The notes below the pieces were generated by a model that did no database searches, had not been told where the DNA came from, and was given only the letters and a program-made list of their open reading frames with translations. From an uncultured Rubrobacteraceae bacterium (GTDB lineage Bacteria; Actinomycetota; Rubrobacteria; Rubrobacterales; Rubrobacteraceae), in contig CADCVE010000092.1 in NCBI GenBank assembly GCA_902806065.1, positions 1 through 64,000 of the forward strand: a stretch of 64,000 nucleotides of DNA. The letters run 5' to 3'. Below, in pieces: positions 1 to 64,000 of this stretch (the stretch's first letter is position 1; each line of letters begins with the position of its first letter). The translations under genes were made by a program, and so were the position numbers.

Positions 1-171
1 CTCTAGGCTGCGGCCTCGGGCAGTACCACCACATCTCGAAGCCGCTCCTCGCTAATGAGTTGGGATCACTGCTCGCCGGACCAACGGCCTCGACGTAGCC
101 TCCTTCACCCCTCTGGTTACACGCACGTCGTATAACCGCTACAACCAACGGCGCCAGGAGGAGTACCAGAG

Positions 172-1173
172 ATGAACGTAGCAATGTGGGGTAAGGCACT
201 GGGGCTCATACCGCGCCCCACCAAAGAAGAATGGCGTGGTCTGGACTTCATCTCGCGCTGGCTCATCGCCACCCGGGCCGCGGTTCTCATAATCACCCTT
301 ATCGCCTCTGGCATAACGGGCCTGCTGGCCGCAAAAGAAGGCAACTTCGACTTTCTCCTCTGGAGCCTCGTAACGCTCGGCCTCCTTATGGCACACGCGA
401 CGAACAATCTCCTAAACGACCTCACCGATCACCTCAAGGGCGCGGACTCGGGCGACTCGTTCCGCACCCGGTATGGCGTACAGCCTATTGAGGCTGGCTT
501 GATGAGCACAGGGGAAGCCCTGGTGTACGCTGCCGGGACGGGTTTCGTGGCGCTCCTGGCCGGGGCGTATCTAGCTTACGTCCGCGGGTTGCCGGTACTC
601 GTGCTGCTCGCGGTTGGGGTGTTCTTCGTGGTGTTCTATACCTGGCCTTTGAAGTATGTGGGGCTCGGGGAGCTTGCGGTCCTCGTGGTGTGGGGGCCGT
701 TGATGATCGGGGGCGGCTACTACACTATTACCGGCGATTGGAGTTGGGAAGTCGTGCTCGCGGGCCTCCCGTATGCTCTAGGGACCACCGCGATCATCTT
801 TGGCAAACATATCGACAAGTTGGATGCCGACCGCCAAAAAGGTATCCACACCCTCCCCGTCATCCTGGGTGAGAAGGTCGCCCGCCACACTGTACTCGGC
901 ATGCTGGTCCTGCAGTACCTCCTCATCGCCTACCTCGTCATCACCGGCTTCTTCACCCCGGTCATGCTCGTCGTCTTCCTCTCGCTCTACGGTTTCTTCA
1001 AGCTTACAGTCCCCGTCTACCGCGCCCCGAGACCCACGACGATGCCGAAGGAGTACCGCGCCGACGTCTGGCCTCTGTGGTACGTTGCCTTCGCCTTTCT
1101 CCACAACCGCCGCTTCGGCGTACTCTTCGCGCTCGGGCTCACCGTAGAGGTAGCGTTTCAGCTAGCGGGTTAG
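172..1173 (+). CDS. UbiA-family prenyltransferase
   Basis: An integral membrane enzyme of 333 residues that should move a polyprenyl chain from its diphosphate onto an aromatic acceptor. The first aspartate-rich motif is NDLTDHLKGADSGD (about residues 82-95). The second is DKLDADRQKG (about 208-217), followed by the LPVILG stretch typical of MenA/UbiA proteins. Between and after them run about eight hydrophobic segments. The ATG follows an AGGAGGAG ribosome binding site 7 bases upstream. No menaquinone gene lies beside it, so the acceptor (dihydroxynaphthoate, a carotenoid or another quinone precursor) cannot be told. The family call is firm, the substrate open. Confidence 0.88.
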   Translation: MNVAMWGKALGLIPRPTKEEWRGLDFISRWLIATRAAVLIITLIASGITGLLAAKEGNFDFLLWSLVTLGLLMAHATNNLLNDLTDHLKGADSGDSFRTRYGVQPIEAGLMSTGEALVYAAGTGFVALLAGAYLAYVRGLPVLVLLAVGVFFVVFYTWPLKYVGLGELAVLVVWGPLMIGGGYYTITGDWSWEVVLAGLPYALGTTAIIFGKHIDKLDADRQKGIHTLPVILGEKVARHTVLGMLVLQYLLIAYLVITGFFTPVMLVVFLSLYGFFKLTVPVYRAPRPTTMPKEYRADVWPLWYVAFAFLHNRRFGVLFALGLTVEVAFQLAG

Positions 1174-1233
1174 ACCGAGGCCCCCGACCCCGCCTATTTC
1201 GGGGAAGCCAGGGGCCATCTCCTGATCGGGAGT

Positions 1234-1686
1234 CTACCTGTTGGTGGGATCGGGCGTAATCTGCTCTGCTTCGGCCTGCTCGAACCTCTCCTCGGCCTCT
1301 CCGCGCTGCTCCTCGTCTTCGATGAGCACGGCTCCGAAGGGCTGGGCCACGATCACGTACCGTCCTTCTTCCTCGTCGTAGCTCGTGGAGAACAAGTACT
1401 CCTGGCTTGGCTGTAGCGGCGAATCATCCTCGACCCGCGCCTCACGGCCCTCCTCATCGTAGCCACCGGTCTGGCTGACCGTCACCGTGTCCCCGCCGAG
1501 GTCCCCCTTGACGTTTCTCGATACCTCGACCGAGAACTGGGTCTTTGGTAGGGTCTTCTCTCCCGGCCCGGAGAGCAGCGCCCCTTCCGAACCGGTCTCT
1601 TCGACTACACGTCCTATGAAGACGTTCGTAGCGTAACCGACTAGTTTCCTCTTGTCCCTGGCATCGAAGGCATAGAGAGGCTCCAA
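1234..1686 (-). CDS. hypothetical protein, beta-rich, acidic C-terminus
   Basis: A 150-residue protein that I do not recognise. The N-terminal two thirds alternate short hydrophobic and polar runs (for example GYATNVFIGRVVEE and TQFSVEVSRNVKGD), as in a small beta domain. The last 30 residues are Glu/Gln-rich and probably helical. There is no signal peptide or membrane segment from this start. It lies downstream of the frameshifted metalloprotease on the same strand, so the two may once have been co-transcribed. Similar beta domains accompany secreted proteases in actinobacteria, but that link is only an inference. Confidence 0.6.
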   Translation of the reverse strand: MEPLYAFDARDKRKLVGYATNVFIGRVVEETGSEGALLSGPGEKTLPKTQFSVEVSRNVKGDLGGDTVTVSQTGGYDEEGREARVEDDSPLQPSQEYLFSTSYDEEEGRYVIVAQPFGAVLIEDEEQRGEAEERFEQAEAEQITPDPTNR

Positions 1687-1758
1687 AGTGGACGGTCTCG
1701 CATCAGACCGTTTTGCGGCGGATATCTCCTTCGCGTTGGAACCACCCCTACCCCACAG

Positions 1759-2282
1759 TTAGTAGTAATCCTTTTTGTTGTGCGTCTGGGGCGTATTGGG
1801 GTTCCCATCGCAGAAGGTGTAGTACATGACCGAGTCTTCACACCAATGCTTCGCTTCGCCAGGGTGGGCGAGACCAAGAGCGTGCCCCAACTCATGCACG
1901 GCCGTCCCGCGCTTGTTGAATTTGTTTAGCTTCTTCATCTCGCGGACGTTGAAATTAATCGTATCGGCCCCGCTCTGGAACAGATAGTAGCCTACGTTGC
2001 CGTCTTTGCGGTTATAGTCCCTGAACTCCAGGTCCGCTCCTGACTTACCTACCGGATAGTGATGCTACCGAGTTTGTTCCACTCCTTGACCCCAAACTCG
2101 CGAGCGTCGCCGAACCGCGTGTAATCCTCGTACCGTATCTGTCCGTTGTTTACCGAGTCGACCCCGAACCTATGCGCGGACGCAGTATCCGGTACTATCA
2201 ACAGCGCCGTTAGCGCTGCAAAGGCGAGAGATGCCAAGAGAACGGCTCTTACCAAAGTATGGTTTCTTGTGCGCTCTCTCAA
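1759..2282 (-). pseudogene. matrixin-like zinc metalloprotease, frameshifted
   Basis: Two minus-strand frames together make one secreted protease. The first (2282 to 2049) gives a signal peptide with the hydrophobic run LASLAFAALTALLIV, then a mature part ending EWNKLGSITIR at a TAG. The second frame takes over at about 2055 and reads YPVGKSGADLEFRDYNRK, continuing to the zinc site HELGHALGLAH and the Met-turn SVMYY, and ends with TAA at 1759. HExxHxxGxxH plus a downstream Met is the metzincin (matrixin/snapalysin-like) signature. The frame change falls within about 15 bases. Either the gene is inactivated, there is a sequencing error, or translation slips here. Without the second frame there is no catalytic site. 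Confidence 0.8.
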
Positions 2283-2467
2283 CGGTACCCCTCCTACGCG
2301 GATTTTTTACACACTTTTCTGGAGGACGCCACCAGATATAAAGGTGTCGCCGTTACCCCACCCAACACGGAGAGCGTACGCCCGGGTCAGGTAAACGTCA
2401 ACCTGATGTTAGGCATAAGTAGACATATTTGGGAGTATTAACTCACCGGAAACACGATAGCAGCATA

Positions 2468-3904
2468 CTAACCGAAGTGCTGACCGTGGAAGCCGAACGG
2501 GATGTGGTGTGGTACCCGCGCCCGCGCCTCCTCGGTGAAAGAGCTTGCGTTCATCACTAGCAAAAAGGAAGTGCCCGCCGCTGTATCGAGGACGACGGAG
2601 AGGATCACGCCGGAGTCCTCGCCCTGACCGTTCGGCGCGGGGATGAAGACGGGCTCGCCGGGATAACAACCGTCCTCGCACCAGGTCCGTGTAGAGCCGT
2701 TGCGGACGTCTACCTTTACGAGCCGATCCGGCCATCCTTGCGTGATCCTGTTCTGGCCGATGCCGTAGACGTAGGAATAGTCGCGGCCGTTATGGGCATC
2801 GTAGTTTATGCGCGGTAGCTCCAGGGGTTCGCCCGTCAGAACCTCGTAGCTCGCGGAGCCACCGGGGCGGAGGCGGTAGCGGCGTAGTTCCGCGGCGGCG
2901 GTAGGGGCTTCGTGCGATAAGAGTGCGTCCATGTAGTGGTCCTGGATCACGGCGTCGTCCGGGTAGGCGAGTAGGTCCACAACGATCTCACCACCCTTCT
3001 CGAAGGCATTGACGTGATGGAAGGCGAAGAACGCCTCCGTCTCCCAACTCCCGACGAGCACACCGCTCTCCTTGTTCACTGCGTGGAAACGAGTCGGCCG
3101 TTCCGGCTTCCATTGAAGGTTCTCGGCGTAGGGTTTGCCGGTCAAGAGCATCTTCGCGGGGTTGACGACCAGCGGGTACTCCGCGAGCACGACGTAGTGT
3201 TTCGTGAGGCCGAAGCTGTGCATGTAGGCGGGCTCGCTCGCTGGTATCTCGGCCATTACCTCTCTGCGGGGCGCACCGGCCTGCGCGGCAATTCGGAAGA
3301 TTTTGTATGAGCAGTGGCGGGAGAAGTGGGTGATGGTGTTGAAGGCCTCGCCGGTCTTCGGGTCGTTATGGGGGTGGGGCGAGGTACCGATGCCTTGAAC
3401 GTTATCCTCGTACTCGATGACGCCGACGGTCTGCAGCGTCTCGGGGTCGAACTCTACCGGCAGGGGCGTCTCGGTGAGGGCGACGAAGCGCCCGGCTAGT
3501 TTGTGAACGCTGACGCTGGCGTTGCTACCGAACTGTGGAGAGAACGCGCTCGTGAGCCGTTTGAAGATCGAACGGCAAGGGTCGGTAGCGAACTCGCCGT
3601 AGCCGATGCGGCCCTTTCTTTGGACGTGGAGGTACTGGGGGCTGCGCAGGTACTTATTGGCGTAGGAGACCCGGCCCCCGTGGAAGCCAAAGCGGTGAAG
3701 CATCGCGAGGCCGTCGAACCAGTGACGCATTCGGGTCCTGCCCGCCCCCCAGGTGCCCGGCCCGTTACGGAAGAGCGTCCCGCGCAGCCACATGGGCATA
3801 CTGCCTTCGACGGGCAGGGCATCTAGCTCGAACTCGCCTTCTAGCGGCGAGAACCCCAGGCGATGATCCGTATTCACCTCACTGTCTTCCACGGAGCCGG
3901 GCAA
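2468..3904 (-). CDS. carotenoid cleavage dioxygenase (RPE65/CCO family)
   Basis: A 478-residue non-haem iron enzyme of the carotenoid oxygenase family, which splits carotenoid or stilbene-type double bonds with oxygen to give aldehydes. The four iron-binding histidines are visible in order: H177 in SPHPHNDP, H229 in YMHSFGLT, H296 or H297 in FAFHHVNAF, and H473 in GFHGQHFG. The N-terminal LRGTLFRNGPG and HWFDGLAMLHRF blocks are also typical. Full family length and no signal peptide, so cytosolic or membrane-associated. It starts 6 bases after the stop of the upstream baeRF-like gene, so the two probably share a transcript. Pigmented Rubrobacter strains make carotenoids; no carotenoid synthesis gene is in the window. 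Confidence 0.93.
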   Translation of the reverse strand: MPGSVEDSEVNTDHRLGFSPLEGEFELDALPVEGSMPMWLRGTLFRNGPGTWGAGRTRMRHWFDGLAMLHRFGFHGGRVSYANKYLRSPQYLHVQRKGRIGYGEFATDPCRSIFKRLTSAFSPQFGSNASVSVHKLAGRFVALTETPLPVEFDPETLQTVGVIEYEDNVQGIGTSPHPHNDPKTGEAFNTITHFSRHCSYKIFRIAAQAGAPRREVMAEIPASEPAYMHSFGLTKHYVVLAEYPLVVNPAKMLLTGKPYAENLQWKPERPTRFHAVNKESGVLVGSWETEAFFAFHHVNAFEKGGEIVVDLLAYPDDAVIQDHYMDALLSHEAPTAAAELRRYRLRPGGSASYEVLTGEPLELPRINYDAHNGRDYSYVYGIGQNRITQGWPDRLVKVDVRNGSTRTWCEDGCYPGEPVFIPAPNGQGEDSGVILSVVLDTAAGTSFLLVMNASSFTEEARARVPHHIPFGFHGQHFG

Positions 3905-3910
3905 CGCCTG

Positions 3911-5104
3911 CTAGTAGCGGAGTAGACCGGCGAACCCCTCGAACTCCTCGCGCAGCACGCTGGCGGCGTCTCTCCGGTTGCGCTCCTTCTCGATGTCCTC
4001 GTTGGGAGTCTCACCGAACTCGTCGCGGTCGCCGCGGACGCTGCCAGTGCGCACGTACTCCAGGCGAGCGCCACGCGCGGTAGCGAGGTCTATGATGACG
4101 TCTGTAAGGTCACGAACCCTCGTGTCCCGGCGGCAGTAGGGGCATTCTTCCTGGGCAATATTGGTGATGGCGAGCTGGTCGTGGTCGCACCAGCGGATCT
4201 CGCCGTTCAGGTCATAGAGGGCGATGAGGTGATAGACCCTACCTTCCTGAAGCGCCTCGATGGTGTCATTGATGCCACGCACCCCATTCTCGCGGGCCTG
4301 CCCGATGAGATCGTCCTCGCGTGCTCTCTCGGCCTTCTGCTGTATCTCCTCGAACTGTTCCAGGATCTCGTTCTCCGGAGCGTTGGCGGCGACCGCCTCC
4401 TCGGCGACTACCTTCTCTTTCACGGGCTCGGGGAGCGTCTCCCGGAAGGTGGAGGTCCTCTCCTTCGGCCCGGCGATAATGAGGTTCTTGACGTTGTCTT
4501 GGGCGACGAGCTTCTGCGTTAGCTCGCCCACATCCTTGTAGAAGCGGTAGATGTTCGAGTCTTGTTTGCGGCCGGCCGGGTCCAGGTCCGTCTGGCCGCC
4601 ACCCCTGGGGTATGGTCTGGAGGGCTTGAGGTCTACCTCGCGGAAGAAGCCGCTGCTCGCGCCGTCGCTGCCCCGCGCGGGATCGCCCATCGGGGCGGAG
4701 ACGAAGAAACGGAACTCCTCCGCGTCTACGAGCGCCACCCCGTAAGACTCGTGCTCGTCGAGCGCCAATATCAGTGGCGCAAGGTACGGCTCCCCGAAGT
4801 GGTAGGCCTCCGGGAGGTCCAACTGCAACTCATAACGCTCGAAAAGACCATCCCCGGCGGCGAAGAAGACCAGGGTGCGCGCGTGCTGATGCACCTGCCC
4901 CTCGATCGAATCCCATACCCGCCCGGAGATCTCCTCCGGCAACTCTTCCATCTCCCTCAAAGCATCCTTCAAGCGCACCTTGTACGCCTGACCCTGGTTC
5001 TCCGGGATCCGGGCATTTACGCTCAAATATACTGAGAGCACCGGCCCCGGATGACCCTCCAAACGCTCCTTGAGCCTCTTTATATCCTCAGCCTGCGCGG
5101 CCAT
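3911..5104 (-). CDS. baeRF/VLRF1-type release-factor-like protein
   Basis: A 397-residue protein with the layout of bacterial archaeo-eukaryotic release factor (baeRF, Vms1-like) families: an N-terminal alpha/beta domain opening PGPVLSVYLSVNARIPENQG, a middle domain (VKNLIIAGPKERTSTF) and a C-terminal L7Ae-like domain with a zinc-knuckle-like CPYC. It ends FEGFAGLLRY, like the GIGALLRY-type tail of this group. Family members act on peptidyl-tRNA in stalled ribosomes or are thought to; whether this one hydrolyses anything is unknown. The ATG follows GAGAGGTGG. It is the first gene of a likely two-gene transcript with the carotenoid oxygenase. Confidence 0.75.
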   Translation of the reverse strand: MAAQAEDIKRLKERLEGHPGPVLSVYLSVNARIPENQGQAYKVRLKDALREMEELPEEISGRVWDSIEGQVHQHARTLVFFAAGDGLFERYELQLDLPEAYHFGEPYLAPLILALDEHESYGVALVDAEEFRFFVSAPMGDPARGSDGASSGFFREVDLKPSRPYPRGGGQTDLDPAGRKQDSNIYRFYKDVGELTQKLVAQDNVKNLIIAGPKERTSTFRETLPEPVKEKVVAEEAVAANAPENEILEQFEEIQQKAERAREDDLIGQARENGVRGINDTIEALQEGRVYHLIALYDLNGEIRWCDHDQLAITNIAQEECPYCRRDTRVRDLTDVIIDLATARGARLEYVRTGSVRGDRDEFGETPNEDIEKERNRRDAASVLREEFEGFAGLLRY

Positions 5105-5244
5105 ACTCCACCTCTCTGATCTATGGAATCGGTCTCATGCCCCCGAGTATTGCCCGAAAGAGCACCGATCTAATATACCAGCGATGAGGTCCTCGATTAT
5201 CGAGGGTACGCAAGGTAGGGTCGGGTGGTAGATTTGGTGGCGTG

Positions 5245-5565
5245 ATGGGACTCGACAGAGAACGCGCTTGGCCAAGGCACGGCCGCCTCTTCGACCAGAT
5301 GGCCGGGACACTATTCCGTCACGATCCCACCGGTACCGCCTTCGAGTACAACCCCGGCGAGTATGAACCGAAGGCAAGCACCATACTGCCGCACCCCGAC
5401 AACGTCTCTTCGCAATACGAGGCCCTCGACACGAGACAAAGAGTTCGTCGAATGACTCTTCGCCAGCAACACGGAGTCGCCAAGACCTGGTACGCGGAGT
5501 TGGCCGCCAAGGTCTGGACGGCGCGGCAACGGTACAAATATTCGTTGGCCTCGGCGCGCGGGTAG
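5245..5565 (+). CDS. hypothetical protein with an FRHDPTG motif
   Basis: A small soluble protein of about 106 residues; a GTG three bases upstream (5242) is an alternative start. The core AGTLFRHDPTGTAFEYNPGE, followed by YEPKASTILP, resembles a short conserved protein of many bacteria with a DPxGINFxxNxDEYxxEVxTILP pattern whose function I do not know. The C-terminal half here (residues 55-106) does not fit that pattern and may be an altered tail. It runs into the next gene with a 9-base gap. Composition is similar to its neighbours. Confidence 0.5.
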   Translation: MGLDRERAWPRHGRLFDQMAGTLFRHDPTGTAFEYNPGEYEPKASTILPHPDNVSSQYEALDTRQRVRRMTLRQQHGVAKTWYAELAAKVWTARQRYKYSLASARG

Positions 5566-5574
5566 CCTCACCGC

Positions 5575-6447
5575 GTGCGCGTCCTGATCTCCGGCTGCGG
5601 ATACGTCGGCTCTGCCCTCGGCCTGTTACTGACCGCCGAGGGACACACCGTCTTCGGCCTCCGCCGCAATACGAAAGCCCTCCCACCCGCCATAAAATCT
5701 ATAAGCGCCGACCTCTCCAAACCCCTGTCACCGGACGCCCTGCCCCCGAACCTCGACGCGGCCGTCCACGCCGTATCTCCCGGCAACTCCAAGGATGAAG
5801 CCTACACGCTCGCCTACACCCAGGGACCGCGAAACCTGCTCGCGGCCCTCGAACCACAGCGGAAGACCCTGCGCTTCATCTTCGTTTCCAGCACCGGCGT
5901 CTACGCCCAGAAAAAAGGTGAATGGGTGGATGAAGACTCCCCCGCAACCCCTGAAACCACCAGCGGCAGGCGTCTCCTCGAAGGCGAACGTCTCGTGCTC
6001 GGCGGCCCCTTCCCCGCGACCGTCCTCCGCCTGGGCGGCATCTACGGCCCCGGCCGCACCAGTACTATAGAACGCGCGCTCCGCACGCTCCGCATAGCGC
6101 CCCAAGAAGACCCGCCCCGGTACACCAACCGCATCCACCGCGACGACTGCGCCGGCGCCCTCCGCCACCTCATCCTCCTGCCCGACCCCGACCCTCTCTA
6201 CCTCGGCGTGGATCACGAACCCGCTACCTTACACACGATCGCCGAATGGCTCGCCGCACGCCCCGACGTTAGCCCCAGTGAGACCGGCACCCCCGCGAGA
6301 ACCACCCCGCAAAATGGCCCCCGCGGCGCTTCACGCTCTCGCACCAACAAACGCTGTAGCAACGCCCGGCTCATCCACTCCGGCTACCGCTTTCTCTACC
6401 CCACCTTCCGCGAAGGCTTCGCCGCGCTGCTCTCCGAAACGCCTTAG
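5575..6447 (+). CDS. NAD(P)-dependent epimerase/dehydratase-like SDR (YeeZ type)
   Basis: A 290-residue extended short-chain dehydrogenase. The Rossmann motif GCGYVGSALG is at residues 7-16 and the active-site region FVSSTGVYAQKKGEW at about 103-117, giving the Ser/Tyr part of the catalytic set. RLGGIYGPGR follows at about 152-161, as in YeeZ-like proteins. Substrate unknown. The GTG start sits 9 bases after the preceding small gene with little space for its own promoter. From about residue 235 the sequence becomes Arg/Ala/Pro-rich and less conserved in appearance, though it remains open and ends YRFLYPTFREGF, a normal family ending. Confidence 0.82.
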   Translation: MRVLISGCGYVGSALGLLLTAEGHTVFGLRRNTKALPPAIKSISADLSKPLSPDALPPNLDAAVHAVSPGNSKDEAYTLAYTQGPRNLLAALEPQRKTLRFIFVSSTGVYAQKKGEWVDEDSPATPETTSGRRLLEGERLVLGGPFPATVLRLGGIYGPGRTSTIERALRTLRIAPQEDPPRYTNRIHRDDCAGALRHLILLPDPDPLYLGVDHEPATLHTIAEWLAARPDVSPSETGTPARTTPQNGPRGASRSRTNKRCSNARLIHSGYRFLYPTFREGFAALLSETP

Positions 6448-6527
6448 AATACGGCAAGGCTAGGGGAGTACGGCACAGGCTTAGAGGTGCGATGAAGTGA
6501 GCCCAAGGAGCAAGGATAGGTGAAGAA

Positions 6528-6825
6528 ATGGCGACAGTCTCCTTGCCCGTTGCCGGGATGTCGTGTGCGGCCTGCGCGAGGCGGATAAAGAAGGCTCTCT
6601 CGAAGACGGTGCAATGCAAACTTCGCGACCGGGAAGTTGAACGTCGAGTATGATCCGGACGCTGCAAATCTGGAAGGCCTGGTCGAGGTCGTTAAATGCG
6701 CGGTTTACAGGGCGAAGGTCCGGGAGACCAGCTTCGGCATCCTGGGGATGAACTGCGCAAAGCTGTGCCGGCAGAGCTGAAAAGACTTTGAGAAAGCCCC
6801 TGGTGTCCTCGACGCGAGTCAACCT
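6528..6825 (+). pseudogene. heavy-metal-transporting ATPase relic (two HMA domains, frameshifted)
   Basis: The frame from ATG 6528 encodes the start of a metal-binding HMA domain with GMSCAACARRIKKALS (CxxC), then runs out of frame. A one-base shift at about 6620 restores NFATGKLNVEYDPDAANL, the second half of the domain. It continues to the opening of a second HMA domain, GMNCAKLC, which meets a TGA; EKAPGVLDAS, the next part of that domain, follows in frame directly after this stop. This is the usual N-terminus of a CopA-type P-ATPase. The membrane and ATPase domains were not found downstream. Dead by at least one frameshift, one stop and a 3' deletion. Confidence 0.75.
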
Positions 6826-7133
6826 CATGATAGTTCTGGCCCTTGTCTGGTGTTCTTCTTCGGGTACTAGGCGACGATGCTGCCGCTCTTGCGGCTGGGG
6901 CTCGCGGTTACGGTAGCGTTACCGCTAGCGTTCACCTTCGACATACTCCCCGTGGCTGTGCGGGCTATGGAGGCCGGGGACCTGATCCCCTGTGGCCGGG
7001 ATACGCAGTGGTTCACCGGTGTTACGTAGGGGTCGGGCACGAGCAGCATGAGCAATGCAGACGCGGCGAGACCTCCGTGACACCCATCTTTTTGATAGCC
7101 TCTTGGTTCCAGGAGCGGATAAAGGGGACTAAC
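6826..7133 (+). other. 308 bases without a supported gene
   Basis: Between the ATPase relic and the lipoprotein gene there is no convincing coding sequence. A 50-codon open frame from ATG 6877 (MLPLLRLGLAVTVALPLAFT and onward) is hydrophobic but matches no family I recognise. It may be further decayed remains of the metal ATPase. The end of the stretch holds the AAAGGGGA ribosome binding site of the next gene. Confidence 0.4.
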
Positions 7134-7655
7134 GTGAGTCAAAGGATACTGGTAGGACGTGAGTTATTTGCCGGACCCGGGACGTGGCTCGTCTTCTTGC
7201 TGGCCCTCGGGTCGCTTCTCGCGAGTTGTGGTGGCCCCGAGGAAAAAGAAGGGGACGTCTCCGTGCCGCCGAGTCCCGAAGACGCTGGCGAGGTGGTGGT
7301 AAGGGTCTCCGGCACGGAGGGCATCGAGTATTCGGGGACCTACGGGACCATCGAAGGTATGTTGCAGACCGTGGAAGACAGCGTGGAGTCCGAGCCGACG
7401 GACTACGTGGTCGAGGTGGTCGAGGGCGTCTCCGACGGCGTGACTGCTGGCTTTCAGAAGGTTCAACCGGGAGAGGGCGATCTGCATGTCGAGATACTCG
7501 CCGACGACCAGGTAGTCGTGGAGAGCAGAACCCTCGCGGAGTTCGGCGCGGTAAACGCCGACTGGTTCCCACGGGTCGACGTTCCCGAGGTACTCCCGGG
7601 TGAAAACAAGGAGTCTCTACCAGGGGAGGAAGTCGCGCCCGAGGAGAGCCCTTAA
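7134..7655 (+). CDS. putative lipoprotein
   Basis: A 173-residue exported protein. After a short charged N-terminus comes the hydrophobic run WLVFLLALGSLLASCGG, where LLASC is a lipobox, so the Cys would be lipid-modified and the protein held on the outer face of the membrane. The mature part is acidic and beta-rich (GEVVVRVSGTEGIEYSGTYG), as in small ligand-binding or stress lipoproteins whose role is not known. I chose GTG 7134 because it follows AAAGGGGA and makes the signal sequence N-terminal; the frame remains open upstream to 6843 but that part looks non-coding. Confidence 0.72.
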   Translation: MSQRILVGRELFAGPGTWLVFLLALGSLLASCGGPEEKEGDVSVPPSPEDAGEVVVRVSGTEGIEYSGTYGTIEGMLQTVEDSVESEPTDYVVEVVEGVSDGVTAGFQKVQPGEGDLHVEILADDQVVVESRTLAEFGAVNADWFPRVDVPEVLPGENKESLPGEEVAPEESP

Positions 7656-7820
7656 AGGAGAGCTCTTGAGAAGGGCCACGCAGAAACCCCGGAGCGGGCC
7701 CACGCTCCCCCAAAGCACGGCTTCTTGCACCGGTTTGGCGTACGCAGTGTAACGTCTCTGTCTTTTTCTACGTCTAACGGTTAAAAGAAGTAGGGAAACG
7801 GGACAAGGAGAAGAGGCACC

Positions 7821-8012
7821 GTGCCAAGGAACACGAGGAACACTAGCGGGCAGGACAAGAACGAAGGGGCCATGGACAAGGCCAAGGGCCGTATGAAGGA
7901 GGCCACGGGAGCGTTGACCGGGAACAAGGACAAGAAGGCGGAGGGACGCGCGGACCAGCGCTCGGGGACCGCCAAGGAGAAGAAGGGCAAGCTGAAGGAC
8001 CTCTTCAAGTAG
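7821..8012 (+). CDS. CsbD-family stress protein
   Basis: A 63-residue, highly charged Lys/Gly/Glu-rich protein with the CsbD pattern MDKAKGRMKEATGALTGN, followed by KAEGRADQRSGTAKEKKG. Members are induced in general stress, under sigma-B in Bacillus; their molecular job is unknown. The GTG start follows GGAGAAGAGG. It lies alone and is followed by a strong hairpin. Internal ATG 7872 would give a shorter form beginning at the conserved core. Confidence 0.88.
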   Translation: MPRNTRNTSGQDKNEGAMDKAKGRMKEATGALTGNKDKKAEGRADQRSGTAKEKKGKLKDLFK

Positions 8013-8074
8013 CCGGAGTCACGGGGCGCCCGGAAGGCTCTTTTTTGGCCTCTCAGGCGCTAAAGCAATCCAGT

Positions 8075-8116
8075 GGGCCGGGGCTCCCATGGCGGGGAGC
8101 CCCGGCCGTTTTCTGT
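8075..8116 (+). terminator. intrinsic terminator after csbD-like gene
   Basis: A G+C-rich stem pairs GGCCGGGGCTCCC with GGGGAGCCCCGGCC around a short loop and is followed by GTTTTCTGTGTC. It is about 63 bases downstream of the CsbD stop and separates that gene from the BofA-like gene. Confidence 0.8.
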
Positions 8117-8166
8117 GTCTCGTCTCTGAACGAGGCTTTTAAGTCTTCAGGGAAAGGTAAAGCTCT

Positions 8167-8411
8167 GTGGAACCGATAGTACTCGTCGTGGTGGTGGTGC
8201 TGGTGCCCTGGTGCTGTTGGGACAGGCTGTGCGCAGTTTGCCGGGGCTTATCGTCAACGGGATCGTCGGGGTCGTCCTGCTCTTCGTGACGAACATCGTC
8301 CTGGCGGACGACCTGCCTATCAATCTCCTTACGGTGTTGATCTGCGCCATTGGCGGCGTGGTCGGATGGCTGGCTATCTTGGTGCTCCACGTCCTCGGGA
8401 TAGCTTTTTAG
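8167..8411 (+). pseudogene. BofA-like membrane protein, apparent one-base frameshift
   Basis: From GTG/TTG starts near 8211 the frame gives 66 residues that fit the SigmaK-processing regulator BofA family: GQAVRSLPGLIVNGIVGVVL, then LPINLLTVLICAIGGVVGWL. The missing N-terminal helix is encoded just upstream in another frame: GTG 8167 reads VEPIVLVVVVVLV behind GGGAAAGG. One extra G near 8203-8207 (GTGCCC to GTGGCCC) would join both into a normal BofA protein of about 80 residues with two membrane helices. It may be a real lesion, a sequencing slip in a GTG-repeat tract, or simply a start at 8211. Confidence 0.6.
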
Positions 8412-8426
8412 ACCTGCGTCGGCCGG

Positions 8427-9197
8427 TTAGGCAACCCGCTCGGCCTGTACCACAAGGCGGCCCGACTCAGGTCCTCCTCCGTAGAGGCTCGGTCCTAAGG
8501 TCCACCAGTCGTCGGGGGTCTCGGTGCAGGTCTGGAGCGAGACTATATCCTTCCCCTCGGTCGAATCTATGATCCAGTTGTCGTTGGGCGTGACACCGGC
8601 AATGTTATTGACCTGATACTTGTAGACCCTGCCTAAAGTATCGGAGAGAAAGATCTCATCCCCCTGCTGCATCGCGGGGAGGTTGAGGCACTGGTTGTAG
8701 CTCTCGGTGCCGGGAAACCCAATGCGGTGGCAGGCTATGTAGGTGTTGGTATCTTCCCGATCCCACGGAAAACCCGTACTGGGCAGCTTGATGGCCCCGA
8801 GGTCCAATGCGGCCTCCGAGCGATCATTCCTCACCGTATGTTCGTAGATGCCTAGCTTCGGTACCGTCAGAAATAGTGTCGAGTCTTCTGGTACCACGGG
8901 TGCGGGCTCTTCCTCCGGCTCGCTAGCGGCCTGCTCTTCGGGTTCCGGCTCGGCCGGGGACGGCTCTTCGGGCGTCTCTTCCGGCTCCACCGGGGGTGCC
9001 TCCTCTACCTGCTCCTCCGGCGGTGCCTCGCTCGTCTCCTCAGCGGTGCCCGAGAACAGGTAGGCTCCAAGGAGACCCAGTAGCAAGGCTACCAGGACCA
9101 GGAGCACGAGAAGACCGATCCGGCGCCTCTTCCTGAATACTGCGTAGTTGGGACGCCGCGTGTCTATGACCCGGCGTTGCTTGTCCATGATAGGCAT
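8427..9197 (-). CDS. class E-type sortase
   Basis: A 256-residue membrane-anchored transpeptidase. A basic N-terminus and one membrane helix (about residues 28-48) are followed by a long Pro/Glu linker (about 52-102) that should span part of the wall. The catalytic domain has His157 in YIACHRIGFPG, Cys224 in VSLQTCTETPDDWW and Arg247 in GRLVVQAE. The TxTCTP-like site with the downstream YGG is typical of actinobacterial class E/D housekeeping sortases. No LPxTG-type substrate is next to it. M1 or M4 could be the start. Confidence 0.9.
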   Translation of the reverse strand: MPIMDKQRRVIDTRRPNYAVFRKRRRIGLLVLLVLVALLLGLLGAYLFSGTAEETSEAPPEEQVEEAPPVEPEETPEEPSPAEPEPEEQAASEPEEEPAPVVPEDSTLFLTVPKLGIYEHTVRNDRSEAALDLGAIKLPSTGFPWDREDTNTYIACHRIGFPGTESYNQCLNLPAMQQGDEIFLSDTLGRVYKYQVNNIAGVTPNDNWIIDSTEGKDIVSLQTCTETPDDWWTLGPSLYGGGPESGRLVVQAERVA

Positions 9198-9454
9198 GTC
9201 AGGATTTTACATAGCGCCATGAGAAATTTTCGAGAGATGAGTGAACCTGTGGGTGAGGTTGACCCTTTTTGATCGGAGCCCTATCAAAGTTGCCAGAGGC
9301 TTCCCGAGAGGAGTGAAGAATAGTAGGGCCGGTTGTCCTGTTCCCGCACGATTATCTTGATAATATCGACGCCGTAGTTGGATAGAGAATCGCGTGTATC
9401 CTGGCTGGGGCGTACGGTCCTTTTCGGCGCGAAACAGAGAAGGAAAAGGGGTAA

Positions 9455-10750
9455 ATGCAGCAAGGATTCAAACTCACGACAACCAGTCGCATGAAGCTGG
9501 TCACCGCGCTGCTTTTAACGGCGCTCACGCTCCTTCTGGTTTCCGGTGCGGCGCCCGCAGGCGTGGTGCTGGAGCGGGCCGGGGCTCAAGAGGAGGTTTC
9601 CGGGGGGGCAGTGGAGGCTCCTGCGGATGAGATCCCCGGGGAGGTCCCGGAGCCACCGGAGACCGGGGCCGTGTCCTGGGCGATCATGGATGAGAACAGC
9701 GGGGAGTTTCTGGTGGGGCAGGAGCCCGACGAGCAACTTCCGATAGGGTCCGTGACCAAGATCATGGCGGCCCTGGTGGTGATGCAGGAAGGGACCAGTC
9801 TGGATGAGGAAGTGCCGATCTCCGGGGAGGCCGAATCTTATGTGGGCGGCGTCTTCAGTAACGTAGGGCTCATAGCGGAGGAGCGCGTGACCGTCCGCGA
9901 CCTTTTGGTCGCCTCGTTGGTCGCCTCCGGTACCGAAGCGGTCTATGCGCTGGCGGAGCATGTTGGCGGTGGCAGTGTCGAGCAGTTCGTGGGGATGATG
10001 AACGAAGAGGCTTCCCGTCTGGGTCTGGAGAACACCAACTTCGACACGCCCGCCGGCCTGGATACCGAAGACAACTACTCGAGTGCCAGGGACCTCGCTA
10101 TCTTGAGCCGGGAGGTGCTCCAGGAGCCTTTGCTCGCAGAGATAGTAGATACTCCGGAAGCCACGATCAGCACTCAGGGCAGGCAGATAGAGATCACCAA
10201 TACCAACCAGCTCTTGAACACCTACCCGCCAGCAACGGGCATAAAGACCGGGACCACGCCCGAGGCGGGCGCCAACCTCGCCGCCTCTGCCGAGAGCAAC
10301 GACGAGTCCTTTATCGCGATCGTTATCGGCGCCGAAGACTCCGATCAGCGCTTTCTTGCCGCGGAGTCGCTGCTGGAATATGCCTTCGAGCGTTATGAGC
10401 GCCGCCCGCTGGTGAACCAGGACGAGGTCTACGGCGAAGCGCCCCTGCCTTACCGTCCGAATGAGGCCGTGCAACTCGCCGCAACCGGGGAAGTAGCAGG
10501 GCTGGTGGACGCGGATTCCGACGTGGAGCGTAGGGTAACCACCCTGGAGGAGCTTCCGCCGTCGGCGAGCGCCGGCGACGAACTCGGCGAGGTCGAGCTC
10601 CTGGTCAACGGGCGACGCGTCGGAGAGAGTCCGCTAGTCGCCCAGGAAGGCTACGAGGAGGCCTCTCTGTGGCAAAAGACGCGCTCTACCGTGGGAGGTT
10701 TGCTGGAGAGTGTACAGGGAGCCATATCCGGACTCACTTCAGGCGAATAG
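9455..10750 (+). CDS. serine-type D-Ala-D-Ala carboxypeptidase (PBP5/DacA family)
   Basis: A 431-residue exported enzyme that trims the terminal D-alanine of peptidoglycan stem peptides. It has a signal sequence or anchor (about residues 12-36), the SxxK box S99-V-T-K102 in PIGSVTKIMAAL and the KTG box K264-T-G in GIKTGTTPEAG. The second box, normally SGN, reads SGT at 158-160 in LVASGTEAVYAL. The order and spacing are normal, and a C-terminal PBP5-like domain follows from about residue 325. The ATG follows GGAAAAGGGG. It lies alone between a 257-base upstream gap and a convergent gene. Confidence 0.88.
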   Translation: MQQGFKLTTTSRMKLVTALLLTALTLLLVSGAAPAGVVLERAGAQEEVSGGAVEAPADEIPGEVPEPPETGAVSWAIMDENSGEFLVGQEPDEQLPIGSVTKIMAALVVMQEGTSLDEEVPISGEAESYVGGVFSNVGLIAEERVTVRDLLVASLVASGTEAVYALAEHVGGGSVEQFVGMMNEEASRLGLENTNFDTPAGLDTEDNYSSARDLAILSREVLQEPLLAEIVDTPEATISTQGRQIEITNTNQLLNTYPPATGIKTGTTPEAGANLAASAESNDESFIAIVIGAEDSDQRFLAAESLLEYAFERYERRPLVNQDEVYGEAPLPYRPNEAVQLAATGEVAGLVDADSDVERRVTTLEELPPSASAGDELGEVELLVNGRRVGESPLVAQEGYEEASLWQKTRSTVGGLLESVQGAISGLTSGE

Positions 10751-10772
10751 CCCCGGATAGTTGCCGGGGCTT

Positions 10773-11549
10773 CTAAAAAGGTCTGTTCAACCAGCGGTCC
10801 AGGAGCCGGGTGTAGCCCTCGAAGTCGTCCCGGTGAACGCCGTGGCCGGCCTCGAAGGCCTCTACCGCGCCCCGGTGAAGCGCGCCTGCGACGGCGGTTC
10901 GCTCGGGCTCTGGTAAGACCGAGCCTCGCTCTTCGCTCCCTAGGACGAGCAGGGTGGGGACTTGGACCGAGCCGGCCAAGTCCGACAGGTCGTAGTGCAG
11001 GCCGGAGCGGAACATAGCGGCGACCGGTTCAGCATCACACTGGCGCATATTCAGGATGCTCTGCGCCGCGTCCTCTCGGGACCACGAAGGGTTTTCGGAG
11101 AGCTGCTCGCGTTCGAGGGCCTCCGGGGCTTCTCTGGCGTGGGCGACGCCTTCCTTTATGCCGTCCGAGACCTCCTCGAAATCCGTACTCTCGGAGCCGG
11201 GTGGATCCTCCAGCACGAGCCGCTTCACCAAACCTTCATGCTCCACGCAGAGCTTCAGCGCCACGAGCGCGCCGAGTGAATGACCGAGCAAGACGTCTAT
11301 CTTCGCTCCGGGCTCCAGGATTTCGGTCAAAGTCTCGTACAGGTCCCCGGCGAGGTCCTCCAGCCCCTCGCCGCCGGACATCCGCGGGCTCTCCCCATGA
11401 CCGCGCAGGTCTACCGCGACCGCGTACCAGCCGTTTTCGGCGACCCACGGCCCGACCCGCCACCACGTGCGCGACGAGCCCGAGACCCCGTGTACTAGAA
11501 CGGCGAGTGGATCTCCCGTCTTGCCCCAACTTCTCGCGTTCAGCTTCAG
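10773..11549 (-). CDS. alpha/beta hydrolase with probable CTG start
   Basis: An alpha/beta-fold hydrolase of about 258 residues. The oxyanion motif HGVSGSSRTWW, the strand AVAVDLRGHGES, the nucleophile elbow GHSLGALVA and the catalytic His in AGHGVH are all in one frame. The first ATG in that frame (11381) lies after the oxyanion motif and would delete the core of the fold. Upstream the frame is open with no ATG, GTG or TTG near the natural N-terminus. CTG 11549, which overlaps the TGA of the SDR gene, would give LKLNARSWGKTGDPLAVLVH, the usual beginning of the family. This suggests translational coupling from a CTG codon. Substrate unknown. Confidence 0.72.
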   Translation of the reverse strand: MKLNARSWGKTGDPLAVLVHGVSGSSRTWWRVGPWVAENGWYAVAVDLRGHGESPRMSGGEGLEDLAGDLYETLTEILEPGAKIDVLLGHSLGALVALKLCVEHEGLVKRLVLEDPPGSESTDFEEVSDGIKEGVAHAREAPEALEREQLSENPSWSREDAAQSILNMRQCDAEPVAAMFRSGLHYDLSDLAGSVQVPTLLVLGSEERGSVLPEPERTAVAGALHRGAVEAFEAGHGVHRDDFEGYTRLLDRWLNRPF

Positions 11550-12259
11550 AAGGTCTCCACGGCCGGGCGGAGATCCAACTCCAACGTCCAGGCCGTAGGG
11601 TCCTGGGAATGCAAGTGCCAGTATGCTTCGGCGATGGCGTCGGGCGAGAGGGTCGTACTCTCTTCCCTATCCGGCTGAGCCTCGCGCAGTCTCGGGGTGA
11701 GGATCTGGCCGTCTATAACCGTGTGGGCGACGTGAATTCCCCGCGGCCAGAACTCGCGGGCCATAGACTGCGCCAGCGCCCGCAACCCGAACTTGCCTGT
11801 CGCGAGCGCCGCGAACTTCGCAGAGCCCCGTAGGGCGGCTGTCGCGCCCGTGAGGATGACCGTGCCGCGACCCCTCTCGACCATCGCCGGTAGGACCTGC
11901 TGTGCCCCGTGAAAAGCCCCGGAGCAGTTCGCCCGAAAGCATTCATCGAACTGCTCGGGCGTTATCTCCAGAATGCCACCCATCTGAAAGGCCCCGGCGT
12001 TGTACACAAAGACCTCCGGGTCACCGAAGCTGTCGCGAACTTCCTTGAAGGCCGAGGCCACCGACGCCGCGTCCGTCGCGTCGGTAGAGACCGCGAGTGC
12101 CTCTCCTCCGGCTCCCGCGATCTCCTCGCGTACCGCCGACATGCTCTCTTCCCGCCGCGCCATCAGCCCCAGTGCAAATCCTTCTCGCGCAAAGCGCCGG
12201 GCGATAGCCGCTCCGAGTCCCGGTCCCACGCCCACGACCACCGCAACTTTCTCCGCCAA
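11546..12259 (-). CDS. short-chain dehydrogenase/reductase
   Basis: An NAD(P)-dependent oxidoreductase of 237 residues. TTG 12259 is chosen over the far upstream ATG because AGGAGG lies 5 bases before it and the protein then begins LAEKVAVVVGVGPGLGAAIA, with the cofactor-binding glycine motif near the N-terminus. NAG (residue about 88) and the active-site Ser in LTGATAALRGSAKFAA are present. The usual catalytic Tyr position reads Phe in KFAALATGKFGLR, as also happens in an SDR subgroup with the following IHVAHTVIDGQI block. Its stop overlaps the probable CTG start of the hydrolase. Confidence 0.85.
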   Translation of the reverse strand: MAEKVAVVVGVGPGLGAAIARRFAREGFALGLMARREESMSAVREEIAGAGGEALAVSTDATDAASVASAFKEVRDSFGDPEVFVYNAGAFQMGGILEITPEQFDECFRANCSGAFHGAQQVLPAMVERGRGTVILTGATAALRGSAKFAALATGKFGLRALAQSMAREFWPRGIHVAHTVIDGQILTPRLREAQPDREESTTLSPDAIAEAYWHLHSQDPTAWTLELDLRPAVETF

Positions 12260-12701
12260 GCTATCCTCCTCTTCCCGACCTTCCCTGACTAGATCCAGGG
12301 ACTCTATCACCAGCACGGATAACCGTGACCACGAAGGCGTGAAGTAGTAATCGGAACCCCGGCACCTACGAGGGGATAAAGGTCCTGTCTCGTGCTCCCC
12401 CCTTCGGAGGCCTCCGAAGAGCGGAGCTACGCTGGAAGGAGCAACGTTAATATACTCACTTGTCTGGGACCAGATCAGCTGCAACCAGTTCCTGCTGCGA
12501 ACTCTTCTCTCCCGGCGACAGGGATGGAAGGCTCCTTACGGGACCGGTCGTGCGGTACCAGATCAACGGGGGTGCGCCGCTCCGGAACCGCGTCCGCTAG
12601 CGCCGGGAGATATGGTTGTACCGGGGTCTAAGGTTCCCTTACTTCGACGGGGGACTTTTTTAATCGGGCCAAAGACCCCGTTCGGGGACGACCTTCAGAA
12701 T
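12260..12701. other. 442-base gap between SDR and urease relic
   Basis: No convincing gene is seen. It should hold the leftward promoter of the SDR/hydrolase pair and the rightward promoter for the ureA-relic/cynS unit. The one clear structure is the perfect palindrome at 12402-12419. The G-rich hairpin GACCCCGTTCGGGGAC at 12674-12689 lies before the ureA relic. Confidence 0.5.
12402..12419. promoter_or_regulatory. 18-base perfect palindrome, possible operator
   Basis: CTTCGGAGG followed directly by its reverse complement CCTCCGAAG makes an 18-base dyad without a loop. It lies in the gap between two divergent transcription units, where a dimeric repressor or activator would bind. No regulator gene is adjacent. 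Confidence 0.4.
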
Positions 12702-12845
12702 ATGAGCACGTTGTACACACAGGTGCATCTGTACGCAGGTGTATCTGGCACGGATGGAGGGTATTCCGGAGATGGCGACCAGGTGGCCGTGGAGGCTACC
12801 GTCCCGGACGGAGTAATCGTCACGGTCCACGACCCCATAACCTAA
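12702..12845 (+). pseudogene. ureA: ureA (urease gamma subunit) 3' relic
   Basis: The last codons read QVAVEATVPDGVIVTVHDPI, which matches the conserved end of urease gamma subunits (VEATFPDGTKLVTVHDPI). Just upstream, a different frame gives RMEGIPEM, the preceding conserved block (VMEGVPEM). The N-terminal two thirds of UreA, including LNYPEA, are absent, and the two parts are joined by a frameshift. A free-standing 47-residue frame from ATG 12702 could still be translated but would not be a urease subunit. It ends 12 bases before cynS, as an intact ureA would. Confidence 0.78.
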
Positions 12846-12857
12846 AAGGAGAGCTAC

Positions 12858-13301
12858 ATGATCCGCGAAGAAGCCACCGAGATGATCCTGGAAGCCAAAA
12901 AGGAGAAGGAACTTACCTTCGAGGTGATCGCCCGGAAGGTCGGGGCACACAAGGTCTGGACCACGGCGGCCTTAATGGGCCAGCATCCGATGACCGCCGA
13001 GCAAGCTGACACTGTAGTCGACCTCCTCGACCTCGACTCCGAGGTCGCCAGGGCCTTGCAGGAGATACCGTTGCGTGGCGCCCTCGATCAGGACGTGCCC
13101 ACCGACCCCACAATCTACCGTATCCACGAGGTCACCCAGGTCTATGGTACGACCATCAAAGCCCTTATCAACGAAGAGTTCGGCGACGGTATCATGAGCG
13201 CCATAACCTTCCACATGGACATAGAGAGGGAGGAGTCCGAAGCGGGTCCGCGCGTCAAGATCACGTACAACGGCAAGTTCCTCCCTTATACGTGGGAGTA
13301 A
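12858..13301 (+). CDS. cynS: cyanate hydratase (cyanase)
   Basis: A 147-residue enzyme that converts cyanate and bicarbonate to carbamate and CO2; carbamate then gives ammonia. It has the helical N-terminal domain ([20 protein letters not shown]) and the catalytic C-terminal region with Arg, Glu and Ser in [20 protein letters not shown] and [10 protein letters not shown]. It ends [10 protein letters not shown], close to the usual family ending. Length is about that of the family. Ribosome binding site AAAAGGAGAG. It sits between the relic of ureA and intact ureB, which is unusual; cyanate forms from urea, so the pairing makes metabolic sense. Confidence 0.96.
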
Positions 13302-13305
13302 CGCG

Positions 13306-13698
13306 ATGATCCCCGGCGAACCTCCCGCTATCGAAGGAGACGTCCAACTCAACACAGACCGCGAAACGGCGACCCTCACCGTCGCCAACATCGGTGACCG
13401 TCCTATCCGGGTCGGCAGTCACTTTCACTTCTTCGAGACTAACCAGGCGCTGAAGTTCGGCCGCGAGGGCGCCTTTGGTATGCGCCGCGACATCTCCGCC
13501 GACACCGCCGCGCGCTTCAAGCCCGGCGACGAGCGGGAGGTCGGATTGGTGAACGTAGGTGGGCGCCGGGTCGTACACGGCTTCAACGGTCTTACCGAAG
13601 GCGTTCTGGACGAGCGGAAGGTCAGAGAAGAGGTCCTGCGGCGAGCGCGGGAGCTTAGGTTTATGGAGAAGCAGGCAAACGATCCGAGAGGTGGTTAG
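13306..13698 (+). CDS. ureB: urease subunit beta
   Basis: A 130-residue protein with the whole UreB fold: [20 protein letters not shown] at the start, [19 protein letters not shown], then [16 protein letters not shown] and [11 protein letters not shown]. Urease needs UreA, UreB and the nickel-binding UreC plus UreD/E/F/G; only relics of ureA and ureD are here and no ureC. The subunit alone has no catalytic site. It begins 4 bases after cynS and ends 4 bases before the cupin gene, so it is still in a tight operon. It may be a not yet decayed leftover, or pair with subunits encoded elsewhere. Confidence 0.93.
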
Positions 13699-13702
13699 CG
13701 TA

Positions 13703-14068
13703 ATGGCGTTGCTCACGATGCAGAAGAAGAACCTCGACAGTGGGTCAGAGGTGGACGTGCACGGGCGGATACAGAAAGAGACCGTCACCCTGGACAGGGT
13801 CGCCGTCACCCGCGTGACGTTCGGCGTCGGTGCCCGGTGGTCGGAGGACCTGAAGGACTACGCCGGTACTGAGAGCTGCCATCTCCCGCACGTGGCGCTC
13901 GTCCAGTCGGGGCGTCTCAAGGTGGTCATGGACGACGGCTCCGAAGAAGAGTTCGGCCCCAACGACGTGATGATGTTGCCCCCCGGACACGATGCGTGGA
14001 CGGTCGGAGACCAGCCCTGTGTGTTCGTGGAGTTCTCCGAGGGGAATGATTATTACGAGAGGCACTGA
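13703..14068 (+). CDS. cupin-domain protein
   Basis: A 121-residue single-domain beta-barrel protein. The cupin core runs from about residue 38: LPHVALVQSGRLKVVMDDGS, then EFGPNDVMMLPPGHDAWTVG, which is cupin motif 2. Motif 1 is only partly kept: CHLPHVA has its histidines, but the usual glutamate is not obvious. Such proteins are often called cupin_2 and have no known reaction. ATG 13703 is chosen because it follows ureB by 4 bases. It is the last intact gene before the ureD relic. Confidence 0.8.
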   Translation: MALLTMQKKNLDSGSEVDVHGRIQKETVTLDRVAVTRVTFGVGARWSEDLKDYAGTESCHLPHVALVQSGRLKVVMDDGSEEEFGPNDVMMLPPGHDAWTVGDQPCVFVEFSEGNDYYERH

Positions 14069-14094
14069 TAACCCATGAGCGGCTTCTCCAGTCG

Positions 14095-14378
14095 TTGGCC
14101 GAAAATACCACCGTAACGCTGCCTGGAGAGACCGGGTACGTCCGTGATCTCATGACCTGGGGCGCCTGCGCCGCCAGGCGTGTGGCTCGCGACGAGCGCT
14201 TCGCCTTCTCGATACTCTCCGGCAGGACACGCATCTCCAGTAAGGCCATCTCGCGTGCCATGGACGGCTTCGATCTCTCTGGTGGAGTCTTCTCGGCGGT
14301 GAACCTTTCGGCGGCTACGCGTACCTAGAGACACTGTCCGTCCTGGCTCTCAAAGATCTCTCACCGCTGGCCGAGTAG
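14095..14378 (+). pseudogene. ureD: ureD (urease accessory protein) 3' relic
   Basis: The frame from TTG 14095 contains RRVARDERFAFSILSGRTRI and then MDGFDLSGGVFSAVN, which correspond to the GRxARGERFxF and DxFxLxP blocks of UreD/UreH. After a one-base shift near 14300 the frame GEPFGGYAYLETLSVLALKD continues to a TAG at 14376, which fits the GGYxYLGTL block near the UreD end. The N-terminal half of UreD was not found. It supports the view that a urease operon once lay here and was cut down. Confidence 0.68.
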
Positions 14379-14610
14379 TTACACGCCTTATTGGCCTCCA
14401 CGCCGCGTGTCCTTGCGCCGGCCAGCGTCCCCGAACCTGTCTCTACGCGGTTTGTATATTGGCTAGAGATGCCACCGCCCTGTACCGGGTGCTGAACGGC
14501 TGCTGGACGACAGCGCGGACATACCTGAACACACCGCCCCCGCTCGGGAGGTGTGGTAGCGTAGAAAGTCCAGCTTATCAGAGAATATAGAGGAACATGG
14601 GGGAGTGGGA

Positions 14611-15861
14611 ATGCAACTTTTCGAGAAGCTAATAGATTATGCACAGGCCGTCAGGCTTGTGCTGGAGAACACAGCCCGCCTGCCGGTCGCGTGGGTGCCG
14701 CTCATGGACGCTCGGGGGCTCGCTCTCGCCGAGGACATAGCTGCGAGATTCGATTCCCCGCCGTTCGACAACTCCGCGGTGGATGGTTACGCGGTACGGA
14801 GCGCGGACGCCGCCGAGGCTGGCAGGACCTTCGAGGTCGTGGATGAGGCTCCGGCGGGACGGCCTGCCCGGAGGAGTGTCGGGGAGGGAGAGGCCATCAA
14901 GATCTTCACCGGCGGTGTAATCCCCGAAGGGGCGGACGCGGTCGTGATGGTCGAGAATACCTCCGGCTGGGGCGAGGAGTTCGAACTCAAAAAGGCTACG
15001 ACACCGGGTAGCAATCTTCGCGCCGCTGGCGAGGACGTGCGCGAGGGCGACATCATGCTGCGCGCGGGCACGGAGATAGGCGCCCCCGAGATAGCCCTCG
15101 CCGCAACGCAGGGCTACGGCGAGTTGCCCGTCTACCGCAGGCCCAGGGTCGTCGTCCTCTCCACCGGCACCGAGCTGGTCGAGCCGGGCACGCGTGACCT
15201 CTCGCCCGGCGAGATCTTTGACTCCAACTCCTTCGCCCTACTCGCCCAGGCCCGTGAGGCTGGCGCTGATGCTCGCCGTCTCTACGCGGCCTCCGATGAC
15301 GCGGACATCCTCAAGTCCGCGATGGAGGAGGCTCTGGCGAGCGCGGACGTCGTGGTAACCAGCGGCGGGGTCTCGGTGGGGGAGAAGGATCTCGTGAAGG
15401 GCACGCTCCTGGACTTAGGCGTCGAGCAGGTGTTCTGGGGGATCAAACTAAAACCCGGCAAACCAGTCTTTTTCGGCACGCGGGAGGGCGCCCGCTTCTT
15501 CGGTCTGCCGGGGAATCCCGTCTCCGCGATGGTCTGCGCCGAGCTCTTCGTCCGGCCCGCCCTGATGAAGATGATGGGCCGGAAGGACAGACATCGCCCT
15601 CACATCGAGGTGTACTTTGACGAGGACGTCGAGAACAAGTTCGGCCGGATGCACGCGATACGCGTCACGCTGAACCGGACAGAGAGGGGCTGGAGGGCTG
15701 AATCGGTGGGGGCCCAAGGGTCGGGGCTGGTCAGCTCTCTCACTAAAGCGGATGCCCTGGCGCTCATCGGCCCCGAGTCCGAGGGAGTGCGGGCGGGGGA
15801 GCCGGTCGAGGCCATAGTGCTGCGTGAGGAGGTTGTTCTGGCCCAACGCCCGGTCAACTAG
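14611..15861 (+). CDS. moeA: molybdopterin molybdotransferase MoeA
   Basis: A 416-residue enzyme that inserts molybdenum into adenylylated molybdopterin, completing the cofactor. Diagnostic blocks are DNSAVDGYAVRSADA, GEAIKIFTGGVIPEGADAVV, VVVLSTGTELVEPG, FDSNSFALLAQ, VVTSGGVSVGEKD and FGLPGNPVSAM. These cover domain 1, the MPTb-binding domain 3 and the C-terminal domain 4. ATG 14611 follows GGGGGAGTGGG. It lies alone in this window; its likely clients include the two sulfite-oxidase-fold enzymes at 49-53 kb. Confidence 0.95.
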   Translation: MQLFEKLIDYAQAVRLVLENTARLPVAWVPLMDARGLALAEDIAARFDSPPFDNSAVDGYAVRSADAAEAGRTFEVVDEAPAGRPARRSVGEGEAIKIFTGGVIPEGADAVVMVENTSGWGEEFELKKATTPGSNLRAAGEDVREGDIMLRAGTEIGAPEIALAATQGYGELPVYRRPRVVVLSTGTELVEPGTRDLSPGEIFDSNSFALLAQAREAGADARRLYAASDDADILKSAMEEALASADVVVTSGGVSVGEKDLVKGTLLDLGVEQVFWGIKLKPGKPVFFGTREGARFFGLPGNPVSAMVCAELFVRPALMKMMGRKDRHRPHIEVYFDEDVENKFGRMHAIRVTLNRTERGWRAESVGAQGSGLVSSLTKADALALIGPESEGVRAGEPVEAIVLREEVVLAQRPVN

Positions 15862-15957
15862 ACGCTGTCTGTACGGCGAGGATGATGAGCGCGGAGCATC
15901 GTGGCGGGGGATACGATGTGGGGTGCGATAATAACGGTAATGAGTTAAAGGCGTGCC

Positions 15958-16116
15958 ATGAGACTAGTGACCCGCAAAGAGGAAGTGCCCGCTAGCCTCG
16001 GTCGTCCGCCGCTCGTGCTGCGCCTGCGGCCAGACTTGTACATTGGCGGTGCTCACCGAACCTTCGTCGGGCTGTGCAGAGACACTTCTTTAGGGACCGG
16101 TAGCCGACGGCTATAG
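15958..16116 (+). CDS. small ORF of 52 codons, doubtful
   Basis: ATG 15958 opens a 52-codon frame (MRLVTRKEEVPASLGRPP and onward) between moeA and the helix-hairpin-helix gene. It is basic, has no membrane segment and matches nothing I know. There is only a weak ribosome binding site (AAAGGCG). It may be chance in G+C-rich DNA; recorded because it fills most of the gap. Confidence 0.2.
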   Translation: MRLVTRKEEVPASLGRPPLVLRLRPDLYIGGAHRTFVGLCRDTSLGTGSRRL

Positions 16117-16131
16117 TAGAATCAGGGGCAT

Positions 16132-17187
16132 ATGTTCGAGTCTGACTTCGAGGACAACATCTTCCGGCGGCGCCTGATGAAGGAGGTCGCGCCGGGCTTG
16201 CCTACGCACTTCTCTTTCTACTCGCCGATGGTCAAGGTACAGGTGCAGTCGTCGGCGGAGCATCTGCCGGGAGCGAACGGCAGATACATTGGGGAGGCGG
16301 TAACTATAGAGTTCGTCCCCGAGGATGCGGCGGCGGTGGAGCGAGTACGCGAGTTCGTGTGGCAGTGGGAAGAGCACAACGAGTTTACGGCGGTACGCAA
16401 GATCAATCACCTCAGGCGCGGCGTAGACCCGGAGAGCGTGCAGGGCATTCTGGAGCGGGTGCGCGGCGTAGACAAGCGGGCCGCCGCCAAGGCCGCCGAG
16501 AATGCCTGTCCCGAAGAGCTGAGAGAGATGATAGAGACGGAGGACGCCAAGGCCCTCGCCCGCCTTCCGGGGCTCGGGGAGAAGCGGGCCTACGCCGTGG
16601 TCGAGTTCTACAGGAATCAGAAGAGTCCTCGCCGCTTTCTATACGCCGCGAACCGCAACGACCGTTTCCGCGGGGCGCCGGTTATCACGGAGCTCGACCT
16701 CTCCGGGGATCTCCAGGCGCAGGCCGTGAATCACGCCGTTCGGGCGCAGTCCCTCGGCGACCCGGACCCCTTGAGCCCGAACGAGCCGCCGGGGCACACG
16801 ACGGTACGCGGCCCTAACCTCTCGCATCCCTTGCCGATGACGCCCTCCTTGATGGGCCGGAGCGTCTACTACCCGGAGCAGGTCTCGCTCTTCGCCGATC
16901 TCTTGCGGCGCGTGCTCGTTGATGGAGAGAGGCTCGCCGGGGTGGATACCTTGCGGATACAACGCGGCAAGGTCTTCCACACGACCAAGCTCTCCGGCGT
17001 CGGCGTGAAGACGCGGGCCAGGGTACTCGCGAGCGGTCTCCTCGACACCGAGTACACCTACGAGAACCTCGTCGGCATCCCCGGCATCACCGAAACGCAG
17101 GCACGCACCATCGCCGAGGCGGCTAGAGGAGACGTGGAGGCCGCCAGAAACGGGGGGCTCTCCCGGATGGAGGTACGTGTCCCCTAG
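16132..17187 (+). CDS. helix-hairpin-helix DNA-binding-like protein of unknown role
   Basis: A 351-residue soluble protein I cannot assign to a named family. It has two helix-hairpin-helix motifs of the non-specific DNA-binding type, LARLPGLGEKRAYAVVEF (about residues 143-160) and LVGIPGITETQARTIAEAA (about 306-324). The N-terminal 90 residues (FYSPMVKVQVQSSAEHLPG and onward) look like an alpha/beta domain. A less ordered Pro-rich stretch (about 205-235) separates the halves. Its stop overlaps the start of the DEDDh exonuclease/GIY-YIG gene by 11 bases, so the pair is co-translated. A DNA repair or processing role is likely by context. Confidence 0.72.
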   Translation: MFESDFEDNIFRRRLMKEVAPGLPTHFSFYSPMVKVQVQSSAEHLPGANGRYIGEAVTIEFVPEDAAAVERVREFVWQWEEHNEFTAVRKINHLRRGVDPESVQGILERVRGVDKRAAAKAAENACPEELREMIETEDAKALARLPGLGEKRAYAVVEFYRNQKSPRRFLYAANRNDRFRGAPVITELDLSGDLQAQAVNHAVRAQSLGDPDPLSPNEPPGHTTVRGPNLSHPLPMTPSLMGRSVYYPEQVSLFADLLRRVLVDGERLAGVDTLRIQRGKVFHTTKLSGVGVKTRARVLASGLLDTEYTYENLVGIPGITETQARTIAEAARGDVEAARNGGLSRMEVRVP

Positions 17188-19021
17188 CCTCTACGGCTTC
17201 GTCAAGAGCCGTGAACCCGTGACCCCCGAGGAGGTCACCCAAGCACTTTCTCTACCGTCAAACGGCGACGCTCGTGCCTACATCGAAGGCATGATCGCGC
17301 AAGACCCACGCTTTCTCTGGGACGAGGGCTCTCTGCGTACCGCTGATGTAGCCTCCGTGCCCCTGGATGAGGCGCCTTACGTGGTCTTTGACGTCGAGAC
17401 CACGGGTTCGTCGTCCAAGCAGGGTGCGATCACCGAGATCGGGGCTTTGAAGGTAGTGCGTGGGGTGGTGGTGGACGAGTTCTCGACGCTCCTCAACCCG
17501 GGACGTCCCATAGAGCCCTTCGTAGTAAGGCTCACCGGGATCACCGACCAGATGGTTGCCACCGCCCCGGACTCATCGGAAGTCATGCCTATATTCGAGG
17601 AGTTCACCGAGGGATGCGTCCTCGTCGGCCACAACGTTAATTTCGACTGCTCCTTCGTCGCGGCGGCGCGCGAAGCCTCCGGCCTCGCGCCGCTCTCGAA
17701 TCCCGTGCTCGACACTCTAAAGCTCGCCCGCGCGCTCGTGCCGGGCCTCAAGCGCTACCGGCTCGCCTCGCTGGTCTCGCATCTTGGAATTCACCTGGCC
17801 CCCAACCACAGAGCCCTGGCTGATGCCGCCGCCACGACCGAGGTCTTTCTCAAGCTCTTGAAGCTCCTGGGCTCTGCCGGGGTGAAGAGCGTCGGGCAGG
17901 CGGCCACAATCAAGTCGGGGGGGCGCGAACGTATCGAGCCCCAGAAAGGCCACCTCGCCGAACATCTGCCGCGCACGCCGGGGGTCTACTACTTCATGGA
18001 CAAGCACGGCACTACCCTCTACGTTGGCAAGGCCAAGGATCTCAGGAGCCGGGTGAAGACTTACTTCAACGGCGGGGACGGGCGCCGCAAGGTCGGGAGG
18101 CTCGTGCGGGAGGCCGCCGAGGTGCGCTACAAGGAGACGCCTTCGGAGCTTCACGCCCTGGTCTTCGAGGCCCGCGAGATCAAGCGCCTCCTCCCGCGTT
18201 ACAACTCCGTCGGCCGGGGTGAGAAGGCGAGTTGGTTCATCAAGCTCGACCTGAACGAACCCTACCCCGTCCCCGAGAGAGTACCTGGCAACGACCCGGG
18301 AGACGGCGTCGTATATCTCGGTCCTTACAGGAGCGCAGGTGTCCTGGATACCTGTATCGAGGCTCTGGGAAGGGTGTTTCCTCTAAGGCGTTGCGCTGGA
18401 GAACGGGAAGGCGGCGTTTGCTTCTATGGGCAGATGGGCCGGTGCGCCCCGTGTCTCGGGATGGGCGAAGAGGATTATCGTGGGGAGGTGATCGGGGGCC
18501 TCACCGCCCTCCTGCGCGGTGAGGGCGGAGAAACGCACCTCGAAGCGCTCGTCGGGGAGCGCAGACGCCTCGCGGGCGAACTGGAGTTTGAGGCAGCCGG
18601 ACGTCTGCAGAACCTGATCTCCGGTATCGAACGTATCCGCCTGACGCGGCACGTTACGACCGCCGAAGGCGTGCAGGCTGTAATCGTCCCCTCTACCGAA
18701 CCCGGGATGGTCGAGGTCTTCGCTCTATCTCAGGGCCGCCTCGTCGCCCACAAGGGCTTCGAACCAGGAGACGCAACCGGCCTAGCCCTCTTCGCCACGG
18801 AGGTGCTGACGAATCATGGCGACCTCCCGTCCGCCGCCGCGCCTGGTAGCCGTGAGGGTGTGGATGAGGCCCGAGTAGTCGCCGCATACCTCCGGCGGCG
18901 CCAGGTCGAGGTAGAGGCGGTGCGCCTGTGCGAGCCCCAGGACCTTCTGGACGCCGCGCAGAGGGTAGCCGAACGGGCAGCGGGGGCAGGAGCCGGGGCT
19001 GTCGTTGGGGCGATGGAATGA
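17177..19021 (+). CDS. DEDDh exonuclease fused to UvrC-like GIY-YIG nuclease
   Basis: A 614-residue two-nuclease protein. Residues about 65-230 are a DnaQ-type 3'-5' exonuclease with ExoI VVFDVETTG, ExoII VGHNVNFDCSF and ExoIII HRALADAAAT. Residues about 265-350 are the GIY-YIG domain: TPGVYYFMDKHGTTLYVGKA, then KDLRSRVKTYF. A UvrC-like cysteine-bearing part (CAGERE to CAPCLG) and a UVR-like helix pair follow. Such epsilon-Cho-like fusions occur in actinobacteria and are predicted repair nucleases; UvrC's RNase H-like and HhH domains are missing here, but the HhH protein encoded upstream could supply the binding part. Confidence 0.9.
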   Translation: MSPSLYGFVKSREPVTPEEVTQALSLPSNGDARAYIEGMIAQDPRFLWDEGSLRTADVASVPLDEAPYVVFDVETTGSSSKQGAITEIGALKVVRGVVVDEFSTLLNPGRPIEPFVVRLTGITDQMVATAPDSSEVMPIFEEFTEGCVLVGHNVNFDCSFVAAAREASGLAPLSNPVLDTLKLARALVPGLKRYRLASLVSHLGIHLAPNHRALADAAATTEVFLKLLKLLGSAGVKSVGQAATIKSGGRERIEPQKGHLAEHLPRTPGVYYFMDKHGTTLYVGKAKDLRSRVKTYFNGGDGRRKVGRLVREAAEVRYKETPSELHALVFEAREIKRLLPRYNSVGRGEKASWFIKLDLNEPYPVPERVPGNDPGDGVVYLGPYRSAGVLDTCIEALGRVFPLRRCAGEREGGVCFYGQMGRCAPCLGMGEEDYRGEVIGGLTALLRGEGGETHLEALVGERRRLAGELEFEAAGRLQNLISGIERIRLTRHVTTAEGVQAVIVPSTEPGMVEVFALSQGRLVAHKGFEPGDATGLALFATEVLTNHGDLPSAAAPGSREGVDEARVVAAYLRRRQVEVEAVRLCEPQDLLDAAQRVAERAAGAGAGAVVGAME

Positions 19022-19089
19022 CCCGTACATGATAAAATTAGCGGCATAATGTATAGAACTTACGGGCAGCCGTAAAGGGCGGTTAAGCT

Positions 19090-19788
19090 ATGGTGCAGGA
19101 CGTACAGGGGACAGCACGTAGAATCTTATTGGTCGACGATGAGCCGTCGATCCAGAAGATGCTCGTGCATGCTCTGGAGCGGGAAGGTTTTCAGGTAAAC
19201 GCGGTGGGGGATGGGGAGGCGGCGCTGGAGTCTTTCGGGACTTATGAGCCGCATTTGATCATCCTGGACATCATGCTGCCGAAGATAGACGGCACTGAAG
19301 TATGCCGGCGCATAAGGTCGCAGAGTGATGTTCCGATCATCATGCTTACGGCCAAGGACGACGAGATCGACCGCGTCGTGGGGTTGGAGCTTGGGGCAGA
19401 CGACTACGTTACCAAGCCGTTCGCGGTGCGAGAGCTCGTGGCCAGGGTACGTGCGATCATGCGCCGGGCCTCGGTGCCTGCGGGGCAACGTCAGGACGAA
19501 CTCAACTACGATAGTCTCAAGATCCACCTGCCAAGCCGCAGGGTTGCCGTGGTTGGGGAAGAGGTGGACCTCACATATACTGAGTTCGAGCTTCTAGTAA
19601 CGCTCGCCTCGAACCCGGGACGGGTATTCTCGCGGAGCACGCTGCTAACGCGGGTGTGGGGCGACGAGTTCCGTGACGAGCGCACGGTAGACGTACACAT
19701 CCGTCACCTGCGCGAAAAGATCGAACGCGACCCCCGGAACCCGGAGTTTATCCACACCGCCCGGGGTGTGGGGTATGTCTTCCGTTAG
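19090..19788 (+). CDS. OmpR/PhoB-family response regulator
   Basis: A 232-residue two-component regulator. The receiver domain has the acidic pair in LLVDDEPSIQ, the phosphorylated Asp in HLIILDIMLPKIDG, Thr in IIMLTAKDDE and Lys in YVTKPFAVRE. The C-terminal winged helix has DLTYTEFELLVTLASNPG and RTVDVHIRHLREKIE, the OmpR-type DNA-binding signature. The ATG overlaps no upstream gene. Its 3' end overlaps the start of the histidine kinase by 14 bases, so they form one operon. It resembles PhoP/PhoB, but its targets are not known. Confidence 0.95.
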   Translation: MVQDVQGTARRILLVDDEPSIQKMLVHALEREGFQVNAVGDGEAALESFGTYEPHLIILDIMLPKIDGTEVCRRIRSQSDVPIIMLTAKDDEIDRVVGLELGADDYVTKPFAVRELVARVRAIMRRASVPAGQRQDELNYDSLKIHLPSRRVAVVGEEVDLTYTEFELLVTLASNPGRVFSRSTLLTRVWGDEFRDERTVDVHIRHLREKIERDPRNPEFIHTARGVGYVFR

Positions 19789-21655
19789 GGACCGGCTCTT
19801 CCCGAAGCGCAAGCGCCGGCGCCCCAAAGAGACGAAGGGTGGGCACCGGGGCGAGAGCCAGTCCCGCCTTCGTCTCCCGTCTTGGCTTTCCTTCGAGCGA
19901 ATACTACTCGGGCGTGACGCCGGTTTTCGGCGCCGCATTAGCATCCAGGTTTGGCTCACGGCGCTGTTCTTGATCGTGACTACGTTCGCTGCGGGTACGG
20001 CGTATTCCATCATCTATCCCAGGCTCGAGAGTACCCTGAGGCAGTCGGCGCAGGCGAGCTTCAGGCAGGTAGGTGAGGAGTACGAGGAGCGGCTCCAGAG
20101 CAACCCTCGGCTAACCGAAGAGTACATAACCTTTTATGCGATCAACCGCGGCGTCCAGTGGGGCGTGGTTCGCCAGGGGGACGGCGAGGTTCTCAGAGGA
20201 GACCCCGGCGAATTTGTACCCGAGGTGGTGAATGAGGCCGTCTCGGACCAGGCTCCCAAGACGGACCTTCAAACGGTCGAGAGCGGCGATCGCGAGGGAC
20301 AGACACTCGCGACTTATGCCGCCCCGATAAAGGTCTCCGGTGAGCCCGAAACCGCGGCGCTCGTATTCACCAGGTACTACACGCGGAGCGACATCGAGAA
20401 CGCGGGCGAGTCGCTTAACAGGATCAACAGGCTCGCGCTGCTCGCGGGGGCCCTGGCGCTACTCATTGCGGGCTTCTCCGGCTACGTGGTGGCTAACCTG
20501 CTCTCCCGCCGCCTCAGCCGCCTCGATACGGCCGCCCGTCGCCTCGCCGCCGGTAACTTCGACGAGCGCATAACTACCAGCATCGAGGACGAGGTAGGCT
20601 CTCTGGGAGAGACGTTCAATACGATGGCCTCCTCTCTGAAAGGTGCATTCCGCCAGGCCGAGCAGGAGAAGGCGCGCAGCCAGGCCATCCTCTTCGGCAT
20701 GACCGACGCGGTTATCGGCGTGGACAGGGACCTGAACGCCACCTTCCTCAACCCTCGCGCCCGCGAGCTCCTCGAAAACTCGGACCTCGCCTTTCAGGAC
20801 CGCCTGCAGGAGGTGCTCGCCAAGAGCCGCTTCTCCGGCCCGGTCACCGAGCCCGAAGTCGAGGCAGGCGATGCGATTATCGAGATACGAGCCGCCCCTC
20901 TGGAGGACGGAGCACTCGCGATCCTGCGTGACGTCACCGAGCAGCGCCAGATAGAACACGCCAAGGCCGAGTTTATCGCCAACGCCTCCCACGAGCTGAA
21001 GACCCCCCTCTTCGCCCTCCAGGGCTACCTCGAGATGCTTGAAGACGAAGAGGACGAAGAGGTCCGCACGGACTTCTTGAAGGACATGAAGGCCCAGACC
21101 GAACGCCTCAAGAGCCTCGCCAAGATCCTCCTAGACCTCTCTCGTCTCGACGCGAACGCCGTGACCTTCCGTCTGGAAGAGGTGGACCTCGAAGACCTCC
21201 TGCATGAGATCCGGCGCGACTTCGCCTACACGGGGCGTGAGATCCACATCAACGCTGAAGAGGGCCTCCCCCCGGTCAACACCGACCCGATACAGCTCCA
21301 CCGTATGCTCGCCATCCTGGTGGACAACGCGCTCAAGTACTCCGGTGGACCAGGAGGCACGGAGCCCGTGAACCTCGACCTCCACCGCGAGAACGGTCAC
21401 GCCCTTGTCAGCGTCACCGACCGCGGCTGCGGCATCCCCGAAGCCGAGATCCCCCACATCTTCGACCGCTTCTACCGCGCCCAGGGCTCCTCCCGCGCCG
21501 ATGGCACCGGCCTTGGCCTGGCACTCGCCGGTGAGATCTCCCAACACCTCGGCGGCGATATACGCGTCGAGAGCGCCCCAGACCTCGGCAGTACCTTCTC
21601 CGTAGAACTCCCACTAGCCGAGAATGGCGCTAACCAAGACCCGCCGACAAAGTAA
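19775..21655 (+). CDS. sensor histidine kinase (PhoR-like: HAMP, PAS, HisKA, HATPase)
   Basis: A kinase of about 626 residues that should phosphorylate the response regulator encoded just before it. Order: basic N-terminus, membrane helix 1 (IQVWLTALFLIVTTFAAG), an extracytoplasmic sensor of about 140 residues, membrane helix 2 (LALLAGALALLIAGFSGYVV), HAMP (LLSRRLSRLDTAARRLA), PAS, the phosphoacceptor His in FIANASHELKTPLFALQG, then N box (LVDNALKYSG), G1 (DRGCGI) and G2 (GTGLGLALAG). ATG 19775 is preferred to GTG 19766. A PhoR role is suggested by layout only. Confidence 0.93.
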   Translation: MSSVRDRLFPKRKRRRPKETKGGHRGESQSRLRLPSWLSFERILLGRDAGFRRRISIQVWLTALFLIVTTFAAGTAYSIIYPRLESTLRQSAQASFRQVGEEYEERLQSNPRLTEEYITFYAINRGVQWGVVRQGDGEVLRGDPGEFVPEVVNEAVSDQAPKTDLQTVESGDREGQTLATYAAPIKVSGEPETAALVFTRYYTRSDIENAGESLNRINRLALLAGALALLIAGFSGYVVANLLSRRLSRLDTAARRLAAGNFDERITTSIEDEVGSLGETFNTMASSLKGAFRQAEQEKARSQAILFGMTDAVIGVDRDLNATFLNPRARELLENSDLAFQDRLQEVLAKSRFSGPVTEPEVEAGDAIIEIRAAPLEDGALAILRDVTEQRQIEHAKAEFIANASHELKTPLFALQGYLEMLEDEEDEEVRTDFLKDMKAQTERLKSLAKILLDLSRLDANAVTFRLEEVDLEDLLHEIRRDFAYTGREIHINAEEGLPPVNTDPIQLHRMLAILVDNALKYSGGPGGTEPVNLDLHRENGHALVSVTDRGCGIPEAEIPHIFDRFYRAQGSSRADGTGLGLALAGEISQHLGGDIRVESAPDLGSTFSVELPLAENGANQDPPTK

Positions 21656-21730
21656 ACTAAATTCAACTTCGCTTAATTTTAATTAAGTTTCCTCTACCGC
21701 TCCGAAACCTTTAGCTGTAGAATACGGCCT

Positions 21731-21790
21731 GGGGCAGCAACTGGTTCGTGGATTCTCCCCCCTCCCCGCGAACCGAAAGCTGCCCCTTTC
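21731..21790. terminator. nested hairpin between convergent genes
   Basis: GGGGCAGC (21731-21738) pairs with GCTGCCCC (21779-21786), and inside it GGTTCG (21743-21748) pairs with CGAACC (21769-21774); TTTC follows. It lies between the stops of the plus-strand kinase and the minus-strand M50 protease, so it probably ends transcription from one or both sides. A second small A+T-rich hairpin (CTTAAT/ATTAAG, 21672-21687) lies closer to the kinase stop. Confidence 0.6.
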
Positions 21791-21814
21791 GTATGCGTTT
21801 TCGCTTTCCGAACC

Positions 21815-22453
21815 CTAGCCGAAGAGGGGTGGTATCCCGAAGACCGAGAGGATCGGGCTCACCACGGACAGAAGGAATCCGAAAGGCGAGACGCCCGGCA
21901 GGAACGAGAGAAGAACCAGGCCGAGCAGTATGTACGGGCCGTACTGGTTCATGAAGTTTACGAAGCCATTTAGAAAGCGCGGGAGAAACGGATAGAGCAC
22001 CTTCGCGCCATCGAGCGGGGGTATGGGGATGAGGTTGAAGACGAAGAGTAAGGCGTTGACGAACGCTATCCCGAGGACGGAGAAGAGTACGAGCCTGCCC
22101 TGAAAGGGTCCGAGCCGTATCAAGACGGCGCAGAGCGCGACGATCGCCAGGTTCGCGGCCGGACCCGCGAACGCGACGGCGACGCCCCCCCACTTGCCAC
22201 CCCTGAGCTTGGAGAGTTCGACTGGGACCGGACGGCCCCACCCGAAGCCGACCATAACCAGCATCAGGCTCCCGAGCAAGTCCAAGTGCGACGCCGGGTT
22301 GAGCGTCACCCGCCCGTCGCGATAGGCCGTATCGTCACCCAGCAGATAGGCTGAGGTCGCGTGAGATGCCTCGTGCAGCACGATCCCAACGGCGAACCCG
22401 AGGAGCATAGCGACCGCCACGATCGGGAACTGTTCGAAGATAGATAGGAACAT
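21815..22453 (-). CDS. site-2-protease-type zinc metalloprotease (M50)
   Basis: A 212-residue polytopic membrane protein with the intramembrane zinc site HEASHATSAYLLGD (HExxH) near residue 28 and the second site NLIPIPPLDGAKVL, whose Asp is the third ligand. Six hydrophobic segments are visible. This short form without PDZ domains is the Rubrobacter/Bacillus-like minimal M50B peptidase. Substrate unknown; family members cut anti-sigma factors or pro-sigma factors inside the membrane. The ATG is 48 bases upstream of the start of the degenerate LytM gene's stop region. Confidence 0.9.
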   Translation of the reverse strand: MFLSIFEQFPIVAVAMLLGFAVGIVLHEASHATSAYLLGDDTAYRDGRVTLNPASHLDLLGSLMLVMVGFGWGRPVPVELSKLRGGKWGGVAVAFAGPAANLAIVALCAVLIRLGPFQGRLVLFSVLGIAFVNALLFVFNLIPIPPLDGAKVLYPFLPRFLNGFVNFMNQYGPYILLGLVLLSFLPGVSPFGFLLSVVSPILSVFGIPPLFG

Positions 22454-22500
22454 CGCCTAATATTACACTCGCGTGCGCGGGAACGCGGCGGAGGGTTACG

Positions 22501-23364
22501 TCAACTGGTCTGCGAAGCAGATACCGTGACGTGGTTACCGGTATCCGAGGTGTAGTCCGCGAGCTGGGGACGAAGGACCTTCGCGGAGTCCGCCACGCTG
22601 CCGAGTTCGGTGATACCGGCCGTTACGGGTGTTTTGGGGCCGACCTCGCTATTTATGTCCTGGATGAGTGAGATGGACACCCTGACGTTCGGGTTCTCGG
22701 CTGGTTTTATCTCCACGACGTTGGCATTCTCCTTTAGCACGGGGTCCGGGCGTATGGCCGTCACCGTACCGGTCACGGGCGCGTAGACCGCCGTCCCCGC
22801 TTCGGCTCCGACGTCCAGGGCGCCTGTTACCGGACCCAGGCGGCTAGCCGGGTCCATGAGGTAGTACTGGATCCTTTCGGGCGTCGCGTCGTTTGCGAAG
22901 AGCCCAAGCAGGGGGTTCCCGGAGAGGTTTTTTCCGCGCGGCGACATCTCGGTGAGGCTCTTGCCCTCCGGATGGTATCCGAGCCCCTTAACGTCTTCGG
23001 GTCGAACGGGACTTGAGACGGCGGTCCCGGCGACCTCTGCCAGTACCGTGTCCGGCCCCGCGTTATTCGAGTCTATCGGGAGAGTCCGTTCGCTCGCCCC
23101 CGAACTCTGCATAAATGCCGCGGGCACGAGCGCGAGTATACCCAGCAGCACTACCACGGAGATGGCGAGCAACCGTCGCCGCAGGTAGACGTTCGTCTCT
23201 TTCGATTTGCCACGCGTCGTGCGAGGTCCGGTTGGACGCTCGGACCGGCGTCCCTCGGCACCGTCGCGCCCGGACGGCTGTATCGGCCGGTCTGGCGTCT
23301 GGGGAGTGACGTTTGAGAGCTTGGGCCCAAGATATTGTGTCCGTTGTGTATTACCCCCTCTCAT
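22501..23364 (-). CDS. membrane-anchored LytM/M23-like protein lacking zinc ligands
   Basis: A 287-residue protein: a Pro/Arg-rich cytoplasmic tail of about 65 residues, one membrane helix (LLAISVVVLLGILALVPAAF) and an extracytoplasmic part. Around residues 180-215 it has ALDVGAEAGTAVYAPVTGTV, close to the DxAxxxGTPVYAPxxGxV core of M23 endopeptidases. The His normally two residues before that Asp and the later HxH are not present, so enzymatic activity is unlikely. Similar degenerate LytM proteins act as activators of amidases. ATG 23364 could be replaced by a later start; the family assignment is tentative. Confidence 0.65.
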   Translation of the reverse strand: MRGGNTQRTQYLGPKLSNVTPQTPDRPIQPSGRDGAEGRRSERPTGPRTTRGKSKETNVYLRRRLLAISVVVLLGILALVPAAFMQSSGASERTLPIDSNNAGPDTVLAEVAGTAVSSPVRPEDVKGLGYHPEGKSLTEMSPRGKNLSGNPLLGLFANDATPERIQYYLMDPASRLGPVTGALDVGAEAGTAVYAPVTGTVTAIRPDPVLKENANVVEIKPAENPNVRVSISLIQDINSEVGPKTPVTAGITELGSVADSAKVLRPQLADYTSDTGNHVTVSASQTS

Positions 23365-23493
23365 CCTGGGGCGGGATTATACATAAGGGCCGTCGGATGT
23401 AAACTGCGCTCTGCCGCAGCCTCGGGGCTGGTATATTTGTTTTGCATACAGGGGCAAGAACCCCGCTACTGGAGCAAACGCCGGAGAGAGAGC

Positions 23494-24660
23494 GTGTACG
23501 CGAAGAAGCTGGTCGTCTCGACGTACCTGCAGTACGTAGTCATTGCCCTCGGCGCGCTTCTATTATTCACGTTCGTCCGCCAGATCGGCGGTGTGCTTCT
23601 GACGTTCTTGCTGGCGGGGATACTCGCCTACGCGCTCAACCCCGTGATCCGTTGGCTGGAGGCGTGGCGGGTCCCCAGAGTAGTCGCGGTGTTCGGGGTC
23701 TTCGTGGCGCTCGTCGTGGTGGTCCTGGTAGCGCTGCTAGTCCTCATCATCCCCGCCGTCGGACAGGTACAGGCCCTGATACAGAATCCGGAGATCCTCA
23801 CTGACGGGATAACGAGCCTCGTGAGCTGGGCGCAAGGCGTACCCTACGTCGGAGAGCAGATCTCCGCCGTGGACCGGACGAGGCTTACGGAGTTCGTGCA
23901 GTCCAACGCGCCCTCGGCCGGACAGGTCGCAAACGGCGCCCTGGGCTTTATAGGCGGGGTCTTCGGCGTCTTCGGGACGATGCTCAACCTGCTGCTCATG
24001 CTTATAGTCTCCATATACCTCCTGTTGGATAAGGAGAGGATCTCGGGCGCCGCGCTGGGCGCGGTGCCGGGGACGATCCGGGACCAGACCGTCGGCCTCT
24101 TTCACGCCGTCGAGAGTGCCCTGGTCAAGTACCTCAAGGCACAGCTCTCTCTGTGTGTGATCATGGGCGTCCTGGGCTGGGCTATCTCCTACTTCACGTT
24201 TGGCGATTATGCGTTGCTGATCGGGCTCTGGGTCGGTGTTATGGAGATAATCCCCGTGCTCGGAGCATTCCTCGGGGCGGTCCCGGCGGTCCTGATAGCG
24301 CTCTTCACTGGTGGCCTCACCCAGGGGCTTGTAGTAGCTGGTCTCTTCCTCCTCGCTCAGCAACTCGAAGGCAACGTCCTGGTCCCAAGGATCATGGGCG
24401 GCTCCGTCGGGGTGCATCCTCTGTGGGTGCTCTTCGCAACCCTGGCCGCCACGGCTCTCTACGGTATCATCGGAGCCGTCTTCGCCGTCCCTATAGTCGC
24501 AATAATAGCCTCGGCCTTCCGCTACCTGCGCGGGACGCTTCTCTTCGAGCGGTGGCGCAAGGCCCCCGTCACGGAGGCCGTCGTGGAGATAGAGCCCAAT
24601 GTCGAGGTCTCCGGTGAGAAAACCACGGGCCTTCGAGACCCGGCGGGGAGAGAGGGGTAG
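23494..24660 (+). CDS. AI-2E/PerM-family membrane transporter
   Basis: A 388-residue integral membrane protein of the AI-2E transporter (PerM/YdiK) family, members of which export small signals or exchange ions. About eight membrane segments. Family blocks include FLLAGILAYALNPVIRWLE at the N-terminus, LLLMLIVSIYLLLDKERISG in the middle and LVPRIMGGSVGVHPLWVLFA near the end. GTG 23494 is chosen because it follows CGGAGAGAGA and places the first membrane helix normally; upstream in-frame codons to 23335 overlap the divergent LytM gene. The CDP-alcohol transferase starts 3 bases after it. Confidence 0.88.
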   Translation: MYAKKLVVSTYLQYVVIALGALLLFTFVRQIGGVLLTFLLAGILAYALNPVIRWLEAWRVPRVVAVFGVFVALVVVVLVALLVLIIPAVGQVQALIQNPEILTDGITSLVSWAQGVPYVGEQISAVDRTRLTEFVQSNAPSAGQVANGALGFIGGVFGVFGTMLNLLLMLIVSIYLLLDKERISGAALGAVPGTIRDQTVGLFHAVESALVKYLKAQLSLCVIMGVLGWAISYFTFGDYALLIGLWVGVMEIIPVLGAFLGAVPAVLIALFTGGLTQGLVVAGLFLLAQQLEGNVLVPRIMGGSVGVHPLWVLFATLAATALYGIIGAVFAVPIVAIIASAFRYLRGTLLFERWRKAPVTEAVVEIEPNVEVSGEKTTGLRDPAGREG

Positions 24661-24663
24661 GCC

Positions 24664-25269
24664 GTGGGATTGCCGCACAGAGAGCCGCGCCGCGGGCCGT
24701 TCTCCTTCAAGGAGGCTTTTCGGCGATTGATCCGCCCCCTCGCCCGTGCCCTCTCGGCGATGCGGGTCCGCCCGGACGCCCTGACCACTACCGGATGGAC
24801 TCTCGCGGTCGGCGCCGCCGTCCTTCTCGCAGTCGGCTACACCAGGGTTGGCGGCGCCGTGATGCTCCTGGCGGGCCTCTTTGACGCCCTCGACGGCGCG
24901 GTCGCCCGAGAATCGAACCAGATGAGTGACTTCGGGGCCTTTCTGGACTCGACGCTCGACAGGCTCTCCGAGTCCGCGGTCTTTGTCGGTGTGATCTACT
25001 TCTACGCGGCTTCCTCCATGCCCTACGAGGCTCTCCTCGCGGGCGTCGCCATGACCTTCTCGCTCATGACCTCCTATACTCGCGCCCGCGCCGAGGGCCT
25101 GGGCCTGCAATGCGAGGTCGGCCTCCTCGAACGCGCGGGCCGCGTCGTGATCCTCTCCGTATTTTCCATCGCGGGCCAACTGACCATCGGCGTCGCTCTC
25201 GTCGCCGCCGGAGCCCTCGTCACCACCGCCCAACGCTTCCTCCACGTTCGCCGCCATACAAAGACCTGA
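24664..25269 (+). CDS. CDP-alcohol phosphatidyltransferase
   Basis: A 201-residue membrane enzyme that joins a CDP-diacylglycerol-type donor to an alcohol such as inositol phosphate or glycerol phosphate. The diagnostic motif D-x2-DG-x2-AR-x8-G-x3-D-x3-D is complete in DALDGAVARESNQMSDFGAF followed by LDSTLDR (about residues 76-102). About five hydrophobic segments. GTG start 3 bases after the AI-2E gene, probable same transcript. The length and position fit actinobacterial PgsA-like or phosphatidylinositol phosphate synthases; the alcohol acceptor cannot be read from the sequence. Confidence 0.88.
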   Translation: MGLPHREPRRGPFSFKEAFRRLIRPLARALSAMRVRPDALTTTGWTLAVGAAVLLAVGYTRVGGAVMLLAGLFDALDGAVARESNQMSDFGAFLDSTLDRLSESAVFVGVIYFYAASSMPYEALLAGVAMTFSLMTSYTRARAEGLGLQCEVGLLERAGRVVILSVFSIAGQLTIGVALVAAGALVTTAQRFLHVRRHTKT

Positions 25270-25276
25270 AGACGCA

Positions 25277-25819
25277 ATGCCCCGCAAAACCCCCCGCGCC
25301 GCTACGAGCGACTACGAAGCAAAGCTCTCCCAAGAGACCATCCGCCTGGCTGCCCGGTCCACCCGGACAGCCCACACCAGTCCCTCACCTTTCGGCGACC
25401 CCCTCTCCGGCATCACGCTCGTCACTGAGCGGGCCACTGAGGAGGGCGCCCCGGAGATTGAGGCCAGGATGGTCCACGCCCTCCGCCGCAGCCTCGCCGC
25501 CGTAAAGCTCGATAAAGCCTACGTTACCTGGACGCACCCCGATCTCCTCGAAGAGCTGCTCTCCCTGGAACCGTCCGCCCTCGTGGCGGTCGGACCCGGC
25601 GCTGCCCGCGCCATAGACTCCCTCGCCTATCCGCTCGCCAAGGAGCCGTTCTCGGACGCCACAGAGGGCGTCTGGTTCTCCTGGACATACGGCACATTTG
25701 GTCTCAGGCTCCCCGCTCTCGCCCCGGCCCTCACTGACCCCGACGCCAAACGCCAATTCTGGCAAGCCTTCCTCGCTCTGCGCGCCCTCGCCACCGGCGG
25801 GGAACCGGGGCGCCCTTGA
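25277..25819 (+). CDS. hypothetical protein, possible glycosylase-like alpha/beta fold
   Basis: A 180-residue soluble protein I do not recognise with certainty. The middle reads GITLVTERATEEGAP, then AVKLDKAYVTWTHPD and LLSLEPSALVAVGPGAARAI. This layout of strand, helix, strand, with a final ValAlaValGly strand-turn-helix, resembles the uracil-DNA glycosylase superfamily, but no catalytic motif of that superfamily can be pointed to. It starts 7 bases after the CDP-alcohol transferase and its stop overlaps the TTG start of the next gene, so it is inside an operon of membrane genes. Confidence 0.6.
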   Translation: MPRKTPRAATSDYEAKLSQETIRLAARSTRTAHTSPSPFGDPLSGITLVTERATEEGAPEIEARMVHALRRSLAAVKLDKAYVTWTHPDLLEELLSLEPSALVAVGPGAARAIDSLAYPLAKEPFSDATEGVWFSWTYGTFGLRLPALAPALTDPDAKRQFWQAFLALRALATGGEPGRP

Positions 25820-26631
25820 AGATCCGAGACGCGCTGCGTCACACGAAGAGACCCGGGCTCCGGGTTACGACTGTAGGGATGGTTGGCCTCGCGGTCGTAA
25901 TAGCCTTGCTCCCCCTCCTCGGTGAGACGGATACCCTCGCGGAGTTCGTCTCTGCATACGTCATCGTCCTCTTCTTCACGGGCACGTTCCTCTACGGGTT
26001 GCTCGTCCTGGCTGCTGACGTGGCAACACAACGACTCCTTCTTCTCGGAGCCGCCGCCGGGGTCGCGGGTATGGCGGCGGCCTACCTCGGCGGTCGCCCG
26101 GAGACGCTCGTCGAAGGCCCCGCCGCCCTGCCGCTGACACTCCTGTTCCTCGCCGACACTCTCAGGATGGGGGCCGCGGTTTGCGTGGGGCTCGCTCTAG
26201 CCCGACGCGTTACCTCGCCGGGAATAGCCCTCCTCATAGCCGGCCTCGCCACTGCCGCCGACCTCTACAGCTTCCTCGCCGGTCCAACCCAAACCCTCGT
26301 CGAGGGAGGCCCGGACGGAGGCCCGACCCTCTTCGGTCACTTCCTCGGCTACTTGCTCGTTTGGTTCCCAACCTTCGGCTTCCCCCTTGGCTTCGCCCTC
26401 GGTATAAGCGACTTTATTTTTCTGGCTCTCTTCGCCGCTACGTCCGGATACCTCCGCCTGCGTCACCCCCTACCAATCCTCGTCCTCGGATGCGTCGCCG
26501 TCCTTGTCGCCATCCTCACCGGCCTCCTCCTCGAAACCGCCATACCTGCCCTCCCCTTTGTCGCCCTCTCATTCCTGTTCGCCAACGCTCTGCCCTTCTA
26601 TAGGTCCTTCATGAACCACCGCAGTACGTAA
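25816..26631 (+). CDS. polytopic membrane protein, candidate presenilin/SPP-like aspartyl protease
   Basis: A 271-residue protein with about eight or nine membrane segments. Three motifs stand in the order and spacing of GxGD intramembrane aspartyl proteases (presenilin, signal peptide peptidase, archaeal PSH): Asp149 in a membrane segment (ATAADLYSFL), Asp199 in FALGISDFIFLALF (compare GLGDFIFY of presenilin), and P244-A-L in AIPALPFVALSFLF (the PAL motif). The first Asp is normally preceded by Tyr, and GISD replaces GxGD, so activity is unproven. The TTG start overlaps the upstream TGA. A fragment related to its last codons recurs near 28228. Confidence 0.6.
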   Translation: MKIRDALRHTKRPGLRVTTVGMVGLAVVIALLPLLGETDTLAEFVSAYVIVLFFTGTFLYGLLVLAADVATQRLLLLGAAAGVAGMAAAYLGGRPETLVEGPAALPLTLLFLADTLRMGAAVCVGLALARRVTSPGIALLIAGLATAADLYSFLAGPTQTLVEGGPDGGPTLFGHFLGYLLVWFPTFGFPLGFALGISDFIFLALFAATSGYLRLRHPLPILVLGCVAVLVAILTGLLLETAIPALPFVALSFLFANALPFYRSFMNHRST

Positions 26632-26889
26632 CAAAAAGGCTTAGGATTAGCTAGTCAGCTTGCGCGAGCGTTACTTGTATTAAGTTTTATTAAAAAACCA
26701 TTGCGAGGGAGAAACAGAGACTCCCCTTATTTAAGCCATATTCTCGTTGTTGGGAGGGATGTTCCCTTGCGAGAAGGCGTTGCGTAAGGTGGACGGCTTC
26801 TTTAGAGTGCCGGTCTATAGGAGGGGGGATCCAGTAAGAATCCCCCACAACAAAAAGTTTTATACAACTATAGTAAGGAGCATGAACGC
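26632..26889 (+). repeat. leader repeat, copy 1, with G-rich hairpin
   Basis: This A+T-richer stretch before the first NlpC/P60 gene is related to 28245-28489 before the third gene. Shared landmarks in order are AACCACCGCAG at the upstream gene's end, TATTAAG with a later ATTAAAAAA, ATTGCG, CTTATTTAAGCCA, and the hairpin GGGGGGATCC pairing with AATCCCCC (about 26822-26846). The start codon follows AAGGAGCATGAACGC. It may be a duplicated promoter plus a structured 5' leader. A c-di-AMP (ydaO) riboswitch is the known class in front of such genes, but I could not confirm its core. Confidence 0.6.
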
Positions 26890-27462
26890 ATGCCTCTAAG
26901 GGTCAACCCTGTAATCCTTCTCGGTCTTATTATCGGTGTCGTCCTCTCGTTCGCGATCTCGGCGGGCGCCGTACAAATCGGTAACTCGGAAGGCGGACTC
27001 GTACCGGAGGTTCAGCCGCCGACGGACGTTCCGCCGCCAGTGGACGCTCAGCCGCCGATAGAGGGTACGTCGAACGTGCCTCTGGAGCCCGCATTTCAGC
27101 AGCAGGTCGGCGGAGGTGGGGGAGGCGCGGCCCTCGGCGTGGGAGAGGCCCAGTTGGGCAAGCCCTTTGTAATGAGCACTGATGGGCCTGACACGTTCAG
27201 TTGCGTCGGCCTGATGCGCTACATCCTGAGGACCACCGGCGTCGACCCCGACGCGCCGTGGGTACCGGAGGCGTACCTGAGTAAGTACGCTCCCGTCGAT
27301 CCCGCGAACTTGCAGCCCGGAGACATAGTCATCTACCCGAACTGGGCCACAATGTACGCAGGCAACGGCATGCTTCTCAACGCCAACGAGATGGAGGGAG
27401 TCGTTACACATACGCCCATGGACGTCGCTGGCGAACCACTGGGCATCGTGCGTCCCTACTAG
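26890..27462 (+). CDS. NlpC/P60-like exported protein with altered active site
   Basis: A 190-residue protein with a signal sequence (ILLGLIIGVVLSFAISAGAV), a Pro-rich linker with a PPTDVPPPVDAQPP run, and a C-terminal domain of about 110 residues like NlpC/P60 cysteine peptidases. Cys105 in TFSCVGLMRYIL occupies the nucleophile place. In the later block GDIVIYPNWATMYAGNGMLL the histidine that should precede the GIYIG-like strand is replaced by Ala (about residue 153). It may bind wall peptides without cutting them. Its N-terminus is nearly the same as that of the 772-residue protein at 28490, showing duplication. Ribosome binding site TAAGGAGC. Confidence 0.75.
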   Translation: MPLRVNPVILLGLIIGVVLSFAISAGAVQIGNSEGGLVPEVQPPTDVPPPVDAQPPIEGTSNVPLEPAFQQQVGGGGGGAALGVGEAQLGKPFVMSTDGPDTFSCVGLMRYILRTTGVDPDAPWVPEAYLSKYAPVDPANLQPGDIVIYPNWATMYAGNGMLLNANEMEGVVTHTPMDVAGEPLGIVRPY

Positions 27463-27486
27463 CGAACACTTTTAGCTAACGTCACT

Positions 27487-27525
27487 TATGGCGGGTCTCC
27501 CTCAAGATGGGGGAGACCCGCCATA
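27487..27525 (+). terminator. strong hairpin after first NlpC/P60 gene
   Basis: TATGGCGGGTCTCCC pairs with GGGGAGACCCGCCATA around CTCAAGATG. This 15- to 16-base-pair stem lies 25 bases after the stop and is followed by the weak T-tract ATCGTTCTT. It should separate the first gene from the decayed second one. Confidence 0.75.
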
Positions 27526-27589
27526 ATCGTTCTTCCCGCCTAGTGTGTAAGACTTTGACAGGCTTATCTAGGTGCAGGAAATATAAAAA

Positions 27590-27680
27590 CTCATTAAAGA
27601 AATCTTTCGAGCAGGAGGGGGATCCGGAAGAATCCTCCGCTACAAGAAGTCATAAAGTTACAGGAAGAGGTTCGGAAGCC
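27590..27680 (+). repeat. leader repeat, copy 2, partial
   Basis: Before the decayed middle gene only the last part of the shared leader remains: ATTAAAGAAA, then GGAGGGGGATCC pairing with GAATCCTCC (about 27617-27640), then CATAAAGTTACAGGAAGAGG before the former start. The hairpin keeps its place about 50 bases before ATG while its bases differ from the other copies. Confidence 0.5.
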
Positions 27681-28040
27681 ATGCTCCGAAAGATCAACCC
27701 GGTAGTACTTCTAGGATAGATGGTAGTTATCGTTCTCTCTTTCTGGCTCACGGCGAGTGCCGCGCCTGAGGAGGACGTATAGGGCGCCGAGGCCGAGGGT
27801 GAGATCGGGGTGGCGCGAGAGGATCTTGCGTGGATGCAGAGGGAGGCGACGATAGCAGACGCCGAGTATAACAATGCGCAGTTTGAGTTGGATCGGCTGA
27901 ACCAGGATATAGCTGGGGCGGTGTTGGAGCGTCAGGAGGCTCAGGGTAATCTCAACGAAGCCCAGGAGGATCTGGAGGAGCAGGCTTCGCTCATGTATAA
28001 AGCGGCCGGCTTTCGCCTCTTTGTTCTTGCTAATTGCTAA
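27681..28040 (+). pseudogene. NlpC/P60-type gene, middle copy, truncated with two in-frame TAGs
   Basis: ATG 27681 reads MLRKINPVVLLG, nearly the same start as both neighbours, then meets TAG; MVVIVLSFWLTASAAPEEDV follows to a second TAG, still in frame. From there ARTICLE-like coiled coil begins: QREATIADAEYNNAQFELDR and LNEAQEDLEEQASLMYKAAG, homologous to VADGAYKNAL and LDEAQESLDDRASQIYKHG of the large protein. The frame ends at 28040 without any peptidase domain. It is a decayed paralogue of the 28490 gene. The 60 codons after GTG 27810 could still be translated. Confidence 0.8.
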
Positions 28041-28244
28041 CCCCGATAAAGCATCTTATGGGAAGGTCGAACCTTCCCACGAAACGCCGTGTGCGCTTCC
28101 CTCCCAGGAGCCAACTACCTCTCTCTTTTACTCCTTGGTCTGCTACTCACCCGCTCGCTCCCCCACTACCTTTCGCGGCGCTCGCAGCGCCTCTAGACTC
28201 CATCTCTCTCTACAAATCCTCCTCGAACCACCGCAGCACGCAAC
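28041..28244 (+). other. 204-base relic stretch between repeat units
   Basis: No gene is supported. Its last 30 bases (around 28222-28250) resemble the 3' end of the presenilin-like gene, including AACCACCGCAG. So the duplicated block once carried at least the tail of that upstream gene. The rest, including a pyrimidine-rich run at 28100-28225, matches nothing I can name. Confidence 0.4.
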
Positions 28245-28489
28245 AATAAGGACTGTTGGCCCGCTTTATACCCACCAGTATTAAGATATATTAAAAAAAG
28301 ATTGCGTTGAGGAAACAGGAATTCCCTTTATTTAAGCCACGTTCCCGTGCTAGAGGGTTTGTTCTGTAACAGTAACAGTGTTGCATAAAAGCGGGGATTT
28401 CCCTAGAGTACTCGGTCAGGAGGGGGGAACCGGAAGGTCCCCCATTGGTTCTTACAAATTCATAGAACTGTGGGAAGGAGCCCGAAGCT
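28245..28489 (+). repeat. leader repeat, copy 3, with G-rich hairpin
   Basis: Related to copy 1 over its full length: CAGTATTAAG, TATATTAAAAAAA, ATTGCGTTGAGGAAACAGG, CTTTATTTAAGCCACGTTC, and the hairpin GGGGGGAACC pairing with GGTCCCCC (about 28424-28446). In copies 1 and 3 several stem bases change together (GGGGGATCC/AATCCCCC against GGGGGAACC/GGTCCCCC), which argues for a selected RNA or DNA hairpin. ATG 28490 follows GGGAAGGAGCC. Confidence 0.6.
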
Positions 28490-30808
28490 ATGCCTCGAAG
28501 GGTTAGGCTTGTAATACTTTTCGGTCTTGTTGTGGTTGTAGTACTCTCGTTTGGGATCTCGGCTGCCGCCGCTCCCGAAGATATTGGCGTACCCGAGAGC
28601 GTGGTCGTGCCGAAGGAGAGTACTGTGACGGTTAGTCCTCCTGTGGAGGATGCCGTGCCCGTGCAGACCAATGCGCCCACGCCAGCCCCCGTACCTACTG
28701 AGGCCGCCCCACCATCCGCGCCGGCGGTTCAGCAGGATGAGGGCGGTGTGACGGATCAGGGCGATGCCTCGGAGGAAGTCGTGCCGAGCGAGACTACGAC
28801 TGCTCAGGAGAAAAGTGCTGCTCCGGACGGGGCTACAGCGCCTACGACCAGGGAGACTGGCGAGGAATCCGCCTCTGAGGACTCTGACTCCGGGGAAGAT
28901 GCCGCGCTGGAGGAGACTGCTTCGGAGGAGACTGCTTCGGAGGAGACTGCTTCAGAGGAGACTGCTTCGGAGGAGACTGCTTCGGAGGAGACCGCCCCCG
29001 AGGAGATGGCTACATTGGTAGATGAGGGAGGCGTCGAGGAGCCTGAGGTTGTAGAGATCGAGGAGGCGGGCGAGGCTTTCGAGGAGATATTGAGTGAGGC
29101 TGAAGTCGCGGACGGAGCGTACAAGAACGCGCTCTCCGAAGAGAATCAACTTAACAACGAGATAGCCAGGACCAGGGCGGATCTTACGTCTGCGGAGGAC
29201 AGCCTCGACGAGGCTCAGGAGAGCCTCGATGACCGGGCGTCGCAGATCTACAAGCACGGCCAGGACGATTATTTGAGCGTCCTTCTCGAAGCCAGGGACT
29301 TCCGCCAGTTCGCGAACCTGTTGGACTTCTGGATGCAGCTCCTGGAGGAGGACCAGGATCAGGTCCAGGGTTGGCGCGAAAGTAAGGAAGACCTCGAACA
29401 AACCACGAACGAGCTCGAGATGCAGCTTCAGAGTTGGGAGGCGACTCGCGAAGAGGCGAGCGACAAGAAGGAGCAAGCCGAGACCCGTATCGAGGAGGCC
29501 CAGGAATTCTTCGCCTCACTCGACGAGGAGGCCCAGGAAGAGATCGAGGAGCAGCGCGTCAGTGAGGCGCAGCTCGCCCTGGATCACGCCGAGAAGCTGA
29601 TCCAGGAAGCCGCGCAGGACATGCCAGCCGAAGACACAACGCCGCCGGAGAACGAGATTGGCGACGAGCAGACCCGCCCGGCAGAGGAAGTAAACCCCGA
29701 CGAGACGGAGGGCAACGAGCAAGCCCTTCCAGCCGAAGCGGAGAACACCGAAAGTGCCGCTCAGGACGAGCAGGCCGGTGGAGCCGAACAGGAGAATATC
29801 GACAGGGCAATGCAAGACGAGCAGGCTCGTGTGGCTGAAGTGGAGAAGGCGCCCGAGAGGAACCCGGAGGAGGAACAGGTCCGTAAGGTCGAGGTTGCCC
29901 AGGCAGTCTCCGACACGATCCGCGAATGGCCTGTCGTGAAGGAGCAGGGCAAGATGCCCGAGCAGATAGTGGACGAGACCGCGGACAAGCAGCCGGACAC
30001 AGCGAAGGAGGCTGGCGAGGTACCGGCTCAGAATCCTGTGGCGGGTCAACTGGCTGCGGCGGCGGAGAAGCAGGCGGAGGCCCAGGATGAGGCCAGGCAG
30101 GCCGCCGAGCAGACCGCCAAAGAGAAGCAAGCTCAGGAGGAAGCCGCAGCGCGGGCCGAGGAGGCCGAGGAGGCCAAGCAGGCCGCCGAGAAGGCCCCGG
30201 AGGCGGAGAAAGAGGCGGCTCAGTCCGCGGCGGAAGAGGCGCGGCGTCAAGCCGAGTTTGCCGCCGAGTTCGCCGTCGAGGAGAAGCAAGGCGCGGAGGA
30301 GATCGCCAAGCGGGCTCTCGAGAAGTTGACCTCCGCGGAGGAAGAAATGAACACGGCGCAGATGACCGCGGAGCAAGCCGCCGCCAACAACCCGCTCGTC
30401 CCGAAGCCGGGCGCCATCGGGTCCAAGACCCTTCCGGTGGGGTCTGGCGGCGGGGTGCTAGGCGAGGCCAAGACCTGGCTGGGCGTACCGTATGACTACT
30501 CGCACTCCGCCGGCATGACGCGCAAGGCGGTAGACTGCTCCGCCTTTACCGCGGCGGTCTACTCGAAGTTCGGTATCACGCTGCCGGACTCGCCCATCAG
30601 GCAACTCGGGATGGGTGTTCCGGTCTCCGGACCGGCCCAGGCCGGCGACCTGGTCTTCTTTGACGAGAACGGCGGCGGCGCCCCGACCCATGTCGGCATA
30701 GCCAACGGCGACGGTACACTCACTCACTCCTCGGACTTTACCGGTGAGGTCAGCGTAACCGACATGAAATACATCAACGGCTACATGGGCGCCAGGAGGC
30801 TGATCTAG
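28490..30808 (+). CDS. large NlpC/P60 endopeptidase with coiled coils
   Basis: A 772-residue exported cell-wall hydrolase. Signal sequence LVILFGLVVVVVLSFGISAA (about 7-26); Pro/Thr/Glu-rich region to residue 190 containing the EETAS repeats; coiled coil of about 190-350 (QLNNEIARTRADLTSAEDSL and onward) like RipA/PcsB-type hydrolases; a second long Ala/Glu/Lys coiled coil (about 480-640); and the NlpC/P60 domain at the C-terminus. Its Cys lies in KAVDCSAFTAAVYSKFG and its His in APTHVGIANGDGTLTH. It should cut D-Glu-diaminopimelate-type bonds at division or growth sites, with the coiled coil as regulator. Followed by a strong terminator. Confidence 0.9.
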   Translation: MPRRVRLVILFGLVVVVVLSFGISAAAAPEDIGVPESVVVPKESTVTVSPPVEDAVPVQTNAPTPAPVPTEAAPPSAPAVQQDEGGVTDQGDASEEVVPSETTTAQEKSAAPDGATAPTTRETGEESASEDSDSGEDAALEETASEETASEETASEETASEETASEETAPEEMATLVDEGGVEEPEVVEIEEAGEAFEEILSEAEVADGAYKNALSEENQLNNEIARTRADLTSAEDSLDEAQESLDDRASQIYKHGQDDYLSVLLEARDFRQFANLLDFWMQLLEEDQDQVQGWRESKEDLEQTTNELEMQLQSWEATREEASDKKEQAETRIEEAQEFFASLDEEAQEEIEEQRVSEAQLALDHAEKLIQEAAQDMPAEDTTPPENEIGDEQTRPAEEVNPDETEGNEQALPAEAENTESAAQDEQAGGAEQENIDRAMQDEQARVAEVEKAPERNPEEEQVRKVEVAQAVSDTIREWPVVKEQGKMPEQIVDETADKQPDTAKEAGEVPAQNPVAGQLAAAAEKQAEAQDEARQAAEQTAKEKQAQEEAAARAEEAEEAKQAAEKAPEAEKEAAQSAAEEARRQAEFAAEFAVEEKQGAEEIAKRALEKLTSAEEEMNTAQMTAEQAAANNPLVPKPGAIGSKTLPVGSGGGVLGEAKTWLGVPYDYSHSAGMTRKAVDCSAFTAAVYSKFGITLPDSPIRQLGMGVPVSGPAQAGDLVFFDENGGGAPTHVGIANGDGTLTHSSDFTGEVSVTDMKYINGYMGARRLI
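28910..28999 (+). repeat. six 15-base tandem repeats coding EETAS
   Basis: Six head-to-tail copies of GAGGAGACTGCTTCG encode Glu-Glu-Thr-Ala-Ser; the first five are identical but for one third-position change, and the last has diverged (GACCGCCCCC). They lie in the linker after the signal sequence of the 772-residue hydrolase. Near-identity at DNA level implies recent expansion and likely length variation between strains. Confidence 0.9.
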
Positions 30809-30853
30809 CGCCACCACAACCTACGCGAAGTACCACTACAAAGTACAACCAGG

Positions 30854-30887
30854 AGAGAGGCCCGTGGACTCCACGGGTCTCTCTTTA
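30854..30887 (+). terminator. intrinsic terminator after large NlpC/P60 gene
   Basis: AGAGAGGCCCGTGG pairs with CCACGGGTCTCTCT around a 3- to 4-base loop, followed by TTTACG. It lies 45 bases after the stop codon. Confidence 0.85.
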
Positions 30888-31137
30888 CGTATTGGAGAGG
30901 CATTCCCCCGGTAATGCAGTTCCGGTGACTTCCGGCGGCTGAGGAGGTTGTGTACCATCAGTCTGATAGAGAGACTTCGCGTGGAGATCGACGTAGAGTG
31001 TGGGTCTGAGTGAATTTGTTCGCGTTCGCGATTAGGCAAGTTTGCCTCTGGGTAGAGATGTGGCCGGAAACGCAGGGATGGGCCGTGCGGCTAGCGCTTG
31101 AAAAGGCCGCCAAACCGGTCTCTGGAGGCGAACCAAT

Positions 31138-31575
31138 GTGACTTGCGAAACTATGAAAAACATACAGAGTACAGAGCCTGACTTTACAGAGCCTATTGTC
31201 TTGGAGCTACCGAGTAGCTCAGAGTACATTCTGCTCGCTCGGCTGGTCGTCTCCTGCGTGGGGCAGTTGGCGGAGTTCGAGCCAGAGGACGTCTACGACA
31301 TGAAGCTGGCCGTTACGGAGGGGGTTACCAACGTCATCCGGCACGCGGCGGTCAAGTCATTTCACGTCGAGTACAGGGTTCTCCCTCGGGCGGTGCAAGT
31401 GGTCGTCGTTGACAAGGGCGGGGGCTTCGACGTCGGAGAGTTGGCCGCCAGGCCCGACGAACAAGGTGGGTTCGGCCTTGCGGTGATCCGCAGCCTCGTG
31501 GACGAGGTAACGGTGGATTCTTCCTCAAGTGGTACACGCCTGAAGATGATTCGACGCGCAACCGTCCCCGAATAG
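31138..31575 (+). CDS. RsbW-like anti-sigma/serine kinase domain protein
   Basis: A 145-residue stand-alone GHKL ATPase of the anti-sigma regulatory factor type. The N box AVTEGVTNVIRHA, the G1 box VVDKGGGFDVGE and the G2 box GGFGLAVIRSLVDEV are all present. Such proteins hold a sigma factor and phosphorylate an antagonist; no partner is adjacent, so the sigma factor and antagonist must lie elsewhere. GTG 31138 is preferred since GGAGG lies 9 bases before it; ATG 31153 is the alternative. It stands alone, with TreT 127 bases downstream. Confidence 0.88.
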   Translation: MTCETMKNIQSTEPDFTEPIVLELPSSSEYILLARLVVSCVGQLAEFEPEDVYDMKLAVTEGVTNVIRHAAVKSFHVEYRVLPRAVQVVVVDKGGGFDVGELAARPDEQGGFGLAVIRSLVDEVTVDSSSSGTRLKMIRRATVPE

Positions 31576-31702
31576 TACCCCAGAGCCTTAGACAACAAGA
31601 ATTACCGCCGTATTCTTCCCCTAATGGGTTGCGCCCTTCTCATAGGTCAATATACTGGTGGCCGTAACTAACCACCTCTAATATCATTGATCGGGGAGAG
31701 CT

Positions 31703-32953
31703 TTGCTACAGCGGGTAAATGCGGGCAACAAGTCTCTGGCCGACTATCGCAGCATAATCCGGCGGGAGCTCTACGAAGAGCTACAAGACCTTTCGGAACG
31801 CCTGAAAGGGGTACGGGTCCTCCACATAAACGCTACCAGCTTCGGCGGGGGCGTCGCGGAGATCCTGTACACTCTGGTGCCACTTATGCGCGACGCAGGG
31901 CTTGATGCGGAGTGGGGCGTGATGTTTGGGGCGGAGCCCTTCTTTAACGTCACCAAGAACTTCCACAATGCCCTACAGGGAGCTCCATACGAGTTGACCC
32001 TGGAGGACCGGGCGATCTACGAAGAGTACAATCGCCAGTCGGCGGCGGCTCTGGCCGAATCATCCGAAGAGTGGGACATAATGTTCGTGCATGACCCGCA
32101 ACCGGCTCTGTTGAAGCACTTCTCGGGCGGGCTCTCGCCGCGGACGAAGTGGATATGGCGATGTCACATAGATACCTCCACCCCGAACCGGGAGGTCTTT
32201 GACTACCTCTCCCCTTACGTGGCGGATTACGACGCTCAGATCTACACGATGCGGGAGTACACCCCGCCAGACGTCCATCTGCCCGGGCTCGTCATCATCC
32301 CGCCGGCCATAGACCCGCTCTCACCCAAGAACATGGCCCTCTCGTCCGACGACGCCCGCTACATCACCAACCAGTTCGGGATCGACCCCGAAAGACCCTT
32401 TCTCGTGCAGGTCTCCCGCTTCGACCCGTGGAAGGATCCTCTGGGAGTCATAGACGTCTACCGTCTGGTGAAGGAGGAGATCCCGGATATACAGTTGGTG
32501 CTTATAGGCTCGATGGCCCATGACGACCCCGAGGGTTGGGACTACTGGTACAAGACTGTCAACTACGCTTCGGGGGACCGGGATATCTTCCTCTTCTCCA
32601 ACCTCACCAACGTTGGCTCCATCGAAGTGAACGCGTTCCAGTCCGTGGCCGACGTAGTGATCCAGAAATCCATCCGCGAGGGCTTCGGGCTCGTGGTAAC
32701 AGAGGCGCTGTGGAAAGCACGCCCCCTGGTCGCCGGCAGGGTCGGCGGCATCCCGATGCAGGTCGAAGGGGGTGGCGGCATCCTCATAGACGATGTTCCC
32801 GCGGCGGCGGCGGCCTGCGTCAAGATCCTCAAAGACCAGGACTTCGCGCGCCAGATGGGCAGGTCCGGCAAGGAGCACGTTCGGCAACACTATCTCACCC
32901 CCCGGCTCCTGCGTGACGACCTGAAACTCTTCGCCAACCTGCTTGGAGCGTAG
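31703..32953 (+). CDS. treT: trehalose synthase TreT (GT4 glycosyltransferase)
   Basis: A 416-residue retaining glycosyltransferase that makes trehalose from a nucleoside-diphosphate glucose and glucose, reversibly. It shows HINATSFGGGVAEIL near the N-terminus, WRCHIDTSTPN, VQVSRFDPWKDPLGVIDVY (the sugar-nucleotide phosphate site) and REGFGLVVTEALWKARPLV (E-x7-E). These fit TreT of Pyrococcus, Thermoproteus and Rubrobacter. TTG start after GGGGAGAGC. The GT20 gene begins 2 bases after it, so both are one transcript. Cytosolic; product is a compatible solute against heat, salt and drying. Confidence 0.92.
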   Translation: MLQRVNAGNKSLADYRSIIRRELYEELQDLSERLKGVRVLHINATSFGGGVAEILYTLVPLMRDAGLDAEWGVMFGAEPFFNVTKNFHNALQGAPYELTLEDRAIYEEYNRQSAAALAESSEEWDIMFVHDPQPALLKHFSGGLSPRTKWIWRCHIDTSTPNREVFDYLSPYVADYDAQIYTMREYTPPDVHLPGLVIIPPAIDPLSPKNMALSSDDARYITNQFGIDPERPFLVQVSRFDPWKDPLGVIDVYRLVKEEIPDIQLVLIGSMAHDDPEGWDYWYKTVNYASGDRDIFLFSNLTNVGSIEVNAFQSVADVVIQKSIREGFGLVVTEALWKARPLVAGRVGGIPMQVEGGGGILIDDVPAAAAACVKILKDQDFARQMGRSGKEHVRQHYLTPRLLRDDLKLFANLLGA

Positions 32954-32955
32954 TA

Positions 32956-34461
32956 GTGACGGCACGGGCTGAAGGCAACCCGAAAGCGGATGGAGAGATG
33001 CGGCTCGTAATAGTCTCCAACCGCGGGCCGGTAACCTTCTCCCGTGACGACTCGGGGGGACGCGAGCACTCTCGTGGGGCTGGTGGTCTCGTCACGGCGC
33101 TGAACGCCGTAATGCGCCGCGAGGAGGAGGCCGTCTGGATCGCCTCTGCCCAGAGCGAAGAGGACGCTCGTGTAGCCGCGGAGAGTCGCGAGGCGCCCTA
33201 TGAGGTCGAGGGGCTGAAGGTCGTCCTCGTCGAGCACGACGAAGAGGCTTACGAGCTCATGTACAACCACCTCGCCAACCCCCTGCTCTGGTTCGTGCAT
33301 CACGGCCTCTACGACCTCCCGTACGCCCCCGAGCTCGGCGACGAGACCAGACGGGCCTGGGAGGAGGGCTACGTTCCCGTAAACGAGAACTTCGCCGAAG
33401 CTGTCGCGCGTACGCTCGAAGCCTCTGACGGCGGAGCCGGGGATGAGACGGTGATCCTCGTCCACGACTACCAGCTCTACATGACTCCACTCTACCTTCG
33501 AGAACGCCTCGGTGAGGATGCCTTCATCTCCGTCTTCATCCATATCCCCTGGCCCGAGCCCGAAGGGTGGCGCATCCTGCCTGTTTACGCGCGGGAGGGG
33601 ATATTGAGGAGCCTGCTACAGGCTGACATAGTCGCCTTCCATACCAGGGGCTACGCTCGGAGCTTTATCCGCACGGTTCGAGAGGTGCTCGGCGTCGAGG
33701 TCGACGAGGAGGAGGGGGTGGTCCGGACCGAGGGAGGCCGCGAGGTGTGGGTGCGCGCGTATCCCATCTCCATAGACCCCAGGGAGTTCGAGGACCTCGC
33801 GCGGAGCGAAGAGGTCGAGAATGAAGAGGAGCGCATCGAGGATCTACCCGGCAAGCTGCTGTTGCGCGTGGACCGCATAGACCTCTCCAAGAACATTGTT
33901 CGTGGATTCCACTCCTATGACCGCATGCTCCAACAGCACCCCGAGATGCGGGAGCAGGTTACCTTTCTCGCCCGCCTCCAGCCCTCACGCGAGGACATCC
34001 CCGAGTACGCCGCATACGCTGAGGCTATTCAGGAGACCGTGGACCAAGTCAACAAGAAGTATGGCACGGGCTCCTGGGAGCCTATCGTGCTCTCGATGGA
34101 GGACAACTTCCCCTTCTCCGTCGCCGCCTACAAGAACTACGACGTCCTACTCGTCAACGCCGTCCGCGACGGCATGAACCTCATCGCCAAAGAGGCCGTC
34201 GTCGTCAACGAGAAGGATGGGGTCCTGATCCTTTCCGAGAACGCCGGCGCCCACGAGGAGCTCGGCGAACATGCCCTCACTGTCAACCCCTATGACATAG
34301 ACGAGCAGGCCGGTGCCCTCTACGAAGCCCTGACCATGTCCGACGACGAACGTGCCCGCCGCGTCGAGGCCCTACAGAGCACCATCCGGTCCAATACCAT
34401 AGAAGAGTGGGTGGAGGCGCAGCTCAAAGACATAGCTGCTCATGGGAAACGGCGCGGCTGA
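32956..34461 (+). CDS. otsA: trehalose-6-phosphate synthase (GT20, OtsA-like)
   Basis: A GT20 enzyme of up to 501 residues (487 from ATG 32998, which begins MRLVIVSNRGPVTF). It should join glucose-6-phosphate to UDP- or other NDP-glucose. Visible blocks are NRGPVTF, ILVHDYQLYMTPLYLRE, FIHIPWPEPEGW, LLRVDRIDLSKNIVRGF and VNAVRDGMNLIAKEAV. VDRIDLSKNI instead of VDRLDYTKGI is a common actinobacterial variant. No phosphatase (OtsB) is next to it. The GTG is 2 bases after treT. A glucosylglycerol-phosphate synthase role is a less likely alternative. Confidence 0.88.
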   Translation: MTARAEGNPKADGEMRLVIVSNRGPVTFSRDDSGGREHSRGAGGLVTALNAVMRREEEAVWIASAQSEEDARVAAESREAPYEVEGLKVVLVEHDEEAYELMYNHLANPLLWFVHHGLYDLPYAPELGDETRRAWEEGYVPVNENFAEAVARTLEASDGGAGDETVILVHDYQLYMTPLYLRERLGEDAFISVFIHIPWPEPEGWRILPVYAREGILRSLLQADIVAFHTRGYARSFIRTVREVLGVEVDEEEGVVRTEGGREVWVRAYPISIDPREFEDLARSEEVENEEERIEDLPGKLLLRVDRIDLSKNIVRGFHSYDRMLQQHPEMREQVTFLARLQPSREDIPEYAAYAEAIQETVDQVNKKYGTGSWEPIVLSMEDNFPFSVAAYKNYDVLLVNAVRDGMNLIAKEAVVVNEKDGVLILSENAGAHEELGEHALTVNPYDIDEQAGALYEALTMSDDERARRVEALQSTIRSNTIEEWVEAQLKDIAAHGKRRG

Positions 34462-34513
34462 AGGGGAGCCATGTGGCTATCCCCGCAACTTAGGGTCGAG
34501 ATCAACGACTAGA

Positions 34514-34885
34514 TCATAGAGTGTCCAGAGCTGATCCGGTTCGAGTTATCGAGGGAACGATTCTGACCTCCTCCAACCCCTTGCCGAAAGTGAGTTCCCC
34601 ATCGAGCGTGCTGGTGGCAAGAGTGGCCCGAGTCTCGCCGGAGGAAGAATTTACGTTGGGATCACACTCGGAGAGCTCATCTATGGAGAATACCGGCTGA
34701 GTTACAGAGAACTGGCTGGAGGGATAGGACCACGACGAAGCGCGGACAGAGAGGATGCCCCCGAATCCTAACACCGAAGACTCAAATAAGGCGAGGAGGT
34801 CATCGGCACGATAGTCGTGTTCGACTACATCAGGGTAGAAGGCCACGTCTGTCCCTGGTTGGCCCGGAACCCGTTTGAGCTTCAT
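34514..34885 (-). CDS. hypothetical protein
   Basis: A 123-residue soluble protein I do not recognise. It begins MKLKRVPGQPGTDVAFYPDV and has a Ser-rich centre without membrane segments. AGAGGG lies 10 bases before the ATG. It is on the strand opposite to the trehalose genes and its stop is 52 bases from theirs, so it is a separate unit. Codon use looks like its neighbours, but the middle part is less G+C-rich at third positions, so a short-lived or transferred gene is possible. Confidence 0.5.
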   Translation of the reverse strand: MKLKRVPGQPGTDVAFYPDVVEHDYRADDLLALFESSVLGFGGILSVRASSWSYPSSQFSVTQPVFSIDELSECDPNVNSSSGETRATLATSTLDGELTFGKGLEEVRIVPSITRTGSALDTL

Positions 34886-35024
34886 ACTGTGTTCCCTCTT
34901 GCAGTGTGGGGACGCGCTGAAGACGAGGAATTATCTCTCAGGTTAGCTGGCACACGGACCTTGGCCTCGTGCTGGTCACGTCTGGTGAGGCACTAGCGTA
35001 ATTCACGAGTCCGCTTGGACAGCT

Positions 35025-36266
35025 TTATATAGATCCGCTGGTTGCCTGGGAGGTCTTTCCGGGGTTGTCTTGCAGGAGTTTCCCCATCTGTTCGAGTGCC
35101 AGCGTGATGTTCTCGCGCGAGTTGGCGTAGGAGAAGCGCAGGTGCCCCTCCCCGTATTGGCCGAAGCCCGTGCCGGAGAGGCAGGCGACGCCGGCCTCTT
35201 GTAGGAGCAGGTCGGCCAGTGCCGCCGCTGAATGTCCGGTGTCGGTGATTCTTGGGAAGGCGTAGAAGGCGCCTTGAGGTACCAGGCACTCGACGCCGGG
35301 GAGGTCATTGAGGCCGGCGACGATGAGGTCGCGGCGGGCGCGGAACTCGGTGAGCATATCCTGCACGCCGTCTTGCGGGCCTGCGAGCGCCTCCAGACCG
35401 GCGTACTGCGCGACGGCGCTGGCACAGGAGTTGGAGTTGACCTGCAGCTTCGCTACTTCTTCGGCCAGAGGCTCGGGCATTACGCCATAGCCGAGGCGCC
35501 AGCCGGTCATCGCGTAGGTCTTGGAGAAGCCGTCGAGGATGATGGTGCGTCCGTCCGGTCCCAGGCCCGGCTCGGAGGCGATGCTTGCGAACGGGCCTTC
35601 GTAGAGCAGGCGCGAGTAGATCTCATCGCTCAACACGAACACGTCGGGGCGCTCGCGCAGGACTTCGGCTAGTCCCGCCATATCCTCAGAGGTCAGCACG
35701 CAACCGGTAGGGTTGGCGGGTGAGTTGAGGATCACCAGCTTCGTACGCTCGCTCAGGCCGGCGCGGAACTCGTCAAGGTCGAAGCGGAACTCGTTCTCCT
35801 GGCGCAGCGGCACAAAGACGGGTCGCGCTCCGGCGAAGCCGGCCATCGACTCGTAGATCGGGAAAGCGGGGTTTGGTATTAGCACCTCGTCGCCCTCCTC
35901 GACGAGCGCGAGGATGACGAAGAACATTATAGGTTTGCCACCCGGCGTGACGACGACTTGCTGGGGCTCGACCGCTATACCCCGGCTGCGTGACACATCG
36001 GCGGCGATCGCCGCGCGCAACTCAGGGATGCCGGCGGAGGGGGTGTAGTGCGTCTGCCCGCCGCGTAACGCCCGGCAGCCAGCCTCGATAATATGTTCGG
36101 GCGTGTCGAAGTCGGGTTCGCCGATCTCCAGGTGGATGATCTTCCGCCCCTGCGACTCCAGTTCCTTGGCCTTCGCCAGCACCGAAAAAGCCGACTCGGT
36201 ACCCAAACGTTCCATCCGCCTCGCCAACTCCACCCCAACACTCCTTCGCCCAACTCCGACCTCCAC
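35025..36266 (-). CDS. PLP-dependent class I/II aminotransferase
   Basis: A 413-residue fold-type I aminotransferase of the aspartate/aromatic aminotransferase group. Pyridoxal phosphate would bind the Lys in ILDGFSKTYAMTGWRLGY; other blocks are HLEIGEPDFDTPEHI, VVTPGGKPIMFF, NSPANPTGCVL (with the Asn and Asp partners) and VLSDEIYSRLLYEG, and the substrate Arg lies in HLRFSYANS. ATG 36266 or a start about 12 residues later (GTTGGAGTTGG region) is possible. It stands alone. The amino donor and acceptor cannot be read from sequence. Confidence 0.92.
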   Translation of the reverse strand: MEVGVGRRSVGVELARRMERLGTESAFSVLAKAKELESQGRKIIHLEIGEPDFDTPEHIIEAGCRALRGGQTHYTPSAGIPELRAAIAADVSRSRGIAVEPQQVVVTPGGKPIMFFVILALVEEGDEVLIPNPAFPIYESMAGFAGARPVFVPLRQENEFRFDLDEFRAGLSERTKLVILNSPANPTGCVLTSEDMAGLAEVLRERPDVFVLSDEIYSRLLYEGPFASIASEPGLGPDGRTIILDGFSKTYAMTGWRLGYGVMPEPLAEEVAKLQVNSNSCASAVAQYAGLEALAGPQDGVQDMLTEFRARRDLIVAGLNDLPGVECLVPQGAFYAFPRITDTGHSAAALADLLLQEAGVACLSGTGFGQYGEGHLRFSYANSRENITLALEQMGKLLQDNPGKTSQATSGSI

Positions 36267-36483
36267 TCTCCATCACACTATACGCCAAAGTGCCGACGCG
36301 TCGTCTCATCCATGCCAGCGCTATCAGCGGTTCGCAGCCCAAGCGCAGTATCCTCCGGGACCATTGGGTACTTCTCTTGCCCGCGCGCTTGCCTAGTTCG
36401 ACAGTATTGCGCTCGCGACGGCGGAGGGAGGTCGTTCATCAGATCATCCGGGTGGGTTCGCTGTCGCCGCCTCTCTATGAGGA

Positions 36484-37245
36484 CTACGTTTTGAGGCGGT
36501 ACCCGGTCTTGAAGATCCACCACACCGTCCCCAGGCAGATGACCAGGAAGAGGGTCGTCATGGCCAGGCTCACGCCGACGCTCACGTCGGCGATCCCATA
36601 GAAGCTCCAGCGGAAGCCGCTGATCAAATAAACGACAGGGTTGAAAAGGGTCACCGTTTGCCAGAACGGGGGCAACATGTCCACGGAATAGAAACTACCG
36701 CCGAGGAAGATCAACGGTGTGATGATAAGCAATGGCACGAGTTGCAGCTTCTCGAAACCGTCGGCCCAGATGCCGAGAACGAAGCCGAAGAGGCTGAAAG
36801 TCACGGCCGTGAGCACGAGGAACGCCAGCATCCACAGCGGGTGCGCGATCTCTAACGGCACGAACAGTCCCGCCGTGGCCAGGATGATCAGACCCAGGAT
36901 GATCGACTTGGTCGCGGCTGCTCCAACGTACCCGATAACGATCTCGATGGAGGAAACGGGGGCTGACAATAGCTCGTAGATCGTACCCGTGAACTTCGGG
37001 AAGAAGATGCCGAACGATGCGTTGGAGATGCTCTGCGTCAGTAACGACAGCATGATTAGTCCAGGTACGATGAAGGCGCCGTAGCTGACTCCGTCGATAG
37101 CGGTGATGCGCGAGCCGATCGCCGCGCCGAAGACTACGAAATATAAGGCCGTCGAGACAACAGGTGAGACGATGCTTTGCAGCAACGTACGCCAGGTCCT
37201 TGCCATCTCGAACTTGTATATCGCGCGAATTGCGTAAAAGTTCAC
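36484..37245 (-). CDS. ABC-2 type exporter permease
   Basis: A 253-residue membrane protein with six hydrophobic segments and the ABC-2 layout. After a short amphipathic start ([19 protein letters not shown]) come helices such as [14 protein letters not shown] and [20 protein letters not shown], and the conserved [16 protein letters not shown] before the last helix. ATG 37245 overlaps the ATPase stop by 4 bases, so the two are translationally coupled. With the ATPase it forms an exporter of the drug/polysaccharide (DrrAB/NodIJ-like) type. Confidence 0.92.
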
Positions 37246-38168
37246 TGCCTCTCCTTAACCAAACTGACGAAGATGTCTTCCAGTGAGCTTTGTTTCGTTT
37301 GCAGATCTTTGAATTTGATGCCCGCTCTGTTGAGGTCCGCGAGCAAAGCGGCGATGCCCGTGCGCTCGGTTTGCGTATCGTACGTGTAGATTAACTCGCT
37401 ACCATCCGCGTCGAGCTCCAGCGCATAGCCGGCAAGCTCGCCTGGAATCTCGTCGAGCTCGTCGTGCAACTGTAGCGACAATTGCTTCTTGCCGAGCTTG
37501 CGCATGAGTTCGGCTTTGTCTTCGATCAGGATAATCTCGCCGTTGCTTATCACCCCGATCCGGTCGGCCATCTCTTCGGCTTCGTCGATGTAATGGGTGG
37601 TCAGGATGATGGTCACGCCGGTTGCGCGCAGTAAGCGCACCATTTCCCACATGTCCCGTCTCAATTCGACGTCCACGCCCGCCGTTGGCTCGTCGAGAAA
37701 GAGGATCTGCGGCTCGTGCGAGAGGGCCTTGGCGATCATAACCCGGCGCTTCATACCGCCGGAGAGCGTGATGATCTTGCTGTCTTTCTTGTCCCACAGG
37801 GATAGGTCTCTGAGCACTTTCTCCAGGTAGTCGGGGTTCGCCGGTTTGCCAAATAGCCCTCGGCTGAAGGAGATAGTGTCCCAGACGGTCTCGAACGCGT
37901 CGGTCGTGAGCTCTTGCGGGACGAGGCCGATCAGGGATCGAGCCGCACGGTATTCGGTGATGATGTCATGATCGCCAGCCAGAACGACGCCCTGGGTCGG
38001 ATTGACGATACCGCAAATAATGCTGATCAGCGTCGTCTTCCCGGCTCCGTTCGGCCCCAACAGGGCAAAGATCTCTCCCCGGTGGATGTCCAGGTTGATG
38101 TTCTTGAGCGCCTGGAAGCCGGAGGCGTAGGTCTTATTGAGCTTGGATACGGAAACGATGGGCTGCAA
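37242..38168 (-). CDS. ABC transporter ATP-binding protein (DrrA-like)
   Basis: A 308-residue ATPase. Walker [14 protein letters not shown]-loop [10 protein letters not shown], signature [15 protein letters not shown], Walker [13 protein letters not shown] and the switch His in [16 protein letters not shown] are all intact. The C-terminal 80 residues are the extra domain of DrrA-like subunits. It pairs with the downstream permease through a 4-base overlap. Substrate unknown. The codon use is slightly less G+C-rich than most neighbours. Confidence 0.95.
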
Positions 38169-38404
38169 GGTCAGGCGTCCCGTTCGGCGGCGTTCACAAC
38201 GGTCTGCTGTCCGGGGTCACTGCCTATGCCCTCCGAGGAGAGGTAGAAACTGCGGCGCGTGTACTTCATCATCTTCCGTTGCGCCTCCTTTCGCTGGCGG
38301 GTCGCCCCACGATAGAGCTTTTCTTCGACGCTTTCACACCTTCTGAGTGTAGGACAAAGACTCCCATTTCCCCACGCCGTTGTTCGGGATCCAGCAAATT
38401 GTTG

Positions 38405-38737
38405 TCATCTGCGGTGACCTTTGCACGTTCGTAACCGCTCTTGGTCCATGAGGAAGAGCTCCACGGCTCCGGCACGTCTTGGGAGGTCTGGATCGGGTAG
38501 CTGCAACTGTCCGGCTGTTCGGAAACGCGGGGTGGGGGGGGCTCGCCCGGACTGGACCAACTCGTCCCGAACCTTTCTCGGGAGCCGCGATTCCGCGAGG
38601 CCGTCGAGGACGTCTCTGATCTTTGGCTTTCCGAACCTGTAGCTGGTGACATCACCCTCGCCTGGACCGTTCTCGTACCTCTTCCTCCAGACTCCGAACA
38701 GCTGGGCACCTCGCGCTTGACCGAGGCTAACAGTCAA
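38405..38737 (-). pseudogene. luciferase-domain (DUF5519-like) relic
   Basis: One frame from TTG 38737 reads RFGKPKIRDVLDGLAESRLP and RKVRDELVQSGRA, and ends AGAVELFLMDQERL. These fit the beginning and end of small luciferase-domain proteins (FPRRVRDELVAxGRA, then DVPGAVELFRLxYERL). The stretch between them (PPTPRFRTAGQLQLPDPDL) does not, while another frame there gives SYPIQTSQDVP, which does. So it looks like two compensating shifts or a decayed gene. A divergent but live protein remains possible. Confidence 0.45.
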
Positions 38738-38893
38738 TCGTTCACGTAGGTCCTCCTCTCGGGATAACCTTGCGGTTACATTGACAAGTCTGCAGCTTGC
38801 TCATCCCAATTCTCCCTCTCCAGACTTGCCTCATGCATCTTTATGGTGTGGCAGGAAAGGTACTCGCGCATCGTACTGAGGAATGGTTTTCGT

Positions 38894-38911
38894 CCTGTAC
38901 TTTCGTACAGG
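38894..38911. repeat. short inverted repeat
   Basis: CCTGTAC and GTACAGG, 7 bases each, around the 4-base loop TTTC. It may form a small hairpin in RNA. Confidence 0.5.
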
Positions 38912-38941
38912 TCAGGCTTCGGCGAACCCCTCGTCCGGCGT

Positions 38942-38974
38942 CTGCAGGACGTGAGGCGGACTAACGTCCTGCAG
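38942..38974. repeat. 11-base perfect inverted repeat
   Basis: CTGCAGGACGT at 38942-38952 and its reverse complement ACGTCCTGCAG at 38964-38974 flank an 11-base loop. No T-tract follows, so it is not a typical terminator. It could be an operator of the YheT-like hydrolase gene 118 bases downstream. Confidence 0.5.
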
Positions 38975-39091
38975 CTTCGCTACCTTCAACCCATCTCTCA
39001 CCAGCTTCCCCATTGCTTACAATACAAGCTAAGAACGCGCCTCGATTCCGGGCGTCAGTGACAAGACATCCTCAAACGAGGGCGAGAATAC

Positions 39092-40159
39092 ATGAACCGA
39101 GGCGACACCGGGACTACCAGGGAGACAGACGCGCTCCTCCTGATCGAGGAGGCCGCACGTATGCTCTTGGCGAGGCCGTTCCGGCCGCACCCACTACTCC
39201 GGGGTGGACATGCCCAGACTCTCGCCGGTTGGGCGTGGCCCCGCCGTTTCCAAGCCTCCCGCGCGCACCCGGACGAAGCACGCCTCTTCGAGATCGAGCC
39301 GGGCGTTCGCCTTCTCGCCCGCTGCCGCTGGCAAGAGGACCGGACAGTGCGCGCCACCCTTATCCTCGTACACGGTCTGGGCGGTTCTTGCGACGCCCCT
39401 TATATGCTCGGCGCCGCGCGTCTGGCGTACCTGGCGGGCGCGAACGTGGTGCGTCTCAACCAGCGCAACTGCGGCGGGACGGAGCATTTGACACCGACGC
39501 TCTACCACAGCGGGATGTCGGGCGACCTGGCGACGGTGGTGCGTGAGCTTATAGAGTGTGACGGCCTCTCTCACATCCTCGTCGCGGGCTTCTCCATGGG
39601 CGGTAACCTGGCCCTGAAGATGGCTGGGGAGATGGGAGCCGGCGCGCCGCCGGCGCTCTTGGGTGTGTGCGCAGTCTCGCCTGCGTTGGACCTGAAAGAG
39701 ACGGCCAGGAACCTCGAACGGCCCTCGAACCGCGCCTATCAGCGGCAATTCGCGCGCGGGCTGCGCCGGCTCGTGCAGCGAAAGAAAGAGTTGTACCCGA
39801 ACCTCTACGACGTGCGAGGCTTAGAGCGCCTGCGCACTGTCCGCGAGTTCGACGAGATCTACACCGCCCCGCACGGCGGGTTCTCAAATGCCGACGACTA
39901 CTACGCTCGCTCCAGCGCCCTCCAGTTCATACCGGGCGTGCGCGTGCCGACGCTCGTCATTCACGCCCAGGACGACCCGTTGGTGCCCTTCGGGCCACTG
40001 CTGAGTCCGTGGGTCTCCGGAAACCCCCGCATTGTAACGGCGACACCGCCGCGTGGCGGGCACGTGGCCTTCGTCTCCGCTAAAAAAGAGGAACGCTTCT
40101 GGGCGGAGGAATGTCTCGTGGAGTTTGGGCGCTGCCTCTCCGGCGACGCGGCCTGTTAG
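39092..40159 (+). CDS. YheT-family alpha/beta hydrolase
   Basis: A 355-residue hydrolase of the YheT/AB-hydrolase-4 group. It has RPFRPHPLLRGGHAQTLAGW near the N-terminus, LVHGLGGSCDAPYMLGAARL (oxyanion), VVRLNQRNCGGTEHLTPTLY, the nucleophile elbow VAGFSMGGNLALKMAGE, an Asp in VIHAQDDPLVPFG and the catalytic His in PRGGHVAF. Members are esterases of unknown natural substrate. ATG 39092; no clear ribosome binding site beyond GAGGGCGAG. The MetX-like gene follows 35 bases later on the same strand. Confidence 0.9.
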   Translation: MNRGDTGTTRETDALLLIEEAARMLLARPFRPHPLLRGGHAQTLAGWAWPRRFQASRAHPDEARLFEIEPGVRLLARCRWQEDRTVRATLILVHGLGGSCDAPYMLGAARLAYLAGANVVRLNQRNCGGTEHLTPTLYHSGMSGDLATVVRELIECDGLSHILVAGFSMGGNLALKMAGEMGAGAPPALLGVCAVSPALDLKETARNLERPSNRAYQRQFARGLRRLVQRKKELYPNLYDVRGLERLRTVREFDEIYTAPHGGFSNADDYYARSSALQFIPGVRVPTLVIHAQDDPLVPFGPLLSPWVSGNPRIVTATPPRGGHVAFVSAKKEERFWAEECLVEFGRCLSGDAAC

Positions 40160-40194
40160 AGAGCCCGTTGGCCCGGTTATAGCCTGGTAGTTGC

Positions 40195-41343
40195 GTGGCA
40201 TTTGTGGGGCGAGTAGTATCCGAAGGCGTAGATGCGAATCGTTGCGCGTATGAATTTGCGCTGTCGTCGATAGGGGTGGAGGGCCAGGTAGTGATCGAGA
40301 ATCCTTACTATTCGCCGGAGGTACACGGTCCGTACGAGATGTTCGATCTGGGCGACTTTACTCTCGAAGAGGGGTACACGTTGCGGAGTTGCCAGCTCGC
40401 TTACGCGACGTTCGGTGAGTTGAGTCCGGCGAAGGACAACGCTGTTCTGGTCACGACGTGGTACTCGGGGACGCACCAGATCTTCGCGGACGTTTACATC
40501 GGTCCTGAGCACGCGCTCGATCCCGAGAAATACTTTATCGTGGTGGTCAACCAGATTGGCAACGGTCTGTCCACCTCGCCTCACAACACGGACGACGCGT
40601 TCTCGAAGGCCAAGTTCCCACACGTCAGGATAGGCGACGACGTTCGCGCGCAGGAGCAGTTGCTGCGCGAAAGGTTCGGCATCGAAGAGCTACAGCTCGT
40701 TGTGGGCGGCTCCATGGGGGCGCAGCAGACGTATGAGTGGGCGGTGCGGTTCCCGGAGAAGGTGAAGCGGGCCGCCGCGATAGCCGGGACGGCGAAGAAT
40801 ACTCCACACGACTTCCTGTATACCGAGACTCTCATCGAGGCTATCACCTCCGACCCCGAGTTCCTGGACGGCTGGTACGAATGCTCCTCAGACGTACGAG
40901 CTGGGCTGGACCGGCACGCGCGGATCTGGTCGGTCATGGGCTTCTCGACGGAGTTCTGGAAGCAAGAGCAATGGAGACCCCTCGGCTTCGCCTCGGAGGC
41001 CGACTTTCAGATCGGCTTTATGGAGGCGTATTTCAGGGTCATGGACCCCAACGACCTGTTGTGCATGGCGTGGAAGTGGCAGCGAGGGGACGTCAGCCGT
41101 CACACCGGCGGCGACCTTGCCGCTGCTCTCGGCCGGATCCAGGCGAGGATGTTCGTCATGCCTATTAGCGAAGATATGTTCTTTCCGGTGCGCGACTGCG
41201 CCGCGGAGCAGAAGCTCATCCCGGGCAGCGAACTGCGCGTCGTTGACAGCATCGCCGGACACCTGGGCCTGTTCGGCCTTGAGCCGGACTACATGCCACA
41301 GATCGACCAACACCTCGGTGAACTCCTCGAACAACCCGCCTGA
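40195..41343 (+). CDS. MetX-like alpha/beta hydrolase (homoserine O-acetyltransferase family)
   Basis: A protein of up to 382 residues. DLGDFTLEEGYTLRSCQLAY, VLVTTWYSGTHQIFADVYIG, VVVNQIGNGLSTSPHN, the elbow VVGGSMGAQQTYEWAVRFPE, an Asp in MPISEDMFFPVRDC and His in VDSIAGHLGLFG fit the MetX-like group. The homoserine-binding residues of true MetX (for example after GGSMGGMQ) are only partly kept, so it may be a related esterase/acyltransferase. GTG 40195 is the first start; GTG 40291 also gives a plausible N-terminus. Probably co-transcribed with the YheT-like gene. Confidence 0.85.
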   Translation: MAFVGRVVSEGVDANRCAYEFALSSIGVEGQVVIENPYYSPEVHGPYEMFDLGDFTLEEGYTLRSCQLAYATFGELSPAKDNAVLVTTWYSGTHQIFADVYIGPEHALDPEKYFIVVVNQIGNGLSTSPHNTDDAFSKAKFPHVRIGDDVRAQEQLLRERFGIEELQLVVGGSMGAQQTYEWAVRFPEKVKRAAAIAGTAKNTPHDFLYTETLIEAITSDPEFLDGWYECSSDVRAGLDRHARIWSVMGFSTEFWKQEQWRPLGFASEADFQIGFMEAYFRVMDPNDLLCMAWKWQRGDVSRHTGGDLAAALGRIQARMFVMPISEDMFFPVRDCAAEQKLIPGSELRVVDSIAGHLGLFGLEPDYMPQIDQHLGELLEQPA

Positions 41344-41644
41344 CTTACCTTGAACACGCGTAACGCTGCTAAAAGGCTATAGTATCCTGGCCCCAAGGCG
41401 AAGGTGGGCTGGGAGCAGTCACGTACCCCAGCCCTTCCGGGAGGATGTCCCGGACAAAGGTGCGGGGCTAATAAGACAATAAACCTCGACTATAGCTTCA
41501 GGTAAACCTTTGTAGCAGTCATGGGTCAACCACAAGCTACACGAGGTTGAGAGCGGTTCACGTTGTACTTACCGCGTGGGTATGCGAACTTGTTCACTAT
41601 CCTGATCCAGGACGCGCTAAGAGAATGAGTAGGAGGGGGTTAGC
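41344..41644 (+). other. 301-base gap with a structured element
   Basis: No gene. The left half folds into the three-stem element listed at 41389-41469; the right half holds nothing I can name besides the GGAGGGGG ribosome binding site of the 88-residue protein. Confidence 0.5.
41389..41469 (+). ncRNA. candidate three-way-junction RNA element
   Basis: Three nested stems can be drawn by eye. P1 pairs GGCCCC (41389-41394) with GGGGCT (41464-41469). P2 pairs GGGCTGGG (41406-41413) with CCCAGCCC (41427-41434). P3 pairs TCCGGGA (41436-41442) with TCCCGGA (41448-41454). The joining segments AAGGCGAAGGT and CAAAGGTGC are purine-rich. It resembles a riboswitch aptamer in form but fits no class I could recall. 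The next gene is 175 bases away and encodes a small CxC-motif protein. Confidence 0.4.
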
Positions 41645-41911
41645 ATGAGGCGGGAGCCAGAATCAGAGCGATTCGTTCTTTGTTCGGAGCGCATCGTTCT
41701 TGAATGTGAGTGTGGGGAGAGGTTAGTACTTCTAGGTCTCGAAGAAGACTGGTATTCAGAGTTGCGGACGCTCTTCGAGTGCGATTGCGGGGGGAAACTT
41801 ACCCTCGCCGACCGCCTCGACGAAGAAGGACTGACCCTGGTGGACAGTTCCGACGCAGACGAATCCGGCGTTAGAGAGCTTCTACGAAGCCTCAGAGAAC
41901 CCGGCGTCTGA
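41645..41911 (+). CDS. small CxC-motif (zinc-binding-like) protein
   Basis: An 88-residue acidic protein with two paired-cysteine motifs about 25 residues apart, VLECECGERLVLLG (CEC) and LFECDCGGKLTLAD (CDC). Cys-x-Cys-Gly repeats like these could form one zinc site. No catalytic motif. Strong ribosome binding site AGGAGGGGG 5 bases before the ATG. It is alone, downstream of the structured element. I do not recognise the family. Confidence 0.7.
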   Translation: MRREPESERFVLCSERIVLECECGERLVLLGLEEDWYSELRTLFECDCGGKLTLADRLDEEGLTLVDSSDADESGVRELLRSLREPGV

Positions 41912-42292
41912 CGTTCAACGCGCCCGACCAGCGCTTCTTCTTGCGCTGTGTCGGGCGGCTCGGGGAGAGGCCGCGACCTTCCGTAGAGACGGCCTCTGGC
42001 GGAGGCACCGGAGAGTTGGGACCCGGCGCGATGCTGCCGATGTACCGTTCGGTAAATAGTCTGAAAAGCATCGAGTTATCTTGCAGCTCGCCGGGTTATT
42101 CTCCTCGTTGGGCTGTCTCCGCTAGTTTGCGGGACGGCTGGCTGGGCCTGGAGGGATGTTTGGAGAGACACGTTCCGGGGCGTGGTTCACGCGTGCCTTG
42201 GGCCCTTCGATAATCTAAAGTAAACTCGTTGTCGTCTGTACATGGTGGAGGCGGGGTGGGAGCCCTGACTCCGTGAATCGTGAGAGGTTCTG
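41912..42292. other. 381-base gap with hairpin
   Basis: No gene is supported. At 41921-41952 CGCCCGACCAGCGC pairs with GCGCTGTGTCGGGCG around TTCTTCTT, likely ending transcription of the CxC-motif gene though no T-tract follows. The right end (GTGAGAGG) is the ribosome binding site of the HAD gene. Confidence 0.5.
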
Positions 42293-43153
42293 TTGCCCGG
42301 GATGCGCCAGGATGTAAGAAATGGACGGTTGCCCTTTGACCTGGGCGTCTTTGACCTCGATGGTACGGTGGTACGTCGTGACCAGGTCATAACGGAGGCG
42401 ACGGTGGATGCTTTACGTGCGCTGCGCGAGCGCGGAATGCGGCTCGTGGTGGCGACGGGACGGCGCTTCGAGGGGGCATACGAGCACGCCGGGGAGCTCG
42501 GCTTCGGGGGGGAGGACCCGGTGATCTGCTACGGCGGCTCGATGGTGCGGCGGATGAACGGCGAGACCCTCCTGCACCGCACTCTGCCGAAGAACCTGAG
42601 CGTCGAGGTCCTGGAGTGGGCGGCGGCGAGAGGTCTGCACGTCCGGGTGTTCATGGACGGCAAGATAATGGTTTCTCCCGAGACCTCCGCCGCGGTCAGG
42701 TACCTGGGCCGATCTGGGGAGACGGACGTCGAGGTCGTGGAGTCTCCGGCCTCATGGCTCCGCAGCAGCGAAGCAGGCGAAGACCCGACCAAGCTAGTCA
42801 TCGTGGACCATCCCGACGATATACCCGGATGGCTGGAGGAGGCCCAGAAGGTTTTCTCCGGGCGTCTCTTCGTCACCCGGAGTCTGCCGCACTACGTCGA
42901 GATCGGCGGGTTGGAGGGCACGAAGTCATCGGCCCTGGAATTCTTGTGCGGCCTCTGGGAGGTAGACCCCGCGCGCACGCTGGCCTTTGGTGACGCGGAC
43001 AACGATATAGATATGCTCTCCTTCGCCGGTCTGGGGGTAGCGGTAGGTGGGTTAAGCGAAGAGGTCCGGGCCGCGGCAGACGCCGTGGCGCCCCCGGTAG
43101 ACGAGGATGGGGTAGCGTCGTTTATCCGGGGTATTGTCGGGGAGGAGGTCTAG
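42293..43153 (+). CDS. Cof-type HAD-superfamily phosphatase
   Basis: A 286-residue phosphatase of the haloacid dehalogenase superfamily, Cof/YidA type. Motif I is GVFDLDGTVV (Asp nucleophile and general acid), motif II is in VVATGRRF, the Lys is in EGTKSSALEF and motif IV is TLAFGDADNDIDML. The type IIB cap lies between about residues 90 and 200. Substrate a sugar phosphate or flavin-type phosphate, not decidable. TTG 42293 is preferred because GAGAGG is 6 bases upstream; ATG 42302 is the alternative. The Fpg-type gene starts right after its stop. Confidence 0.9.
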   Translation: MPGMRQDVRNGRLPFDLGVFDLDGTVVRRDQVITEATVDALRALRERGMRLVVATGRRFEGAYEHAGELGFGGEDPVICYGGSMVRRMNGETLLHRTLPKNLSVEVLEWAAARGLHVRVFMDGKIMVSPETSAAVRYLGRSGETDVEVVESPASWLRSSEAGEDPTKLVIVDHPDDIPGWLEEAQKVFSGRLFVTRSLPHYVEIGGLEGTKSSALEFLCGLWEVDPARTLAFGDADNDIDMLSFAGLGVAVGGLSEEVRAAADAVAPPVDEDGVASFIRGIVGEEV

Positions 43154-43984
43154 GTGCCCGAGCTACCGGAGGTGACGGTAATCCTCGACGACATACGCTC
43201 ACTCGCCGCTGGAAAGGAGGTCTTCCGGGCGGAGGTCTTCCGGGAGGATGTCTCTAACGCCGGGGTCAAAGAGTTCCCGCGCAGGCTCGTCGGTCGTACG
43301 CTCCAGGGTGTCGAGCGGCGCGGCAAGATCCTCATGCTCGACTTCGGCGATGTCGTGGGCGTCGTCCACCTGGTCATCTCCGGGCGCGTGGAGCGGTTAT
43401 CCGAATGGCGGGAGCCAGACAAGGAGCACACGGCCGTCATAGAGTTCGAGAGCGGGCCGGAGAGTGGACCCGTCGTGCTCGCCTTCAAAAAGCTTTGGTT
43501 GGGGTACTTCGATCTGTACGAGCCCGGACACATCGAGGAGCATCCCCTGATCTCCCGCCTCGGCCCCGACCCGTTCTCCCGGGAGTTCTCGCCCGAATAC
43601 CTGAGGAGCGTCTTCGAGCGCAAGGCCGCCATAAAGGGTCTCCTCCTCGATCAGTCCGTTGTGGCGGGGCTCGGGAATATCTACGTCGACGAAGTCCTCT
43701 TCGCCGCTAAAGTCCACCCCACCCGTAAAGCTAACACCCTCGACTCGGAAGAGATAAAGGCAGTCTACTCCGCGTCCCGCGACATACTCGGGCGAGCTAT
43801 CGAGATGCGCGGCACGACCTTTGATTCCTACCACGACGCCTTCGGCGAGAGCGGCAAGTTCCAGTATCAGCTCAAGGTCTTCGCTCGGGACGGCGAATCC
43901 TGCTACGTCTGCGGGACGGAGATCCAGAAACTGCGCGTCGCCGGCCGCGGCACCCACGTCTGCCCGACCTGCCAGCCCTCGTAG
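43154..43984 (+). CDS. mutM: formamidopyrimidine-DNA glycosylase family protein
   Basis: A 276-residue base-excision repair enzyme with N-terminal Pro2-Glu3 in MPELPEV, which form the Schiff base with the damaged nucleotide, the Lys in ERRGKILMLDF, the helix-two-turn-helix region VVAGLGNIYVDEVLFAAKVH and a C-terminal zinc finger CYVCGTEIQKLRVAGRGTHV followed by CPTC. The usual HLGMTG loop is HLVISG, so the void-filling Met is replaced; substrate range may differ from 8-oxoguanine. GTG start immediately after the HAD stop, so same operon. Length normal. Confidence 0.92.
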   Translation: MPELPEVTVILDDIRSLAAGKEVFRAEVFREDVSNAGVKEFPRRLVGRTLQGVERRGKILMLDFGDVVGVVHLVISGRVERLSEWREPDKEHTAVIEFESGPESGPVVLAFKKLWLGYFDLYEPGHIEEHPLISRLGPDPFSREFSPEYLRSVFERKAAIKGLLLDQSVVAGLGNIYVDEVLFAAKVHPTRKANTLDSEEIKAVYSASRDILGRAIEMRGTTFDSYHDAFGESGKFQYQLKVFARDGESCYVCGTEIQKLRVAGRGTHVCPTCQPS

Positions 43985-44084
43985 TTCTCGAACTCCCAAT
44001 TCATCTCTTTGCTGAACGCATTCTTGGGGTCCAACAGCGGTCCTCCATCATCACCACGGGCGGTGCTCTGAGGACAGCGGGGTT

Positions 44085-44678
44085 TTAGCTTTCTTCTCCA
44101 AGGAGATTCGGGTTGGCTTCGGCGAGCTCCCGGGCGCGGTCGTAGGAGTTCTGGGCCTCTTTGTACCCATCGCCTATTTCGGTTAGGATCTCCTCCGTGT
44201 CTTCGCGGTTGTCTTCTAGAGTCAGGTCTTGTTCGAGGGTCTCGTAGAAGGTTATCTCCCGGTTCTCAGCGGCGATCTGGGCGTCCACCCCCTCCGCAAG
44301 GAGCACGGCATACTGCGTGATCTCTTCTTCGACATTAAGGTCCTGTATCTCGGAGAGTGGTTCGCGAGCCCCGTCGAGCGTGTCTCGCGCCTCCTGCATA
44401 GTCTCCCGCGCCTGGGCGATCTCCTCTATATCCTCTTCCTGAATAGTATCGTCATCGGAGCTGGACCCCCCGGATTCCACGGCCGCCCTGGCCTCTTCAT
44501 AGGTACCGCGGGCTTCCTCGAAGAGACGGTTGTGTTCTTGTATAGTTTCGTTGGCCTCCACGACGTAGTCGTTGGCCTGCTCGTAAGGATCCCCGGAGAG
44601 GCCGGAGCAGCCGGTCGCAAAGGACAGTGCGAGCGTTATTACAACGAGAAGTACCGGACGAACTAAAATACGCATCAT
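44085..44678 (-). CDS. coiled-coil lipoprotein
   Basis: A 197-residue exported protein. Signal sequence VRPVLLVVITLALSFATGCSG with the lipobox ATGC at about residue 24. The mature part is nearly all helical with heptads rich in Glu, Ala and Arg (YEQANDYVVEANETIQEHNR and onward), interrupted by an Asp/Ser-rich segment near residue 72. Likely a membrane-bound structural or envelope-stress protein; the family is not known to me. Its ATG overlaps the ATG of the divergent gene by two bases. Confidence 0.75.
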   Translation of the reverse strand: MMRILVRPVLLVVITLALSFATGCSGLSGDPYEQANDYVVEANETIQEHNRLFEEARGTYEEARAAVESGGSSSDDDTIQEEDIEEIAQARETMQEARDTLDGAREPLSEIQDLNVEEEITQYAVLLAEGVDAQIAAENREITFYETLEQDLTLEDNREDTEEILTEIGDGYKEAQNSYDRARELAEANPNLLGEES

Positions 44679-44776
44679 GAGTGAGAGCAGCTTACCACCC
44701 TTCGGACCTGCGAGGTTCCGTCATCTCCTGAAGACCTTTCAACCCGGTTCACGCCTGAAAAAGGCGCTGAGTCGAA

Positions 44777-45129
44777 TGCATTCCCACGGACACGCTACAA
44801 CCGGACCCCTCCAGAAAACAAACCTCAATCTCCGGGCCAACCACACCCTCCACGAGTACCTCAGCGCCCACGCCGCTAACCTGGAGCGGGCAGTGAGGCT
44901 CGAAGAGAAGGCTAAACGGTTGGAGGAGGCCGGGACCCCGAGCGAGAGCGTTCGTAATCGTGCGGAACGGGCGCGTGGAGAGGTCGTTGTGGGGCTCGCG
45001 ACGTTGCGGGCCTCCTTTACCAAGGCCGTCGGCGAACGCGAAGGGGCGTACGCCGCCTTCGACGGGGCGTTGGAGACTCAATGCCCGGCCTTTGCGCCGC
45101 GCCGTTGCTCGAACCAGCGCTCCCGGTAA
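44777..45129 (+). CDS. hypothetical helical protein
   Basis: The frame is open from ATG 44677 (150 residues) but that start overlaps the divergent lipoprotein's start, leaving no room for either promoter. ATG 44777, which gives 117 residues starting MHSHGHATTG, is as likely. The body is an amphipathic helix rich in Ala, Glu and Arg (LERAVRLEEKAKRLEEAG) with no membrane segment. Not recognised. The first 33 codons upstream of 44777 have a less typical composition. Confidence 0.5.
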
Positions 45130-45183
45130 CTCATGTAACACCGCCGCCTACGTCGCCGGGTTACAGGTACCTCGCTCGCTCTC

Positions 45184-45639
45184 CTAACTCCCGGAGCCGA
45201 AGGCGCCGAAGACGTCTTTGGCGATCCTGCGCGCTTCCGAGCCAGTCTGCGGGCTGAAAAATACAAAGGCCCCGGCAGCTAGTAGGAGGAGCAGCAGGAG
45301 CTTGCCTCCACCGCCACCGCTTTTGACCTTCTGGCCTCGAATACGCTTCGTCCCTTCCTGCACGGCTCCGACCGCCGCCTCGACCTCCTTGCGGAGCTTC
45401 GGGTCGTCCCAGAGCCTCGCCACGATTTCGGTCGGCTCCTCGTCGGAGAGTTCGTCCAGCACCTTGCGGCTCGCCTCTAACAGGGTACGAATGTTATCCC
45501 GTAGGTCGTCGTCATAGAGCAGTCTCTCGGCTATAGGCCTCGCCCCGCCAAACGCGGTAGCTAGCGCGGCAGCCGGGACGAGCGATGAACCCCGAGCTTC
45601 CTCTTTCAGCTTCTCTGCCCGCGACTTTCTTCCGAACAA
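45184..45639 (-). CDS. hypothetical protein with one membrane helix
   Basis: A 151-residue protein. A basic N-terminus (MFGRKSRAEKLKEEARG) leads to an Ala/Leu-rich helical region, a Glu/Arg helix (about 75-100), a short Gly-rich hinge (SGGGGGK) and the membrane helix LLLLLLLAAGAFVFFSP, with 20 residues after it. This layout, a cytoplasmic helical domain and a C-terminal anchor, resembles YtxH-like general stress proteins in shape only. The ATG follows GGGAGG. It lies between the coiled-coil gene and ileS. Confidence 0.65.
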   Translation of the reverse strand: MFGRKSRAEKLKEEARGSSLVPAAALATAFGGARPIAERLLYDDDLRDNIRTLLEASRKVLDELSDEEPTEIVARLWDDPKLRKEVEAAVGAVQEGTKRIRGQKVKSGGGGGKLLLLLLLAAGAFVFFSPQTGSEARRIAKDVFGAFGSGS

Positions 45640-45709
45640 CTGAACCTCCCTCTCTCTGCCTACTGCTTAGTTTCCTTGAGTTCACACTATACCCGTTTTC
45701 GGCGGTCCT

Positions 45710-48700
45710 TTACCCCGAACCTACCTTGCCGAACCGCTCCATCACCAACCAGAGCTCCTCACCATCCACTGACAAGCCGCCGTTGGCCTCTGCTTCGCTG
45801 GCCGCGCCGCCGGTGCCGGATTCGCCGTCGAGCGTGAGCTCCCGGGCCAGCACCTCGGACTTGAAGTAGCCACCCCAGCGGCCTTTTAACAGGTCTAAGA
45901 GCCTGGGGCTCCCCCGAAGCGTCACGGAGATAGTCTCCTCGATCTCGAACCCCTTCTCACGCCGCAGGTTCTGTACTTTATGCACGAGTTCCCGCACCAG
46001 GCCCTCATCCACAAGCTCGGAGTCTAGCTCCGTCCTGAGGGCAACAATCAAATCTTCACCTTTGTAGAGGGTGTAGCCGGATCGTTGACCAACTATTGGA
46101 AACAGTTCGCTAGGAGTGAGGGTGATTTCCTCTCCTTCCGCAACTATTGTGACAGGTTCTCCAATATCTACTGCACGAGCGGCGGTGCTTGGCGGCACGT
46201 TAAGGAGAGCGTCGTGAATGCTTGGTACTAGCCTTCCGTACTTTGGCCCCAGCACAGAAAGATTAGGCCGCAGTTCGTAAGCAACCACATCCTCTGGCCC
46301 TCCGAAACGGAGCTCTTTGACGTTCAACTCGTCGAGGATGATGTCCTGCAAACTCTCCACAGCTTCTTGAGTTTGTGAGAAACCCTCTGGATGCCCACTA
46401 GGAGCTATTATTACCTCACGCAAGGGCTGGCGGTTCTTTATCGCTGCGGCGTTGCGGACGGACCTACCGAGAGCCACGACCCGTCGTGCCGCCGCCATGT
46501 GCCGTGAAAGCTCCTCGTTCACGAGATCCCCATCAACCTGCGGCCAATCTGCCAGATGTACGCTCCCGGGTGCCCCGGAGTCTACGTTAACGACCAGGTT
46601 CTGGTACAGCGACTCGGCTATAAACGGGGTGAAAGGCGCACTTAGTTTGGCGATGGCGACGAGGCATTCGTAGAGGGTGGAGTGCGCCGCCTTCTTGTCC
46701 AGGTCGTCCTCGCCCTTCCAGAAGCGGCGGCGGCTGCGCCTGACGTACCAGTTGGAGAGCTCGTCCACGAACTCGCCCAAAGCGCGTCCGGCGGCCGTCA
46801 CGTCATAGGCGTCGAGCCGCTCGGTGACGGTCTTTGCCGTTAGCTGAAGCTCGCTCAAGGCCCAGCGGTCCATGAGGCTGCGCCGGGCCGGCTCCACGTA
46901 GTCCCTCACCGGGTCGAAGCCGTCGATCCTCGCGTAGGTAACGAAGAAGGAGTAAGTGTTCCAGAGCGTAAGGAGGTGTTTGCGGACGGCTTCGTCTACC
47001 TGGTCCGGGCTGAAGCGCCTGGGGTTGCCGGGGCTCGTCGCGGTGTAGAGCGCCCAGCGCAGGGCATCGGCGCCCTGCTTCTCGAAGACCTCCCACGGGT
47101 CCACGACGTTGCCCCGGCTCTTGCTCATCTTTTTACCCTCTGCGTCGAGGACGTGCCCAAGGACGAGACAGGTCCTGTACGAGCTCCTGCCGAAGAGCAT
47201 CGTCGAGACCGCGAGGAGCGAGTAGAACCACCCGCGCGTCTGATCCACAGCCTCACAGATAAAGTCCGCCGGAAACTCCAGCTCGAACTCTTCTCTGTTC
47301 TCCCGTGGATAGTGCTGCTGGGCAAAAGGCATGCTCCCGGAATCGAACCACGCGTCAAGTACCTCCGGTACGCGCGCCGCCTCTTCGCCGCACTCCTCAC
47401 ACTGTATCTTGACTTCGTCTACGTATGGACGGTGCAAGTCATCCGGGACGATGTTCAGAGAGCGTTCCTTTAGCTCCTCGACACTACCTACCACGGTGGT
47501 GTGGAGGTTCTCGCAGCGCCAGATGGGGAGCGGGGTACCCCAGTAGCGTTCGCGGGAGAGAGCCCAGTCCACGTTGTTGCGCAGCCAGTCTCCAAAGCGG
47601 CCCCACTTTATGTGCTCCGGGACCCAGTTTATGTTCTCGTTCTCGTGCAGCAGGTCGTCGAGCACGGCAGTGGTCCTCGCGTACCAGGCCTTTTTGGCGT
47701 AGTAGAGCAAGGGTGTCCCGCACCGCCAGCAGTGCGGGTAGGAGTGCTCGTAATCCTCTGCGTGGAAGAGAGAACCTCTCTCCCTAAGCTCCTCGACCAG
47801 GCCCGGATCCGCCTCTTTGACGAACACACCCGCGAATTGCCCCACACGTTCGTCGAAGGTACCGTCGGGCTTTACGGGGTGGATAACGGGGAGGTTGTAT
47901 CTGCGCCCCGTCCTCGCGTCGTCCTCGCCGTAGGCCGGGGCGGTATGTACGAGTCCGGTGCCCTCGGTCGTGGTTACGTAGTCGCCGAGGACGACGGTAA
48001 AGAGGTTCCCGGAGTCCTCGACGGGGATGTAGTCGAAGGGGCGACGGTACTTCTTGCCTTCGAGGTCGCGGCCTTTTGTGGTGGCGAGTATTTTGTGGTC
48101 GCCTTCCCCGAGGACTTTTTCGATGAGGTCTGTAGCCAGGATCACCCGCTCGCCACCAGCTTCGCCGACTTCCACGGTCGCGTAATCGACGTTCGGGTTG
48201 GCCGCGACGGCGGTGTTGGAGACGAGGGTCCAGGGGGTCGTGGTCCAGATGAGGAGGCTCGTGTTTTCCTCATCGACCAGCGGTAGCTTGACATAGACGC
48301 TCGGGTCGGTGACGGTTTCGTAGCCCATTGCGACCTCTGCGGAGGAGAGTGAGGTCTGGTCGCGGGGGCAGTGAGCGGTGACCTTGTAGCCTTCGTAAAG
48401 GAGGTCCTTGCCGTACAGGTCCTTGAGGGCCCACCACACGCTTTCGACGTAGGAGTTGTCCAGGGTCCAGTAGGCGTGCTCCATATCCACCCAGAAGCCC
48501 AGGCGGGCGCTCATCTCGCGCCACTCCTCGACATAGCGGTACACGGACTCCCTGCACAGGCGGTTGAACTCTTCGATGCCGTACTCTTCGACGTCGTTCT
48601 TGCCGGCGAGCCCCAGCTCTTTCTCGACCTGCAGCTCGACGGGGAGGCCGTGGCAGTCCCAGCCGCCCTTGCGCTCTACCCGGTACCCACGCATCGTTTT

Positions 48701-48916
48701 GTAACGTGGGATCAAGTCCTTAAAAGCCCTCGCCAACGCGTGGTGAAATCCCGGCCTCCCATTTGCCGTCGGCGGCCCTTCGTAGAAGACGAGAGGGTTG
48801 TCTTTAGGGCGTTGCTCGACGGATTTCTCGAACGCCCCGGTCCTCTCCCACAGTTGCAGGATCTCCGCTTCAAGCTTCGGGAAATTAACCTGCGGCCTCA
48901 CCTGCTCGAACGCCAT
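45710..48916 (-). CDS. ileS: isoleucyl-tRNA synthetase (type 2)
   Basis: A 1068-residue class I synthetase. The HIGH-equivalent is NGRPGFHHALARAF, where GFHH replaces HIGH as in eukaryote-like type 2 enzymes; KMSKS is intact in EGKKMSKSRGNVVDPW. The editing (CP1) domain includes TTTPWTLVSNTAVAANP. The C-terminal anticodon-binding region runs from about residue 660, with a longer tail typical of type 2 IleRS, which are less sensitive to mupirocin. ATG 48916 is chosen since AGGAGG precedes it by 9 bases. The T-box leader lies upstream. Confidence 0.96.
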   Translation of the reverse strand: MAFEQVRPQVNFPKLEAEILQLWERTGAFEKSVEQRPKDNPLVFYEGPPTANGRPGFHHALARAFKDLIPRYKTMRGYRVERKGGWDCHGLPVELQVEKELGLAGKNDVEEYGIEEFNRLCRESVYRYVEEWREMSARLGFWVDMEHAYWTLDNSYVESVWWALKDLYGKDLLYEGYKVTAHCPRDQTSLSSAEVAMGYETVTDPSVYVKLPLVDEENTSLLIWTTTPWTLVSNTAVAANPNVDYATVEVGEAGGERVILATDLIEKVLGEGDHKILATTKGRDLEGKKYRRPFDYIPVEDSGNLFTVVLGDYVTTTEGTGLVHTAPAYGEDDARTGRRYNLPVIHPVKPDGTFDERVGQFAGVFVKEADPGLVEELRERGSLFHAEDYEHSYPHCWRCGTPLLYYAKKAWYARTTAVLDDLLHENENINWVPEHIKWGRFGDWLRNNVDWALSRERYWGTPLPIWRCENLHTTVVGSVEELKERSLNIVPDDLHRPYVDEVKIQCEECGEEAARVPEVLDAWFDSGSMPFAQQHYPRENREEFELEFPADFICEAVDQTRGWFYSLLAVSTMLFGRSSYRTCLVLGHVLDAEGKKMSKSRGNVVDPWEVFEKQGADALRWALYTATSPGNPRRFSPDQVDEAVRKHLLTLWNTYSFFVTYARIDGFDPVRDYVEPARRSLMDRWALSELQLTAKTVTERLDAYDVTAAGRALGEFVDELSNWYVRRSRRRFWKGEDDLDKKAAHSTLYECLVAIAKLSAPFTPFIAESLYQNLVVNVDSGAPGSVHLADWPQVDGDLVNEELSRHMAAARRVVALGRSVRNAAAIKNRQPLREVIIAPSGHPEGFSQTQEAVESLQDIILDELNVKELRFGGPEDVVAYELRPNLSVLGPKYGRLVPSIHDALLNVPPSTAARAVDIGEPVTIVAEGEEITLTPSELFPIVGQRSGYTLYKGEDLIVALRTELDSELVDEGLVRELVHKVQNLRREKGFEIEETISVTLRGSPRLLDLLKGRWGGYFKSEVLARELTLDGESGTGGAASEAEANGGLSVDGEELWLVMERFGKVGSG

Positions 48917-48948
48917 ATCTCCAAGCCTCCTCACATAAATCCTCATAC

Positions 48949-49262
48949 AAAACCCCCGCCCTCGCGGACGGAGCCGGATATGACTCCTCCACGGGGACGG
49001 GGGCTCTTGTCTCTGGAGACCCTCGCGGTACCACCCCGCTTGCCCGGAACATAAATCTTCCGGGCCTCTCTCGTACGCTGTAACGGGCGGACCCGGCCGG
49101 TTCTACTAACGTCTGAGCAGAGCGTATGCGACGCGGTGCCCTCCGCTTTCGGGCGGCGGCTCTGGGAGGATCTTCGGGCCGTTCTCCGCGCCGGGCTTCA
49201 CACCACCCCCGACTCGCTCTCGCGGAGCTTTACGACCGTACTCGTTCCCATCGTAGCCTGTA
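48949..49262 (-). ncRNA. T-box leader of ileS
   Basis: Read on the minus strand, Stem I has the AGCGAG...GGTGGTGTGAAGCC segment near 49210, a specifier loop CCGAAGATCCTCC with the isoleucine codon ATC at 49171-49169, and the T-box itself GGGGTGGTACCGCG at 49037-49024. The latter contains the TGGN-type bulge that pairs with the tRNA acceptor end. A G+C-rich hairpin then pairs GCCCCCGTCCCCG with CGAGGGCGGGGG and ends in TTTTG (48949-48952). Uncharged tRNA-Ile would favour the alternative fold and ileS expression. Confidence 0.92.
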
Positions 49263-49355
49263 GATGTTTTGTAGCCCTAAAGAGCGAGCATGTCAAGGCG
49301 CGGCCACGACGTTCGGGTTCGACTAGAAAAACCCTCTGGTGCGTATAAACACCCG

Positions 49356-50498
49356 ATGAGTAACTTGCAATGGGGTAGCGGATCGGCTGCCCGAAGAGAG
49401 GAGAGTACATTGCAGCCCCCCGACAAGCACCCTGGCATGATCGTCCAGGACCAGCAGCCCTTTAACGCTGAATCACCCCTTGGTATGTTGAGGCAAAGCT
49501 TCTTGACACCTGAGGAGATCTTCTACATCCGCAACCACGGCTCTATTCCCGAGGTGGATCCCACCTCCTACCGCCTCACCGTCTCCGGTATGGTGGAGAG
49601 CCCGTTGAATCTCTCACTGCAAGAGCTACGAAACGAGTTCCCCGAGGAGACCGTTACAGCAACCGTACAGTGCGCCGGCAACCGCCGTTACGGGCTTATG
49701 GAGGCACGAGAGATACCGGGCGAGACGCCCTGGGGTGCTGGAGCTATCGGCAACGCCCGGTGGACCGGAGTTCCCTTGCGGGAGGTCCTGATGGCGGCCG
49801 GTGTCGAGGAAGCGGCCCGGCACATAGCTTTTTCTGGCCTGGATGAGATCGAGGAGGGCTGGAGTCCGAACTTCGGGGGCTCGATCCCCCTGTACAAAGG
49901 CATGAGCCCGGAGGTTCTCCTGGCCTACGAGATGAACGGCGAGGCGTTGTCGCCCGAGCACGGAATCCCGCTGCGGGTGGTGGTGCCCGGATTCCTGGGA
50001 GCCAGAAGCGTCAAATGGCTCTCCGGCATTACACTCCAGGAAGCCCCCTCAGACAACTACTTCCAGGCCCACGAGTACAAGTTATTCCCGCCCTACACAG
50101 TGGAGCAGCCTGACCACCCCTCCGAAGGGTTCGCGTTGGGTGAGACTCCAATAAACGCCGTCACCTGTGAACCTTTAGACGGTTCGTCGGTGCGGGCCGC
50201 TCACGTAACTTGTCGCGGCTACGCCGTGGCGGGCGGCGGACGTCGCATCGAGCGTGTGGACCTGACCACCGACGGGGGGCAAACGTGGGTCGGTGCGGAA
50301 CTTCGGGAGGGGGAGGAATACGCGTGGGCCTGGCGCTTCTGGGAGGCCACTCTGGAGCTAAACTCCGGCGAGCACCGGATCGCCGTCCGGGCCGTGGATT
50401 CGGCCGCCGATACCCAGCCGGAGAGCGCCGCGAGCATCTGGAACTTCAAGGGTTACGCCAACAACTCCTGGCACAGGATAACGGTGAACGCGCGGTGA
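49356..50498 (+). CDS. sulfite-oxidase-fold molybdoenzyme, soluble
   Basis: A 380-residue protein of the sulfite oxidase family with molybdenum cofactor. The cofactor Cys lies in TATVQCAGNRR, the substrate/cofactor region in VVVPGFLGARSVKWL. The C-terminal immunoglobulin-like dimerization domain (RVDLTTDGGQTWVGAEL) is complete. No signal peptide, so it seems cytosolic unless the start is wrong; ATG 49356 is the first good start. It oxidises sulfite or reduces another oxo compound. Its TGA overlaps the GTG of the DUF202 gene. MoeA at 14.6 kb would supply the cofactor. Confidence 0.9.
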   Translation: MSNLQWGSGSAARREESTLQPPDKHPGMIVQDQQPFNAESPLGMLRQSFLTPEEIFYIRNHGSIPEVDPTSYRLTVSGMVESPLNLSLQELRNEFPEETVTATVQCAGNRRYGLMEAREIPGETPWGAGAIGNARWTGVPLREVLMAAGVEEAARHIAFSGLDEIEEGWSPNFGGSIPLYKGMSPEVLLAYEMNGEALSPEHGIPLRVVVPGFLGARSVKWLSGITLQEAPSDNYFQAHEYKLFPPYTVEQPDHPSEGFALGETPINAVTCEPLDGSSVRAAHVTCRGYAVAGGGRRIERVDLTTDGGQTWVGAELREGEEYAWAWRFWEATLELNSGEHRIAVRAVDSAADTQPESAASIWNFKGYANNSWHRITVNAR

Positions 50499-50857
50499 GT
50501 TCCGAGAAGGGGTCGGGTGAAGGGACCGGGGGGACCGAAGCGCGGGAGCACCTGGCTAACGAGAGGACACTGCTTGCTTGGGTAAGGACCGGTGTGAGCC
50601 TCATCTCCTTCGGGCTCGTGGTCGAGAGGATCGGGGCGCAGATAGGCTCGACCGGGGCCTCGGGGCTCTTCGGGATCGGGCTGGCCGTCCTCGGGTGTGT
50701 CGCCCTCGTCATGGGGACCTTCCAATTCCTCCGTAGCCGTCGGGGGATAGCTTCAGGTGACTTCGTCTCCACGGCGTCTGCCTACATGGTGGTCGTGGCC
50801 GGAAGTCTGGCGCTCGCCGGAGTATTCATAATCTACGTCCTGCTCAGTAACGGCTAG
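50495..50857 (+). CDS. DUF202/YidH-family membrane protein
   Basis: A 120-residue protein with three membrane helices. The family block REHLANERTLLAWVRTGVSL is near residue 18; then helices SLISFGLVVE, LFGIGLAVLGCVALVMG and VVVAGSLALAGVFIIYVLL. Function of DUF202 proteins is not established. GTG 50495 overlaps the preceding TGA, so it is coupled to the molybdoenzyme gene; the reason for the pairing is unknown. Confidence 0.88.
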   Translation: MSSEKGSGEGTGGTEAREHLANERTLLAWVRTGVSLISFGLVVERIGAQIGSTGASGLFGIGLAVLGCVALVMGTFQFLRSRRGIASGDFVSTASAYMVVVAGSLALAGVFIIYVLLSNG

Positions 50858-51195
50858 AACGGGATAAAGACCTCGCGATAGTTGGTGGCCTTGTCGCTCT
50901 TTGGAGGCTGCCCCCGGCGCTGATCGTCAGCATCGAGCAGCGGCGCCATAACCTGCGGGTCGGCGATGCTCGTCTCGGGTCGATTGGTTCGATCTAGGAG
51001 TTAGTCTTTGAGGGCACGCGAGATTTGGACGGGGTGTCGCGTGTTGGTGAGATGTTCTGCGATGGGTCCGGTGATCCGAAAACAACCCAGCTACCGTAAT
51101 TACAATTAAGATTCGGGTAACAACTTGGCGGTACACTCATCTTAAAGGCCGGAAGGCTGGAGATTTGTGGCTATGCTAGTTCGGAGAGCAGACGT
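50858..51195. other. 338-base gap with a minus-strand gene relic
   Basis: No intact gene. On the minus strand a frame of about 50 codons ending at TAG 50854-50856 reads RPETSIADPQVMAPLLDADD, then NYREVFIPF, and looks like the C-terminus of a real protein, but has no start and a TAA just upstream (about 51007). Family not recognised. The right end carries the promoter of the membrane-anchored molybdoenzyme. Confidence 0.35.
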
Positions 51196-52845
51196 ATGAA
51201 GAGCATGAACATCAAGGTTAGAGCTTTTGTCGCGGGGGCCGTGGGAATGATCGTGGCGTTTGGCATCGTGGAGTTGGTCCACGGTATCGTAGATACTGTA
51301 CCGTCGGTCCTGGTGGCAGTCGCCCAGAGGGTCATCGAGTTCACGCCGGGTGGTTTTGCGACGACGGCTATCGAGGTCCTGGGTGCGGCGGATATCCCGG
51401 TCCTGATCACCATGACGATTATCCTTACTCTGGCCCTCGCCGGTTTCCTGGCTTACCTGAGCTTAAAGTCTCGAATTGCTGCTCTTGTCGGCCTGGTCGT
51501 CCTGGCGGCGGTCGCTCTTGCCTCCTCGTTCTCCGAGCCGCTCTTTGCCCCCATTCCTACCGTGATTACCATCTTGGGAGCACTCTATGCTGGCAGCTTC
51601 GTCGCTCGCTTCCTGTTAAATTCCTCCGGCCTCCGAACCGTGGAGCCCGCAACGAAACCAGCCTCCCCGCCGGCGTCTGATGGTGGGCCGCGTCTCGCGG
51701 GCGTCAGGTCGAAAGAGGCGCACTCGACGGGTGGGATCGCGGTGGGCCGCCGCAACTTCCTCCTGCTCAGCGGGGGCGCCGCGGTTGCTGGGTTGGCGGC
51801 GACGGGCGCCGGACGCTGGCTGGGCAGCGAAGGTGCCGGGGAGATCTCCTCCGCCGCTCCGCTGCCGGTGGGCTCCCAGGTAGGTTCGACGGCTTCGATC
51901 ACCGAGACCTTGCCGCCGCCTCTCCCGGAAGCCTCGCTGGACGTGACCGGGATGCCTCCCCTCATCACGCCGGCCGACGACTTCTACCTTATAGATACGG
52001 CTCTCTCCTCGCCTCGAATAAACGTCGACAATTGGACTCTAAAGGTCATGGGAGAGGTAGACAACCCGATCGAGCTCTCCTACAACGACCTGATCTCACT
52101 GCCCACCCGCGAGGCGGACGTTACGCTCTCATGTATCTCGAACGAGGTCGGCGGCGGGCTGGTCTCCAATGGACGCTGGACGGGCGTACTTCTCTCGGAT
52201 GTCCTCAAGGAGGCGGGCGTGAGCCCCGAGAAGATTACAAGCGCCTCCGAGCAACTCGTCGGCCGGAGCGCGGATGGATGGACGGCGGGCTTCCCAACAG
52301 AGACGGCCCTCGATGGCCGCGAGGCCCTTGTAGCCTTCGGACTGAACGAGAGCGAGTTGCCCCTCAAGCACGGCTATCCGGTTCGCCTCGTCGTTCCGGG
52401 CCTCTACGGCTACGTCTCGGCTACCAAATGGCTTACCGAGTTAGAGCTCACCAACTGGGACTTCGACGCGTACTGGATCCAGAGGAGTTGGGCGAAAGAA
52501 GGCCCGATCATGACCCAGTCCCGCATCGACACCGTTGCCGAAGAAGATAGCCTCACAGCTGGCACTATACAAATCGGCGGCGTCGCCTGGGCCCCCCACC
52601 GCGGCATAGACCGCGTCGAAGTCTCCACCGACGATGGCGAAACCTGGAACGATGCCCAACTTGCCGCCCAACTCGCCCTGGATACCTGGCGCCAATACGT
52701 CTACGACTGGGAGGCACAGCCCGGCGAACATACCATCAAGGTACGTGCCACGGACGGCGACGGAGAGACCCAAACCGAGGACGAAGCCGCTCCACACCCC
52801 GCCGGCGCCACCGGCTATCACACCATACAAGTAACCGTCGCATGA
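51196..52845 (+). CDS. membrane-anchored molybdopterin-dependent oxidoreductase
   Basis: A 549-residue protein. Four or five N-terminal membrane helices (about residues 8-140), then a linker with the twin-arginine-like GRRNFLLLSGGAAVAGLAATG (GRRNF, about 178-182), then the sulfite-oxidase fold: cofactor Cys in DVTLSCISNEVGGG, RLVVPGLYGYVSATKWL, and a C-terminal immunoglobulin-like domain (RVEVSTDDGETWNDAQL). The catalytic part would face the outside. It may be an exported sulfite- or nitrate-type oxidoreductase with its own quinone link through the helices. Independent of the soluble paralogue upstream. Confidence 0.9.
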   Translation: MKSMNIKVRAFVAGAVGMIVAFGIVELVHGIVDTVPSVLVAVAQRVIEFTPGGFATTAIEVLGAADIPVLITMTIILTLALAGFLAYLSLKSRIAALVGLVVLAAVALASSFSEPLFAPIPTVITILGALYAGSFVARFLLNSSGLRTVEPATKPASPPASDGGPRLAGVRSKEAHSTGGIAVGRRNFLLLSGGAAVAGLAATGAGRWLGSEGAGEISSAAPLPVGSQVGSTASITETLPPPLPEASLDVTGMPPLITPADDFYLIDTALSSPRINVDNWTLKVMGEVDNPIELSYNDLISLPTREADVTLSCISNEVGGGLVSNGRWTGVLLSDVLKEAGVSPEKITSASEQLVGRSADGWTAGFPTETALDGREALVAFGLNESELPLKHGYPVRLVVPGLYGYVSATKWLTELELTNWDFDAYWIQRSWAKEGPIMTQSRIDTVAEEDSLTAGTIQIGGVAWAPHRGIDRVEVSTDDGETWNDAQLAAQLALDTWRQYVYDWEAQPGEHTIKVRATDGDGETQTEDEAAPHPAGATGYHTIQVTVA

Positions 52846-53140
52846 GCCAAAAACACCCTCAAACCCTCATCCTTCTAACCCTCAGCTCGAAGTTTAGCTT
52901 TAAGCGAAACGCCGATATTTCCACATAATCGAGACAGTAGACGGATACTTGTAACCAAAGTGTTTCCTTTGCGTAACAGAACCGCAACATCTTGGCAAGG
53001 TCAACGTAACACGGCAGGGGTATAGTACTGGTTAACCGAGCCCCGACCGGTGGGACATTTCCCCCCTCCAGATCTCATCGGTCGGATCGGTGTTTTTCTA
53101 TGTTTTACATCTCTTTTACCTTCCACGTCGCGACAACATC

Positions 53141-53836
53141 ATGAAGATATCGGGGCTCCACACCCTCGACCTCTCACCGGGCGAGGCGCGGCGGTTGCAG
53201 GGTGAGTTAGCGCCGCGGGTCGTCGAGGGGCCTACTCTGGAGCTCTCGCAGGTACGGTGCGTAGCGGGGGCGGACGTCTCCACGCAGGGTGAGCGGGGGT
53301 ATGCGACCGTCGTGGTACTCTCGTTTCCGGAACTCGAAGTAGTCGAGGTACGGGGTCACGAGGCGCCGTTGAGTTTCCCTTACGTACCGGGGCTATTGGC
53401 ATTCCGGGAGATACCGCTGGTGCTGGCGGCACTGCGGGAGGTCGAGTCGGAGGTAGATGCTCTGATCCTGGACGCACACGGGCTCGCTCACCCACGCGGC
53501 ATGGGCCTTGCTTCGCACCTCGGGCTCTTTCTCGATGTGCCCACGGTCGGGTGCGCCAAGACGCGGCTCGTCGGCAAACATGAGGAGCCAGGCCCCGAAA
53601 AGGGCAGCACCGCCGAACTCATCAACCGCGGTAAGGTCATCGGTAAAGTGGTGAGGACCAGAAAGAACGTCTCGCCGGTCTACGTCTCGGTCGGAAACCG
53701 TATAGACCTCGGTAGCGCAGTTGATCTCGTCCTTGCCTGTTGCACGAGGTATCGTCTGCCGGAGACGACGCGCGAGGCTCACAACGCTGCGAACAGGCTG
53801 CGGCGGGGCGAGGAGCCGGGTGTTCGTTCACGGTAG
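53141..53836 (+). CDS. nfi: endonuclease V
   Basis: A 231-residue repair nuclease that nicks DNA one phosphodiester beyond deoxyinosine. Metal Asp in VAGADVSTQGERGYATVVVL, the wedge motif FPYVPGLLAFREIP, and the second acidic region LILDAHGLAHPRGMGLASHLG are intact, as is GCAKTRLVGKH. ATG 53141 begins MKISGLHTLDLSP, the normal N-terminus; the upstream in-frame ATG (53099) adds residues without family likeness. It stands alone; the Fpg-type gene at 43 kb and the nuclease fusion at 17 kb are the other repair genes. Confidence 0.94.
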   Translation: MKISGLHTLDLSPGEARRLQGELAPRVVEGPTLELSQVRCVAGADVSTQGERGYATVVVLSFPELEVVEVRGHEAPLSFPYVPGLLAFREIPLVLAALREVESEVDALILDAHGLAHPRGMGLASHLGLFLDVPTVGCAKTRLVGKHEEPGPEKGSTAELINRGKVIGKVVRTRKNVSPVYVSVGNRIDLGSAVDLVLACCTRYRLPETTREAHNAANRLRRGEEPGVRSR

Positions 53837-53971
53837 TTGAGAACCGTAAATAGAGGTTGTCCAACGTCTATTTTAGGACTTTGAGTGTGGGTATGTAACT
53901 TTTACAGTTATTAGCGTCGAGCCAGGGAAGCGATTCCATGGCAAAGGCTGGTAGAGGAGTTGTGAGACAAA

Positions 53972-54481
53972 TTGAACGCTGTATTTACTTTCGAGTTGTT
54001 GCTCGTAACGGTTGTAGTAGTGGGGGCTGTAGCCGCGGCCCTCTACCTCACGGTTACTAACCGGCGGAAGCGGCGCGAGACAGGCCGTGAGGTCGGGTCC
54101 GCGGACGCTCCCACGGGTTTGGGGCCCGGCGGACCCAATGCCGAGGCTACCGAGAGGAGAGTGCCTCGCGAGCCGCGGCGCGAGTTCTACAAGAGGATGA
54201 GCCTGGAGAACGACGAGGACATGAAGATGCGCTTGTACTCTGTCGACGAGTACAGGGGTGAACTAGGCGGCGACGTTGAGGCTTCTGGTGCTGGGCGTTT
54301 AGTAGGCGCGATCAAGGCCTACCGGCCGGTGGGGGATGAGTGGTACGACTTCCCTCCGGACAGGGCGGCGGATGTGCTGGACCTCGCCCCGGAGGAGTAC
54401 GAGATCGACAGGGAGCTCGGCGTGCTGTTGCTCAAGAAGCTCCCGCGTGGCCTGCCCCCGGAGGCCAGAGACATACTGTAA
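53972..54481 (+). CDS. hypothetical single-pass membrane protein
   Basis: A 169-residue protein with an N-terminal membrane helix (FELLLVTVVVVGAVAAALYL), a basic stop-transfer (NRRKRRE), a Gly/Pro/Glu linker and a cytoplasmic C-terminal domain of about 80 residues (RLVGAIKAYRPVGDEWYDFP and onward). The last part has an acidic PEEYEIDRELGVLLLKKLP pattern. Not recognised. TTG start with GTAGAGGAG about 12 bases upstream. Confidence 0.6.
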   Translation: MNAVFTFELLLVTVVVVGAVAAALYLTVTNRRKRRETGREVGSADAPTGLGPGGPNAEATERRVPREPRREFYKRMSLENDEDMKMRLYSVDEYRGELGGDVEASGAGRLVGAIKAYRPVGDEWYDFPPDRAADVLDLAPEEYEIDRELGVLLLKKLPRGLPPEARDIL

Positions 54482-54609
54482 AGTCCCTCTTCGGGGCCCA
54501 ACTGATTAGGGACGCCAGAGACCTTTGTTTAAACACTGCGCCACAAAGAGAGGGCACCCGGGAAACCTTCCGGACGCCCTCGATAGTTGGAGCTGACTAT
54601 GAGTCAGTA

Positions 54610-55071
54610 TTAGACTCTTTCTTTCGCTCTGTCGAAGATCTGCAAGTAGCAATAATCGGTGCCCTGGCTGACCTTATAAGCGGCGAAGGCGGCGTGAGCG
54701 AAGGGGGCGAGGGTTAAGACAAGCATCACCGGTAACAGCAGGAAGCCGATCAAGACCGCCGTGAGGACACCCGCGACGGTCCATCCCACGGAGACAATTA
54801 CCAGCCAGGCCAGTTGATACCACAGCGACTGTAGCGCGTGGAAGGTCACCTGGGCCGAGCGATCCCTGTGAATCAGCCAGATCACTAACGCTGCCACCGG
54901 ACCCAGAACTCCACCGCTGACGAGGTTCAAGAAGATGCTCAAGTGTGCCAGAATAGACCACGTCCGCTCGCTCGCGGCGTCCATCGTTCCCTGGGGGTAT
55001 CCCGGTGGGTAAGACGCTGGAGGCGGACCGTAGTCCTTCGGCGTCCCGTAGTTCAGACGGTCTTGCGTCAT
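54610..55071 (-). CDS. DUF4870-family membrane protein
   Basis: A 153-residue protein. A Pro/Tyr-rich start (YGPPPASYPPGYPQG) is followed by the DUF4870/Tic20-like block SERTWSILAHLSIFLNLVSGG and three membrane helices; IHRDRSAQVTFHALQSLWYQ is the characteristic loop. Function unknown; often seen beside envelope genes. ATG 55071 with GAGCGGAG. It is convergent with the single-pass gene at 53972. Confidence 0.85.
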   Translation of the reverse strand: MTQDRLNYGTPKDYGPPPASYPPGYPQGTMDAASERTWSILAHLSIFLNLVSGGVLGPVAALVIWLIHRDRSAQVTFHALQSLWYQLAWLVIVSVGWTVAGVLTAVLIGFLLLPVMLVLTLAPFAHAAFAAYKVSQGTDYCYLQIFDRAKERV

Positions 55072-55151
55072 GTGCTCCGCTCCTCTCTCGACGACACCCT
55101 CTTATACGCCGCCATCGGACACGAAGTTTCGAGACCGTTCCCGGGCCGTTT

Positions 55152-55355
55152 CTATTTGTGATGTCTCATGGAGACCTCTTGATAGTGACCGCACTCTGGG
55201 CAGGTGAAGTTGCGCGCGCTACGGGTGGAGTAGGCGGGGACGATGGTGGTCTTGTCATAGTCGTAGACGTAGCCACACTCGTCGCACCTCTGACGGTAAG
55301 TGACCACAGTACCTCGTTCACGGACCACGATCCCGCCCGTAACCTCTATAGTCAA
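55152..55355 (-). CDS. small zinc-ribbon protein
   Basis: A 67-residue protein with two CxxC knuckles, RCDECGYVYDYD and FTCPECGHYQE, 25 residues apart, forming a likely single zinc site. The layout resembles FmdB-like and rubredoxin-like regulatory ribbons but the spacing is its own. ATG follows GGAGGAGGCGCG. Too short to say more. Confidence 0.75.
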   Translation of the reverse strand: MTIEVTGGIVVRERGTVVTYRQRCDECGYVYDYDKTTIVPAYSTRSARNFTCPECGHYQEVSMRHHK

Positions 55356-55397
55356 CGCGCCTCCTCCAAGACTACAAGACTCCTTACGAGACTGATT

Positions 55398-56276
55398 CTA
55401 CCGGATGCCCATCCTTTCGAGGAGGGCGGAGCAGAGGGGGCTTCCGGCATTGAGGAAGCCGTCTATTACGTCGTAGTGGTTCTTGCTCGGCAGGGGCAAA
55501 AGGTCCGCGTCGAGGCTCTTCGCCTGCCAGGCTGCGAGGAAGTCTTCGGACTGTCGCTTTAACTCGGCGGGCTCGCCCTCGCCGTAGGCGAGCAGGAGCG
55601 GTGGCGCGGTGTCGGGGACGTGTAAGATCGGGCTGTTCCGCAAGACCTGCTCCCAGGTAAGCTGCAACTTCGGTTGTGCGAAGGTGTAGGGGAACGGGGC
55701 GAGGTCGAAGAGGCCGCTGATGGCGCACGCGCCCTTGATGATGTCCGGGGGCAGCCCGTAATCGCCTTTCCAGTCCGTCGTGAGCAGCATTGCCGTGAGG
55801 TGTCCGCCCGCCGAGTGTCCGGCGACGTGGATGCGCTCCGGATCACCGCCGAAGCTCGCGGCGTTCTTGTAGGTCCAGGCAACGGCGGCGCGGGTCTGGC
55901 GTACGATCTCGTCTATCGTCACATAGGGACACAGAGCGTAGTTGACGACGACGGTCGCAACGTCTTTCGAGGCCGGGCCACGGGCGACGAAGCCGAACTC
56001 CTTGCTCGTCCGCGACCGCCAGTAACCACCGTGGACGTAGACGAGGACAGGTGCGGTACCGCCGTCTCCCGGTTTCGTCCCTGGCGCTGGGTACAGGTCG
56101 AGGTGCTCGGCAAGTGTCGGGCCGAACGGCATGTTGAGGCGATGTTCCATCTCCGCCCGTACCTTCTCGCTCTCTCGCAAGTAGAAGTCCGCGTAGAGGG
56201 AGACGTCCGGTACGGTCTGCTCCAGGTTGTACTCGGCGTCCAGCTCCTCTTGCGTCGCGAAGTTCCGGTAGAGCAT
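55398..56276 (-). CDS. kynurenine-formamidase-like alpha/beta hydrolase
   Basis: A 292-residue esterase. The oxyanion motif VLVYVHGGYWRSRTSKEF (HGGYW), the nucleophile elbow HVAGHSAGGHLTAMLL and the Asp/His pair (LLLAYGEGEP, SKNHYDVIDG) match arylformamidases and related carboxylesterases. Kynurenine formamidase splits N-formylkynurenine in tryptophan breakdown; no other kynurenine gene is here, so a general ester substrate is also possible. ATG 56276. It is downstream of the 96-residue gene, with 12 bases between. Confidence 0.85.
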   Translation of the reverse strand: MLYRNFATQEELDAEYNLEQTVPDVSLYADFYLRESEKVRAEMEHRLNMPFGPTLAEHLDLYPAPGTKPGDGGTAPVLVYVHGGYWRSRTSKEFGFVARGPASKDVATVVVNYALCPYVTIDEIVRQTRAAVAWTYKNAASFGGDPERIHVAGHSAGGHLTAMLLTTDWKGDYGLPPDIIKGACAISGLFDLAPFPYTFAQPKLQLTWEQVLRNSPILHVPDTAPPLLLAYGEGEPAELKRQSEDFLAAWQAKSLDADLLPLPSKNHYDVIDGFLNAGSPLCSALLERMGIR

Positions 56277-56288
56277 CGCTACTCCTCT

Positions 56289-56579
56289 CTAACCGCCTAA
56301 CAACCTGCGCCAAACCGAGCGTCTACCCGGGCCGGCATCTTTCGTGCTCTGCCGCGGCGGTTCTCCCAGGGGCCCCAGGCCGTGTTCGGCGCGCACGGCG
56401 TTGCGGCCCCGAACGATCATCGGGTGCGATTTCCAGGAGGAGTCTCCTACCTCCGCCTGAATCTGCTCCTCTACCCTCGCCAGGGCAACCTCGCCTACAC
56501 CGCCAAGTATGGCGGCCTCGTACTTGATACCGAGCAAGACGAAGTTCTTGTCGTCCGGTCCTCCGGGGCTCTCCGCCAA
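56289..56579 (-). CDS. hypothetical protein
   Basis: A 96-residue soluble protein, MAESPGGPDDKNFVLLGIKY and onward. It has one amphipathic helix (ALARVEEQIQAEVGDSSWKS) and a basic end. Not recognised. ATG 56579 lies 12 bases after the stop of the fatty acid transporter gene, so it looks like part of the same minus-strand operon running from the acyl-CoA dehydrogenase to the esterase. Confidence 0.6.
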   Translation of the reverse strand: MAESPGGPDDKNFVLLGIKYEAAILGGVGEVALARVEEQIQAEVGDSSWKSHPMIVRGRNAVRAEHGLGPLGEPPRQSTKDAGPGRRSVWRRLLGG

Positions 56580-56591
56580 GATGATAGGTCC

Positions 56592-57986
56592 CTATATGAA
56601 GAACGGTGCGATCAGGGCGAATGCTCCGTAGACGGTGAAGCTTAGCGCCAGCGTCAGCACACCGTAGCCCATGATGTCCCGGATGCCGAGGCCCACTATG
56701 CCCAGGATCGGGAGTGCCCAGAACGGTTGGATCATGTTCGCCGTCCCCTCGCCCCAGGCTACGGCCATGGCTATGAGGCCCTGATCGACTCCAAGTGACT
56801 CCGCGGCGGGGACCATGACCGGACCCTGCACGAGCCAGTGCCCGCCTCCCGAGGGGATGAAGAGGCTAATGATGTTGGAGGAGACGAAGGTCCAGAAGGC
56901 GAAGGTGTACTCGTTCGAGAACGAAAGGAACCAGTCGGCGATGATGCCTGCTAGAGCCACGCCACCGACCGCGAAGGTCATAAGGCCTTGTATGCCGCCG
57001 TAGAGCGGATATTGCAGGACGATGGGACCGATTGCCCCCGCGCTACCGGTGAACGTACGTACGTAACGAATCGGGGTCCAGTGCAGGAGCAGGCCGAGCG
57101 CCAGGAAGAGCGCGATGACGGCGTTGAAGTCGAGAGTGAAGGTGCCCGCCGCGATCGCGCTGATGAAGTAGGTGAAGATGGCGCCGGCGAGGATCAGGTT
57201 CAGCGGCCAAAAACGCTCGAGCTTGCCGGCCGGGGTATCGGGCGTCTCCGGCTCACTTCCCTCGTCCTCCCGCGCCAAAAGCCCGCGGTCTACCTTGCGC
57301 ATCTCCTCCGGGCGTTTGGGCATCATCCACCAGTAGAGCGGTATCAGGAGGGTGATGATGATGATTACAGGCGCGATATTCCACCAGGTGAAGATGGTAT
57401 CTCCATACCCGAGCACCTGTCCCGTCTGCTGCTCGGTGATGTTCGCTGAGCTGCCCGGTGTCGAGACGGCGAGGGCTATGGAGGAGGAGAGACCGCTTGC
57501 CCAAACGATAAAGCCCGCGTAGCCGGCCGAGACGAGAATCGCGTAGTCGATGTTCTCCATACGCTTGCCGATAAAGCGAGCCATAATCGCCGCCACGACG
57601 AGCCCGAAGCCCCAATTGATGAGGCTGGCTATCGAGGCTACTACAATCGTCAGCGCCAGAGCCTGCCCCTGATTCTGGGGTTTCGAGGCCAGCCAGTCCA
57701 GAAAGCGCGAGACCGGCCGGGACTGCGCCACCACGTAACCGGTCAGGAGGATGAGCGCCATCTGCACCGCGAAGGTCAGTATGTTCCACATACCAGCGTA
57801 CCAGGCGCCGACCAGGCCAAGGATATCGGTAGTGACGAAGATCATTGTCAACACGTACGTGATTATGGTCAGCACGACCGCGAACAGGAAAGCATCCGGC
57901 AGGAAACGCTCGGCCAGCCCGACGAAGAATCCTACGACCCGATTGCCGCCGCCGGTAGTTTCCGGCCTGCTTATCCTCTCTTCCAT
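56592..57986 (-). CDS. short-chain fatty acid transporter (AtoE family)
   Basis: A 464-residue membrane protein with about twelve helices. The frame VGFFVGLAERFLPDAFLFAV at the N-terminus and the family blocks SLINWGFGLVVAAIMARFIG, FIPSGGGHWLVQGPVMVPAA and WGEGTANMIQPFWALPILG mark TIGR00366/AtoE-type short-chain fatty acid transporters. ATG 57986 (not 58073) is chosen since GGAGGAGAA lies directly before it. The phosphotriesterase-family gene is 88 bases upstream in the same direction. Confidence 0.9.
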   Translation of the reverse strand: MEERISRPETTGGGNRVVGFFVGLAERFLPDAFLFAVVLTIITYVLTMIFVTTDILGLVGAWYAGMWNILTFAVQMALILLTGYVVAQSRPVSRFLDWLASKPQNQGQALALTIVVASIASLINWGFGLVVAAIMARFIGKRMENIDYAILVSAGYAGFIVWASGLSSSIALAVSTPGSSANITEQQTGQVLGYGDTIFTWWNIAPVIIIITLLIPLYWWMMPKRPEEMRKVDRGLLAREDEGSEPETPDTPAGKLERFWPLNLILAGAIFTYFISAIAAGTFTLDFNAVIALFLALGLLLHWTPIRYVRTFTGSAGAIGPIVLQYPLYGGIQGLMTFAVGGVALAGIIADWFLSFSNEYTFAFWTFVSSNIISLFIPSGGGHWLVQGPVMVPAAESLGVDQGLIAMAVAWGEGTANMIQPFWALPILGIVGLGIRDIMGYGVLTLALSFTVYGAFALIAPFFI

Positions 57987-58073
57987 TTCTCCTCCTCGCG
58001 TCCGTTCCCCTAGACGAGCGCAATCATATTCGGTCAACGGCGCTGCGTAAAGCGCACCCGAGCTATCGGCCAT

Positions 58074-59054
58074 CTAGCCGCCGAAGATCCTCTTCGGGTT
58101 CTCGATGAAGATGCCGTTTATCTGCTCGTCGGTGACGCCGGCATTTTTTAGTACGGGTACGATGTCGTCGAAGAGGTGGGTTATGTGCCAACCTTCCAGG
58201 AGCTCCGCTACGGCGTCGGGGAGGACCAGAGGGCGGCCGAGCCAGACGTTTACGGTGTCGTGAGAGAGGATCATACGGTCGCTATAGCCCATCCCGAGCA
58301 GACCGATAAGGCACGTAGTGCGCATCTCGTCCATCGGGGCTCCGACGATGCCCTGGATGCCGAAGCGGTCGAAGGCGATGTTGACGCCGTGGCTTAGGGT
58401 GGCGATGTGATAGGCGACGTCGGTGTTCCCGTCCATGTGCCCGATCACGACCCGGTTCGGGTCCGCGCCCGCGGAGAGGAGGAACTCGGCCTGCTCGGGA
58501 CCCATCGTCCCTTCTTGCGTATGCGTGATGATAGGGACGCCGGTCTCCCGTTGGGCCTTTGCGCCCGCCGCGAAGAACATCTCCTCGTAGCCGGAGATCT
58601 CGTCTTTGCTGGAGGCTAGTTTTACGACGCCGGCCTTGATATCGGTATTGCCTATGCCGGAGGTGATCTCCGTCATGATCAGCTCTTCGACCTCGCCCGG
58701 GGCGCTCCCCAATCCCTGCCGGAACTTGAAGTAGGCTGGAGCCCCCTCGCCCTCATAGTAGTAACCAGTCGAGCAGATTATCTTTATCTCCGCTCTCTCG
58801 GAGATCTCGCGTAGAAGCTCCGGGTCGCGCCCGCAGTCGTTCGGCGTCGCGTCCACTATCGTCTCGACCCCGTGCGCCTTTGCCCGTTCGGCCACCTCGA
58901 CGCCGGTCGCGACGATCTCCTCGATATAGTTGGGCCCGAGCGTCGAGTCACCCTCGTATCCGGGGTAGCCGAAGAAGAAATGCTCGTGCATCAACGTCTT
59001 GCCGAGGTCGTCCGAGGATACGGGTCCGGTTACGGTATTGACCGTGGCCGCCAT
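58074..59054 (-). CDS. phosphotriesterase-family metal-dependent hydrolase
   Basis: A 326-residue amidohydrolase-fold enzyme. Metal ligands: H23 and H25 in KTLMHEHFFFG, a bridging Lys in AGVVKLASSK, His in VPIITHTQEG and VVIGHMDGNTD, and Asp in MILSHDTVNV. This fits the phosphotriesterase/lactonase family; many bacterial members hydrolyse lactones or cyclic esters rather than phosphotriesters. It stands 13 bases after the acyl-CoA dehydrogenase stop and before the fatty acid transporter, so a lactone or ester of a small acid is the likely substrate. Confidence 0.92.
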   Translation of the reverse strand: MAATVNTVTGPVSSDDLGKTLMHEHFFFGYPGYEGDSTLGPNYIEEIVATGVEVAERAKAHGVETIVDATPNDCGRDPELLREISERAEIKIICSTGYYYEGEGAPAYFKFRQGLGSAPGEVEELIMTEITSGIGNTDIKAGVVKLASSKDEISGYEEMFFAAGAKAQRETGVPIITHTQEGTMGPEQAEFLLSAGADPNRVVIGHMDGNTDVAYHIATLSHGVNIAFDRFGIQGIVGAPMDEMRTTCLIGLLGMGYSDRMILSHDTVNVWLGRPLVLPDAVAELLEGWHITHLFDDIVPVLKNAGVTDEQINGIFIENPKRIFGG

Positions 59055-59067
59055 CGCGCTCTCCTCC

Positions 59068-60303
59068 CTACTTGCTCTCTTCGGTGACCAGGGTGTCTTT
59101 GCGCTCTTTCTTTAGCTCCAGCTTGGCTACTCCGGCGCGGTGGACTTCGTCAGGGCCGTCGGCGAGACGCAGGATACGCGACTCCGCCCAGAAGTGGGCC
59201 AGCGGTGTATCCTGGCAGACGCCCGCGCCGCCGAAGGCCTGTATCGCCCGATCCAGGACCTTCAGGGTCGCGTTGGGGGCGACGACCTTTATCATGGCGA
59301 TTTCGGCTTTGGCCTCCTTGTTACCGACCGTGTCCATCATGTGCGCGGCCTTGAGGGTGAGGAGCCTCGCCTGCTCTACCTCCATCCGAGAGTCGGCGAT
59401 CCACTCCATAATCACACCCTGTTCGGCGAGCGGTTTGCCGAAAGCCTCCCGGCTCTTGACTCGCTCGCACATCAACTCTATAGCTCTCTCGGCGACCCCG
59501 ATCTGGCGCATGCAGTGGTGGATGCGCCCGGGCCCCAACCGCCCCTGAGCGATGGCGAAGCCCTTGCCTTCGTCCCAGATGATGTTCTCAGTGGGTACGC
59601 GTACGTCGCTGAAGGTGATCTCCGCGTGCCCGTGCGGCGCGTCGTCGTAACCGTAGACGGAGAGGCTGCGCTCCACCGTCACACCGGGGGTATCCAGGGG
59701 CACCAGGACCATGGACTGCTGCTCGTGGCGCTTTGCCTCCGGGTCGGTCTTGCCCATGAAGATGGAGATCTTGCATCGCGGGTCCGGCGCGCCCGTAGAC
59801 CACCACTTGCGGCCGTTGATAACGTACTCGTCCCCGTCCCGCTCGATCCTCGACTGTATGTTAGTCGCGTCCGAGGAGGCCACGTCCGGCTCGGTCATAC
59901 AGAAGCAAGAGCGGATCTCACCGTCCAGAAGCGGCCTGAGCCACCTCTCCTGCTGCTCGGGACTACCGTAGCGCACCAGCACTTCCATGTTCCCCGTGTC
60001 TGGAGCGTTGCAGTTAAAGACCTCCGGAGCTATCGGGCTGCGGCCCATGACCTCGCACAAAGGCGCGTACTCCAAATTAGTGAGTCCCGCGCCGAGGTCC
60101 GAATCGGGGAGGAAGAGGTTCCAGAGCCCGGCGGACTTCGCCTTGTCCTTTAGCTCCTCCATAATAGGGGGGATGCTCCAGCGGTCCTCGAAGGCCGCGA
60201 GTTGCTCCGCGTAGGTCCTCTCGTTCGGATAGACGTGCTCGTCCATGAACTCTTCGAGCTCGGCCCGACGCTTCTTTACCTTCTCTGAGTAGTAGAAGTC
60301 CAT
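59068..60303 (-). CDS. acyl-CoA dehydrogenase
   Basis: A 411-residue FAD enzyme that forms the trans-2-enoyl-CoA from an acyl-CoA. FAD/substrate blocks [20 protein letters not shown] and [18 protein letters not shown], the helix [17 protein letters not shown] and [19 protein letters not shown] place it in the long/medium-chain ACAD family. The catalytic Glu could not be fixed by eye. ATG 60303 is preferred over 60312 because AGGAGG lies 9 bases before it and directly abuts the other. It heads the leftward operon and is divergent from the TAXI gene. Confidence 0.92.
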
Positions 60304-60506
60304 GAGATTCATCCTCCTCGTAAACGTCTGGTGTGGTGTCCCGCTCCCACATAGGGTATCCCCGCGAGCAATTCTGGCACGGGGCCACGCCAGTCGCAAC
60401 AAGCGGGCGTTATCGCCTGCTTGACCGGGGTCGAGGGCGGCAATATAGTGCTGGATAAGGGGAAGCATCGGTGTTGAAGCTGATGAACGTGCGAGGAGGA
60501 TTTTTT

Positions 60507-61496
60507 ATGCGGAAGGCCGCTATCACGAGGCTACGCCGTTTCGGTCGAATGTTGCTGTGTGTCGTAATTACGCTGGTCCTTATGGCTTTGCTCGTGGCTT
60601 GCAGCGGCGAGGCGCCGGGTGGGGGGAACAGGATCTCGATAGCTACCGGCGGGACCGGAGGCGTCTACTTCGTCTACGGCGGCGCCCTGGCCGACCAGAT
60701 CACCCAGAACGTAGAAGGCGTCGAAGCCACCGCCGAAGCCACCTCCGCCTCGGTGGACAACATGCAGCTCATCGGTGACGAGAGTAGCGACGTAGCCTTC
60801 TCGCTCGCCGACACCGCCGCCGACGCCGTCGAGGGGAGAGAGCAATTCGAGGGCGAACCTATCTCCGCACAGGGACTGGCCCGGCTGTACGTCAACTACA
60901 CCCAAATCGTGACCGTCGCCGGTTCCGGCATAGAGAGCGTCGAGGACTTGAGGGGCAGGAGCGTCTCGGTAGGCTCGCCCGGCTCGGGGACGGAGATCAT
61001 CGCGCTGCGGGTGCTTCGGGCAGCGGGCCTGGACCCGGACGCGGACATCGACCGCCAGCAACTCGGGGTGGACGAGTCCGTGGACGCGGTGCGCGACGGG
61101 ACCGTGGAGGCCTTCTTCTGGTCCGGTGGTCTACCAACCGGCGCCGTCACCGACCTGGCTACGACGGATCAGATCGTCCTGCTCCCGACCATCGAGTACC
61201 TCGACTCCCTGCGCAACCAGTACGGCGAGGTATACCAGGAGGCGACCATACCGGCCGGCACTTATGAGGGCTTCGACCAAGACGTCGCCGTGATAGGCGT
61301 CCCGAACTACCTCGTCGTCAACGAATCCATGGATGAGGAGATGGCATTTCAGATCACTCAACTCCTCTTCGAGCAGCAAGAAGCCCTCGCGGAAGCCCAC
61401 CCCGAAGCCAGGAACCTCGATATAACGTCAGCCCCGCAAGTCCCACCGCTCGACCTGCACCCCGGCGCCAGACGCTACTATGATGAAGCGGGATAG
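60507..61496 (+). CDS. TAXI-family TRAP transporter solute-binding protein
   Basis: A 329-residue exported binding protein. Signal sequence MLLCVVITLVLMALLVACSG with a lipobox-like LVAC, then ISIATGGTGGVYFVYGGALA, the TAXI N-terminal block, VSVGSPGSGTEIIALRVL and AFFWSGGLPTGAVTDLA. It catches a small acid outside the membrane and passes it to the fused TRAP permease encoded from 63060. ATG 60507 follows AGGAGG by 7 bases; the upstream 60471 TTG start is poorer. Divergent from the acyl-CoA dehydrogenase gene, and a shared regulatory region of about 200 bases lies between. Confidence 0.94.
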   Translation: MRKAAITRLRRFGRMLLCVVITLVLMALLVACSGEAPGGGNRISIATGGTGGVYFVYGGALADQITQNVEGVEATAEATSASVDNMQLIGDESSDVAFSLADTAADAVEGREQFEGEPISAQGLARLYVNYTQIVTVAGSGIESVEDLRGRSVSVGSPGSGTEIIALRVLRAAGLDPDADIDRQQLGVDESVDAVRDGTVEAFFWSGGLPTGAVTDLATTDQIVLLPTIEYLDSLRNQYGEVYQEATIPAGTYEGFDQDVAVIGVPNYLVVNESMDEEMAFQITQLLFEQQEALAEAHPEARNLDITSAPQVPPLDLHPGARRYYDEAG

Positions 61497-61502
61497 CTCA
61501 GA

Positions 61503-61529
61503 AGCCATCAGCTAGTTAGCCATCAGCTA
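61503..61529 (+). repeat. 12-base direct repeat
   Basis: AGCCATCAGCTA occurs at 61503-61514 and again at 61518-61529, one and a half helix turns apart. It lies between the TAXI gene and the DUF1850 gene. Confidence 0.6.
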
Positions 61530-61575
61530 CCAGAAAGGATTCGGTAGCCGGGAGCCGGGTGGCAACAAGCACTCC

Positions 61576-62085
61576 TTGCGTGTAGCGAAGAGGCAGTTTC
61601 TTACTGGCGCCGCCTCTCTTCTCGTTCTTCTGTGTATAGCTGTTTCGTACGCGGCCAATTTTGGATCTTCGATCGTAGTTCGCAACGATGGTGGGGCGGA
61701 GGTTTATCGCTACTCGCTCCCTGGTTCGGGAGAGTTCGGGATCGAGTACGTACACTCTTATTATGAGGTATCGGCTACGGAGCACTTCGTTGCCAGGAGA
61801 GACGGGGGCTTCGAGCTTGTCGAGGTCTCGTCGCCCAGCGAGGCGGTGCTGGACTACTATGAGATCGAAGGTCGTAAGAGTGCGGATAGTGAACGGACAA
61901 GCCTCACGCTCGATGAGCCTAGCCGTTTCGAGGAGTTGCCCCTGATCGGGACGGAGAAGGGCGAGCGTACGCTCGTCGTCTCTGATGAGCGTCTCCCGCT
62001 CTACTGGGGAGGCGGCCCGCGCCACGTGAACATCCGGGTCGAGCGGGATGCTTTCTATTCCGGGCTGCGGGGGTGGTTTGGGTAG
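61576..62085 (+). CDS. DUF1850-domain protein of the TRAP system
   Basis: A 169-residue protein. N-terminal helix GAASLLVLLCIAVSYAANFG, then the DUF1850 domain with GEFGIEYVHSYYEVSATEHF (the HS(V/Y)xxxPV-like block), ELVEVSSPSEAVLDYYEI and a final basic part. DUF1850 genes are typical neighbours of TAXI binding proteins and fused TRAP permeases, though their job is unknown. TTG start 61576. Convergent with the enoyl-CoA hydratase, whose stop is next to its own. Confidence 0.85.
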   Translation: MRVAKRQFLTGAASLLVLLCIAVSYAANFGSSIVVRNDGGAEVYRYSLPGSGEFGIEYVHSYYEVSATEHFVARRDGGFELVEVSSPSEAVLDYYEIEGRKSADSERTSLTLDEPSRFEELPLIGTEKGERTLVVSDERLPLYWGGGPRHVNIRVERDAFYSGLRGWFG

Positions 62086-62901
62086 TTAGCCGCCCTGGAA
62101 GCGGGGCTTGCGTTTCTCGCGGAAGGCGTTGAAGGCTTCTTGGGATTCCGGCATGGACTGGGCGATACCCATGTGAGAGGAGATCAGCTCGAGGCTCGTG
62201 CGCAGGTCCGTACGAGCAGATTGATAAACGGCGCGCTTGATCATGCGCGTAATCAACGGCGGCCCCGCCGCCAGCCTCTCCGCGAACTCTCGCGTCTCCT
62301 CCATCAACTCCCCGTCTTCATAGACCCGCTCCACCAGCCCGATCCTGTGCGCCTCCTCCGCGTCCACGAAGTCGCCGGTTAGCAACAACTCAAGCGCCTT
62401 GCCCATCCCGACCAGACGTGGCAGGTAATAAGCGCCCCCGTCGCCGGGCACGAGTCCGACCTTGATGTAGCCTTCCGAGACCCGCGCCGAGCGAGCTATA
62501 AAGCGCATGTCACACATCAAGGCGAAGTCCAGCCCCGCGCCGACGGCGACGCCGTTTATGGCGGCGATCACCGGCTTGTCGAGGTCTTCGAGGGCGTAGG
62601 CTATGCGGTGGACGTGGTCCGTGAGGAAGGCCTTGCGGTCGTAAGGTGTCGGCTCGTCTTTAGCATCCGGAGAGAGGCTTTCGTAGTCGCCACCCGCGCA
62701 GAAGGCGTCACCCGCGCCGGTCAGGATTATGGCGCCAACCGACTCATCCGTGCGGGCCTCGCGCAGGACTTCATCCCACCGGTGCAACATCTCCAGGGTA
62801 AAGGCGTTCTTTTTCCCGGGACGGTTGAGCAGTATGGTTCCGACGCCGTTCTCCACCTCGTACTCGAGATCCGCCACCCCGCGCTCCTTCCATGCTTCCA
62901 C
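62086..62901 (-). CDS. enoyl-CoA hydratase/isomerase family protein
   Basis: A 271-residue crotonase-fold enzyme, which hydrates an enoyl-CoA or acts as an isomerase. Oxyanion-hole blocks AFCAGGDYESL and AAINGVAVGAGLDFALMCDM are present. Of the two Glu residues of classic hydratases, the region SEGYIKVGLVPGDGGAYYLP has Asp-Gly-Gly where many have EG; the exact reaction is open. ATG 62901. It lies antisense between the DUF1850 gene and the TRAP permease gene, so it splits the transporter cluster. It could serve the acyl-CoA pathway encoded to the left. Confidence 0.92.
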   Translation of the reverse strand: MEAWKERGVADLEYEVENGVGTILLNRPGKKNAFTLEMLHRWDEVLREARTDESVGAIILTGAGDAFCAGGDYESLSPDAKDEPTPYDRKAFLTDHVHRIAYALEDLDKPVIAAINGVAVGAGLDFALMCDMRFIARSARVSEGYIKVGLVPGDGGAYYLPRLVGMGKALELLLTGDFVDAEEAHRIGLVERVYEDGELMEETREFAERLAAGPPLITRMIKRAVYQSARTDLRTSLELISSHMGIAQSMPESQEAFNAFREKRKPRFQGG

Positions 62902-63059
62902 CCTTCACCTCATCTTACGAACAGTGAGGACGAGGGGCAATGCCTTGCCCGGATGCCGACCCTGTCTCCGCAACTCTATCAACACCCGACGCACTCGTTG
63001 ACACAGGTGTGCCCGCAAACTATTCTGGCCTGTACGGGGAACGCGGAAAGGATCGCATA

Positions 63060-64000
63060 ATGTCTAATGAACGCACCGGCGAACGCGGAGGCGAGCGCGA
63101 GAGCGGACGTGTCAGGTTACAGGACCCGCTAGCCGCCGGGGCGGAGGATCTTATCGAGGAGTTCGAGGCCGAGAGACCGGCCCGCCGTCTTGACGGTTTC
63201 CCCAAGACCCTGCTCTCCGTCGCGGGTGTCACGCTCTCCTGCTACGCTCTCTACTGGGTCTTGAACCCCATATCCGCCCAGGTCTACCGCACCAGCTTCC
63301 TCGCCCTGGCGCTCGCGATGACGTTCTTGCTGTATAGGGCCTGGGGAAGCTCTCACGAGGTCAGTCGGGAGACCGACCGGGGGGAGCGCCGTCGGGACAA
63401 CCCTGGCGTTACGGATTACCTCTTCGCGGTTCTGTCCATCGTCTCTTTGGGTTATACGCTGGTCGTCTTCGATGAGTTCGTGCGGCGGGCGGCGCGTCCG
63501 GATACCCTGGATCTGGTATTTGGTGTGCTTACCATTCTCCTCGTGCTCGAAGCGACGCGCAGGACCGTCGGGTGGATACTACCCGCGATCTGCGCGGCCT
63601 TTTTGGCTTACGCATACCTCGGGGCGTTGATCCCGGACTGGGCCAGGATCGGGCACGTCGGCTACGGCCCGAACCGTATCGTGGGCCAGACCTACATGGG
63701 TCTCGAAGGGCTCTTCGGCGTCCCACTGGACGTGGCCGCGACTTACTTGGTCCTGTTCACCATCTACGGAGCAGTTCTGGAATACTCGGGCGCGGGCAAG
63801 TACTTTATAGACGTGAGCTTCGCTACCTTCGGGCAGTCGCGCTCCGGTCCGGGACGCACCACCACGCTCGCCGGGTTTCTGCTAGGCACCGTCTCCGGGT
63901 CGGGGACGGCAACGACCGTGACGCTGGGGTCGGTGGCGTGGCCGATACTTCGCCGGGCCGGCTATCCTCAAGCGGAGGGCGGCGGGGTGCTCGCGGCGGC
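63060..64000 (+). CDS. fused TRAP transporter permease, 5' part (runs off window)
   Basis: ATG 63060 opens a frame that stays open to the window end (313 codons). After a hydrophilic start come hydrophobic segments such as TLLSVAGVTLSCYALYWVLN, then DLVFGVLTILLVLEATRRTV and the DctM-like block GTVSGSGTATTVTLGSVAWP. The 4TM-DctQ-like and DctM-like parts seem fused, as in TAXI-linked TRAP permeases. It should import the same acid that the TAXI protein binds, driven by Na+ or H+. The C-terminal half is outside the window. Confidence 0.92.
   Translation, partial: MSNERTGERGGERESGRVRLQDPLAAGAEDLIEEFEAERPARRLDGFPKTLLSVAGVTLSCYALYWVLNPISAQVYRTSFLALALAMTFLLYRAWGSSHEVSRETDRGERRRDNPGVTDYLFAVLSIVSLGYTLVVFDEFVRRAARPDTLDLVFGVLTILLVLEATRRTVGWILPAICAAFLAYAYLGALIPDWARIGHVGYGPNRIVGQTYMGLEGLFGVPLDVAATYLVLFTIYGAVLEYSGAGKYFIDVSFATFGQSRSGPGRTTTLAGFLLGTVSGSGTATTVTLGSVAWPILRRAGYPQAEGGGVLAA

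Follow-up and report, generated by a model that had tools for sequence, protein, structure and literature searches.

The locus described here raises the question of whether a nuclease that lacks the helix-hairpin-helix (HhH) domain of UvrC receives its DNA-binding part from a separate protein, encoded by the gene that overlaps its start. It lies in a window of 64,000 nucleotides from an uncultured Rubrobacteraceae bacterium (contig CADCVE010000092.1), to which all coordinates of this locus refer; both genes and the features described in them lie on the forward (+) strand. The first gene (16132..17187; ATG 16132 to TAG 17187) encodes an HhH protein of 351 aa that is specific to Rubrobacteraceae, and the second (17177..19021; GTG 17177 to TGA 19021) a nuclease of 614 aa. 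The two share the 11 bases from the GTG start of the nuclease gene to the TAG stop of the HhH gene (17177..17187), just as the original prediction had placed them. The gene moeA (14605-15861) is found upstream of the pair, and genes for a response regulator and then a histidine kinase follow downstream of the nuclease. On sequence criteria the ORF of the HhH protein is a real gene, since it shows purifying-type constraint (dN/dS 0.09-0.15) in 6/6 pairs tested.

As judged from its sequence, the nuclease corresponds to the N-terminal half of UvrC joined to an exonuclease, the type called Cho-like+Exo, and it exceeds the curated cut-off of the NCBIfam model NF005906 (PRK07883.1-4; 576.5 bits vs 495). 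Its AlphaFold2 model (mean pLDDT 86.5) makes visible an extra, winged-helix-like N-terminal domain (residues 1-57, 17177..17347) with the element order H-H-H-E-E and pLDDT of ~79-91. Then come a DEDDh 3'-5' exonuclease domain (residues 63-235, 17363..17881), assigned by Pfam (RNase_T/DEDDh, E 2e-36), NCBIfam, signature residues and a Foldseek match to PolC (9qpc, E 6e-14), and a GIY-YIG nuclease domain (residues 262-345, 17960..18211), assigned by Pfam (E 2e-7) and signature residues. D72, E74, D157, H211 and D216 of the DEDDh domain and Y271, Y282, G284, R292, E331 and N343 of the GIY-YIG domain are invariant in 44/44 homologues, and presumably have the roles that such residues play in these families. 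The alignment of 44 sequences also defines a Cys4 cluster (C406, C415, C423 and C426; 18392..18454), in which C406 and C415 are invariant and C423 and C426 are conserved in at least 90%. The C-terminal part comprises a UVR (UvrB-binding-type) helical hairpin (residues 452-495, 18530..18661), which is seen as helices in the AlphaFold2 model and aligns with the UVR region of UvrC, with no Pfam UVR match at E 1, and a region like the UvrC middle domain (residues 499-585, 18671..18931), recognized as part of the long UvrC profile alignment.

This alignment spans the GIY-YIG domain, the Cys4 cluster and the UVR hairpin, runs into the middle domain (E 9e-57) and breaks off ahead of the RNase H domain, at position 393 of a 659-aa UvrC frame; taken by itself, the middle-domain part reaches only 37%. 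The UvrC set contains 30 frames, of which 28 have the GVY motif and 26 have DGGKGQ, so a handful of its rows must be blank or incorrect. With the UvrC model TIGR00194 the nuclease scores 151 bits, under the cut-off of 285, and the match covers positions 1-270 of 574. Pfam detects no HhH in the nuclease and the UvrC alignment stops before the half that carries RNase H and HhH, which bears out the claim that this domain is missing. Thus, relative to UvrC, the enzyme keeps the N-terminal half, is without RNase H and HhH in its chain and has gained the DEDDh domain.

The Cho-like+Exo subfamily of GIY-YIG nucleases was described in 2006 as actinobacterial (PMC1564403). The features given there and in the NCBIfam models (NF005903-NF005907, PRK07883) agree with those of the Rubrobacteraceae enzyme: DEDDh, GIY-YIG, Cys4 and a UvrB-binding-type hairpin, no RNase H and no HhH, and an actinobacterial origin. 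According to the same source, Cho of Escherichia coli resembles these enzymes in having GIY-YIG and Cys4 without a 5' nuclease, but no exonuclease is attached to it and a C-terminal domain of its own takes the place of the UvrB-binding one (PMC1564403). What sets the Rubrobacteraceae nuclease apart from its subfamily is the overlapping HhH gene together with the winged-helix-like N-terminus, present in 23/23 family rows (three of which come from genomes entered twice) and recognized by profile in 1/20 homologues outside the family (L103, E 2e-4). Pfam gives this domain only weak HTH matches (HTH_20 in 2/16, best E 0.05), and the matches of a PDB sequence search appear irrelevant. The outside locus L103 (genome G075, 3117-5048 of its own sequence, minus strand) thus holds a non-family Cho-like+Exo enzyme with a related N-terminus, and no HhH gene adjoins it.

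The partner protein passes Pfam family cut-offs for HhH families only (HHH_5, E 1e-9 in two stretches; HHH, E 5e-7). The original prediction was therefore right about its HhH content but too low in its count of two motifs, since the protein has two (HhH)2 modules, at residues ~99-165 and 280-335, and hence about four motifs. The first module (residues 99-165, 16426..16626) is like domain II of RuvA, by profile (hhalign 97.6%, E 4e-12, 51 columns) and by structure (7oa5_F, VIA Z 9.6, rmsd 2.6, 67 aligned); a match to XPF (2bhn_C, VIA Z 7.1, rmsd 3.0, 64 aligned) may reflect only the common (HhH)2 arrangement. The likeness to RuvA concerns domain II alone, as the full-length model TIGR00084 (OB fold plus domains II and III) gives 32.3 bits against a cut-off of 85 and matches only at positions 77-126 of 202. 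The second module (residues 280-335, 16969..17136) has the UvrC-type length and fits both the C-terminal (HhH)2 of UvrC (hhalign 87.9%, 46 columns; comparison set of 27 rows) and RuvA (90.3%, 21 columns), so it is not assigned to a single family. Column shuffles reached the module scores in 0/200 cases in each of four tests.

Outside the modules the HhH protein is harder to place. A structure model of the protein alone is poor (mean pLDDT 62), and the HhH modules are its better part (pLDDT ~80-93, residues 103-164 and 280-339). The N-terminal region (residues 22-90, 16195..16401) may possibly be ferredoxin-like, as suggested from the low-confidence model by a weak match to 6wxo_B (VIA Z 5.7, rmsd 2.7, 67 aligned) at a level possible by chance. 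The middle region (residues 166-279, 16627..16968) has no assigned fold and gives no signal in profile comparisons. Across 30 sequences the mean column identity of the whole protein is 81%, residues 1-98 and 166-279 being strongly conserved; the middle region contains the stretches EPPGHTTVR and PLPMTPSLMGR and many invariant residues, among the polar ones E218, H222, R226, N229, R243, E249 and E266. PHROGs yielded no family, the PDB by sequence at best the HhH of RuvA and PolX (E 0.003-0.03), and Foldseek with the poor model nothing below E 0.001, and no relatives were found in IMG/VR or in plasmids.

The distribution of the HhH protein was followed in 396 Actinomycetota genomes, 39 of the family and 357 others, a set in which the class amounts to one family. 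It is encoded in 37/39 class genomes, including 22/22 near-complete ones. The two without a match are 60% (G025) and 77% (G014) complete; the nuclease was not found in the former either, and the latter has only a contig-edge fragment, probably of the nuclease. No homologue extending beyond the HhH stretch was detected in the 357 genomes outside the family; 24 of these (of 61 genomes matched in all) match over a short HhH stretch only and were not counted as homologues, and in two of them, G051 and G053, the match falls inside RuvA genes. A contig pattern scan, the only search reaching beyond Actinomycetota, used single-protein patterns that pick up close relatives only, and returned 5 loci, each with Rubrobacter or Rubrobacteraceae in its title.

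Outside the family, Cho-like+Exo nucleases were inspected at 20 loci drawn from 60 non-family genomes, mostly high-scoring long matches and not a random sample. None (0/20) has the HhH gene as neighbour by tblastn and family-specific profiles, HhH profiles of UvrC and RuvA on the 757 ORFs of these loci reach at best E 0.34, and no HhH was detected within the 20 enzymes themselves. The nuclease therefore has no general need of such a neighbour, and the idea that the HhH protein compensates for a general HhH loss is rejected on these loci. Rubrobacteraceae may have gained the HhH gene at a later stage. The proposal that the missing HhH is supplied in trans is attractive but only partly supported, as the neighbour and its junction are kept in the family but the neighbour is lacking at the 20/20 outside loci; likewise, the conservation expected of the pair extends through the Rubrobacteria sampled (adjacent in 30/30 Rubrobacteraceae loci) and not to actinobacteria at large (0/357 genomes).

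Within the family the order moeA, HhH gene, nuclease gene is found in 30/30 loci. A synteny control with 20 loci picked for long contigs (two of only 13-14 kb) has moeA, the response regulator, the kinase and an M50 protease in place in 20/20, a CDP-alcohol transferase in 19/20 and an AI-2E transporter in 15/20. Since the whole block downstream of moeA is syntenic, co-localisation may simply be inherited, and little can be concluded from gene order by itself; the conserved neighbourhood was accordingly dropped as an independent argument. In the window the block extends from moeA to past the CDP-alcohol transferase (14605-25819) and has a sharp boundary upstream of moeA, where genes do not keep their place; a gene for cyanate lyase just ahead of the block (12858-13301), for example, is near the same place in 3/20 relatives. 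The block includes two conserved family genes with no Pfam match at E 0.001 (22501-23364 and 25277-25819; 19/20 and 20/20 loci).

The junction of the two genes is more telling for their linkage than gene order. Their reading-frame relation is constant in 30/30 loci, unlike the spacing towards moeA and the response regulator, which varies. The overlap is of 11 nt with GTG in 26 of these loci and of 8 nt with GTG in one, with no GTG in the other three; two further loci (L118, L123) have the 11-nt GTG overlap and the same frame relation. In the tail of the HhH gene, one arginine codon supplies the first two bases of the GTG start; it reads CGT in 27/30 loci, against 61/1069 arginine codons elsewhere in the gene. 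The need to keep this start for the nuclease therefore accounts at least in part for the conserved EVRV at the C-terminus of the HhH protein. A GGAGG inside the HhH gene (17169..17173), located by sequence and the 30-locus comparison, is a candidate Shine-Dalgarno site of the nuclease. Its spacing of 3 nt from the GTG is short for such a site, and translation of the nuclease might thus start by termination-reinitiation instead of directly. A fusion by programmed +1 frameshift is not favoured, because the last sense codon varies (CCC, TCC, CTC, CAT, GTC, TCG and others) and the GTG start is kept in 27/30.

In one genus, g12, the GTG has been lost in 5/9 genomes (loci L020, L021 and L023 of G035, G028 and G034; L077 and L078 of G317 and G366), where codon 3 is an ATT that coincides with the stop of the HhH gene. 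In three of the five no ATG, GTG or TTG occurs within the first 54 codons of the nuclease, and yet the first 61 codons seem constrained (dN/dS 0.20-0.40, from a small sample). An AUU start codon, aided by coupling, is a candidate here.

A common transcript of the two genes is suggested by a -10-like element, TAGAAT (16117..16122), 9 nt before the ATG of the HhH gene, which would be their promoter. In 30/30 loci a TANAAT precedes the start codon of the HhH gene by 8-11 nt, and in 21 of them it follows a TGn. In the 20 long loci, it occurs 6-13 nt before the start of the HhH gene in 20/20, and of moeA and the response regulator in 0/20 each; among random 30-nt windows of the 30 loci, 244 in 60000 contain it, a control that takes in coding DNA and is inferior to that at start sites. 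Transcription starts about 7 nt after a -10 element, so with this spacing the mRNA would begin at, or a few bases from, the HhH start codon. A Shine-Dalgarno-like string occurs in the scanned stretch upstream of the HhH start in 6/30 loci, and a short leader is therefore possible in a few. The transcript is thus predicted to be leaderless or to have a short leader.

The best, though unproven, reading of these data is that the pair is a two-gene repair unit of Rubrobacteraceae in which the HhH protein, whose two (HhH)2 modules are of DNA-backbone-binding type, would be the dedicated DNA-targeting subunit of the nuclease (probability roughly 0.4). The 11-base overlap would couple the translation of both proteins, and either UvrB, through the UVR hairpin, or the HhH protein would bring the nuclease to DNA that is damaged or branched. 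An incision 3' of the lesion might then be made by the GIY-YIG domain, as it is by Cho, after which the DEDDh domain might resect the strand in the 3'-5' direction, starting at the nick and going through the lesion, in which case the 5' incision by an RNase H domain would not be needed. Degradation through the lesion by the exonuclease is the proposal of an earlier author, reported in PMC1564403. The nuclease chain ends where the C-terminal half of UvrC would start, which counts for the two-gene unit. The two proteins may form a physical complex, the HhH protein possibly contacting the winged-helix-like domain of the nuclease. On the whole, the interpretation from which the analysis set out is partly supported.

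Nearly as probable is that the two proteins are co-expressed but act independently, the HhH protein binding Holliday junctions, forks or other branched DNA, either unaided or as a partner of RuvB, RecA or the replisome. Its joint translation with the nuclease would then mean only that both serve DNA repair. The clear likeness of its first module to RuvA domain II speaks for this, as do the occurrence of homologous nucleases without it outside the family and its conservation, which is higher than that of the nuclease (median identity 76% vs 66% in 20 loci) and because of which it may serve something else. Against the targeting-subunit reading there is also the UVR hairpin retained in the nuclease, through which UvrB could direct the enzyme with no help from the HhH protein. 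Weighing against independent action are the frame relation and overlap kept in 30/30 loci while the distances to moeA and the response regulator vary, and the additional presence of an ordinary RuvA, over cut-off in 54/60 genomes.

The two remaining readings concern the HhH protein itself. That it is an enzyme, with a catalytic middle region acting before or after the nuclease, is improbable: the many invariant polar residues of that region fit an active site, but Pfam, NCBIfam, PHROGs and PDB searches detected no known catalytic family, and the poor model of the region says nothing on a pocket. Far less probable still is that its C-terminal half is the decayed C-terminal half of UvrC (RNase H-like plus HhH), although the second module aligns with the (HhH)2 of UvrC and one alignment runs ~40 columns further upstream (85 columns, 47%). 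The genome has a full-length UvrC of its own (G000:C23), and comparison of the middle region with the RNase H domain of UvrC stays inside shuffle noise (in four tests the observed value was equalled or exceeded by 48, 97, 62 and 57 of 200 shuffles, with both profiles shallow and the region without a good model).

A more specific form of the targeting-subunit reading, doubtful at present, is a lineage-specific two-subunit excision nuclease, in which a Cho-like+Exo enzyme and a translationally coupled structure-recognition subunit would remove lesions with a single incision, as a counterpart of SLX1-SLX4 or XPF-ERCC1. In these systems a nuclease has a separate or paired subunit that targets it to branched DNA; the analogy is functional, as no sequence relation of the HhH protein to SLX4 or ERCC1 came up.

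A literature search found no biochemical study of the Cho-like+Exo subfamily, and the open-licence literature no paper on the Rubrobacter HhH protein. An overlapping and near-universal neighbour gene in one family provides a concrete handle on the substrate of the nuclease. Radiation resistance is a known trait of some Rubrobacter species, and for this reason a family-restricted gene of repair type is a good candidate for tests there. Should the HhH protein prove to be a targeting subunit, it would exemplify how bacteria can shift the DNA-recognition part of an excision nuclease onto a chain of its own and, if the two-subunit excision nuclease holds true, Rubrobacteraceae would have a lesion-removal route that takes a single incision.

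Follow-up and report, generated by a model that had tools for sequence, protein, structure and literature searches.

The window analysed here, a 64,000-nucleotide stretch from an uncultured Rubrobacteraceae bacterium, encodes a polytopic membrane protein that is probably a bacterial intramembrane aspartyl protease. Sequence profiles and a predicted structure make it a relative of presenilin and signal peptide peptidase (SPP), by descent and, probably, in fold. Presenilin is the membrane-embedded protease behind Alzheimer's amyloid. The presenilin/SPP-like ancestry had been proposed in the initial annotation and is borne out by profile searches, by an independent fold search, and by catalytic residues that are invariant across two phyla. 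In the literature searched, presenilin/SPP enzymes are described from eukaryotes and archaea. This search was incomplete and returned no description of a bacterial presenilin/SPP family, and prior notice of one is possible; a review mentions 'the bacterial presenilin homologue' in passing, with no family described (PMC8396450).

Gene, protein and catalytic motifs

The TTG start of the presenilin-like gene overlaps the stop codon of the gene upstream as TTGA. The key residues lie where the initial annotation placed them, with Asp149 in AADLYS, Asp199 in GISDFIF, and PAL at residues 244-246 within PALP (Table 1). Taken singly, the protein has no match among Pfam, NCBIfam or PHROGs models, and single-sequence searches of Pfam, NCBIfam and the PDB (phmmer), together with the first genome-contig searches, gave nothing useful. 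A phosphoribosylaminoimidazole carboxylase, found at E 0.13 by PDB phmmer, was set aside as a chance match. Relatives were reached only through a search of genomes of the same class and through family profiles.

Table 1. Features of the presenilin-like gene and its immediate neighbours in the window.
Feature	Coordinates	Strand	Remarks
CDP-alcohol phosphatidyltransferase, upstream	24664..25269	+	PF01066 E 1.7e-15; conserved neighbour in Rubrobacter
Divergent uracil-DNA glycosylase (UDG) family-4-like gene, overlapping upstream	25277..25819	+	PF03167 in homologues; type-4 UDG structures
Presenilin/SPP-like intramembrane aspartyl protease homologue	25816..26631	+	271 aa, TTG start
Asp149 codon, first catalytic Asp candidate	26260..26262	+	Asp in 95/95 members; equivalent to PS1 D257
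Gly156-Pro157-Thr158, GPT after first Asp	26281..26289	+	G 93/95, P 78/95; aligns with presenilin GP
Predicted beta-hairpin, residues 181-186 and 189-196, directly before second-Asp helix	26356..26403	+	AlphaFold2 model, DSSP
Gly196-Ile-Ser-Asp199, candidate second catalytic Asp, GxSD variant of GxGD	26401..26412	+	G196 and D199 95/95
PALP motif, Pro244-Pro247	26545..26556	+	P244 92/95, L246 91/95
NlpC/P60 protein, downstream	26890..27462	+	PF00877 E 6e-7

A family with invariant aspartates

A single-sequence search of the class found homologues of the protein in 13 of 39 genomes of Rubrobacteria; in two cases the homologue is a short fragment. A 10-sequence profile extended the family to Thermoleophilia, Armatimonadetes, Abditibacteriaceae, Zipacnadia and WS1 MAGs, and a 16-sequence profile matched 28 of 396 sampled Actinomycetota genomes and 257 of 291 Armatimonadota genomes. 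Relatives were absent from the viral contigs and plasmids searched. A3, a set made up mostly of Actinomycetota, overlaps by three members with A4, which holds Armatimonadota and their relatives; the two align profile to profile at probability 100 and E 2.9e-42. Some Armatimonadota genomes (G396, G398, G406) carry two paralogues of the gene. At two Actinomycetota loci (L147, 4673-6214, and L025), about 270 residues continue in frame after the presenilin-like domain; by eye these have the look of a SAM-binding enzyme (IVGAGNCDDVPL), for which Pfam gave no confirming family.

Asp149, Gly196, Asp199 and Phe202 are invariant in all 95 homologues, and Gly156 (93), Pro244 (92) and Leu246 (91) are nearly so. 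Because the catalytic positions are invariant across this set, the motif match exceeds what chance would produce. The two departures from the presenilin/SPP pattern that had been noted earlier are real. The residue before Asp149 is Ala148 here and V, A, I, F, S, T or M across the 95 members, never Tyr, while GISD stands in place of GxGD. Position 198, directly before Asp199, is occupied by Gly in 49 members, Ala in 24, Ser in 15, Thr in four and Pro in three. Canonical GxGD, found in those 49 of 95, is confined within the tree set to Armatimonadota (38 of 57 sequences). The 20 Actinomycetota sequences of the same tree form one clade under midpoint rooting (support 0.997), none of them has GxGD, and one lineage has GPPD. 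The likeness of GISDFIF and PALP to presenilin's GLGDFIF and PALP was also pointed out previously, and one Armatimonadota member has GLGDFIF itself. The GISD of this protein is accordingly a lineage-specific form; elsewhere in the family the motif reads GLGDFIF.

The same clade raises the question whether these proteins cut at all. The presenilin fold could have outlived its catalytic role and now serve to bind or chaperone transmembrane helices, on the pattern of inactive rhomboids, and an Actinomycetota lineage with neither the Tyr before the first Asp nor the Gly before the second, GPPD included, is what such a role might leave behind. We consider this decidedly unlikely: members diverge to 14-25% identity and still retain both aspartates in 95 of 95 cases, whereas pseudoproteases usually lose their catalytic residues. 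Furthermore, in archaeal PSH a Gly-to-Ala exchange at the GxGD glycine slows proteolysis without abolishing it (PMC2947513). Since PSH with this exchange keeps activity and half of the family naturally lacks that Gly, Ser at this position probably makes the enzyme slower without inactivating it. The presenilin-like protein is probably an active intramembrane protease.

Sequence homology to presenilin

Searched against the PDB, the 32-sequence profile A3 matched presenilin-2 at E 2.1e-9 and presenilin-1 at E 2.7e-9. The best eight distinct sequences were all presenilins, and the next match followed at E 0.14. The alignment consists of two collinear stretches, one for each Asp region. In the first, the family profile reads DlfSVfaGPTkklvee, and the Asp149 region is aligned with the YDLVAVL region of presenilin-2. 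In the second, LGvsDfiFlALF...lPALP of the family is set against LGLGDFIFYSVL...LPALP of presenilin. The result is not peculiar to one profile: among smaller or wider profiles, the 10-sequence profile A1 already had presenilin-1 as its top PDB match (E 0.0014), the Armatimonadota profile A4 placed presenilins first (E 4.4e-5), and so did profiles A2 and A6. A control profile, built from the polytopic AI-2E transporter of the same loci, recovered TqsA, the solved relative of that transporter, and did not match presenilin.

Family models of the known groups reach these proteins poorly. At the PF01080 cut-off this protein has no match, and the best family member reaches E 0.054. PF06550 has no match in this genome, in a search that does find Haloferax and Methanosarcina, and PF04258 gave a single match in the Armatimonadota set, at E 0.43. 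A search of genomes with PF01080 gave no match, and its control gave none either. Archaeal PSH was absent from the PDB matches of the family profiles.

Predicted structure

An AlphaFold2 model computed from 32 sequences (pLDDT 91.6, pTM 0.89) superseded a first model from 10 sequences (pLDDT 78), for which human SPPL2a had appeared at Foldseek rank 7. The model has eight membrane helices, against the nine expected of the presenilin/SPP superfamily. The A3 profile alignment begins near presenilin TM2, and Armatimonadota members have an additional hydrophobic segment at the C-terminal end. In the model, D149 lies near the C-terminal end of helix 5 (residues 135-154), D199 is the third residue of helix 6 (197-212), and PALP (244-247) is at the start of helix 8 (246-256), so that the PAL motif stands before the last core helix. 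The two aspartates are predicted to sit in adjacent core helices at the same membrane face, and not on different sides of the membrane, a placement on which the initial annotation would have given up the assignment.

The structure comparison that had been suggested alongside it likewise favours presenilin. Foldseek ranks 1-14 against the PDB are all presenilins, with probability 1.00 for ranks 1-10; after the presenilins come unrelated proteins at 0.06 or below and archaeal PSH (4hyg) at rank 17 with probability 0.30. In a viral library one match stands out, a signal peptide peptidase of Megaviridae at probability 0.90; all others are at 0.12 or less. Global superposition on presenilin is weak, with TM-scores of 0.27-0.43 and rmsd values of 15-20 Å.

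TM-scores below 0.5, and the lack of a significant Pfam match for single members, would fit an unrelated polytopic membrane protein, a transporter or similar, that had come by D...GxxD...PAL through convergence. Such an origin is highly improbable, as the profile match at E 2e-9 is to presenilins only and the control profile is negative, the fold ranking is exclusive in two libraries, and the family holds a GLGDFIF sequence. Common ancestry with presenilin and SPP remains the reading that we adopt below.

Predicted membrane orientation and proposed mechanism

The active site of SPP opens outward, and presenilin has the opposite topology. Averaged over 32 sequences, the net charge is +1.66 at the N terminus and +1.03 at the C terminus. 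For the loops, the corresponding averages are -0.72 (1-2), -0.53 (3-4), +0.59 (4-5), -0.53 (the catalytic loop 5-6) and +2.35 (6-7), with the 2-3 and PAL loops about neutral. A 1044-residue fusion from Armatimonadota (locus L140 of genome G616, 2921-6055, minus strand) consists, in order, of a CarboxypepD_reg-like domain, a transmembrane helix, a presenilin-like domain in which GWGDFVF and PALP are present, and an extended C-terminal region of unassigned family. Its CarboxypepD_reg domain, seen in this one protein, scores E 4.7e-6, below the Pfam cut-off; were it to lie outside, the protease domain would begin inside. Together, the charge pattern and this fusion indirectly suggest an SPP-like arrangement, with both termini in and the active site opening outward.

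By analogy with presenilin and PSH biochemistry, the two aspartates would activate water and cut a single transmembrane helix, and the substrate may then be trimmed sequentially. Presenilin with bound substrate is characterised by a strand directly ahead of the GxGD helix. The hybrid beta-sheet has been described (PMC10290658). We postulate that a substrate helix would likewise unwind here and pair with the predicted beta-hairpin before the second Asp. Because the predicted orientation is SPP-like, with the active site outward, substrates would be N-in helices; our best guess is that these are leftover signal peptides after signal peptidase, or small membrane proteins.

Relationship to known proteases

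The closest resemblance is to presenilin-1 and -2 (PF01080, MEROPS A22A), which share the order Asp, GxxDF(I/V)F, PALP, the GP(T/L)xxLVE stretch after the first Asp, a Foldseek probability of 1.00, and a similar distance from the second Asp to PAL (45 residues here, 48 in PS1 from D385 to P433). In contrast to presenilin, the protein lacks the Tyr of YD, has GxSD, and falls below PF01080 detection. It has no long endoproteolysed loop, the two aspartates being 50 residues apart versus 128 in presenilin, and with eight helices it appears to miss presenilin TM1, in an orientation predicted to be inverted. The partners of presenilin in gamma-secretase, namely nicastrin, APH-1 and PEN-2, are known from eukaryotes. 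Archaeal PSH (MCMJR1; PF06550) is likewise prokaryotic and stand-alone, appears among the fold matches, and has a short inter-Asp spacing of 58 residues (D162, D220; PMC2947513), whereas its YD and GxGD are intact and PF06550 does not detect the presenilin-like protein. SPP and SPP-like proteases (PF04258, A22B) resemble it in the predicted orientation, in the short loop, and through the SPPL2a and viral SPP fold matches; they differ in that the motifs here are nearer to presenilin and YD is absent. A kinship with GxGD proteases of another kind, the prepilin and preflagellin peptidases (A24, FlaK), is scarcely credible. These too are polytopic prokaryotic enzymes with a GxGD aspartate, but no prepilin peptidase model in Pfam or NCBIfam matches, FlaK is absent among the fold matches listed, and PALP and GPT match presenilin, while A24 enzymes are not known to have a PAL motif.

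Measured against family A22 (clan AD), the protein is homologous in sequence to known members, and both YD and GxGD fail in it. For this reason we regard it as part of a distinct bacterial branch within the presenilin/SPP superfamily. By the strict motif definition it is outside A22, and on its sequence it is best called a member of a bacterial sister family of presenilin/SPP.

With a bacterial family as prevalent as this one is in Armatimonadota, the protease fold linked to Alzheimer's would have a wider known range, and bacterial intramembrane proteolysis would gain an aspartyl class alongside its rhomboids and site-2 proteases. Small single-chain enzymes that vary naturally at the Gly (PS1 G384) that presenilin function requires would become available, and the origin of eukaryotic presenilin and SPP would be reopened. 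It is conceivable, if rather doubtful, that proteases of the presenilin type go far back in bacteria as a family and that eukaryotic presenilin is closer to this family than to archaeal PSH, and possibly of bacterial rather than archaeal source.

Genomic neighbourhood

The initial annotation had coupled the gene to a possible glycosylase-fold protein, and the overlapping upstream gene is indeed related to family-4 uracil-DNA glycosylases: PF03167 is found in seven of 14 aligned homologues (best E 1.2e-12), and the profile matches type-4 UDG structures at E 4.5e-9. Its motifs are eroded, and it is possibly no longer a glycosylase. This gene also precedes the presenilin-like gene in distant Actinomycetota, at all nine loci of the cluster; two of these nine represent one and the same region. 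A strong UDG-like match occurs in nearly all Rubrobacteria, with or without the presenilin-like gene. The cell-wall hydrolases announced downstream correspond to two NlpC/P60-type genes, the first recognised by Pfam and the second by eye.

The syntenic locus of six Rubrobacteria genomes keeps the UDG-like gene and has nothing matching the presenilin-like gene; an NlpC/P60-type homologue follows the UDG-like gene in five of the six. The presenilin-like gene thus seems dispensable in several complete sister genomes. An envelope protease, as suggested earlier from these neighbours, is a weak proposal, since sister genomes that lack the presenilin-like gene still have both the glycosylase-like and the NlpC genes; on the same ground we do not accept a link to them.

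In Armatimonadota, a leucyl-tRNA synthetase gene lies 18-132 nt downstream on the same strand at six loci (L133, L134, L137, L138, L026, L027), as measured with mechanically set ORF starts. We weighed, and did not accept, a functional link to leucyl-tRNA synthetase, to inositol-lipid genes, to the UDG-like gene or to the cell-wall hydrolases, since the linkage differs between phyla. The neighbours name no substrate.

Several further features of these loci were recorded. Five Actinomycetota loci (L148, L149, L144, L147, L151) have glycosyltransferase genes upstream of the UDG-like gene and its presenilin-like neighbour; scanned in two cases, these proved to be PHP-domain fusions, and at L149 myo-inositol-1-phosphate synthase is upstream as well. 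In Rubrobacter marinus (L150/L020), which also has the presenilin-like gene, the CDP-alcohol phosphatidyltransferase match is split over three frames, suggesting frameshifts or sequencing errors. Farther downstream in the window, positions 28490-30808 encode a coiled-coil-like protein of 772 residues; by eye its C-terminal end is NlpC/P60-like, and EETAS is repeated in a run near the N terminus. At 31703-34461, a glycosyltransferase ORF is followed by an OtsA-like trehalose-6-phosphate synthase ORF (by eye), an arrangement kept downstream in Rubrobacter.
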